Source: Candidatus Caenarcanum bioreactoricola
GTDB taxonomy: Bacteria; Cyanobacteriota; Vampirovibrionia; Caenarcaniphilales; Caenarcanaceae
NCBI GenBank assembly: GCA_001899385.1
Contig: MOYB01000003.1
Location: 183,577 to 215,764, forward strand
Direction of reading: 5' to 3'
DNA length: 32,188 nucleotides
Made by a program: the position numbers and the translations under genes. Positions 1 through 32,188 of this stretch are shown one piece after another. Within the stretch, counting starts at the first letter, position 1. Each line of letters starts with the position of its first letter. The notes beneath the pieces are model-generated. The model was not told the DNA's origin and searched no databases. It saw nothing but the letters and a program-made list of their open reading frames with translations.

Positions 1-76
1 CTCATAAATCATTTTAATCAAAAAAATCATAGTTCAGACAAAAATCAGCGTAATCAATTTTAGAAATATTATAGTT

Positions 77-108
77 AAAAAAAAGCCCTCTTGTAAAATA
101 GAGGACTT
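77..108 (-). terminator. Rho-independent terminator after ferritin
   Basis: Read on the minus strand, a CCTCT stem, an A/T loop and an AGAGG stem are followed by GGC and a run of T. It lies about 90 bases beyond the ferritin stop codon. The sequence matches the terminator at 9067-9096 at about 28 of 30 positions, so it is one copy of a repeated element. Confidence 0.75.
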
Positions 109-137
109 ATGAAAATGGGCAATCATAAGGATAAATT

Positions 138-160
138 AGAAAGGCTTAAATAACCTTTCT
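138..160 (-). repeat. Hairpin AGAAAGG/CCTTTCT, first half of a double-hairpin repeat
   Basis: A perfect 7-bp inverted repeat (138-144 with 154-160) lies between the ferritin stop and the terminator at 77-108. Read on the minus strand, its 24 bases match 9021-9044 downstream of the capsid gene at about 22 positions. With 77-108 it forms an approximately 84-base composite element. Confidence 0.65.
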
Positions 161-200
161 AAAATAATTATAACATGTATTCTGCATTTACGAGGATCTT

Positions 201-716
201 TTAAGCAGGACTTATTGTTTCATCAACAAAAACTCTTAATGCTAATTCTTTATCAAGCATAAAAAGCCCATCTGAAGAATTTCCAATTAATTTTAATTGA
301 TCTTTTATTTTTTTAGCATTAGCCTCTTCTTGAACTTGTTCTGAAATAAACCATTGTAAAAAATTATTAGTTGCATGATCTTTTTCAATTAAAGCTAAAT
401 CAGTAAGATTATTAATTAAAGCACTTACTTTTTTTTTATGATTCAAAGCATCTTCAAATGCATGCAAAGGAGATTCCCATTTTAATTGAGGGGTGTCTAT
501 AGCCTTAAGAGAAGCTTCTGCATCTCTTTCAATTATATATTTAAAAATTTTAAGTGCATGAGTATTTTCTTCTTGATATTGAACATACATCCAATTTGCA
601 AATCCAGATAAATTCATACTTTCAAAATAAGCAGACATTGCTAAATATAAATATGCTGAAAAAAATTCTTCATTAACTTGCTTATTTAAAGCTTCTTGCA
701 TTTTTTGACTTAACAT
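201..716 (-). CDS. ftnA: Bacterial non-haem ferritin
   Basis: This is a 171-aa ferritin of the usual bacterial FtnA length. Such proteins form 24-subunit cytoplasmic cages that oxidise and store iron. Visible ferroxidase residues are E17, E49/E50 and H53 (QEENTH), plus the conserved helix FLQWFISEQVQEE with its Gln and Glu ligands. The position corresponding to E. coli Glu94, a site-B iron ligand, appears to be Lys94 (NHKKKVS), which would alter the centre if the alignment holds. An AGGAG at 728-732 precedes the ATG by 11 bases. It is the last gene of a minus-strand series after the RTX-repeat gene. Its leader holds an 11-bp inverted repeat and a weak Fur-box-like A/T sequence. The family call is firm; the loss of the Glu ligand comes from hand alignment. 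Confidence 0.95.
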   Translation of the reverse strand: MLSQKMQEALNKQVNEEFFSAYLYLAMSAYFESMNLSGFANWMYVQYQEENTHALKIFKYIIERDAEASLKAIDTPQLKWESPLHAFEDALNHKKKVSALINNLTDLALIEKDHATNNFLQWFISEQVQEEANAKKIKDQLKLIGNSSDGLFMLDKELALRVFVDETISPA

Positions 717-723
717 AAATATT

Positions 724-777
724 ATTACTCCTAATATTATAAATAATTATTATTATAAACTAATTCTTAGGAGTAAT
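724..777 (-). promoter_or_regulatory. Inverted repeat in the ferritin leader that includes the SD
   Basis: ATTACTCCTAA at 724-734 and TTAGGAGTAAT at 767-777 are perfect 11-bp complements separated by 32 bases. The proximal arm contains the ferritin SD. The A/T-rich interval between them (739-757) resembles a degenerate Fur/PerR box or a -10 region. In a readthrough transcript from the RTX gene the SD would be paired; a transcript starting between the arms would leave it free. Function is inferred. Confidence 0.45.
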
Positions 778-806
778 ATAATATGAGTTTCTAAGTTATG
801 TATAAC

Positions 807-1625
807 TTAAAGATTTACTGTTGTATTTGCAAATTGAACTGCTTCAATATCACCAAATAATTTAACTGAACCACTACCATCTCTCATAGATATCTTTGTA
901 TAATCACCATAATCAGTTATTCTTACTTCACTTGAATTGATTCCAGACATTACAAGTTTATCACTTCCTGAACTGTCATATATTGAATCAAAACCATCTC
1001 CTTTTGCATATCTATAAAGATCATTGCCATCTCCACCATTCATCTTATCGTCACCAGTGCCTGCATTTAAGTAATCACTGCCAGTTCCGCCATACAATGC
1101 ATCATTTCCACTATTACCAAATAACGCATCATTACCTTCTTGTCCATAGATAGCATCACTGCCTAATCCGCCATGTATTTCATCTGTTCCTTCATTACCA
1201 TAAATAAGGTCATTTCCTTCTTCTCCATTTATGAAGTCATTACCTATTCCGCCGTATGCAAGGTCAGATCCTATTCCGCAATAGATTCTATCATTACCTT
1301 CTTGTCCATAGAGAAGATCATTTCCCGTTTCACCATATATTAAGTCATTGCCTATTCCACCATAAGCAACATCATTATCTGCTCCGCCATGGATTCTATC
1401 ATCACCTTCTTGTCCATAAATAACATCACTACCTGCTCCACCATAGACAAGATCATCACCTGCTTTTGCATAAATAAGATCATTGCCATCATAACCACAA
1501 ATAGCATCATTATAAATAGTTCCTCTTAATAAATCACTTAAAGAAGTTCCATTAATAATACCAACACCACCAATAAAAACTGGTGCTATTATTTCTTCTA
1601 ATTCGTTTAATTTAAATTTCTTCAT
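807..1625 (-). CDS. RTX (haemolysin-type) calcium-binding repeat protein
   Basis: A 272-aa protein made almost entirely of glycine/aspartate nonapeptides of the GGxGxDxUx type from about residue 40 to 205 (for example GGAGSDVIYGQEGDD and GGIGNDLIYGETGND). These form calcium-binding parallel beta-rolls in proteins exported by type I systems. The last 65 residues are non-repetitive and could carry the C-terminal export signal. The N-terminus (NELEEII, then GG at 19-20) loosely recalls a double-glycine leader, but its spacing does not fit the usual consensus. No N-terminal Sec signal peptide is visible and no enzyme domain is present, so the role (surface layer, adhesion, calcium sensing) is unknown. 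AAGGAG at 1635-1640 with 9-base spacing supports the start. A HlyD-like gene lies 3.7 kb away, but no ABC exporter is in the window. Confidence 0.88.
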   Translation of the reverse strand: MKKFKLNELEEIIAPVFIGGVGIINGTSLSDLLRGTIYNDAICGYDGNDLIYAKAGDDLVYGGAGSDVIYGQEGDDRIHGGADNDVAYGGIGNDLIYGETGNDLLYGQEGNDRIYCGIGSDLAYGGIGNDFINGEEGNDLIYGNEGTDEIHGGLGSDAIYGQEGNDALFGNSGNDALYGGTGSDYLNAGTGDDKMNGGDGNDLYRYAKGDGFDSIYDSSGSDKLVMSGINSSEVRITDYGDYTKISMRDGSGSVKLFGDIEAVQFANTTVNL

Positions 1626-1707
1626 TTCCTAATTCTCCTTAATTGTCATAATATATATACTAAACTAAAACACAAATATAATAAAGTACATACATGTTAA
1701 ATTTATA

Positions 1708-2469
1708 TTAAAGAAGCTCTTTATTAAAAAAAATTAATTTAGCATTTAGTTCTTTTTGATTATTATCACTAGTAATTGCATTAAATTTATATTCAGAAAA
1801 ATCTATTTTTAATAAAATTGTAAGTAGTTCTCCAGGGTCTATAAGTTTTGTTTCGGGGAGTAATTTCGTAAAACTATTTTTCATCAAAGTATAATGAGAG
1901 CATCCAAAAATTAAACTATCAGGTTTTTTATTTAATAAAGAAATATATTCTAAAAGTAAATCTTCTCCTTCTTTTGAATTAAGATTTCCAAGATTATTTT
2001 CTATAAAAGGTACTAATTTAGGGCAAGGAATTGATTGTATATTTAAATCTTCACCCAAAGCTTGCTTGCATATTTTTATATAACTTTCTGAATTATGTGT
2101 TGCTAAAGTTGAAAAAACTGCTATATTTTCTTTAGAATTAGAAAATTGTTTTAAATTAGCTTCTAAGCCTTCTAAAAGACTATAAATTATTAAATTAGGA
2201 AATTTTGATTTTATTTCTTGTGTAAGCAAAGAAGAGCTTGTATTGCAAGCAAGTATTATTATATCTGTTTTATCATGCCAATATTCAAAATTTTTATGAA
2301 TTATTTCTAGAAGTTCTTCTTTGCTTTTATTTCCATAAGGAAGATTTTTGAAATCTGCAAAATATGAAAGTTCTGAGCATTTAATATTAGAATTTTTATA
2401 ACTTTTTTCTAAAAAAGCATTTAAAACACTTAATCCACCTATACCAGAATCAAGAAAAGCTATTCTCAT
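1708..2469 (-). CDS. murI: Glutamate racemase
   Basis: A 253-aa enzyme that converts L- to D-glutamate for peptidoglycan stem peptides in the cytoplasm. Family motifs are intact: D8-S9 in FLDSGIGGLSVL, the first catalytic Cys (C75 in LACNTSS), the second (C190 in FGCSHYT) and the following His192. Length is normal. It lies downstream of fabF on the same strand with a 112-base gap filled by two GC-rich palindromic repeats. The nearer repeat supplies GTGAGG (2478-2483), eight bases from the ATG, as the only SD-like sequence. Confidence 0.95.
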   Translation of the reverse strand: MRIAFLDSGIGGLSVLNAFLEKSYKNSNIKCSELSYFADFKNLPYGNKSKEELLEIIHKNFEYWHDKTDIIILACNTSSSLLTQEIKSKFPNLIIYSLLEGLEANLKQFSNSKENIAVFSTLATHNSESYIKICKQALGEDLNIQSIPCPKLVPFIENNLGNLNSKEGEDLLLEYISLLNKKPDSLIFGCSHYTLMKNSFTKLLPETKLIDPGELLTILLKIDFSEYKFNAITSDNNQKELNAKLIFFNKELL

Positions 2470-2476
2470 TTTTTAA

Positions 2477-2511
2477 GCCTCACCCCCGCCCTCTCCTAAA
2501 AGAGAGGGAGC
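2477..2511. repeat. GC-rich palindromic repeat upstream of murI
   Basis: A cytosine-rich stretch followed by CCCTCTC (2489-2495) and GAGAGGG (2502-2508), a perfect 7-bp stem around a CTAAAA loop. It is far richer in GC than its surroundings and resembles the repeat at the right end of the window. It sits 7 bases before the murI ATG and provides a G-rich SD on the minus strand. Confidence 0.7.
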
Positions 2512-2552
2512 TAATAAATAATTGTTCTTTAGTTTTTATCATATCTTTATAG

Positions 2553-2580
2553 CCCCCTTTCAGGGGGTTGGGGGTGTCTT
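2553..2580. repeat. GC-rich palindromic repeat at the fabF 3' end
   Basis: CCCCC (2553-2557) and GGGGG (2563-2567) form a stem, followed by TT, another G run and TGTCTTG. The layout matches 26613-26636 inside ftsY and 13297-13328 at ispH. It ends within two bases of the fabF stop codon and may serve as an mRNA 3' hairpin. Confidence 0.7.
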
Positions 2581-2581
2581 G

Positions 2582-3850
2582 TTATTTTAAGATAAGCACT
2601 GTATTGTGTCCACCAAAGCCTAAAGCATTTATCATTGTGTGTTTTATATCTTTCATTTCCCTTGCTTTATTTGGTACATAATCTAAATCACATTCTGGAT
2701 CTGGATTTTCATAATTTATAGTTGGTGCTAATATTTTTTCTCTAAGACTTTGTAATGCAACTAAAGTGCCCATTGAACCTGCTGCTCCAACCATATGTCC
2801 TGTCATGGATTTTGTACTGCTAATAGCAAGTTTATATGCATGTGCCCCAAAAGCTTTTTTAATTGCAAGAGTTTCTCTCGCATCATTAAGTTGTGTTGAA
2901 GTACCATGAGCATGTATATAAGAAATATCTTCAGGATTAAGTTTTGCAATTTTTAAAGCTTTAAGCATTGCATTAGTAGCGCCTTCACCTTGCGGATGAG
3001 GAGCTGTTATATGATATGCATCGCAAGTAGCAGCTCCGCCTATTATTTCAGCATAAATTTTAGCACCACGTTTTTTAGCTGCTTCCATTTCTTCTAGTAT
3101 AAATATAACAGCTCCTTCAGAAATAACAAAACCATCTCTATCTGCAGAAAAAGGACAGGAAAGTTTTGTAGGATCAACATCTCTTCTTGAGAGAGCTCTC
3201 ATGTTGGAAAAAGAAGCAACAGCTAAAGGACTAACACAAGCTTCGGTGCCTCCTGCTACTATCATTTCAGAGACACCTGCCTTTATATCATTATAAGCAT
3301 CTAATATAGCTTCCAATCCACTTGCACAAGCAGTAGAAATACTTTTTGCTTGACCTCTTAATCCGAATTCTATAGCTATTTGACCTGCTGCAGCATTTGG
3401 CATCATTCTAAAAACTGTTCTAACGCCTACTTTTTTATGTCCATGTAATAAAAGAGTTTGTATATCATTACTACTCGTTGAAATACCTCCTACACCAGTA
3501 CCAATAAACATTCCAACAGAAAAAGGGCATATTTTATTTTCTTTTATAAGAATATCTAATCCAGAAGATTCAATAGCATCTTTAGCAGCAGCCATAGCAA
3601 GCTGTGTAACACGATCCATGTCTTTTTCCATGTTATGTGCTTTTTTAGCAAAGTATTCAGCTAAAGAAAAATCAGGAATTTGTCCTGCAGCTTTAATACC
3701 TATTGCTTCTTGAAATTTTTTTAAATTTTCTTCGAATTCTAAGATTTTAATACCACTAATACCATTAGTAAGATTTGACCATATTTCTTTTAAATTTTTT
3801 CCTACAGGAGTTATAGCTCCAATGCCAGTTATTACTACTTTTCTTTCCAT
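2582..3850 (-). CDS. fabF: 3-oxoacyl-[acyl-carrier-protein] synthase II
   Basis: A complete 422-aa KAS II condensing enzyme that elongates acyl-ACP with malonyl-ACP in type II fatty acid synthesis. The Cys-His-His triad is present: C175 in STACASG, H315 in HAHGTS and H352 in KSMTGHMVGAAG, with Lys347 and a Gly-rich C-terminal GFGGHN loop. No acpP or other fab gene adjoins it. No convincing SD precedes the ATG. It is followed by murI on the same strand with repeat DNA between them. Confidence 0.96.
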   Translation of the reverse strand: MERKVVITGIGAITPVGKNLKEIWSNLTNGISGIKILEFEENLKKFQEAIGIKAAGQIPDFSLAEYFAKKAHNMEKDMDRVTQLAMAAAKDAIESSGLDILIKENKICPFSVGMFIGTGVGGISTSSNDIQTLLLHGHKKVGVRTVFRMMPNAAAGQIAIEFGLRGQAKSISTACASGLEAILDAYNDIKAGVSEMIVAGGTEACVSPLAVASFSNMRALSRRDVDPTKLSCPFSADRDGFVISEGAVIFILEEMEAAKKRGAKIYAEIIGGAATCDAYHITAPHPQGEGATNAMLKALKIAKLNPEDISYIHAHGTSTQLNDARETLAIKKAFGAHAYKLAISSTKSMTGHMVGAAGSMGTLVALQSLREKILAPTINYENPDPECDLDYVPNKAREMKDIKHTMINALGFGGHNTVLILK

Positions 3851-3939
3851 TATTTTCTTAACTTAAGTTTTTAGAACTTATATTATAGGGGTTAATTTTA
3901 ACTTAAAATTTAAACTTTTAGGAAACCTTTTATTAGAAA

Positions 3940-4227
3940 TTATCTTTGTATTGATTCAGAGGGAATTTTTATAAATTGTAAAAGTCCCATTGCTACAATA
4001 AAAGCCATTCCTAATATACTTAATATTAATAATACAGGTACTTCTTTTTTATCTTCTATTTCTTCAGATTCTTCTTTAATTTGTTCTTGTTTTTTAACTT
4101 CTTGTTGTAGAGTTAATAAATTATTTTGTAATGTTGAAGTTAAATTATAAGCCTTTACTAATAAATGACTATGAAGAAAATCTGTTGTTTTATATTTTCT
4201 TGTCGAATTAATTTTTAAACCAGTCAT
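3940..4227 (-). CDS. Small single-pass membrane protein, unknown function
   Basis: A 95-aa ORF of a protein I do not recognise. Residues about 30-63 are polar and predicted coiled coil (LQQEVKKQEQIKEESEEIE). A single hydrophobic segment follows (VPVLLILSILGMAFIVAMGLL), then a short basic tail, giving a C-terminally anchored topology with a cytoplasmic or periplasmic coil. No SD is visible, but the upstream DNA contains TATACT and ATTATAAA that could act as -10 elements. It lies 89 bases upstream of fabF on the same strand and may share a transcript. The composition matches its neighbours. It is probably real, given its coherent TM plus coil structure. Confidence 0.6.
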   Translation of the reverse strand: MTGLKINSTRKYKTTDFLHSHLLVKAYNLTSTLQNNLLTLQQEVKKQEQIKEESEEIEDKKEVPVLLILSILGMAFIVAMGLLQFIKIPSESIQR

Positions 4228-4338
4228 TTATTTAATTAATTTATAATAATAGTATAGCAAAGAAAATCTAGAAAACTTAATTATAAGTTAGAACGTTTAG
4301 CTATAACTATTAGTCTTCTAAATATATAATTAAACATT

Positions 4339-4490
4339 CTAAAGAATGACATTTTTCAGCAAAGTTTTTAATTCAGAACGTCCCATTAACCAACGAGTAC
4401 CCGCAAATCTAAAGCAATTCATTATTAACAAAGCACAACCTAAAGCAGATTTTCCTCCTAGTTTTGAAAAAATTTTTTATTTAATTTAAA
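4339..4490 (-). pseudogene. Possible coding remnant, 3' end of a lost gene
   Basis: On the minus strand a frame is open from just inside the end of the 101-aa ORF to a TAG at 4339-4341, with a GC content above its surroundings. It includes an ATG at 4420-4422 that would give only 27 aa (MNCFRFAGTRWLMGRSEL and onward). A perfect AGGAGG overlaps the preceding stop codon, but no start lies at a usable distance. This could be a gene end left by deletion, or chance. Confidence 0.25.
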
Positions 4491-4763
4491 AGGGGATTCT
4501 TTTACTACAGAAAATATCCCTTGTTCTTTTTCTTCTACAGAAACAGAAATTGTATCCCCTTTCTGTGCTTGCCTTAATAAACGCTTTGGAACTTTATAAC
4601 CTTTAAGAATTTTTAATTGATTTTTAATAAATGGATCAAAAGTTAATTTTATAATATTTGCTTTATAACGATAATGTTTAGCTCTAAAAATTAAATTCTG
4701 TGGAATTTTCATTTTACAATTACAAATTAAATAAGTATTGCAGATTTTTATATATTTTTTCAA
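4458..4763 (-). CDS. Small basic protein, unknown function
   Basis: A 101-aa Lys-rich ORF with no family I recognise. The segment KGDTISVSVEEKEQGIFSVV looks like a short beta-barrel or AbrB-like fold, but no firm signature is present. The first 17 residues (with three Cys) are unlike the rest. An internal ATG at residue 18 (coding from 4712) is a plausible alternative start giving 84 aa. No SD is evident at either. The stop TAG is embedded in CTAGGAGG. It is divergent from the 117-aa gene at 4845, so the two may share an 81-base promoter region. Confidence 0.5.
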   Translation of the reverse strand: MKKYIKICNTYLICNCKMKIPQNLIFRAKHYRYKANIIKLTFDPFIKNQLKILKGYKVPKRLLRQAQKGDTISVSVEEKEQGIFSVVKESPFKLNKKFFQN

Positions 4764-4844
4764 GTATTTAAATTAAAAAATCTTGTATTTTGTATTTATA
4801 GCTTGTATAATTTTAAAAATTCTTAAAAATATAAAATCTATTTT

Positions 4845-5198
4845 ATGCTTAAAAAAATATTAAATATACAATTTAAAAGTAATTTAAGATTTAGAGAGAA
4901 AAAAAAAGTTCTTAAAATTCCTGTTTCTATTATCCCAAATTTTCAAGAAGCAATTATAAACCCTAGTAGTGTAAATCCGAATTATTCTAAAGAAAATTTT
5001 CCTTCAGAAGCAGTTAGAAAAATGATTGCTGAACGTCTAGAAACTAAATATGGAAACACTGTAGAACAAATATCTGGATATGCTACACATCAAGGAATAA
5101 AAATTTTTATAAGAAGTCTTTTTCGTGGATTAGGAATGTCTAAACAAGAAATTCGAATAATGAGAGATTTCTTAGAAACTAAGGTGTTTATGACTTAA
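4845..5198 (+). CDS. Hypothetical protein
   Basis: A 117-aa protein, basic at the N-terminus, without a signal peptide or TM segment. The C-terminal 70 residues (from FPSEAVRKMIAERLETKYG) look alpha-helical and soluble. I do not recognise a family. No SD precedes the ATG. It is separated by 172 A/T-rich bases, with no clear terminator, from the HlyD-like gene downstream, so co-transcription is possible but not shown. Codon use matches its neighbours. Confidence 0.5.
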   Translation: MLKKILNIQFKSNLRFREKKKVLKIPVSIIPNFQEAIINPSSVNPNYSKENFPSEAVRKMIAERLETKYGNTVEQISGYATHQGIKIFIRSLFRGLGMSKQEIRIMRDFLETKVFMT

Positions 5199-5370
5199 TC
5201 AGGTTTTTGGATTTTAAAGTTAAGATTTTTAACATAGAAATCGATTGTTCTTTAAGATATTTGAATTAAACAAATTAGACTAATTTATTTATCTTAAATT
5301 TAAGCTTTTTTAAAAATTAAGAGGGATTTCTTGGAATTATCTTAATAGTTATTTATTTATTATTCATTAA

Positions 5371-6762
5371 ATGAACAAAGATATAAATCAAAAAGAAGAT
5401 CAAAGCCAAGAAATATCAGATCTTTTTATAAAAGAAGAAAACTTAAAACAGATTATAAAAACTGCTTCTGAAAAAACTCATAAGAAAGAAGAGTTTATTT
5501 ATGAGTCTATTCCTCAACAAATAAATCAGGAAATAAATGTAAAACAAGCATATAAAAAGAATAATACAAAATATTTTCAATATGCTTTATTAATAATTCT
5601 TCTATTGATTCCTGTTATGCCAAAACAAGTAGGCGGAGAAATAGAAATATCTGGCGCTTCTGGGGAAAATCAAATTACAATGAGACCCCCTATTGATGCG
5701 ATTGTTTCTGAAATTTTTGTTAAAACTAATGACAAAGTATTAGAAGGACAAGAAATTGTACAGTTAACAAATTGGAATCTTGATGAAAAATTAATAGAAG
5801 TACAACAAAGATTAGAAAAAGCTAAAGCAAATTTTGAAACACTGTCAGCACAGTTTTCTTCTGGAGAAAGTGAATATAGACAATCTTTAGAAGCTCAAAA
5901 GAAACAACAATTTGAAACTATTTATTTGCAAAAACAAAGTAATAGACAAAGTTCTTCAAAAATAGAAATAACAGAAAAACAACTTGAACAAGCAAAACTA
6001 AGAGCAGAAAGCTTAGAACAAGAAGCTAATTTACATAAAGATCTTGCAAATAAAGGAGTCTTCCCAAAACAAAGTGCTTTAAAATCTCAATATCAAGCAG
6101 AAGCTGCAAAAAAAGAAGTGGAAGCTTTAACATCACAACTTGAAGTTGAAAAAAATGAAATTCTTTTAAATTCAAATAAAAGTGCGCCTGCTTTAAGAGA
6201 AGTTGAAGAAGTAGGAAATTCAAATCTTGCAAAAACTAATATAATTCGTTCTCAAATGAAAGAACTTTTAATTCAAATAAAATGGCTTTATGAAGAATTA
6301 GATTTTTATAATAAACAAAAAGAAGCTTTACTTCTAAGAGCACCTATAAGTGGTACTATCTTAACAATGGGACTTGAAAATTTAAAAGGACAACATCTTA
6401 ATCCCGGTGATTCTGTTATAACAATAGGCAACTTAAATAAAGTAAATGTTGTTATTCAATTACCAGAAGAACAAAGAACTTTTATAAGAAAAGGAGATAA
6501 AGTAGTAGTTCGTATTAAAGCACTTAAAGGAAAAAGATTTAAAGGTATAGTAGAATCAATTTCACCTATAATAATAAATCAAGAAAAAAGTTTAACAACA
6601 AAGAAAATATGGCAAATAAAAATGTCTTTAGATAATAATCAAAATACTTTAAGTCCCGGTATGACTGGTTTTGCTAAAATACATAGTTCAAAAAAGAATT
6701 CTATTTTAGGAAGTGTTTTTGATGAAATATATTCTACTTTTCAATTGGACAGATATATATAA
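5371..6762 (+). CDS. HlyD-family membrane fusion (periplasmic adaptor) protein
   Basis: A 463-aa adaptor of the HlyD/RND type that would link an inner-membrane exporter to an outer-membrane channel. In order: an unusually long polar N-terminus (1-68), one TM segment (about 69-84, YALLIILLLIPVMP), a split lipoyl-like domain (first half near 104-133, second half near 322-355 with APISGTI and GDSVITIG), a long coiled-coil hairpin between them (about 137-315, Gln/Glu/Lys-rich), and a C-terminal beta-barrel region (VVVRIKALKGKRFKG). No transporter or outer-membrane partner is nearby. The stop overlaps the next start (TAATG), so it is translationally coupled to the nuclease-like gene. No SD is seen. 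Confidence 0.85.
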   Translation: MNKDINQKEDQSQEISDLFIKEENLKQIIKTASEKTHKKEEFIYESIPQQINQEINVKQAYKKNNTKYFQYALLIILLLIPVMPKQVGGEIEISGASGENQITMRPPIDAIVSEIFVKTNDKVLEGQEIVQLTNWNLDEKLIEVQQRLEKAKANFETLSAQFSSGESEYRQSLEAQKKQQFETIYLQKQSNRQSSSKIEITEKQLEQAKLRAESLEQEANLHKDLANKGVFPKQSALKSQYQAEAAKKEVEALTSQLEVEKNEILLNSNKSAPALREVEEVGNSNLAKTNIIRSQMKELLIQIKWLYEELDFYNKQKEALLLRAPISGTILTMGLENLKGQHLNPGDSVITIGNLNKVNVVIQLPEEQRTFIRKGDKVVVRIKALKGKRFKGIVESISPIIINQEKSLTTKKIWQIKMSLDNNQNTLSPGMTGFAKIHSSKKNSILGSVFDEIYSTFQLDRYI

Positions 6763-7214
6763 TGAATTTATTAAATCTTTTAATTTTTTGTTTGATATTT
6801 ACTTTAATAACCATAGCCTTTTTATTTGTAATTATTTTGAAATATAAAAATGAAAAAGATTTTTTACAAAATAAAATGGCTTTAGAATTAGAAAAATGGA
6901 AATTTGAATCAGAAAAAGATATAAGACAAGATGCTCTTAAAAAAAGCAAAGCTGTACTCTCTGGTCAAATAAGTGAACATTTTGTACCTTTTAGACGAGA
7001 TATCTTTCCTTATAATGCCAAAGATTCAAAATTTCTTGGAATGCCTATTGATTTTATTGTTTTTGATGGATTAACAAATGGAAAGCTTGAGAAAATAATT
7101 TTTCTTGAAATAAAAACTGGAGAAAATGCAATATTAAGTTCTCGAGAAAAACAAATCAGAGATTGTATTAATGCTAAAAATGTTGAATTTAAGATTTTAA
7201 AAGTGTCATATTAA
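6762..7214 (+). CDS. Membrane-anchored Holliday-junction-resolvase-like endonuclease
   Basis: A 150-aa protein with an N-terminal TM helix (residues 4-26), a charged helix (30-62) and a PD-(D/E)xK-type nuclease core: Asp97 in PIDFIVFDG, then Glu116 and Lys118 in FLEIKTGE, followed by SSREKQIRDCI. This order matches the family described as endonuclease related to archaeal Holliday junction resolvase. The biological role of these anchored nucleases is unclear; DNA processing is expected from the fold. The ATG overlaps the HlyD stop by one base, indicating an operon. It is 48 bases upstream of the capsid cassette, but the cassette has its own strong SD and the link is uncertain. Confidence 0.65.
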   Translation: MNLLNLLIFCLIFTLITIAFLFVIILKYKNEKDFLQNKMALELEKWKFESEKDIRQDALKKSKAVLSGQISEHFVPFRRDIFPYNAKDSKFLGMPIDFIVFDGLTNGKLEKIIFLEIKTGENAILSSREKQIRDCINAKNVEFKILKVSY

Positions 7215-7262
7215 ATTTGAAATTATTCATTTGTTATAGTTCCTTTTGAAAGGAGAAAAAAA

Positions 7263-7799
7263 TTGGAGATTAAAAACTATTGTTTATGCGAATTTGAACA
7301 AAACATTCAAATTGGTTCTTTTACTGGTTATGCCAGTATTTTTGGAAATGTTGATGAAGCAAATGAAATTGTTATGCCAGGTGCCTTTAAACAAACCTTG
7401 GAAAAAAACAAAGAAAGAGTTGTACTTTTTCAACACAATCCAGATAAACCAATTGGGAAAGCTTTGTTAACTGAAGATGCAACGGGCTTGAAAATTCTCA
7501 AAGGGGAGTTAAATCTTGACCTTGAATTAGCTAGAGAAGTACAAAGCAATGCTAAAAAAAATATTATTAATAGTTTTTCTATTGGATATAGAGTATTAGA
7601 GGATGATTATAACGAAAATGGAGTTAGATTATTGAAAAAACTTGATTTAGTTGAAATTTCTTTTGTTACTTTTCCAGCAAATAGATCTGCTTTATTAACT
7701 GATATGAAGCATTTTAATACAAATAAGAAACTTATTGAAATAACTAACGAATTAAATAATTTATTAAAAGGAGTAATTAAAGATGAATTCAGGAATTAA
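7263..7799 (+). CDS. HK97-family prohead maturation protease
   Basis: A 178-aa phage capsid protease (U35/S78 type) that cleaves the scaffolding delta domain from the major capsid protein during procapsid maturation. Family signatures are intact: GYASIFGNVD and GAFKQTL near the N-terminus, catalytic His58 in LFQHNPDKPIG, catalytic Ser in SFSIGY (S106, or S104), and acidic E131 in LVEISFVTFPAN. The start is TTG, chosen because GAAAGGAG (7248-7255) lies 7 bases before it and the protein then begins at the normal place. The frame overlaps the capsid start by 17 bases, the usual coupling in phage head modules. No portal or terminase gene precedes it; the upstream gene is a nuclease in a HlyD operon. 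Confidence 0.93.
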   Translation: MEIKNYCLCEFEQNIQIGSFTGYASIFGNVDEANEIVMPGAFKQTLEKNKERVVLFQHNPDKPIGKALLTEDATGLKILKGELNLDLELAREVQSNAKKNIINSFSIGYRVLEDDYNENGVRLLKKLDLVEISFVTFPANRSALLTDMKHFNTNKKLIEITNELNNLLKGVIKDEFRN

Positions 7800-9006
7800 C
7801 GAATTGGAAAAAAAACTTGGTGATACATCAAAGCTTTTAAAGCAATTTCAAGTACAAAATGATCAGCTTGAAAAAAAATATGATGGTCTTTTAAATGAAC
7901 AAAACATAAAACTTGCAAATGTAATTAGTGAAAAAGTTGAACTCAAGAGCAAATTAAAAAGTATAGAAGAATCTAAATTAGTTGAACGTTTAGAAAATCT
8001 TGAACTTCAGGAAAAACGCTTGGGCTTTGGTGCAAATAAAATTGAAAATTCTGTCGAAGCTAAAAAATTTGATTCATGGCTTAGAAAAAAAGGTGGAAGT
8101 ATGGAAGAAATGGAAATAAAAGCTCTTTCTTCTCTTACAAATGCTGATGGTGGTTTTTTTATTCGTCCGTCTTTTTGGTCAAATATAAGTAAAAAAATAT
8201 TTGAAACCTCTGCAATGAGACAAATAGCAAATATTCAAATCATAGGTAATAAAAGTTATAAAGTTCTTGAAGATGTTCAAAGTCTTGATTCTGGGTGGGT
8301 AGGCGAAGGTGGCTCTGTAGCACAAACAAATACTGCTCAAATCAATGAAATTGAGATTCCTACATATAAACAATATGCTTATCCAAAAATAAGTGAAGAA
8401 TTACTTGAAGATTCTGAAGTTAATATTGAAGCATGGTTAGAAGAAAAACTTGCAGAAAAGTTTGCTTGTATGGAAAATTCGGCTTTTATAATAGGTGATG
8501 GAAGTTCTAAACCAAAAGGTATTTTATCGTATACATTTGTAAATAATAATACTTATACAAACGGTAATATAGAATATGTTCCAAGTGGAGTTGCCGCTAC
8601 TATAACAAGTGATTCTCTTATAGATCTTCAAGGAGCACTAAAAGAAATATATCAACCAAGAGCAGTGTTCTTAATGCACAGAACTACTTTTACAAACATA
8701 TTAAAGTTAAAAGATACTGAAGGGAAATATCTTTTTAATGCAGATTGTGATTTAAATAATGAATTCAAATTATTACAAAAACCAGTTAAATTCTTTGCAG
8801 ATATGCCAATAATAGCTTCTGGTGCTTATGCAGTTGCTTATGGTGATTTTCAAAGTGCCTACACCATTGTTGATAGAAAAGAACTTAATATTCTTAGAGA
8901 TCCTTATTTATCTAAAGGATATATTCTTTATTATACAACTAAGCGAGTAGGTGGAGCAGTTAATAATTTTGAAGCTTATAAGGTCTTGAAATTATCTGTT
9001 TCCTAA
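7783..9006 (+). CDS. HK97-fold phage major capsid protein
   Basis: A 407-aa major capsid protein. Residues 1 to about 105 form a charged coiled-coil delta domain, the internal scaffold. The likely maturation cleavage is after K113 (EMEIK/ALSSLTNADGG), the same position relative to the fold as in HK97 gp5. The mature part starts with GGFFIRP and contains the E-loop/P-domain hallmarks SGWVGEGG, IPTYKQYAYPKISEELLEDS and GDGSSKPKGIL, ending in an A-domain strand. AAAAGGAG (7766-7773) lies 9 bases before the ATG. The gene is followed by a double hairpin and terminator, not by connector or tail genes, so the cassette ends here. The reading frame is undamaged. Confidence 0.95.
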   Translation: MNSGINELEKKLGDTSKLLKQFQVQNDQLEKKYDGLLNEQNIKLANVISEKVELKSKLKSIEESKLVERLENLELQEKRLGFGANKIENSVEAKKFDSWLRKKGGSMEEMEIKALSSLTNADGGFFIRPSFWSNISKKIFETSAMRQIANIQIIGNKSYKVLEDVQSLDSGWVGEGGSVAQTNTAQINEIEIPTYKQYAYPKISEELLEDSEVNIEAWLEEKLAEKFACMENSAFIIGDGSSKPKGILSYTFVNNNTYTNGNIEYVPSGVAATITSDSLIDLQGALKEIYQPRAVFLMHRTTFTNILKLKDTEGKYLFNADCDLNNEFKLLQKPVKFFADMPIIASGAYAVAYGDFQSAYTIVDRKELNILRDPYLSKGYILYYTTKRVGGAVNNFEAYKVLKLSVS

Positions 9007-9020
9007 TTATAATAAATTAT

Positions 9021-9042
9021 AGAAAGGTTATTTTAGTCTTTC
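9021..9042 (+). repeat. Hairpin AGAAAG/CTTTCT, first half of a double-hairpin repeat
   Basis: An inverted repeat of 6 bp with an 11-base loop lies 15 bases after the capsid stop and is followed by a T-rich stretch. It matches the minus-strand sequence at 137-160 after ferritin at about 22 of 24 bases. Confidence 0.65.
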
Positions 9043-9066
9043 TATTTATTTTTAATCATACTAACT

Positions 9067-9096
9067 AAGTCCTCTATTTTTAAAGAGGGCTTTTTT
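9067..9096 (+). terminator. Terminator closing the capsid cassette
   Basis: A CCTCT/AGAGG stem with an A/T loop is followed by GGC and six T. It isolates the capsid transcript from the cysteine-rich gene. Its sequence is nearly identical to the ferritin terminator at 77-108 (minus strand). Confidence 0.8.
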
Positions 9097-9186
9097 ATTA
9101 GTTTTTTTAAATCATTAATTTAAGCTTAATTTTTGTAATACATACTGGAGAAGTAAATACTTAAATTATAAAAGGGATTGAAATTT

Positions 9187-9534
9187 GTGGTAGAAAGAGG
9201 AAATATTTGTGAATATCCAGTTTTCAAAGCATGTCCAACAAGAGAAGAAGGCAAGGATGGTTGTAAGTGTACGGGTGAAGGCGCAAGTAAAACATGTGAA
9301 AGAAATATTGCTTTAACTTCTTTTACAGTTCTTGGTGGAAGGGGAAAAGAAATAGACGGAGATAATTATAAATGTTCTATATATTATCCAGAATTTGTAA
9401 ATTCAGAAGATTGCAATCCTTTAAATGACTTATTTAGTTGTAAGGATAATAGTGGTCAAGCTACTGGAGAAGTAAGAGTAACAAGTTATGATTCAGGAGG
9501 TCCAACAGTTTCAGGAAAAGAAAATAGAAACTAG
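9187..9534 (+). CDS. Small cysteine-rich protein, unknown function
   Basis: A 115-aa protein from GTG 9187. I prefer this start to TTG 9178 because AAAGGGA (9171-9177) abuts the TTG but is correctly spaced for the GTG. It has eight Cys (ICEY, KACP, GCKC, KTCE, YKCS, EDCN, FSCK) spread over about 85 residues. No signal peptide or TM is present, and the C-terminus is polar and Gly/Ser-rich. The Cys spacing could bind metal or an Fe-S cluster, or form disulfides, but no known motif fits. It uses a TAG stop. It sits between two terminators, so it is its own transcription unit directly after the capsid cassette. I recognise no family. Confidence 0.65.
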   Translation: MVERGNICEYPVFKACPTREEGKDGCKCTGEGASKTCERNIALTSFTVLGGRGKEIDGDNYKCSIYYPEFVNSEDCNPLNDLFSCKDNSGQATGEVRVTSYDSGGPTVSGKENRN

Positions 9535-9544
9535 AAATTAAAAT

Positions 9545-9590
9545 AAACTCTTGTTATATAAAGATAAAATTTATAATAAGAGTTTTATTT
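9545..9590 (+). terminator. Terminator after the cysteine-rich gene
   Basis: AAACTCTTGTTATA pairs with TATAATAAGAGTTT (14 bp with one G-T pair) around a 13-base loop, followed by a T-rich tail. It begins 10 bases after the TAG stop and ends just before the rpsB promoter. Confidence 0.75.
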
Positions 9591-9602
9591 ATTTTTATTT
9601 TC

Positions 9603-9611
9603 TGTTAAAAT
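9603..9611 (+). promoter_or_regulatory. Extended -10 element of the rpsB-tsf operon
   Basis: TGTTAAAAT (TG-N-TAAAAT) lies directly after a terminator. The same form, TGATAAAAT, precedes the tRNA-Gln gene. The element overlaps the ATG at 9610, so transcription would begin after that codon and translation must use a later start. Confidence 0.5.
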
Positions 9612-9642
9612 GAATTTTCTATTATATTCACAAAAATGTATT

Positions 9643-10539
9643 ATGAACTTAGATATTAATGTATTAGATGAAACAGCTGAATTAACCGAGGAAATAGCTA
9701 AAAGATTTCTTGAATCTGGAGTACATTTCGGGCAAGTAATGAAAAACCGTAGTCCTAAAATGGACGAATATGTTTATGGTATTGCTAAAAATGGCATACA
9801 GATAATCAATTTAGATGAAATGTGGAATTGCCTTAAAAAAGCAGGCACTTTATTAAGAAAATTATCTGCTGAAGATAAAAATATTTTATTTGTTGGAACT
9901 AATAAAAAAGCAGTATCAAAAGTACTCGAAGAATTTTCAGAAAGTCATAATTTAAATTATATGACTAATAGATGGCTTGGTGGAACTTTAACTAATCCTA
10001 TTACTAGAAATCGTATTGGTTATTTAAGAGAATTAGAAGGTATAGAACAAAGTGGTCTTATTAATTCAATGACTGCTAAAGAAAAAAGTTTTCTTAATAA
10101 AAAACTTAAAAAACTTAAAAAGAATTTAGGTGGACTTAAAAAAATTAAAGGACCTATTCATGCAATTGTTATAATAGATCCTATGTATGAAATAAATGCA
10201 TCACTTGAAGCTTTTAAAAAGTCAAATAATTTATCTATATTAGCACTTGCTGATACTGATTGTAGATTTTCACCTGATGAATTTAATATTGTTATTCCTT
10301 GTAATGTTTCTTCTATTTGTTCTCTTAAAGAAGTAATGAGTATTCTTGTTGCTTATATAGAAGAAGGAAGAAAAGAAGCTGCTGTTAGAAAAAGTAATAT
10401 AGCAAAAGCAAAAACAACTATAAAACCAATAGTTTCTTCTCATCAAGTTCAATCTCAAATAGTAAAAAAACCTGTTTCTCAAATAAAAATTATTAAACAA
10501 GAAAATCAAGAAGAAAACATGGAGGTAAAAGGCGAATGA
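9643..10539 (+). CDS. rpsB: 30S ribosomal protein S2
   Basis: Ribosomal protein S2 of the small subunit, 298 aa from ATG 9643. The frame extends to ATG 9610, but a promoter-like TGTTAAAAT overlaps that codon and S2 proteins do not need the extra residues. Conserved blocks: FLESGVHFGQ, SPKMDEYVYG, VGTNKKAV, NRWLGGTLTN, LGGLKKIKGP. The second half is divergent: the usual DTNCDPD..IPGN stretch reads ADTDCRFSPDEFNIVIPCN. The C-terminus extends about 60 residues in a Lys-rich tail. No SD is visible. It overlaps tsf by four bases (ATGA), the classical rpsB-tsf order. Confidence 0.93.
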   Translation: MNLDINVLDETAELTEEIAKRFLESGVHFGQVMKNRSPKMDEYVYGIAKNGIQIINLDEMWNCLKKAGTLLRKLSAEDKNILFVGTNKKAVSKVLEEFSESHNLNYMTNRWLGGTLTNPITRNRIGYLRELEGIEQSGLINSMTAKEKSFLNKKLKKLKKNLGGLKKIKGPIHAIVIIDPMYEINASLEAFKKSNNLSILALADTDCRFSPDEFNIVIPCNVSSICSLKEVMSILVAYIEEGRKEAAVRKSNIAKAKTTIKPIVSSHQVQSQIVKKPVSQIKIIKQENQEENMEVKGE

Positions 10540-11429
10540 GTATAACTGTTCAAGATATTTCAGAACTTAAAGCAAGAACTAATGCTGGTCTTTCTGATTG
10601 TAAAAAGGCTTTGATGGAAGCTAATGGAGATATGGAAAAAGCAGCTCAAATTCTTAGACAAAAAGGGCTTGCTTCTATTGCTAAAAAGGCTGGAAAAATA
10701 GCAGCAGAAGGTGCAGTAATAACAAAAATAAATGAAAATAATACAAAAGCAGCTATGTTTGAACTTAATAGTCAGACAGACTTTGTAGCAAAGAATGAAC
10801 ATTTTCAAAATTTATTAAATCAAATTGCTGATTGTGCATTGAATTCTAATATTAAAACTCTTGATGAACTTAAAAATGCAAAACTTCCTAATGGCGAAAC
10901 TTTAAATGATTTAATAGCATTAAAGACTGCACAGATTGGAGAAAAGTTAGATTTAAGAAGAGCAGAATTTATGTTTGCACAAGAAGGAGAAAGTCTTGGA
11001 CAATATACACACCCAATAGGTTCAAAGATTGCAGTAATTTTAAAATTAAAAGGTAAAAATGAAGCAATAGCAAAAGATATTGCAATGCATATAGCCGCGT
11101 ATCATGTGCAAGCTGAATTTTTAAGTAAAGAAGAAATTCCTAGTGAAGCATTTGAAAATGAAAAACAAATAGAAATGCAAAAAGAAGATTTAGTTGGTAA
11201 GCCTGAAAACATAAAAGAAAAAATTGTTTCTGGACGAGTAGAAAAAATTCTTCTTGAAAAAGTACTTCTTGAACAACCTTCAATTAAAAATCCAGATAAA
11301 AAAATTAAAGATATTCTTAAAGAAAATAATCTTGAATTAATTGAATTTAAAAGATTTAATTTAGGGGAAGGAATTGAAAGAAAAGAAGTTAGTTTTGCAG
11401 AAGAAGTAGCTGCTCAAATGAAAGCCTAA
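10536..11429 (+). CDS. tsf: Elongation factor Ts
   Basis: A 297-aa EF-Ts, the guanine nucleotide exchange factor for EF-Tu. The N-terminal UBA-like domain (ISELKARTNAGLSDCKKALMEANGD) and the core motif NSQTDFVAKNEHF are intact, followed by AMHIAAYHVQ of the dimerisation region and a C-terminal module. Length is normal. AGGTAAAAGGCG precedes the ATG, which overlaps the rpsB stop. A strong hairpin terminator follows immediately. Confidence 0.97.
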   Translation: MSITVQDISELKARTNAGLSDCKKALMEANGDMEKAAQILRQKGLASIAKKAGKIAAEGAVITKINENNTKAAMFELNSQTDFVAKNEHFQNLLNQIADCALNSNIKTLDELKNAKLPNGETLNDLIALKTAQIGEKLDLRRAEFMFAQEGESLGQYTHPIGSKIAVILKLKGKNEAIAKDIAMHIAAYHVQAEFLSKEEIPSEAFENEKQIEMQKEDLVGKPENIKEKIVSGRVEKILLEKVLLEQPSIKNPDKKIKDILKENNLELIEFKRFNLGEGIERKEVSFAEEVAAQMKA

Positions 11430-11433
11430 TGAA

Positions 11434-11465
11434 AAAACCCTCTTCGTGCGAATAAAAGAGGGTTT
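11434..11465 (+). terminator. Terminator of rpsB-tsf
   Basis: AAAACCCTCTT pairs with AAGAGGGTTTT around a short loop and ends in TTTTCT, five bases after the tsf stop. The CCCTCTT stem resembles the other two CCTCT-type terminators here, but its loop differs. Confidence 0.85.
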
Positions 11466-11500
11466 TCTAGCGCTCTGGTTGCTTCACGACTTGTTTCACT

Positions 11501-11529
11501 TTATAGAGGAATTATAAATCCCTCTATAA
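11501..11529. repeat. Hairpin upstream of nadB
   Basis: TTATAGAGG (11501-11509) and CCTCTATAA (11521-11529) form a perfect 9-bp stem with an 11-base A/T loop. A comparatively GC-rich stretch (about 11468-11500) separates it from the tsf terminator. It could be a second terminator or part of a nadB leader. Confidence 0.5.
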
Positions 11530-11597
11530 TTTAGTATATTAGAAAAAGAAATAATTTCAAGTGTATAAAAATTTTTAATATTATAAAATTAATTTAA

Positions 11598-13070
11598 ATG
11601 GAAAAATTTGATATTTTAATTATAGGTTCTGGTGTTTCTGGTTTAATATCAGCAATTTCAGCAGCTAAATTAGGATTAAAAGTTTTAATAGTTTCAAAAG
11701 CTGATTTTACAGAATCTAGTAGCCTTTATTCTCAAGGTGGAATTGCAGTAGCATTAGATCCTGATGATTCTACAGAAGAACATATTGCTGATACAATCAA
11801 AGTTGGTAAAGAATTTTGTGATAAAAAAACTGTTGAATTCTATATAAAAAATATAAAAAAACATATACTCACTCTTTGCGATTGGGGAATACCCTTTGTT
11901 GGATATAAAGATGGTGTTTTTGATATAAATGAACTTGCAAAAGAAGCAGTTCATTCGAAACGTAGAATATTAAAAGTAGGTGATGATCTTTGTGGAAGAT
12001 CATTAATGAAAACTCTTTTAGATTTAGCCTGTAAAGAAAAAAATATAAATATAGCACAAGGAATTAATCTTATAGAATTATTAGTTAATTTTGAAGGGGA
12101 ATGTATAGGAGCTTTATTTCAAGATCTGTCAGAAAATTTATTTGAGGTTTATGCAAATAATACAATTCTTGCAACAGGTGGTTATAGTAAAGTCTATGAA
12201 AGATCAAGCAATCCAGAAACATCTGTAGGAGATGGTATTGCCTGTGCATATAGAATAGGTGCTGAAATTAGAAATATGAGATTTGAACAATTTCATCCCA
12301 CAGCTTTACAACATCCTAAATATTTTTTACTTTCAGAATCTTTAAGAGGAGAAGGGGCTTTACTTTTTAATAATCATGGTGAGCGATTTATGGAGAAATA
12401 TGCCCCTGAAGAAATGGAACTTGCACAAAGGGCAGTAGTTAGTAAAGCAGTTTGGCTTGAAGAAAATTTAACAGCTGGAGTTTTTCTTGATATAAGTCAT
12501 CTAAAAAAAGATTTTATTGAAAAGAAATTTTCAGGGATTCGTAGAGAATGTTTGAAATATGGCTTTGATTTAGCAGAACAAAAAATACCAATAACAACAA
12601 TCGCTCATTATAGTATAGGAGGAATAAAAACTAATCTTAAATCAATGACTAGTATTCCTAAATTATATGCTATTGGTGAATGTGCAAATACTGGATTGCA
12701 TGGTTCAGATCGTCTAGCCTCAAATTCTTTATTAGAATGTATTGTTAGTGCATTTTCAGCAATAGATAATATAAAAAATGATGATTCAAAAATAAAAGAT
12801 TTTAATAAAATAGAAAGTAATTATATAAAAACTTTAGATATAAATGAAAATTATAATCAATATGAAATAAATGATTTAATGAGTGAATTAAAAAATAAAA
12901 TGTGGAAATACTGCTCTTTTGAAAGAAACGAAAGAGAATTAAAAGAATTTTTTGAAGAATTAACTAAGTTAGAAGAAAAATTCTTAAAAGCTTCAATAAA
13001 ATATAATAATCTTAAAAATATGATTTTAATAGATAAATTAATAGTATTGTCTATACTAAGTCAGTTTTAA
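11598..13070 (+). CDS. nadB: L-aspartate oxidase
   Basis: A 490-aa FAD enzyme that oxidises L-aspartate to iminoaspartate, the first step of de novo NAD synthesis. Visible motifs: the FAD Rossmann GSGVSGL at residues 10-16, SLYSQGGIAVALDP, the substrate-site block RFEQFHPTAL, ESLRGEGALLFN, HYSIGGIKTN and GECANTGLHGSDRLASNSLLE. The C-terminal helical domain is shorter than in E. coli (about 540 aa). nadA and nadC are not adjacent. No SD precedes the ATG; TATAAAAT a few bases upstream hints at a very short leader. Confidence 0.95.
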   Translation: MEKFDILIIGSGVSGLISAISAAKLGLKVLIVSKADFTESSSLYSQGGIAVALDPDDSTEEHIADTIKVGKEFCDKKTVEFYIKNIKKHILTLCDWGIPFVGYKDGVFDINELAKEAVHSKRRILKVGDDLCGRSLMKTLLDLACKEKNINIAQGINLIELLVNFEGECIGALFQDLSENLFEVYANNTILATGGYSKVYERSSNPETSVGDGIACAYRIGAEIRNMRFEQFHPTALQHPKYFLLSESLRGEGALLFNNHGERFMEKYAPEEMELAQRAVVSKAVWLEENLTAGVFLDISHLKKDFIEKKFSGIRRECLKYGFDLAEQKIPITTIAHYSIGGIKTNLKSMTSIPKLYAIGECANTGLHGSDRLASNSLLECIVSAFSAIDNIKNDDSKIKDFNKIESNYIKTLDINENYNQYEINDLMSELKNKMWKYCSFERNERELKEFFEELTKLEEKFLKASIKYNNLKNMILIDKLIVLSILSQF

Positions 13071-13123
13071 AGAGAAGCCTTATAAAATTATGATATTATA
13101 TTTATAGATTACAATAAGAAATT

Positions 13124-13270
13124 ATGGCTCAATTAAAAAAAATAAATAATGAAAATTGGATATATGAGAAAGAAAATTTAGAAAAAATAAATCAAGCATT
13201 AGATTGGGCAAATCAAAATCAAGCAAAAATTACAAATGTAGATTTATTTGCAGAGCAATATGATAAATAA
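13124..13270 (+). CDS. Small ORF of 48 aa, unknown
   Basis: An ATG at 13124 opens 48 codons rich in Asn, Lys, Gln and Glu (MAQLKKINNENWIYEKENLE and onward, ending AEQYDK). The peptide is hydrophilic, probably helical and has no TM. No SD is present; TGATATTATA and similar -10-like sequence lie upstream. It is located between nadB and ispH. It may be real given its amino acid composition (DWANQNQ, TNVDLFAEQYDK), but no family is recognised. Confidence 0.4.
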   Translation: MAQLKKINNENWIYEKENLEKINQALDWANQNQAKITNVDLFAEQYDK

Positions 13271-13295
13271 AATATTAGATATTACTTAGATAGAT

Positions 13296-13325
13296 TCCCC
13301 CTGTTAAGGGGGCGAAGGGGGTTTC
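13296..13325. repeat. GC-rich palindromic repeat abutting the ispH start
   Basis: CCCCC (13297-13301) and GGGGG (13308-13312) form a stem, followed by CGA and AGGGGG (13316-13321). The block runs up to the ispH TTG codon. The AGGGGG, four bases from the TTG, is the only SD-like sequence. Confidence 0.7.
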
Positions 13326-14201
13326 TTGAAAATATTCCTTGCAAGTCCTAGAGGTTTTTGTCAAGGTGTGCGTAATGCTGTAAACCTTGCTGAAAAAGCT
13401 TTGGAAGATTATAAAGATTCTTTGCCTATATATATTTTAGGGGAAATAGTTCATAATAAATATATAAGTGAAAGTTTAAATAAAAAAGGTCTTGTTTCTG
13501 TAAAATCTATAAATGAAGTTTCAGAAGGCAGTGTTTTAATATTTTCAGCACATGGTGTCCCTCCAGCATATTATTTAGAAGCTTCTAAAAAAAATATAAA
13601 AATAATAGATGCTACATGTAGCCTTGTTAAACGTGTTCATCAAAAAATTAAAAAATATGCAGAAGAAGATTATTTTATTTTTTATATAGGAAACAAAGAT
13701 CATGAAGAAACAATAGGAGTCCTTGCAGAATGTCCTGTTAATCAATATTATTTAATTAATAATAAAAAGGATCTTGAAAATATTAAAAATAACATTGATT
13801 TAGAACGCCTTAAAAATAAAAAAATAACTTATTTAAGTCAAACAACACTTAATATAAAAGAAATACAAGAAATAATTGATTATTTAAAAACTGAATTTAA
13901 TATTGAAGAGTCTGAAAATCAAGATATTTGTTATGCTACAAGAGAAAGACAAAGAGCTGTTGAAGACTTAGCTAAAATCTGTGATTTGGTTTTGATTTTA
14001 GGTTCACAAAATAGTTCTAACTCAAAAAGATTAAAAGAATGTGCAGAAAATGTAGGTTGTGAAGCTCTTCTTATAGATTCAGTTAATGATATTAATTTAA
14101 AAGAAGTTTTAAAAAATAAACAAAATATAGCTATAAGTGCAGGTGCTTCTGCTCCAGAAATTTTAGTAGAAGAATTATTAAATAAAATAAAACTAATATA
14201 A
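13326..14201 (+). CDS. ispH: 4-hydroxy-3-methylbut-2-enyl diphosphate reductase
   Basis: A 291-aa [4Fe-4S] enzyme that makes IPP and DMAPP in the last step of the MEP isoprenoid pathway. The three cluster cysteines are present: RGFCQGV (C12), DATCSLV, and QDICYATRERQ. Catalytic HEE in DHEETIGV and SAHGV are also there. The TTG start at 13326 gives the normal N-terminus MKIFLASPRGFC, as in typical IspH, with no upstream alternative. The SD appears to be part of a GC-rich repeat. Confidence 0.96.
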   Translation: MKIFLASPRGFCQGVRNAVNLAEKALEDYKDSLPIYILGEIVHNKYISESLNKKGLVSVKSINEVSEGSVLIFSAHGVPPAYYLEASKKNIKIIDATCSLVKRVHQKIKKYAEEDYFIFYIGNKDHEETIGVLAECPVNQYYLINNKKDLENIKNNIDLERLKNKKITYLSQTTLNIKEIQEIIDYLKTEFNIEESENQDICYATRERQRAVEDLAKICDLVLILGSQNSSNSKRLKECAENVGCEALLIDSVNDINLKEVLKNKQNIAISAGASAPEILVEELLNKIKLI

Positions 14202-14298
14202 TTATATTATAAGAAATTCTTATGGAAATTTATTCTTTTATTTCGTCTAAACTATTTTAATAAGCATTTTGCAAATTTATATTTGAGGAAATATTTTC

Positions 14299-15843
14299 AT
14301 GAATCATAATTTTTATAAGAAATCTCTCTCTAGCTTAATTATAAGTTTTTTATTAAGCTGTTTTCTAATGCTAAATTCAATAGCTAGTGAAATTCAAAAT
14401 GGAAAAGCTTCTTGGATTGGCGAATCTATGCAAGGAAAATCTACTACAAGTGGTGATCCTTTTGATGTAAATTCTTTAACTGCTTCACATGCAACACTTC
14501 CTTTGGGTGAATATGTAAAAGTTACATCTCAAAAAACTGGAAAATCGGTTATTGTAAAAATAAATAACAGAATGGAAATTAATAGCGGTAGAGTTATAGA
14601 TTTATCAAAAAGAGCTGCGGAACAAATAGGTATTATTGAAGAAGGTATAGGTTTAGTTAGTATAGAAAATCTTCCTAAAAATACTACGGAAAATACTGCT
14701 AAAGTTGAAAAAGTTGAATCTGAGCCTGAACTTGTTCAATACGGTTCTTTTAAAGATTTAAAAAATGCTCAAGATTTTCAAGAATTGTTATTAAAACAAA
14801 ATACTTCTACTATAATTAAAGCAATAGATCAAGATGGCAAAATTTATTATAGAGTTTATGGAAAGGAAAAAGAAGTGAATACTGAAGCTAATAATATGAA
14901 TAAAACTCCTTTTGAAAATGATGACAATTCAAAAAGCTTAACTTTTGTAAATGCAGGTACAACAAAAACTTTAAAGGGTTTTAGTGCTTCTCACAATACA
15001 CTTCCTTTGGGTGAATATGTAAGAATAATTTCAAAAGATACTAATAAATCCGCTATTGTAAAAATTACAAATAGAATGAAAGGCGGAACAGGTAAAGCAA
15101 TGGATATATCTGAAGAAGTTGCAGATCAAATAGGTGTTAAAATTAATCAATCAAACTTTTTAGTAAACATAGAAGATCTAGGAAATAATATAAATGAAAT
15201 AAGTTCTGTTACTGTAAACACTATAGATGCTAATTCAATTAGTATTCCAACAGATATAAAAAGTGATTCACTTTATCAAATTCAATATGGCTCTTTTACA
15301 AATATAGAGAATGCAAGAGAATTACAAAAAATGCTTGCTGAAAAAAATATAGCAACTGTTGTAGAAACTATAAAAAGAGATGATAAGACTTTTTATAAAG
15401 TTTTAAATCAAAATAATTATAATAATGTTGAACTTGCAAAATGTAGAGTACTTTTAGATTCTCCGGAATACGGTATTATAACTCCTTCAAAAAAAGTCGA
15501 AGTTGAACATTCTGTAAAACCTAAGAAAGAAGAAAAGAAAACAGAAAAAGTAGAGAAAAAAGAAGAAAAGAAAATAGAAAAAAATAAAAAAGAAGAAGTA
15601 GATGTTTATGAATATGGTATTCAATATGGAGCTTTTAAAACTTCCGATTATGCAAAGAAACTTGCTGATAAGTTGCTTAAAACCTATAATATAAAAAGTA
15701 TAGTTTATCAGTTCCCTGATGATGAAAATAAACTCTTTAGAGTTTTATCAGATACACCTTTTAATAAAAAAGAAGAAGCTGAGTCTTTTATTAAATCTAA
15801 GAGTTTACAAGATAACGCTGTTGTGTTAACTTTCTTGAAATAA
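14299..15843 (+). CDS. RlpA-like protein with two double-psi barrels and three SPOR repeats
   Basis: A 514-aa secreted protein. Signal peptide 1-30 (LNSIAS/E); first RlpA-like barrel about 35-123; SPOR-like repeat 145-188; second, partial barrel about 214-295; SPOR repeat 327-387; Lys/Glu-rich linker 398-433; C-terminal SPOR 438-513. SPOR domains bind denuded peptidoglycan at division sites, and RlpA proteins can be lytic transglycosylases. Here the conserved NDRGP loop reads INNRMEIN in barrel one and ITNRMKGG in barrel two, and the second barrel lacks its N-terminal strand, so activity is doubtful and a structural or binding role is possible. The shared ASH-TLPLGEYV in both barrels indicates an internal duplication. 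GAGGAAAT precedes the ATG with proper spacing, and a terminator follows. Confidence 0.85.
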   Translation: MNHNFYKKSLSSLIISFLLSCFLMLNSIASEIQNGKASWIGESMQGKSTTSGDPFDVNSLTASHATLPLGEYVKVTSQKTGKSVIVKINNRMEINSGRVIDLSKRAAEQIGIIEEGIGLVSIENLPKNTTENTAKVEKVESEPELVQYGSFKDLKNAQDFQELLLKQNTSTIIKAIDQDGKIYYRVYGKEKEVNTEANNMNKTPFENDDNSKSLTFVNAGTTKTLKGFSASHNTLPLGEYVRIISKDTNKSAIVKITNRMKGGTGKAMDISEEVADQIGVKINQSNFLVNIEDLGNNINEISSVTVNTIDANSISIPTDIKSDSLYQIQYGSFTNIENARELQKMLAEKNIATVVETIKRDDKTFYKVLNQNNYNNVELAKCRVLLDSPEYGIITPSKKVEVEHSVKPKKEEKKTEKVEKKEEKKIEKNKKEEVDVYEYGIQYGAFKTSDYAKKLADKLLKTYNIKSIVYQFPDDENKLFRVLSDTPFNKKEEAESFIKSKSLQDNAVVLTFLK

Positions 15844-15861
15844 ATATTTAAGCTGCTACTG

Positions 15862-15884
15862 AGCCCCCTTTAGGGGGCTTTTTA
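15862..15884 (+). terminator. GC-rich repeat acting as terminator of the RlpA-like gene
   Basis: AGCCCCC, a TTTA loop and GGGGGCT are followed by TTTTATT. It has the same core as the other CCCCC/GGGGG repeats. The T tail runs into the next start codon (ATG at 15887), so the GGGGG (15873-15877) may also act as SD for the nuclease. Confidence 0.75.
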
Positions 15885-15886
15885 TT

Positions 15887-16705
15887 ATGAAATATAAAAA
15901 AAAGAAATTTTTTGAAAAAATAATAATTTATTTGATATTAACAATAATTTTCTTTTGCTTAAATTACTTTAGAGATAATATTTATAAAGAATTTCAACTT
16001 TATGAAACAAAAGAAGTTCCTATTAAAGGTGAAATAATTTATAAAGGAATTAAAATAAAAAATTATCCTAATAAATTGAAAATACTTAATAATTTCGCTT
16101 ATATTTCAGCTTATGATGAAGTTAGACAAAATCCAGCATGGGTTAGTTATCGTCTTTATCGAGTACAAGAGAAAAAATATAGTAAACGTCCAAAATTTAG
16201 ATTAGATAAAAGAAGTCCTAAAGTTTCCCCTAAAGATTATACAAATAGTGGTTTTAGTAGAGGACATTTAGCTCCTAATTATTCAATTTCCCTTAGATAT
16301 GGAAAAGAAGCACAGGAAGAGACTTTTTTGATGACTAATATTGTCCCGCAAAAAGCAAGTTTGAATGAAGGAATTTGGAAAGAACTTGAAATCAAAGAAT
16401 CAGATTTATATGCAGATAAATTTTCTCAAGCTTGGATTATAACAGGTCCAATTTATAAAAAAGAAATTCCAGATAGATTTTTCAAAAATTCAAATATTGA
16501 AATTCCAGATGAATTTTTTAAAATAATAATTTGGGAAAATAACAAACATACTGATGCAATTGCTTATTTAATCCCAAATCAAAATAATTTAAAAGTCTTA
16601 AAAGACTATAAAGTATCTATAAATAAAATAGAAGATTTAAGTGGTTTTGATTTTATGTATGAATTAGATGATATAGAAGAAGAAAAAATAGAAAGTAAAA
16701 TCTAA
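15887..16705 (+). CDS. Membrane-anchored DNA/RNA non-specific endonuclease
   Basis: A 272-aa nuclease of the beta-beta-alpha-metal NUC1 family (Serratia nuclease, NucA, EndoG), which cuts DNA and RNA without sequence preference using one metal ion. Residues 11-28 form a TM or signal anchor, placing the domain outside the cytoplasm. The active site SGFSRGHLAPN carries the general-base His127; the usual Asp of DRGH is Ser124, a substitution I believe also occurs in this family. The metal Asn region is TNIVPQKASLNEGIWKELE (N160). A repeat of EIPD-FFK occurs around 187-212. The ATG is only 3 bases after a terminator, so a separate promoter or readthrough is needed. A cell-surface nuclease could serve nutrient scavenging or DNA uptake. 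Confidence 0.88.
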   Translation: MKYKKKKFFEKIIIYLILTIIFFCLNYFRDNIYKEFQLYETKEVPIKGEIIYKGIKIKNYPNKLKILNNFAYISAYDEVRQNPAWVSYRLYRVQEKKYSKRPKFRLDKRSPKVSPKDYTNSGFSRGHLAPNYSISLRYGKEAQEETFLMTNIVPQKASLNEGIWKELEIKESDLYADKFSQAWIITGPIYKKEIPDRFFKNSNIEIPDEFFKIIIWENNKHTDAIAYLIPNQNNLKVLKDYKVSINKIEDLSGFDFMYELDDIEEEKIESKI

Positions 16706-16713
16706 TTTTTTAT

Positions 16714-17757
16714 TTATACTTTAGTTAAACATTTAATATTAACCGGAGCAAATCTAGGCATTACTTCTGCTGCAGTCATTAAACCTTTAACTCCATATTC
16801 ATTATGTAAAACAATAGCTGCATTCATAAAACCAAGTACATTACCGTTAACATTTGCTGCCATAGTTGTTTCATCACCTAAAGTAAAAACATGCTTTGAT
16901 TCTTTGTTTTGATAGGTTATACCGCAAATTTCAACATTAGTTGATATAGGTTTTTTTGGATTTCTTGTATCAACTATTCCCCCTACAGAAACTTTATCTG
17001 CACTACATACTCCAGCAAGTTCAAGCATTATATCATCAGCATGTTCTATATTTTCAAGTTCAAGTAAGCCTTTTCTTTGTTCAAGAAGAGTGTCTATTTC
17101 TTCTTCTGTCATTTTAAAAGCTTTTTCTACATTATAATCTTTAAGATGTGCTATGTCTTCTCTTATTGTCGCTCTGTATGCTTGCCAATTAGCAATGCCT
17201 ACACCAAAAGTTATTTTTACAGATTTTATTTCAACAAAAGATTGTGCAGCTAAAGAAACAGCACTTGTGAGCATGCCTGGAGTACATCCACAACCAGTAA
17301 GATAAAGTATATTTGTGTTTTTAAGTTGAGAATCAAGCTCATTAAGCATTTTTACTGCGGTAGTTCTTTTTAAAGCATCAACTATAACACCATCATATTG
17401 AGTTTCATTAATTATATATTTTGTTATATTAGGGATGAATTCATTAGGTAAATTAGGTAAAGCAAAAAATATTGCATCAATGTCTTTTGCATGTTTTTGC
17501 ATAAAATCTTTTATTGAATCTTCAGTTGAACAAGCATTTTCAAGAAGATTTACATCTTTGTATTTTGATAAAGATTTATATGTTAAATCTAAATCTATGC
17601 CATTTGAATTAAAACTATATGCATTCTTATCAAGGATTCCAACAAGTTTTGCAGCTTTTCTTTTTTGCAATAAAGCTACCATTTCTATACCTAGACCGCC
17701 TGCACCAAAAATCGCTAATCTAGGAAGTTTATTTAAATCAGGATTTTTTAAATTCAT
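16714..17757 (-). CDS. Saccharopine-dehydrogenase-like NAD(P)-dependent oxidoreductase
   Basis: A 347-aa cytoplasmic oxidoreductase. Its N-terminal Rossmann fold begins with LAIFGAGGLGIEMV and DKNA at the end of the second strand. The middle contains GCGCTPGMLTSAVSLAAQSF and the C-terminal part GDETTMAANVNGNVLGFMNAA. Layout and length resemble the saccharopine-dehydrogenase-like proteins conserved in cyanobacteria; the substrate is not known and I make no claim for saccharopine. It is convergent with the nuclease gene (8 bases apart). The 212 bases upstream (17758-17969) carry a 21-base palindrome but no gene. Confidence 0.65.
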   Translation of the reverse strand: MNLKNPDLNKLPRLAIFGAGGLGIEMVALLQKRKAAKLVGILDKNAYSFNSNGIDLDLTYKSLSKYKDVNLLENACSTEDSIKDFMQKHAKDIDAIFFALPNLPNEFIPNITKYIINETQYDGVIVDALKRTTAVKMLNELDSQLKNTNILYLTGCGCTPGMLTSAVSLAAQSFVEIKSVKITFGVGIANWQAYRATIREDIAHLKDYNVEKAFKMTEEEIDTLLEQRKGLLELENIEHADDIMLELAGVCSADKVSVGGIVDTRNPKKPISTNVEICGITYQNKESKHVFTLGDETTMAANVNGNVLGFMNAAIVLHNEYGVKGLMTAAEVMPRFAPVNIKCLTKV

Positions 17758-17903
17758 ATTTAATTAATAATTTAACTTATATATAAGTATACTGTAATTA
17801 AAAAAGAGTGTCATTTTATAATTAAATTATTTACCCCCCCGTCAATACACCTAGACAATATCAAAATTAATTATGTAAACTGAATATATATAAAGAATAA
17901 CTT

Positions 17904-17924
17904 TTCTAGAAAAATTTTCTAGAA
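17904..17924. promoter_or_regulatory. 21-base perfect palindrome, putative operator
   Basis: TTCTAGAAAA and TTTTCTAGAA flank a central A, giving a perfect dyad 46 bases upstream of the 57-aa ORF. No T run follows, so it is not a terminator. Length and symmetry fit a dimeric regulator site. It lies in the divergent region between the oxidoreductase gene and the small ORF. Confidence 0.5.
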
Positions 17925-17969
17925 TTATTAGAATAAGAAAACGTTAAATTAATTTAGGGAGTAAATAAA

Positions 17970-18143
17970 ATGGAAGTTAAGAAAATTTTTATTAATAGAA
18001 GGCAACGACCTTTTTGCCCACCTGAAAGACCTCCACAAGATGGCGACCCAATCCCTCCTCCTTCCAATAGAAGAAAGCACTTTAATCGTTTTATAGTAAA
18101 AAAAGGTGATGGGGATGGTGATAATGAGCTTAAGAGTTTTTAA
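17970..18143 (+). CDS. Proline-rich 57-aa protein
   Basis: The ATG at 17970 has AGGGAG (17956-17961) at 8-base spacing, a good SD in a window where many genes lack one. The peptide has a basic start (MEVKKIFINRRQR), a proline/acidic core (FCPPERPPQDGDPIPPPSN), a second basic patch and an acidic Gly/Asp stretch. It has no signal peptide or TM. The function is unknown; it could be a disordered adaptor or a small secreted peptide. Its stop lies 2 bases from the end of the convergent 472-aa gene. A palindrome upstream suggests regulated expression. Confidence 0.55.
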   Translation: MEVKKIFINRRQRPFCPPERPPQDGDPIPPPSNRRKHFNRFIVKKGDGDGDNELKSF

Positions 18144-18145
18144 TA

Positions 18146-19564
18146 TTAAATCTCCTCTTTTTCTTTTTTAAATAATTTTCTTAAATAAAGAATAAGGGGA
18201 GAAATAATTAAACCTCCTAATCCATAAGCAACAAAATCTCCTGCTATTTTAAAAGGAATTCCTTTTACTAGTGCAGCTCCTATACAATGCTTTGTATATA
18301 CCTTCTCCCCTTCTTTTTTCTTATATAAAGGTAGCAATCCTTTTGTATTTCGGTTTTCCCATTTTAAATTTGTTAACATGTATTTTAAAGGGGTATGATC
18401 TTCCAGAACATCTCTTACATATTTCTTTAAATCAGTTAAACCAATCATTTCTGCTATATTTAAAAAGTCAAATTCACTTATACGTTTAGTTCCTCCTCCT
18501 AAATCTTTTATTATTCGTCCAGATAATCTTAATTTATCTTGTTTTTCTTTTGTTAAATGTGTTCCATCTTTTTCAATAGCATAAATTTGATGAGTTGCAA
18601 TAGGTGCAATTAAAGAAAATGCTTTTGTCATTAAATTTGCCTGATTATAAAAAGCATCTCCTGCTACTAAAGCAGTTTCTATAAGAGGATGTAAAGTATT
18701 TTGAAATTTTGAAATAAAAGCTATTTTTGTTTTAATTAAAGTTTTTTGATTTTCAGTAAGCTTATTATCCCAATAAATTTTATTTGAATAGTCTTTTAAT
18801 ATATCAAAAAAAGTATTTTGTACTATAAATTCTTTTGTTGTTATTTCATTTCCAAAAGAATCAAGAGGAATTTCGGATTTTTTAAACCAATTTACTTTTC
18901 TTATGCGACCTGTTGGATTTTCAACGGATTTTCTTGTATCAAAAAAATGATTAGCATTTCTAATTGATTTATCAGACCAATGATTAATTATATAAATTAT
19001 CCAATCTTTATATTCATATTTATTTTGTTTAAACCAATTTATAATTTCTTTTTCTGATTTTTGAGCAATTTGTTTCCTTATAATATTTTGTTTTGTTTTT
19101 GCTTCTAAATATTGTTTTTCTATTTCAGCTCTTTGATTTTTGCATGTATGTTCATTTTCATATTTGTCTATAATCTCTAAATCATTTTTATTTATTAATT
19201 TTTCTTCCATTATTAAAGGAGCTATTGCTTTAATTGCTTTAGTTTCATTAGACAAAAAAGCTTCTTTTCTTAAGTTATTTCCTTTTTTATCTTCATATAA
19301 ACTAGTCCATGTTGGAATAAAAGGTCCAATATGAAATTGTCTAAGTATATATTTTATAGATAATAAAAGATAGCTTATTAATATCCCGATTAAGCCTTTT
19401 GTTTGATATTGATAAAAGATTCGATCAAATATTTTTTTCTTTGTTAATTTATGATCATTATCATCATCATCGTCTTCTTCTTTTTTATTTTTATTAAAAT
19501 TAACCCTTGAATTTTTTTTAGGGGATGGCGGCAAAGAAGAAAATGATATAGGAGTTATTGGCAT
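18146..19564 (-). CDS. Large hypothetical protein with hydrophobic segments near both ends
   Basis: A 472-aa protein I do not recognise. The N-terminus is Ser/Pro-rich (PITPISFSSLPPSP) followed by a basic and Asp-rich stretch (KKEEDDDDDNDHK), then one hydrophobic segment (GLIGILISYLLLSIKYIL, about residues 56-73). A long Lys-rich helical region follows, with a mid segment around 290-320 of moderate hydrophobicity. The C-terminus has a second clear TM-like segment (FVAYGLGGLIISPLILYL) and a basic tail. No enzyme motif is visible. The disordered start without a Sec signal and the paired membrane segments would suit a membrane-inserted or secreted effector-like protein, but that is speculative. 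No SD precedes the ATG. Confidence 0.7.
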   Translation of the reverse strand: MPITPISFSSLPPSPKKNSRVNFNKNKKEEDDDDDNDHKLTKKKIFDRIFYQYQTKGLIGILISYLLLSIKYILRQFHIGPFIPTWTSLYEDKKGNNLRKEAFLSNETKAIKAIAPLIMEEKLINKNDLEIIDKYENEHTCKNQRAEIEKQYLEAKTKQNIIRKQIAQKSEKEIINWFKQNKYEYKDWIIYIINHWSDKSIRNANHFFDTRKSVENPTGRIRKVNWFKKSEIPLDSFGNEITTKEFIVQNTFFDILKDYSNKIYWDNKLTENQKTLIKTKIAFISKFQNTLHPLIETALVAGDAFYNQANLMTKAFSLIAPIATHQIYAIEKDGTHLTKEKQDKLRLSGRIIKDLGGGTKRISEFDFLNIAEMIGLTDLKKYVRDVLEDHTPLKYMLTNLKWENRNTKGLLPLYKKKEGEKVYTKHCIGAALVKGIPFKIAGDFVAYGLGGLIISPLILYLRKLFKKEKEEI

Positions 19565-19652
19565 TTTATATTTTTATCTTAAATTTAATGTATTAAAAAT
19601 ATTTTATTAATCTTCTCATAATATATAATAGCAGATTTTATAGAAAAAGCTT

Positions 19653-20444
19653 TTAAAAAATATTCAAACCATTATTTTTAATTATTTGATGTGCAGATTC
19701 AGAATTTTTAATATAGTCTAGGAATTTTTCTAGATAAATATTTTGATTATCTTTTTCCCAAATTATATAAACCATTGTCTTTGGTGATTCTATTTCATTC
19801 TGATTAGAATCTATAATTTTAATTTTAGTTAAATTCTTTTCTTTCGCTGTTTCAGAAACATATCCAATGCTACCTGTTATAGAAGCAACCGCTGATTTCA
19901 TTTCAGAATTTGAATTTACAGTTAATGCTCTTAAAGATGAATTTGTGTTGCCATTTTCCAAGAAATCTTCTTCAAAAGATCGTCTTATACCTGAACCAGT
20001 TTCTCTTGTTAATACTTGTATTTCTTTATTAATAAAAGAAGAATTTAACTCATTCCAATTAGTAATATCACCATTAAAAATATTTTTTAATTCTTTTATT
20101 GTTAATTTAGTTATTTTATTTTCAGTATTGCCTATAACAAAAGTTTGTGTATATCCTATAAAAGATGATTCTAAATTATTTTGATTTTTAATAGCAAGCT
20201 TTGAATCAGTAATTATAAGATCACTAAGATTTTTATTGAGAATTTTCTTTTCTTCACCCATTATGCCTTTTACTGTTATAAAGATTCCTGTTTTTGTTTG
20301 AAAATCACTAACTAAAGCTTCGGTTAAAGCAAGAAAAGGTGTTGAGCTGCTTATTACAATATCTTCAGAACGGTTTTGAGTACATCCTAAACAAAGAGTA
20401 CTTAAAAAATATAAAATAAATAAATTCTTTAAGAGATTTTTCAT
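19653..20444 (-). CDS. Phosphate-binding (PstS-like) lipoprotein
   Basis: A 263-aa periplasmic substrate-binding lipoprotein. A lipoprotein signal peptide ends in LCLG-C21. The mature part shows the PstS/PBP-like pattern: ISSSTPFLALTEAL at the start, IFNGDITNWNELN, and the anion-binding loop TRETGSGIRRSFEE, then SVASITGSIGYVS. These bind phosphate for Pst ABC import. It is shorter than E. coli PstS (about 346 aa) and stands alone: no pstC, pstA, pstB or phoU is in the window, so it may be an orphan receptor or a sensor. It is divergent from dnaB with 78 bases between. Confidence 0.85.
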   Translation of the reverse strand: MKNLLKNLFILYFLSTLCLGCTQNRSEDIVISSSTPFLALTEALVSDFQTKTGIFITVKGIMGEEKKILNKNLSDLIITDSKLAIKNQNNLESSFIGYTQTFVIGNTENKITKLTIKELKNIFNGDITNWNELNSSFINKEIQVLTRETGSGIRRSFEEDFLENGNTNSSLRALTVNSNSEMKSAVASITGSIGYVSETAKEKNLTKIKIIDSNQNEIESPKTMVYIIWEKDNQNIYLEKFLDYIKNSESAHQIIKNNGLNIF

Positions 20445-20522
20445 AAATATAATATTAGATTTATTTTACCTTCTTTGAATTTTTCTGATCCTATTTATTT
20501 ATTAGTATCTTAAAATATAAAT

Positions 20523-21875
20523 ATGCAAGAAATTGAATTAGAAAAAGATATAAAAAATATAGTCCCATTCTCTATAGAAGCAGAACAAGGACTTCTAGGA
20601 TCTATATTAAGAGGTGGTGAAGCTCTTTCAATATGTATGGAGATTTTAGGTGATAGACGAAATGTATTTTATAATCCTGCTCACCAAAAAATATTTGATA
20701 ACTGTTTTCATTTAAGTGAAAAAAATATTCCTATTGATTGGATAAGTGTTGTAGATAAATTAAAAATCTCAAATCAATTAGAAGAAATTGGTGGAGAAGA
20801 ATATATAATAGATCTTGCAGAAAGTGCTTTGTTAAGCGTTAATGTAAGGCAATATGCTCAAATTATAAAAGAAAAAGCTGTTTTTAGAGATTTAATAAAT
20901 ATTGGAAATAAGACTGTTGAAGCTGGTTATAAAGCAAAGGATTTACAAGATACTCTCGATAAAATTCAATCAGATATATTTGAACTTTCAAGAGATAGAG
21001 ATTCTAGGCAGTTAACACCAGTTTCTGTTATTACTGATTCTGTATGGAAACAAATAGAAGAAAAATCTCAAAGTAATAATCCACTTTTAGGTTTGGATAC
21101 AGGTTTTACTACTTTAAATGAGTTAACTTTAGGATTTCAGAAATCAGACTTTATAGTTGTTGCAGCACGTCCTAGTATGGGTAAAACTGCTTTTTGTCTA
21201 AATATAGCAGAAACAGCTAGTGTTAAATTTAAAAAAACAGTTGCTTTATTTAGTTTAGAAATGTCAAAAGAACAATTACTTCAAAGACTTATTTGTATAA
21301 ATAGCGGAGTAGATTCTCAAAGACTCCGTACTGGTAGAGGTTTAAGTGAACAAGATTGGTTAAAAATAAGTAATTCTATGGGGGAATTATCTGAATCGCT
21401 TATATTTATAGATGATACGCCTGTTATAACAGCAATGGACATAAGATCTAAAGCTAGAAGATTAAAAAGTAAATATAAAGATTTAGGTTTAATAATAATA
21501 GATTATTTACAATTAATGAAAGGAACTGGTACTGAAAATCGTGTTCAAGAATTATCTGAAATTTCAAGAGGTTTAAAAACTTTAGCAAGAGAGCTTGAAG
21601 TACCAGTAATAGGATTAAGTCAGCTTTCTAGAAGTGTTGAATCAAGAACAAATAAAAGACCTATGTTATCAGATTTAAGAGAATCTGGTGCAATAGAACA
21701 AGATGCAGATTTAGTAGTATTTTTATATAGAAATGAATATTATGAACCAGAAGATCTTGAAAATAAGGGAATATGTGAAGTAATACTTGCAAAACAAAGA
21801 AATGGTCCTACAGGAACTGTTAAATTGAATTTCCAAGGTTCAACAACTAAATTTAGAAATTTAATAGAATCATAA
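20523..21875 (+). CDS. dnaB: Replicative DNA helicase DnaB
   Basis: A complete 450-aa hexameric helicase that unwinds DNA at the replication fork. The N-terminal domain begins at PFSIEAEQGLLGSIL; the RecA-like core has Walker A ARPSMGKTAF, SLEMSKEQL (motif H1a region), Walker B LIIIDYLQLM, SQLSRSVESR with the DNA-binding loop, and SDLRESGAIEQDADLV with the arginine finger, ending RNGPTGTVKLNF. No intein or insertion is present. No SD precedes the ATG. tRNA-Gln follows 59 bases downstream with its own promoter. Confidence 0.97.
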   Translation: MQEIELEKDIKNIVPFSIEAEQGLLGSILRGGEALSICMEILGDRRNVFYNPAHQKIFDNCFHLSEKNIPIDWISVVDKLKISNQLEEIGGEEYIIDLAESALLSVNVRQYAQIIKEKAVFRDLINIGNKTVEAGYKAKDLQDTLDKIQSDIFELSRDRDSRQLTPVSVITDSVWKQIEEKSQSNNPLLGLDTGFTTLNELTLGFQKSDFIVVAARPSMGKTAFCLNIAETASVKFKKTVALFSLEMSKEQLLQRLICINSGVDSQRLRTGRGLSEQDWLKISNSMGELSESLIFIDDTPVITAMDIRSKARRLKSKYKDLGLIIIDYLQLMKGTGTENRVQELSEISRGLKTLARELEVPVIGLSQLSRSVESRTNKRPMLSDLRESGAIEQDADLVVFLYRNEYYEPEDLENKGICEVILAKQRNGPTGTVKLNFQGSTTKFRNLIES

Positions 21876-21891
21876 ATAAAAGAAATAGATC

Positions 21892-21921
21892 TTGTTAAAA
21901 AAAATATTTTAATGATAAAAT
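21892..21921 (+). promoter_or_regulatory. Promoter of tRNA-Gln
   Basis: TTGTTA (21892-21897), an 18-base spacer and an extended -10 TGATAAAAT (TAAAAT at 21916-21921) lie just upstream of the tRNA. This places the transcription start about 7 bases before the mature 5' end. Confidence 0.55.
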
Positions 21922-21934
21922 TTCTTTCTATTAT

Positions 21935-22006
21935 TGGGGAGTCGCCAAGTGGTAAGGCAGCGGGTTTTGGTCTCGCCATCCGAGGGTTCGAATCCTTCCT
22001 CCCCAG
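21935..22006 (+). tRNA. tRNA-Gln (anticodon UUG)
   Basis: A 72-base cloverleaf: acceptor TGGGGAG pairs with CTCCCCA, the anticodon stem GCGGG/CTCGC holds the loop TTTTGGT with UUG at positions 34-36, and the T arm GAGGG-TTCGAAT-CCTTC is intact. The discriminator is G. CCA is not encoded. The neighbouring minus-strand gene ends four bases further on. Confidence 0.95.
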
Positions 22007-22010
22007 AATT

Positions 22011-22478
22011 TTACTTTCCAAAAATTATTTCAGCAATTTCTCTTAACAACTCACGATCTTTTGCTTTTTTAATTTCTAAAGCTAAATATACAGTACTTTC
22101 TGTACCTAACTTAAGTCTAGTTATATTAGTAGTTCTTTTCTCACTTGTTAAATCTATTGTGTTGCCAAGTTTTTTATATGCTCTAGCAAAAAGGATTTGG
22201 AAAAGCTGTCTTGCATTTTGTGTAATTTCTGCTTTTGAAAAACCTGTGTTTTCTAAAAGTGTTGTTAATTCCAGTTTTTTCTTGGAATCATGATCAACAA
22301 CTTGTTTTACTTCTTGCCTTCCTGCTACTGTTCCTTCTATTATTAAAAAATCAATATTTATTCCTTGTAGTTTTTTTGCAATTTCAATAGCTCTTGGACT
22401 ATACTGTTTAACGTGTAGAGTAAATTTTGATTTAATTTTATATATATTATGGTATTTTTCTTTAAATAATATTTTCAT
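22011..22478 (-). CDS. Hypothetical protein, 155 aa
   Basis: A basic soluble protein of no family I recognise. An N-terminal beta-rich half (YKIKSKFTLHVKQYSPRAIEIAKKL, then INIDFLIIEGTVAG) leads to helices (TTLLENTGFSKAEITQNARQLFQILFARAYKKLG) and a charged tail (KKAKDRELLREIAEIIFGK). The composition suggests a nucleic-acid-associated or ribosome-associated protein, which is inference only. It starts 38 bases from the divergent pseudouridine synthase gene and ends next to tRNA-Gln. Confidence 0.6.
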   Translation of the reverse strand: MKILFKEKYHNIYKIKSKFTLHVKQYSPRAIEIAKKLQGINIDFLIIEGTVAGRQEVKQVVDHDSKKKLELTTLLENTGFSKAEITQNARQLFQILFARAYKKLGNTIDLTSEKRTTNITRLKLGTESTVYLALEIKKAKDRELLREIAEIIFGK

Positions 22479-22516
22479 TAAAATAATTATAATTTAAAAG
22501 TTAATTATAAATTAAT

Positions 22517-23164
22517 ATGAAAATGAAATTAATATATTTTTTAAGTAAAAGTCTTGTTTTAAGTCGAAGAAAACTTTGCGAATATATTAATTTAGGCTTG
22601 ATTACAGTAAATAATCAAATTGCTGAAAGTTATTCCCAAATTGTTGATAGTGAATTAGATATAATAAAATTTAAAGATAAAGAATTAAGTTTTCCTGAAA
22701 ATTATAAAAAGCATTATTTTCTTTTTTATAAACCTAAATATATGACAATTGATGGAAATTCTCTTCAGGAAATGCGAATTCGTACTAATGTAAAAGATTT
22801 AAAATTTGCGGGACGCCTTGATGCTGATTCAGAAGGCTTACTTGTTATGAGCAATGATGGTGAATTTATAAATAAAATAATGAATCCTAAAGAACATATA
22901 AAAAAAATATATAAAATTTGTCTTAAAGGATTTAAAAATTCAAAACAAATAGAAGAACTTCAAAATCTTATAAAAATCCTTGATTATAAAATCGAAAAAG
23001 AAGAAATAACTATGACTATTGAATTAAGCGAAGGTAAAAATCGACAAATTAGACGGATCTGTGCTAGTTGTGCTTTAAATGTAATTTGTCTTCTCAGAAT
23101 TTCTATAGGCAAGTTTTCTTTAGGAAATTTAAAAGAAAATGAATTTATTTCTATAACTTTGTAA
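22517..23164 (+). CDS. RsuA/RluB-family pseudouridine synthase
   Basis: A 215-aa enzyme that isomerises uridine to pseudouridine in rRNA. It has an N-terminal S4-like RNA-binding segment (SLVLSRRKLCEYINLGLITVNNQ), the catalytic Asp in GRLDADSEGLLVMSNDGE, and the C-terminal EGKNRQIRRIC motif typical of RsuA/RluB/RluE/RluF. The 16S or 23S target cannot be assigned from sequence alone. The start ATGAAAATG offers two Met and no SD. The 3' end overlaps the convergent secreted-protein gene by 14 bases. Confidence 0.9.
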   Translation: MKMKLIYFLSKSLVLSRRKLCEYINLGLITVNNQIAESYSQIVDSELDIIKFKDKELSFPENYKKHYFLFYKPKYMTIDGNSLQEMRIRTNVKDLKFAGRLDADSEGLLVMSNDGEFINKIMNPKEHIKKIYKICLKGFKNSKQIEELQNLIKILDYKIEKEEITMTIELSEGKNRQIRRICASCALNVICLLRISIGKFSLGNLKENEFISITL

Positions 23165-23891
23165 GTAAAATTTGTAATGTCCCAGAAAAACTATTTGGTT
23201 CGTCATCCATAGTAACCGTTGATTCATCTATATCTCCAAATATTCTTAATGGTGCAAAACCTGCTATATTAAAATTAACTGAATTTAAACTTTGCGAAAG
23301 CTCTAAACCATTAGTATTTGAAATAAATTGAACTGAATTTACAGTCCCATCTATATCTTGTCCTCCTGCAAAACCATATAATAAAACTTTTATAGAATCT
23401 CCTGCAATACTTTCAAGATTTATACATCCACTGCAAGTCCCACCACTTAAAGGGGTTATTAAAATATTTACAGCTTGACTTCTTGGGAAATTTGATAAAA
23501 TACCATTAATTTCAAAATCCGGAATAATTGGATGCCCTATTTCATCAGTTGTTTGAATTAATTTCTCTGCATTAGAATCAGTATAAGTAAATTTTGAAGA
23601 TTTAATAAAAGTTGCTGCCTGACTGTTGTTAAAAACACTATTAGCAGGAAAAGTTGTTGTACCTTCTCCACAAATAGCTAAAGCAAAGCTTGCTAAAAGA
23701 TCAAAATCTAATTCTATTTCTGCATTTATTGTTGAAGCAACTCCAGCAGAAGAAACTTGCCCATAACCAGTAGTAGAAGTATCTGTTGTAAAAGTACCTG
23801 TACCAGAATTAGTTATACTAGTAACATCTGCAAAACAACTTTGTGAAAGAAATAAAAATATTAAACATTTAAAAAAAAATAATTTATTCAT
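23151..23891 (-). CDS. Secreted beta-rich surface or pilin-like protein
   Basis: A 246-aa protein with a Sec signal peptide (about 1-21, ending SCFA). The mature part is rich in Ser, Thr, Asn and Gly with alternating hydrophobics (NSGTGTFTTDTSTTGYG, NFNIAGFAPLRIFGDIDES) and ends in TLQILLTKL, in the style of DUF4402-like or other beta-sandwich extracellular proteins. Four mature-region Cys include CSGC, perhaps disulfide-linked. The family call is uncertain. It follows the 101-aa secreted-protein gene with an 8-base gap, so the two form an operon, probably for the envelope. Confidence 0.6.
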   Translation of the reverse strand: MNKLFFFKCLIFLFLSQSCFADVTSITNSGTGTFTTDTSTTGYGQVSSAGVASTINAEIELDFDLLASFALAICGEGTTTFPANSVFNNSQAATFIKSSKFTYTDSNAEKLIQTTDEIGHPIIPDFEINGILSNFPRSQAVNILITPLSGGTCSGCINLESIAGDSIKVLLYGFAGGQDIDGTVNSVQFISNTNGLELSQSLNSVNFNIAGFAPLRIFGDIDESTVTMDDEPNSFSGTLQILLTKL

Positions 23892-23899
23892 AAATTCAC

Positions 23900-24205
23900 C
23901 TAATAAACAATATTAAGCATTAGTTTTCCATCTGTACTATAAATATAATTCCCTATTCTTGTATAAGTAGTGCCATCTGAACAATATGTATTATTATCTT
24001 TGTTTAAATAAATTTCGCCATTTGTTGTAATAGATATATTTCCTAATCGACTATAAATATTGCCATCTGAAGAATATGTATTATTTAAATGTGTTATATA
24101 ATTTTCTCCAAAAGAAGAGTTTGTATAATTAATTCCTTGTCCTAAAACTGGAAATAATATTAGTACATATAATAAAAAACAAAAAAATTTAATTAATGCC
24201 TTCAT
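23900..24205 (-). CDS. Small secreted protein with YSSDG-type repeats
   Basis: A 101-aa protein with a signal peptide (1-22, LFPVLGQG). The mature part consists of short degenerate repeats: NTYSSDGNIYSRLGN, NTYCSDGTTYTRIGN, then YIYSTDGK. Such repeats are seen in small exported proteins and build beta strands; the function is unknown. It is the first gene of the pair with 23151-23891 and follows the 260-aa gene with a 47-base gap. Confidence 0.6.
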   Translation of the reverse strand: MKALIKFFCFLLYVLILFPVLGQGINYTNSSFGENYITHLNNTYSSDGNIYSRLGNISITTNGEIYLNKDNNTYCSDGTTYTRIGNYIYSTDGKLMLNIVY

Positions 24206-24252
24206 ATTAAGATGTATTCCCTCAATAAAAAAATATTAACTATTTAACTTTT

Positions 24253-25035
24253 TTATCCTTGTCCGCCACTACCACCAAAACTTTGAGCTATTTTTGACAT
24301 AGTACTTTGTCTTTTTTTATAACGTCCTTCTATTAAATCAGCATGTGATTTTAAGTCAGTTTCACGAGCTTTTAAACTATTTGCGGTTTTTTGTGCTTGT
24401 TTATCAAACATAGGACTTTTATTTAATATGTTATTATAAATTTCCTGTGCTTTCTTTGCAGTAGTTTCATCATCTGGCATGCCACAAGAAGTTAAAGTGC
24501 TAACAATTCTACTAGGTCCTTGTGTTAAATCAGAAAGAAGATCCATTAAATAAGATCTTTCTTTTTCTATAAGAGGGATTTTCATATCTTTTGTATTTAT
24601 GGAGTCTATATATGCTTCACTCATATAACCACCAACAGGACTATTTGTTGAACCTCCATAGATATTTTGCATATCATCAAAGTTAGCATTATTAAAAGTA
24701 TCTTGGGCAACTCTTTCTATACGAGAAAGCACTCCTTCTGTATTACCTTCAGCAAGCATCATCAAATCTTCAAGTTTTCTTTTGTTTAAATCTCCATCAT
24801 AATTAGGAAGTCTATCTTCTTTATTTTTATTAGTTTTTATTTCTTGAAGTTTTTCTTCTAATAAGTTATCAAGTTCAGAAAAATCAGTATTTCCTGAATA
24901 ACTATCAGAATCAAGATTATTAAGAATTCCAGAATTTAAGATGTTTTGTGCATCAAAATTATTAATATTTCTTGTTTGGAAGTATTTTCCTAAATTATCA
25001 AGATTTAACATATTATTTGAAGTGCTTGTTAACAT
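24253..25035 (-). CDS. Hypothetical protein with Gly-rich C-terminus (260 aa)
   Basis: No recognised family. It is Asn/Ser/Asp-rich and lacks a signal peptide or TM segment. The middle is helical (KLEDLMMLAEGNTEGVLSRI, LIEKERSYLMDLLSDLTQGP) and the tail ends SFGGSGGQG. An AAGGGAA SD precedes the ATG. It lies 39 bases after the 237-aa gene on the same strand; both have low-complexity Gly/Asn ends and no export signal, suggesting they work together, possibly as export substrates or filament subunits. That role is inference. Confidence 0.65.
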   Translation of the reverse strand: MLTSTSNNMLNLDNLGKYFQTRNINNFDAQNILNSGILNNLDSDSYSGNTDFSELDNLLEEKLQEIKTNKNKEDRLPNYDGDLNKRKLEDLMMLAEGNTEGVLSRIERVAQDTFNNANFDDMQNIYGGSTNSPVGGYMSEAYIDSINTKDMKIPLIEKERSYLMDLLSDLTQGPSRIVSTLTSCGMPDDETTAKKAQEIYNNILNKSPMFDKQAQKTANSLKARETDLKSHADLIEGRYKKRQSTMSKIAQSFGGSGGQG

Positions 25036-25074
25036 GATATTCCCTTTTTTTTATTGTATTTTTAGGGGCTTTCT

Positions 25075-25788
25075 CTAAGCGTTTGCGTTTCCGCCACTGC
25101 TGAGTGCTGTTGATGGTGCACCTATAGATGCAATCCCTTTTTTTATACTTTCAGCTCTTTCTTTATTTACCTTTCTATTTTCTTCCATTAGTTTTAATTT
25201 ACCTACAACTGTGTTTAATTGTTCTAATAAATTCTTATTAACATTTTTAAATTTTTCAGGCATTTTACCTGCATTTTGCCAGCGAGTCATTACAAGAGTT
25301 ATGTTTTGTGCTAAAGCAGATACTTGTTGTATTACAGGAGAAGGAATATCACCTTCATTCGTATAAGCATATAAAGCCGCCATATCATTAGTTGTAGTGC
25401 CTACAGTAAAAGTTTGAGTTCCTCTATAGCCTTCTGTTTTTACATCGAAAACTCCTGCATTACTACTATATATACTGTCTGCCCAACTAAGTATTTGTTT
25501 CATTAAAGTTTCTGTATCTTCTTCAGAAGCACTTAATAAAAAATCTTCAACATTTTCTATATCAAAAGAAGTAAAAATACTACCTTTTTCAATTGGAGAA
25601 GGAGAATTAGGATTTACTTTACTTGTAAAAAGTGTTTGAAGAGGATAAGAATTTGCAATTATTTTTTCAGGAGAGCCTGAAGTTAAATCATAGGAATCTT
25701 TATTTTTTGAATTTAAGAACTTATTATAAGCTTTATTATAATTTGTTCTTGAAGTTGAAAGACTAGGTTTTGTAAGTGAAATCCCCAT
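25075..25788 (-). CDS. Hypothetical protein with Gly/Asn-rich C-terminus (237 aa)
   Basis: No recognised family. It starts MGISLTKPSLSTSRTNYNKA, Ser/Asn-rich and without a signal peptide, then has a mixed alpha/beta middle (FDIENVEDFLLSASEEDTETLMKQIL) and a long charged coiled coil (about 190-225, NVNKNLLEQLNTVVGKLKL), ending SSGGNANA. AAGGAAAA is a good SD. It is the first gene of a pair with 24253-25035. The helix-coil-Gly tail plan resembles export substrates of specialised secretion systems, but no signature is decisive. Confidence 0.65.
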   Translation of the reverse strand: MGISLTKPSLSTSRTNYNKAYNKFLNSKNKDSYDLTSGSPEKIIANSYPLQTLFTSKVNPNSPSPIEKGSIFTSFDIENVEDFLLSASEEDTETLMKQILSWADSIYSSNAGVFDVKTEGYRGTQTFTVGTTTNDMAALYAYTNEGDIPSPVIQQVSALAQNITLVMTRWQNAGKMPEKFKNVNKNLLEQLNTVVGKLKLMEENRKVNKERAESIKKGIASIGAPSTALSSGGNANA

Positions 25789-25900
25789 TATAATTTTCCT
25801 TTTATTCTTATTTTCTTAGATAAAATATAAGTCAAAGAAATTAAATTCAAAATTAGGAGAAAAGACTATAAAACATAGGGATTATCTAACTGTATAATTT

Positions 25901-26800
25901 TTATGAGAATATTTCTTCTACAAATTTTTCAGGATTAAAAATTTCAAGTTTATCTATTTGTTCGCCTATTCCTATAAATTTTATTGGTATTTTAAGTTTA
26001 TGACTTATAGCAAAAACAATACCACCTTTAGCACTTCCGTCAAACTTAGTTAAGATTAATCCAGAGAGAGGACTAACTTCATTAAAAGCAACTGCTTGTT
26101 GATAACCATTTTGTCCTGTGGTTGCATCTATAACAAGCCATCTATCTATTTCTATATTTGAATCACTATGTTTTTCTATTACTTTTGAAAGTCTTGCAAG
26201 TTCATCCATTAATTCTTTTTTATTTTGAAGTCTACCTGCCGTGTCTACTAAAAGCATATCAAAGTTTTCTGTCTTCATTTTTGTGATTGCTTCAAAAAGT
26301 ACACTATCAGGTCTTTGATTTTTACCTTGTGAAGGACTATGAAAACTAACATTAGAACGATTTGCCCATTTTTCTAGTTGTTCCCCAGCTGCAGCTCTAA
26401 AAGTATCACAAGGAGCTATAAGTATTTTTTTATTTAAGTTTTTGAAAAAATAAGCAAGCTTACCAATAGAAGTAGTTTTTCCACTTCCATTAACCCCAGT
26501 AATAAAAATTATTCTTTTATTTTTTGTATTAAAATTATTAGGTTTATAGGCATTTTGAAGAGTTTCTTTACATAGATTAGTAATTTTTTCTTCAACTTGT
26601 TTTGTAGTAAACTCCCCCTTTAGGGGGTTGGGGGGCTTTTTAATATTCTCAATAAGATATTCAGAAAATTCTAAACCACAATCAAAAGTCAAGAGTTTTT
26701 CTTCAAGATCAATGAAATAATCTTCATCAGCAATTTTTATATTATTGTCTGAAGTATTATCTGATTTAAGTGAAGAAAAAAGTTTTTTAAACCAATTCAT
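25901..26800 (-). CDS. ftsY: Signal recognition particle receptor FtsY
   Basis: A 299-aa SRP-type GTPase that docks ribosome-SRP complexes at the membrane. The NG domain is complete: P-loop GVNGSGKTT (102-110), DTFRAAAGEQLEKWA, DTAGRLQNKKELMDEL, TKFDGSAKGG and the C-terminal FIGIGE. There is no long acidic A domain, only a short amphipathic start (MNWFKKLFSSLK). Residues 54-64 (KKPPNPLKGEF) are encoded by a GC-rich repeat inserted in frame within the N domain. It follows cysE in a minus-strand series, 40 bases apart. Confidence 0.95.
   Translation of the reverse strand: MNWFKKLFSSLKSDNTSDNNIKIADEDYFIDLEEKLLTFDCGLEFSEYLIENIKKPPNPLKGEFTTKQVEEKITNLCKETLQNAYKPNNFNTKNKRIIFITGVNGSGKTTSIGKLAYFFKNLNKKILIAPCDTFRAAAGEQLEKWANRSNVSFHSPSQGKNQRPDSVLFEAITKMKTENFDMLLVDTAGRLQNKKELMDELARLSKVIEKHSDSNIEIDRWLVIDATTGQNGYQQAVAFNEVSPLSGLILTKFDGSAKGGIVFAISHKLKIPIKFIGIGEQIDKLEIFNPEKFVEEIFS
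26613..26636. repeat. GC-rich palindromic repeat inside ftsY
   Basis: CCCCC (26614-26618) and GGGGG (26623-26627) form a stem, followed by TT and six G. It shares its core with the repeats at 2553-2580 and 15862-15879, but here it lies in coding DNA and is read on the minus strand as PPNPLKGE without breaking the frame. Confidence 0.75.
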
Positions 26801-26840
26801 AATTTTATTAATTATAACCTAATTATTTTTAAGTGAAGTC

Positions 26841-27365
26841 TTAGTCTTCTTCTCTTAGAATAGTTTTTTTCTCTGGAATACCAACTACAGTTGAATTTTT
26901 AGGTACATCATGCAATACAACAGCAGCAGCACCTATTTTACTATTTTCACCTATTATTATATTTCCGAGAATTTGTGCATGTGAACCTATTATAACACCT
27001 TTTTTTATAGTAGGATGACGTTTACTATGTTCACAAGAGACTCCGCCTAAAGTAACTCCTTGATAAATAACTACTTCTTCTTCTATTTCAGAGGTTTCTC
27101 CTATTACAACACCCATGCCATGATCTATAAGAACTTTATTTGCGATTTTAGCACCTGGATGTATTTCTATTCCTGTTAAGAATCTTGTTAAACAAGAAAT
27201 TAATCTTGCTAAAAGAAAAAGTTTATGTTTATATAAAAAATGGGCTATTTTATGAAAATATAAAGCATGTAAGCCAGAATAGCAAAGAATTATTTCTAAT
27301 TTAGATCGTGCTGCTGGATCATGTTGTTGTATAAATTCTAAGTCTTCTTTTAAAGTTTTAAACAT
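26841..27365 (-). CDS. cysE: Serine O-acetyltransferase
   Basis: A 174-aa enzyme of the short CysE type that acetylates serine with acetyl-CoA, committing it to cysteine synthesis. The N-terminal helices include QQHDPAARS with the catalytic Asp, then [13 protein letters not shown]. The left-handed beta-helix begins at [25 protein letters not shown] with the catalytic His and continues through IYQGVTLGG and [22 protein letters not shown]. cysK is not in the window. It lies in the same minus-strand run as ftsY and the YhcH-family gene, 40 and 34 bases away. Confidence 0.94.
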
Positions 27366-27399
27366 AATTTAGATTATAACAGAACCCATTTAATCTAGT

Positions 27400-27864
27400 T
27401 TATAATACTTTTATTTTTACAACTGCTTTTTTTACATAATCAGGCTTATTAATAGATATAGCAGGAATATGAGCATCTTGAGGTGTAAAAATAATAAAAA
27501 AGCCTTCTTTTGCATTAATAAAAGTAGTAAGTAATGGATCTTTTGCTTTTCCAAAACTTATATCTTTTTCCTTATTATAAGGAATTTCTACTTCATAATC
27601 TTTAATATTTAAATAAGCTAATTGCTCTTGTCCTTTAATAATAAATTGAATATCAATATGATTTTTATGAATTTCCCATTTCTTTTCTTCAAAACTCTTT
27701 GTTTGATATTCATCAATTATTATAAAAATATTATCTGCTTCTATTTCATATTTGCCTGCTTTCATACTTAACAAATCTGTGTTTTTTAAATATAAAAGCG
27801 CTTTTTTAATTTTTGGATCAAGTGAATAATATAAATCTGCATTATCTAAATTATCTACAATCAT
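27400..27864 (-). CDS. YhcH/YjgK/YiaL-family protein
   Basis: A 154-aa cupin-like protein of the YhcH/EbgC family. Members lie with sugar catabolism genes, have been linked to sialic acid and beta-galactoside use, and bind metal. The family pattern is seen in EIEADNIFIIIDEYQTK, the metal-ligand region WEIHKNHIDIQFIIKGQE and the C-terminal FFIIFTPQDAHIPAI. The exact substrate is not predictable. Its ATG overlaps the permease stop (ATGA), so the two are translationally coupled; this pairs it with a transporter rather than with a sugar enzyme. Confidence 0.85.
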   Translation of the reverse strand: MIVDNLDNADLYYSLDPKIKKALLYLKNTDLLSMKAGKYEIEADNIFIIIDEYQTKSFEEKKWEIHKNHIDIQFIIKGQEQLAYLNIKDYEVEIPYNKEKDISFGKAKDPLLTTFINAKEGFFIIFTPQDAHIPAISINKPDYVKKAVVKIKVL

Positions 27865-29366
27865 TTTGGAAACCTTTCAACTCTTGCTCTAGAATAAAAA
27901 ATATAAATAATAGCTCCTAAAGAGAGCCATACAAAATACCAAAGCCATGTTATTATTGGTAAACTTATCATAAGAATTGTACAAAAGATTATTCCGGCAA
28001 TTGGTAAGGCTGGTACAAAAGGACATTTGAAAATTCTTTTTCTTTCTTTATCTCTGATTCTTAAAAGTATTACAATAAAACATACTAAAGTAAAAGCACC
28101 TAAAGTTCCTATATTACAAAGTTTAGCAAGTTTATCTACTGGAAAACACATAGCAATTAAAGCAACTAAACTATTCATAATAATTATTGCAATATGTGGT
28201 GTTCTTCGTTCGGGATGTATATGTGCTAAAAATACAGGCATGAATTTATCTCTTGCAATTGCTAATGTAATTCTAGATAATGCAATAGTTAAAGTTAAAA
28301 TAGAAGTTGTTAATCCTGCTAAAGCACCTATAGAAAGTATTGTTAAAGGTATTTTTGATTTGGATACAGAATCAATTGCAACAGATAAAGGTGCAGAACT
28401 TACAAGAGTTTCGTTTGGTAAACCATTAATAGAAGCAGGCATTACACCAGTTAGTACTAGTGTTACACAAATATATAAAATAGTTGCTATTAATAAACTT
28501 CCGATAATACCTATAGGTACATCTCTTTGAGGATTTTCAGTTTCTTCTGCAACACTTGAAACCATATCAAAGCCTACATATGTAAAAAAGATTATAGCAG
28601 AACCAGTTAATATTCCTTGAATTCCATAATGCCAGACTTTAGAAGTATCACTCATTTGAATACCAAAGAAAAGTTTTTTTATAAAATCAATCATAGGAAG
28701 TTCAAATATTCCACTATGATCTGTAATTTCTTTGATAGTTGCAATTCGTTCAGGAATAAATGGAGTCCAATTGGCAGGATTAACATGAGGAAGACAAATT
28801 ATTATAAAAAATAATAAAACAGATATTTTTAAAAGAGCCATAAAATTATTAAATTTGGCAGATTCTTTCATACTCCAAATACTTAAAATTGTAATAAAAA
28901 ATAAAACAAAAACAGCAGGTAAATTTATGCTCCAATGCCCTTCTATAGTACCGGGTACATTTGTTAAATAATTTGGCAAATTAATATTAAAAGTTTTTTC
29001 CAGAAATTTTTGAAAATAAGAAGACCAACCAGCAGACACAGCACTAGCAGCAATCATATATTCTAGAATAAGAGTCCAGCCAAGAAACCATGCAGTTGCT
29101 CTGCCTAAAGAATGATATGAATAACTATAAGCACTTCCTGAAAGAGGAAACATTGAAGCTAATTCACCATAACAAAGCCCTACTATAGCACATAAACATC
29201 CAGCTAAAATAAAAGAAATTATTATTGCTGGACCTGCATAATTTGCAGAAGCAACACCACTTAAAATATAAATTCCTACACCAATAATACAGCCTACACC
29301 CATCATTATAAGATCAAATGGTTTTAGGATTTTTTTTAATTTAGATGGATTATCTTCTAACGACAT
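27861..29366 (-). CDS. APC-superfamily amino acid permease (CAT-like)
   Basis: A 501-aa polytopic inner-membrane transporter with about 12-14 hydrophobic segments. The start shows the APC signature GVGCIIGVGIYILSGV, followed by AGPAIIISFILAG, FPLSGSAYSYSYHSLGR and GFDMVSSVAEETENPQRDVPIGI, the usual order in cationic amino acid transporter-like permeases. The substrate cannot be told. Extra residues between about 210 and 245 (NPANWTPFIPERIA and onward) form an extracellular loop typical of that clade. It heads the run permease-yhcH-cysE-ftsY. Confidence 0.92.
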   Translation of the reverse strand: MSLEDNPSKLKKILKPFDLIMMGVGCIIGVGIYILSGVASANYAGPAIIISFILAGCLCAIVGLCYGELASMFPLSGSAYSYSYHSLGRATAWFLGWTLILEYMIAASAVSAGWSSYFQKFLEKTFNINLPNYLTNVPGTIEGHWSINLPAVFVLFFITILSIWSMKESAKFNNFMALLKISVLLFFIIICLPHVNPANWTPFIPERIATIKEITDHSGIFELPMIDFIKKLFFGIQMSDTSKVWHYGIQGILTGSAIIFFTYVGFDMVSSVAEETENPQRDVPIGIIGSLLIATILYICVTLVLTGVMPASINGLPNETLVSSAPLSVAIDSVSKSKIPLTILSIGALAGLTTSILTLTIALSRITLAIARDKFMPVFLAHIHPERRTPHIAIIIMNSLVALIAMCFPVDKLAKLCNIGTLGAFTLVCFIVILLRIRDKERKRIFKCPFVPALPIAGIIFCTILMISLPIITWLWYFVWLSLGAIIYIFYSRARVERFPK

Positions 29367-29468
29367 ATAATAATTTAACCATTATAAAAGATTTTATTTA
29401 TTATAATTTATTAGAAAGATTATAAAGAAATTTTATAAAATATTAGATTTTTATTTATTGTATAAGAG

Positions 29469-30362
29469 TTATAAATAGTTATAGCAATTATATTCACCTT
29501 TAATTTTTGTAATAGCCATTCCACCTACTTGAACATTGTTTTCTATATTTTTAAGGATAATTATATTGGGGTTAAAACTACTATTATTTTGTTCAATAAT
29601 TAATTTATTTGTTTGCCATTTTTTATGTTTTATTAAATAATAAGCTAGAGCAGCATTAGCAGAACCTGTTGCAGGATCTTCTAAATAACCGAAAGCTGGA
29701 GCAAAAACTCTTGTACGTAAATTATTTTCTTGGAAAACAGTATCAAAAGTATAAATATTTATTACTTCTAATTTATTTTCTAAAGCAAATTTTTTGAGCG
29801 TTATATAATCAGGATTACAATTTAAACAAGTTTCTTTCTTAAATAATTCTACTAATAAGATATTTTGTCCTACATTAACTATTTCTATTGGATTTAAAGC
29901 TATATCTTGAATATCAATATTTAAAGCTTTTGCAATTATATTTTTATCAATATTTGTTTCTATAAAAATAGGATTGGGAGTCTCTATATAAACTAAATTT
30001 TCTTCTTTTAGTTTATTTATTATTTTACTAATACCTTTTTGTGTACGAATATTAATAGAATCTTTTAATTGCAGCTTTGTATGCTCTTTAATTAAATCAT
30101 AGGCAGTTGCAATAGTAGCATGCCCACAAAAAGGAACTTCTCTTTCTGATGAGAAATATCTAAAATTAAAATCTATATTTTTTTCTTTAGATGGGCATAT
30201 AAATGCAACCTCAGATACAAAATCCTTAAGTTCAAATGCTATTTTTTGCATTTCATTTTCATTTATTTCATTAATATTAGAAAGTTCAATAACTCCAGCA
30301 GGATTACCTGAAGACAAGCCGGAAGTAAAAGCATCTATTTTTTTAAATTTAAAAGACTTCAT
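29469..30362 (-). CDS. PhzF-family epimerase/isomerase-like protein
   Basis: A 297-aa protein of the PhzF/diaminopimelate-epimerase fold. Visible motifs: IDAFTSGLSSGNPAGVI near the start, FVSEVAFI with the likely catalytic Glu, FRYFSSEREVPFCGHATIAT, and the anion-binding DPATGSANAALA near the C-terminus. PhzF itself isomerises a phenazine precursor, but most family members have no known substrate and no other phenazine gene is present, so only the family name is supported. It is separated by 102 A/T-rich bases from the permease gene and is divergent from the EF-hand-like gene. Confidence 0.9.
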   Translation of the reverse strand: MKSFKFKKIDAFTSGLSSGNPAGVIELSNINEINENEMQKIAFELKDFVSEVAFICPSKEKNIDFNFRYFSSEREVPFCGHATIATAYDLIKEHTKLQLKDSINIRTQKGISKIINKLKEENLVYIETPNPIFIETNIDKNIIAKALNIDIQDIALNPIEIVNVGQNILLVELFKKETCLNCNPDYITLKKFALENKLEVINIYTFDTVFQENNLRTRVFAPAFGYLEDPATGSANAALAYYLIKHKKWQTNKLIIEQNNSSFNPNIIILKNIENNVQVGGMAITKIKGEYNCYNYL

Positions 30363-30494
30363 TTAAATATAATATCAAAATTGTTTTCCCTATAAAAAAA
30401 AGGTTTTACCGAAAATATAGAAAATTTAAATCTAATTTTAATAAAAATCTTAAAAAATAAAGCTACAAACAATTAAGTTTTTAGGGAAAAGATT

Positions 30495-31712
30495 ATGACA
30501 ATAACAGCAACAGGTTTTTCTGATTTAATGCCAGAATTAAAGGCTACTCCAAAAGAAAAAATTGATAAATTTGCAAAAAAAAATAATAATGATTTTTCTA
30601 ATTTAATTCCAGAATCAAGAGAAATACAAAAAGAAGAAGTTGGTAATGTAGCAAAAGCTAGTAATGGTTATTCTCATTTGAACTTAGAAGAAGGCAAAGA
30701 TGGAGGACAAACCTTAATAGCTACAGATTATTATGATAATAGAAATAATGAAAAGGGAAAAACTGTAGCTAAAATAGAATTTAAACGGGAAGATGTATTA
30801 AATAGTCCTTTTGAACGAACTATAACTATCAGCCAAGATGATGCATCTTTAAAGAAAAATACAAATTCTTTTCCAAATGATCTTAATGATCTTAATCCAA
30901 AAAAGAAAATATCACATATTTTTAAATTTGAAGATTTAAATAAAAATGGAGAAATAGAAGAAGGAGAATATAAATTAGTAGGAACTGATTCTAATGGTGA
31001 TGGTGATTTTGAATTAACAGGTCAAGAAGCAGAAGCTAATGCTTGGATAAAACAAACTAGAAATTGGAAAGATCATTTAGCTTATTTAATACAAGAAAGA
31101 CAAGAAATTTGTGATAAAAATCCTACTCCTGAAAATAAAAAGCTCTTAGATACTGTAAAAAACCAATATGCAAAAGCTGAATCAGATTTAAAAATATGTT
31201 CTACTATTGAAGATTGGATAGAAAAGAAAAATACACTTACAGTAGCAAGTGCAGAAGAAGATATAAAAAATAGTACAAAAAAAAGTAGTGGTGATAGTGA
31301 AACTATAAGTTTTAATCAAGGTGAATTTGCAAATGATCCTGTAGGTGCTGCTCAAAGCCTTGATGCTTCTGCTGTAGCAAAAGGTCTAGATTCAAATGGA
31401 GTATCTTGGATAGTACAAACTTGCGCTGCTGCTGCAAGAGAAGGTATTTTAGCAATAGATCAAGCATATGAATTAGCAAAAGCTTGTTTTGATAATGCAA
31501 TAGGAAAACATATGTACTCTATAGAAGCTTTTAATAAATATTTTATCTTTAAAGGATGGCAAGAAAATGGAGGAGGAGTAAGTTTAGCTAAGAATAATTA
31601 TGATGAAACTTTAACTAATGCCTTAGCATTAAATACCCCTAATGGAAAATATACTGGAAATGGATGGAAGCCTTCTATAGACAAAGCTGTAGAGAATGTC
31701 TTAAATACATAA
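30495..31712 (+). CDS. EF-hand-like calcium-binding protein, unknown function
   Basis: A 405-aa protein with no signal peptide. The first 66 residues hold three copies of a 25-26-residue unit starting GFSDL (7), DFSNL (33) and GYSHL (58). Two acidic calcium-loop-like motifs follow: DLNKNGEIEEGE at 147-158 and DSNGDGDFELTGQE at 165-178; the first fits the 12-residue EF-hand loop, while the second is imperfect. The remainder is helical. A C-terminal block (EAFNKYFIFKGWQENGGGVSL) is shared with the decayed copy at 31733-32131. AGGGAAAAG supplies an SD. It may be an exported or regulatory calcium-binding protein; the function is not known. Confidence 0.75.
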   Translation: MTITATGFSDLMPELKATPKEKIDKFAKKNNNDFSNLIPESREIQKEEVGNVAKASNGYSHLNLEEGKDGGQTLIATDYYDNRNNEKGKTVAKIEFKREDVLNSPFERTITISQDDASLKKNTNSFPNDLNDLNPKKKISHIFKFEDLNKNGEIEEGEYKLVGTDSNGDGDFELTGQEAEANAWIKQTRNWKDHLAYLIQERQEICDKNPTPENKKLLDTVKNQYAKAESDLKICSTIEDWIEKKNTLTVASAEEDIKNSTKKSSGDSETISFNQGEFANDPVGAAQSLDASAVAKGLDSNGVSWIVQTCAAAAREGILAIDQAYELAKACFDNAIGKHMYSIEAFNKYFIFKGWQENGGGVSLAKNNYDETLTNALALNTPNGKYTGNGWKPSIDKAVENVLNT

Positions 31713-31732
31713 ATCACTAGATCAACCCCTCT

Positions 31733-32131
31733 GTGTCATTCGTGTGCGATCGTGCAAAGAAAACTAAGGAATATGCTAGTCATGGTGAAGAATTAGGACA
31801 AAATATAAATAAATTTCTTGATGCTATTGAAAATAATGAAATATTAAGAGCTGAAATAGAAAATTTACAAGTAACTGAAGGTGGAATTCTTGATAAATGC
31901 GCTTTTGCAGAAACTTTAGCTTCAAAATTTTTAGGCTAGGTTCTTCTTTTTATAATAGGTGAAGGTAATTATTCTGAAGAAGCTTTAGCTGCATATTTTA
32001 AATATAAAGGTTGGGGAGAAAATAATGGAGCCGGTGTTAGTTTAACTGAAAATAATTTTGATAGGACTTTAGTTGCTAAATTAGGCTTAGAGACTGATAA
32101 TTTGTTTGATGATCCAACTTGGGGAGCTTAA
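31733..32131 (+). pseudogene. Decayed paralogue of the EF-hand-like protein C-terminus, with in-frame TAG
   Basis: From GTG 31733 one frame runs to TAA at 32129-32131 and is interrupted only by TAG at 31937-31939 (codon 69). The part after the stop (EEALAAYFKYKGWGENNGAGVSL and onward) aligns with the end of the preceding 405-aa protein (KYFIFKGWQENGGGVSL), and the part before it matches its EGILAIDQAYELAK region. No SD precedes the GTG, and the DNA at 31722-31755 is richer in GC than the rest. I read it as a partial duplication broken at its 5' end and by a point stop. Two separate small genes are less likely. Confidence 0.6.
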
Positions 32132-32152
32132 AATTGAGTCCTAAATATTTAA

Positions 32153-32188
32153 AGGAGCCCCCCAATAAAGCCCTCACCCCTCCTTCGC
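32153..32188. repeat. GC-rich repeat at the right edge, truncated by the window
   Basis: AGCCCCCC at 32155-32162 and GCCCTCACCCCTCC near 32169-32183 resemble the cytosine-rich half of the repeat at 2477-2511. It begins 22 bases after the decayed gene and runs out of the window. Confidence 0.5.

Follow-up and report, generated by a model that had tools for sequence, protein, structure and literature searches.

Dispersed head and tail genes behind a common upstream motif: a likely gene transfer agent in a Caenarcaniphilales-type bacterium

Genes for the head and tail of a phage-like particle are scattered, singly or in pairs, among the housekeeping genes of the genome described here, and most of them share a rare promoter-like motif just upstream of their start codons. 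We consider it likely, from sequence comparisons, that these dispersed, phage-derived loci, predicted to be co-regulated, together build a small, tailed, DNA-packaging particle, most plausibly a gene transfer agent (GTA). The more specific proposal, which we favor on balance, is that a complete GTA was split into single genes and pairs across the chromosome and rebuilt as a cellular regulon of about eleven loci and sixteen genes with one dedicated promoter type. Since most of these genes lie behind the same rare motif, a virus-like particle is probably produced by the cell, and it would carry pieces of the cell's DNA to other cells.

The genome is a single draft with some masked stretches (1.84 Mb in 67 contigs, 90.8% complete, 1.3% contaminated). 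Its ribosomal protein S2 matches four named genome records at 54–61% identity: three carry the label Candidatus Caenarcaniphilales or Caenarcanales, and the fourth that of a Synechococcales cyanobacterium. Because of these relatives, the host is most likely a Caenarcaniphilales-type bacterium, i.e., a member of a non-photosynthetic sister lineage of cyanobacteria. The window, meaning the whole 32,188-nt stretch of DNA that was analysed, lies on contig C23 and contains the following unit:

7230..7240, + strand: promoter-like motif TTTGTTATAGT, common to the dispersed units, here ahead of the protease and capsid genes; its TATAGT core begins 28 nt before the TTG start
7263..7799, + strand: HK97-type prohead maturation protease (Peptidase_S78), 178 aa, TTG start; from family matches
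7783..9006, + strand: HK97-fold major capsid protein, 407 aa; from families, conservation and a structure model
9068..9096, + strand: hairpin and T-run after the capsid gene, intrinsic-terminator-like; read from sequence by eye

Both ORFs are open, and they overlap. The protease matches Peptidase_S78 (3.9e-29) and TIGR01543 (1.3e-29), with His58, Ser106 and Glu131 read from the sequence. The capsid protein matches Phage_capsid (9.6e-68) and TIGR01554 (2e-93), and is the single match to its family in a search of the whole genome. A structure model from 119 input sequences (pLDDT 85; nine sequences gave a useless model with pLDDT 42) predicts a helical, delta-like N-terminal region ahead of K113, a candidate cleavage site that is at least 90% conserved among 119 aligned capsids. 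The flanks look cellular, with HlyD-like and Endonuc_Holl genes upstream and rpsB-tsf downstream. Neither a portal nor a terminase nor a tail gene was seen in the window, as judged from a PHROGs scan of six proteins and, for the remainder, from the window ORF list. An earlier, sequence-only reading of this DNA had described an intact protease with these three residues, an overlapping intact HK97-fold capsid with a delta domain and a plausible cleavage site after K113, a terminator, cellular flanks and a window free of portal, terminase and tail genes, and on all of these points it was borne out. Its observation that strong SD signals set the pair apart from its neighbors did not hold up: such signals precede 5/12 dispersed genes and 35/177 cellular ORFs, and we discarded them as a shared mark of the dispersed genes because they are not distinctive.

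The same reading called the cassette “stand-alone”, which is correct for the window and incorrect for the genome. A genome-wide search for terminase, portal and tail genes, which it had proposed, found all of them at other loci. In total, 12 genes found by homology lie at seven loci spread over six contigs, between apparently cellular genes. The six places other than the protease-capsid locus carry:

C34 127521–128660: portal; phrog_12 at 5.2e-69, TIGR01537 at 2.7e-57 (over its cut-off); sole match in the genome
C45 111802–113130: terminase large subunit; phrog_2 at 5.1e-28; the only chromosomal terminase
C56 4389–5548: distal tail protein (DUF2460; phrog_1302 at 1.5e-24) and hub (phrog_2048 at 3.5e-29)
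C56 7431–8198, 1.9 kb from the distal tail and hub genes: tape measure, 255 aa; phrog_10574 at 3.8e-16
C12 221170–221958: tail tube (NF047353 at 2.4e-13, over its cut-off) and chaperone-like ORF (phrog_2115 at 0.0028)
C23 119225–122443: tail-tip protein, 1,072 aa; phrog_31 at 1.9e-78; sole match in the genome
C1 139188–140089: head-tail adaptor and head-closure proteins; PF05135 and PF05521, both at 1.5e-10 and over their cut-offs

Several of these families are represented only once. Phage_connect_1 has one match genome-wide, over its cut-off; DUF2460 has one, which at 2.5e-5 falls below the Pfam cut-off; and the tail tube has one weak match, which then exceeded the cut-off of NF047353. The chromosomal terminase is likewise single; two phage contigs in the same bin, C8 and C10, have terminase genes too, which were set aside because of that location. 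The chromosomal terminase carries Walker-A-like and nuclease-like motifs, as read from the sequence. The phrog_2115 match at 0.0028 hints weakly at a chaperone. GTA_TIM (PF13547) was not found in the genome; a phrog_31 tail-tip protein is present instead. In three prophages inspected by eye, the tape-measure-like proteins have 600–733 aa; the tape measure found here, at 255 aa, falls far short of that and predicts a short tail.

Flanking genes were named from their translations by eye, and library scans covered selected proteins. The portal gene sits beside prmC-like and alpha-glucan-phosphorylase-like genes; the terminase gene beside a bioB-like gene and a small EF-hand-like gene, followed by a PPOX-like gene; the tail tube gene near an SNF2-like helicase and an acyltransferase; the tail-tip gene beside nrdD-like/RTX and truA-like genes; and the adaptor gene near ribosomal-protein and murF-like genes. 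Two opposite-strand genes, for an ATPase and a small protein, separate the tape measure gene from the distal tail gene. The host chromosome thus contains tailed-phage structural and packaging genes without a self-mobile prophage organization, as solitary loci between cellular-looking genes.

These loci bear directly on what the protease-capsid unit is for. The sequence-only reading proposed a domesticated capsid or a nanocompartment. The first part is supported, given that the genes are intact, host-like in codon usage and located among cellular ones. The second, a protease-matured, encapsulin-like compartment, has in its favor the HK97 fold and a window in which no other phage gene was seen, features it would have in common with encapsulins. 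However, a portal, a terminase, connectors and tail genes lie elsewhere behind the same motif, so that, unlike for encapsulins, protease, portal, terminase and tail genes all belong to the set; moreover, the nearest capsids are those of RcGTA, the GTA of Rhodobacter capsulatus, and no encapsulin is named in the best 50 of 661 fold matches. We rejected the nanocompartment on the strength of the genes found behind the motif, and assign it a negligible probability. The evidence instead favors another option on that reading's list, a gene-transfer agent encoded in pieces.

The motif lies close to the start codons of the dispersed units. TATAGT occurs within 70 nt before the start, on the sense strand, in 8/8 units versus 51/1,097 cellular ORFs; TGNTATAGT in six of the eight versus one of the 1,097; and TTTGWTATAGT in five of the eight versus none. 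By contrast, the usual −10 box, TATAAT, is found in only 1/8 units, versus 56/176 cellular ORFs in a smaller background set and 321/1,097 in the larger one. That smaller set gave 10/176 for TATAGT and 0/176 for TGNTATAGT. A comparison of 10-mers over 160 nt upstream, with both strands and one mismatch allowed, found TGTTATAGTC in 6/8 unit upstream regions versus 4.5% of 176 cellular regions. In 200 random sets of eight cellular upstream regions, 10-mers with at least three G/C, counted with up to one mismatch, never occurred in as many as four of the eight, whereas in the real set six was reached. Seven units have the first base of the TATAGT core 28–43 nt ahead of the start codon, whereas the portal unit has it only 12 nt ahead of the annotated start; the gp6 and portal units have imperfect forms of the motif. 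The loose form, TGTTATAGTC with one mismatch, lacks specificity: the window has eight copies of it against 2.3 expected, and one of these lies ahead of the protease-capsid unit.

Because the motif was derived from these same eight units, the fair test is prediction. We scanned 1.32 of the 1.84 Mb (72%, including 82 kb of N) for TTTGWTATAGT. The 10 strict sites found hardly exceed the 5.8 expected under a first-order model; what is non-random about the strict form is where its copies lie, not how many there are. Five sites lie ahead of known units and five are new, and four of the five new sites precede an ORF:

C34 44268–44567: HK97-gp10-like neck protein, 99 aa; phmmer match at 2.1e-9 to an ORF of viral contig L111
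C23 68391–68834: M15-peptidase-like protein, 147 aa, named by eye; match at 2.1e-9 to an ORF of locus L066
C34 1173–1580: NlpC-like candidate (by eye), 135 aa; 0.0014 among seven chosen sequences
C1 284764–285108: 114-aa protein; 4e-4 one-to-one against one prophage protein chosen by eye

The neck protein and the M15 peptidase are supported as phage-type by these matches. Viral contig L111 also encodes a related portal, protease and capsid, and L066 is one of three loci (L064–L066) fetched around DUF2460 matches that served as search target. The NlpC-like tail peptidase and the 114-aa protein are tentative members of the set. When the search was widened to the full set of 11,339 ORFs from viruses and prophages, the NlpC-like protein matched the same proteins at 2.3 or worse, and the 114-aa protein had no phmmer match at E 1. 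The core of the NlpC-like unit lies just 12 nt ahead of the annotated start. The remaining strict site, on C1, is not followed by any ORF of 40 aa, and Rfam gave nothing there at the gathering threshold. Among solved structures, searches with the M15 protein and the hub found no match, and the NlpC-like protein had only chance matches; the distal tail protein found T5 pb9 at 0.0085, and the adaptor found only RcGTA Rcc01688, at 0.52.

All 12 dispersed genes that were found by homology lack internal stops. Their codon fit (0.404, n=12) is similar to that of cellular ORFs (0.427, n=177; p 0.29) and far from that of phage-contig ORFs (0.130, n=25; p 5e-4). Similarly, mean GC3 is 0.112 for dispersed genes, 0.111 for cellular ORFs and 0.224 for the phage contigs. 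These properties bear on the idea that the loci are functionless relics of one or more rearranged prophages. Dispersal by rearrangement must have occurred somehow, and both markers searched in four family relatives (the capsid and DUF2460) are absent from all four, as relics would allow. Nevertheless, one of each part, every gene open and host-like codon usage are at odds with decay, and separate loci that each carry their own copy of the motif are unexpected for fragments of a single phage late operon. We regard relics as improbable.

Genes of RcGTA-like GTAs have been reported to show a bias toward energetically cheap amino acids. Measured as carbon per residue, that bias was not seen here: in a ranking of 120 from the cheapest up, the capsid is 120th and the portal and terminase are both 119th. 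This is probably because the genome is AT-rich.

Contigs C8 and C10 raise the question of whether the dispersed genes belong to a functional split-genome virus, mobilized by a helper or by a co-binned phage. In favor of this, both phage contigs fall into the bin of this genome, and the terminases of C8 and of the chromosome hit the same PHROGs. However, C8 and C10 have terminases of their own; their portal or capsid genes (C8 portal, phrog_3753; C10 genes identified by eye) are not matched by the Pfam families to which the dispersed portal and capsid belong; their codon usage is unlike that of the dispersed genes; and TTTGWTATAGT is absent from the 25.6 kb of them that were examined. In the stretches around the dispersed loci, we saw neither an integrase nor a replication gene. 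A split virus is therefore a very remote prospect.

Related genes in other genomes are arranged differently. The sequence-only reading had suggested searching for the pair at the rpsB locus of relatives; no cassette was found in the listed parts of the rpsB neighborhoods of the four family relatives. A first capsid search over a collection of genome contigs returned no relative. The capsid was found in 5/60 genomes (G000 included): in three of the same class (G051, G026 and G025) it lies within contiguous phage clusters, with ORFs read by eye, and the match in G059 is a fragment. An ordinary prophage was rejected on this basis, since those three genomes have contiguous clusters and the query genome does not. 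DUF2460 occurs in 35/382 genomes of the class (G000 included), and in the four f12 genomes inspected, its matches lie in contiguous phage-type clusters, none of them dispersed. On seven IMG/VR loci, related genes for portal, protease, capsid and hub lie together, and this co-location is likely the ancestral state. The capsid matches 545 annotated phage records, all at <60% identity, and the best-scoring homologs in the protein collection share ~42–43% identity with the capsid, 44–45% with the portal and 57% with the terminase. Because the best homologs are only 42–57% identical, we consider the set a distinct lineage.

If the dispersed loci do encode a GTA, the following sequence of events can be proposed. 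A host signal would act through a factor that recognizes TTTGWTATAGT and turns the units on together. By analogy with their families, capsid and protease would assemble into a prohead, with cleavage near K113, the terminase would load host DNA through the portal, and a short tail would be added to the head. The M15 enzyme may, more speculatively, help to lyse the cell. Released particles could then inject DNA into kin, as their likeness to RcGTA suggests. One particle of RcGTA-like capacity could not, we infer, carry the entire set, since its genes lie on six contigs.

A domesticated particle with another job, such as killing competitors or delivering protein with no transfer of DNA, would follow identical regulon logic. 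The function of a particle is not readable from sequence, and a tail-tip protein of 1,072 aa might serve to target rivals. On the other hand, terminase, portal and protease have all been kept, with host-like codon usage, and tail-only killing particles are not known to need any of the three. We consider another job unlikely, if a little less so than relics.

As a GTA, the set would be the first described in this lineage within the literature searched, in which no title describing one was found; the available text of two GTA papers (PMC6821227, PMC10883770) held nothing useful on other phyla. It would also be a GTA unable to package its own gene set, in which a virus particle has become a distributed function of the cell. 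This would represent an end point of viral domestication, with no cluster left and the units under one promoter-like motif. The rule that it offers, TTTGWTATAGT just ahead of a start codon, would find missing parts, among which a small terminase, a holin, a tail terminator and a regulator are to be expected; more generally, phage genes that stand alone in small genomes may belong to a regulon rather than being debris. Rickettsiales already provide examples of scattered GTA genes; what seems new is the host group, the fuller gene set and the common motif.

Among known systems, RcGTA (Rhodogtaviriformidae) has head, neck and tail proteins of the same kinds, and the dispersed genes fit its module order. 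RcGTA has a main structural cluster, whereas no structural cluster was found here; further differences are the non-alphaproteobacterial host, the absence of GTA_TIM and the lack of a cheap-residue bias. GTA genes are often dispersed according to the available text of PMC9638019, and those of RcGTA occupy five loci according to that of PMC9662315. The former also describes common putative CtrA or GafA sites at the RcGTA spike, fiber and lysis loci, which therefore provide a precedent for shared control of separate GTA loci.

In Rickettsiales, phage-type genes likewise occupy several chromosomal places. As far as the available texts go, Wolbachia has at least six GTA genes and a terminase at multiple locations, described as intact and vertically inherited (PMC9203015), and Orientia has six GTA genes (PMC10732058). 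The present set differs in phylum, in its 12–14 supported genes, which include connectors, a tail tube, a tape measure and a lysis candidate, and in its common upstream motif, which those parts of the two papers do not mention; and in contrast to the vertical inheritance described for Wolbachia, it is known from one genome only. BhGTA/VSH-1 of Brachyspira resembles it in that the only identifiable terminase gene lies apart from the structural genes, but has a 16.3-kb cluster, in which only the endolysin gene has a significant phage match, according to the available text of PMC9662315. GTAs of protist endosymbionts were reportedly treated by George et al. in 2022.

Comparisons with solved structures place RcGTA nearest. 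A portal profile of nine sequences matched RcGTA at 7.3e-75 and the next phage at 5e-26, and a capsid profile of nine sequences matched RcGTA at 9e-107 and the next structure at 1.6e-63. With the capsid model of pLDDT 85, the best five Foldseek matches were RcGTA capsids, at 38–39% identity, followed by that of a capsid-forming island and then by phages. The capsid of the island type, cf-PICI (9gyi), was next best after RcGTA by both sequence and fold; cf-PICIs are contiguous mobile islands, whereas the loci described here are dispersed.

Tail genes are clustered in four other genomes of the class (G270, G287, G350 and G353), where DUF2460, hub-like and large tail-tip genes lie together (loci L057-L063). 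All four genomes come from another family within the same class as the query genome, G000. In G287, G350 and G353, there are two such clusters per genome, located on separate contigs.

The tail locus of G000, on contig C56, includes a gene pair placed between the tape measure gene and the distal tail gene:

L021:5645-7429 (C56), strand opposite to the tail genes: ATPase gene and small partner gene

The N-terminus of the ATPase has weak RecF/retron-effector-like matches, and the two genes are possibly a defence pair.

Additional ORFs are found beside the dispersed phage-type units:

window 9178-9534, between the capsid terminator and rpsB: 118-aa ORF
L287:118-1149 (C34), same strand as the NlpC-like gene and close behind it: 344-aa ORF

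The 118-aa ORF had no match when scanned against PHROGs, Pfam and NCBIfam. The 344-aa ORF may be co-transcribed with the NlpC-like gene, a tentative, motif-predicted member of the set.

One site of the promoter-like motif common to these units stands without an ORF of at least 40 aa downstream, and its 3' sequence matched no Rfam family at the gathering threshold:

L255:19446 (C1, about 309445), minus strand: strict TTTGTTATAGT site

In the co-binned phage contig C8 (L019:3230-5530), an F-rich translation reading ...QAEDGIR adjoins a duplicated segment, a signature that resembles Illumina adapter read-through and a misassembly.

Reading of the sequences also points to recurrent RTX-type calcium-binding repeat proteins in G000, some of them very long:

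L021:11379-16373: RTX-type repeat protein
L236:15846-19874: RTX-type repeat protein
window 807-1625: RTX-type repeat protein
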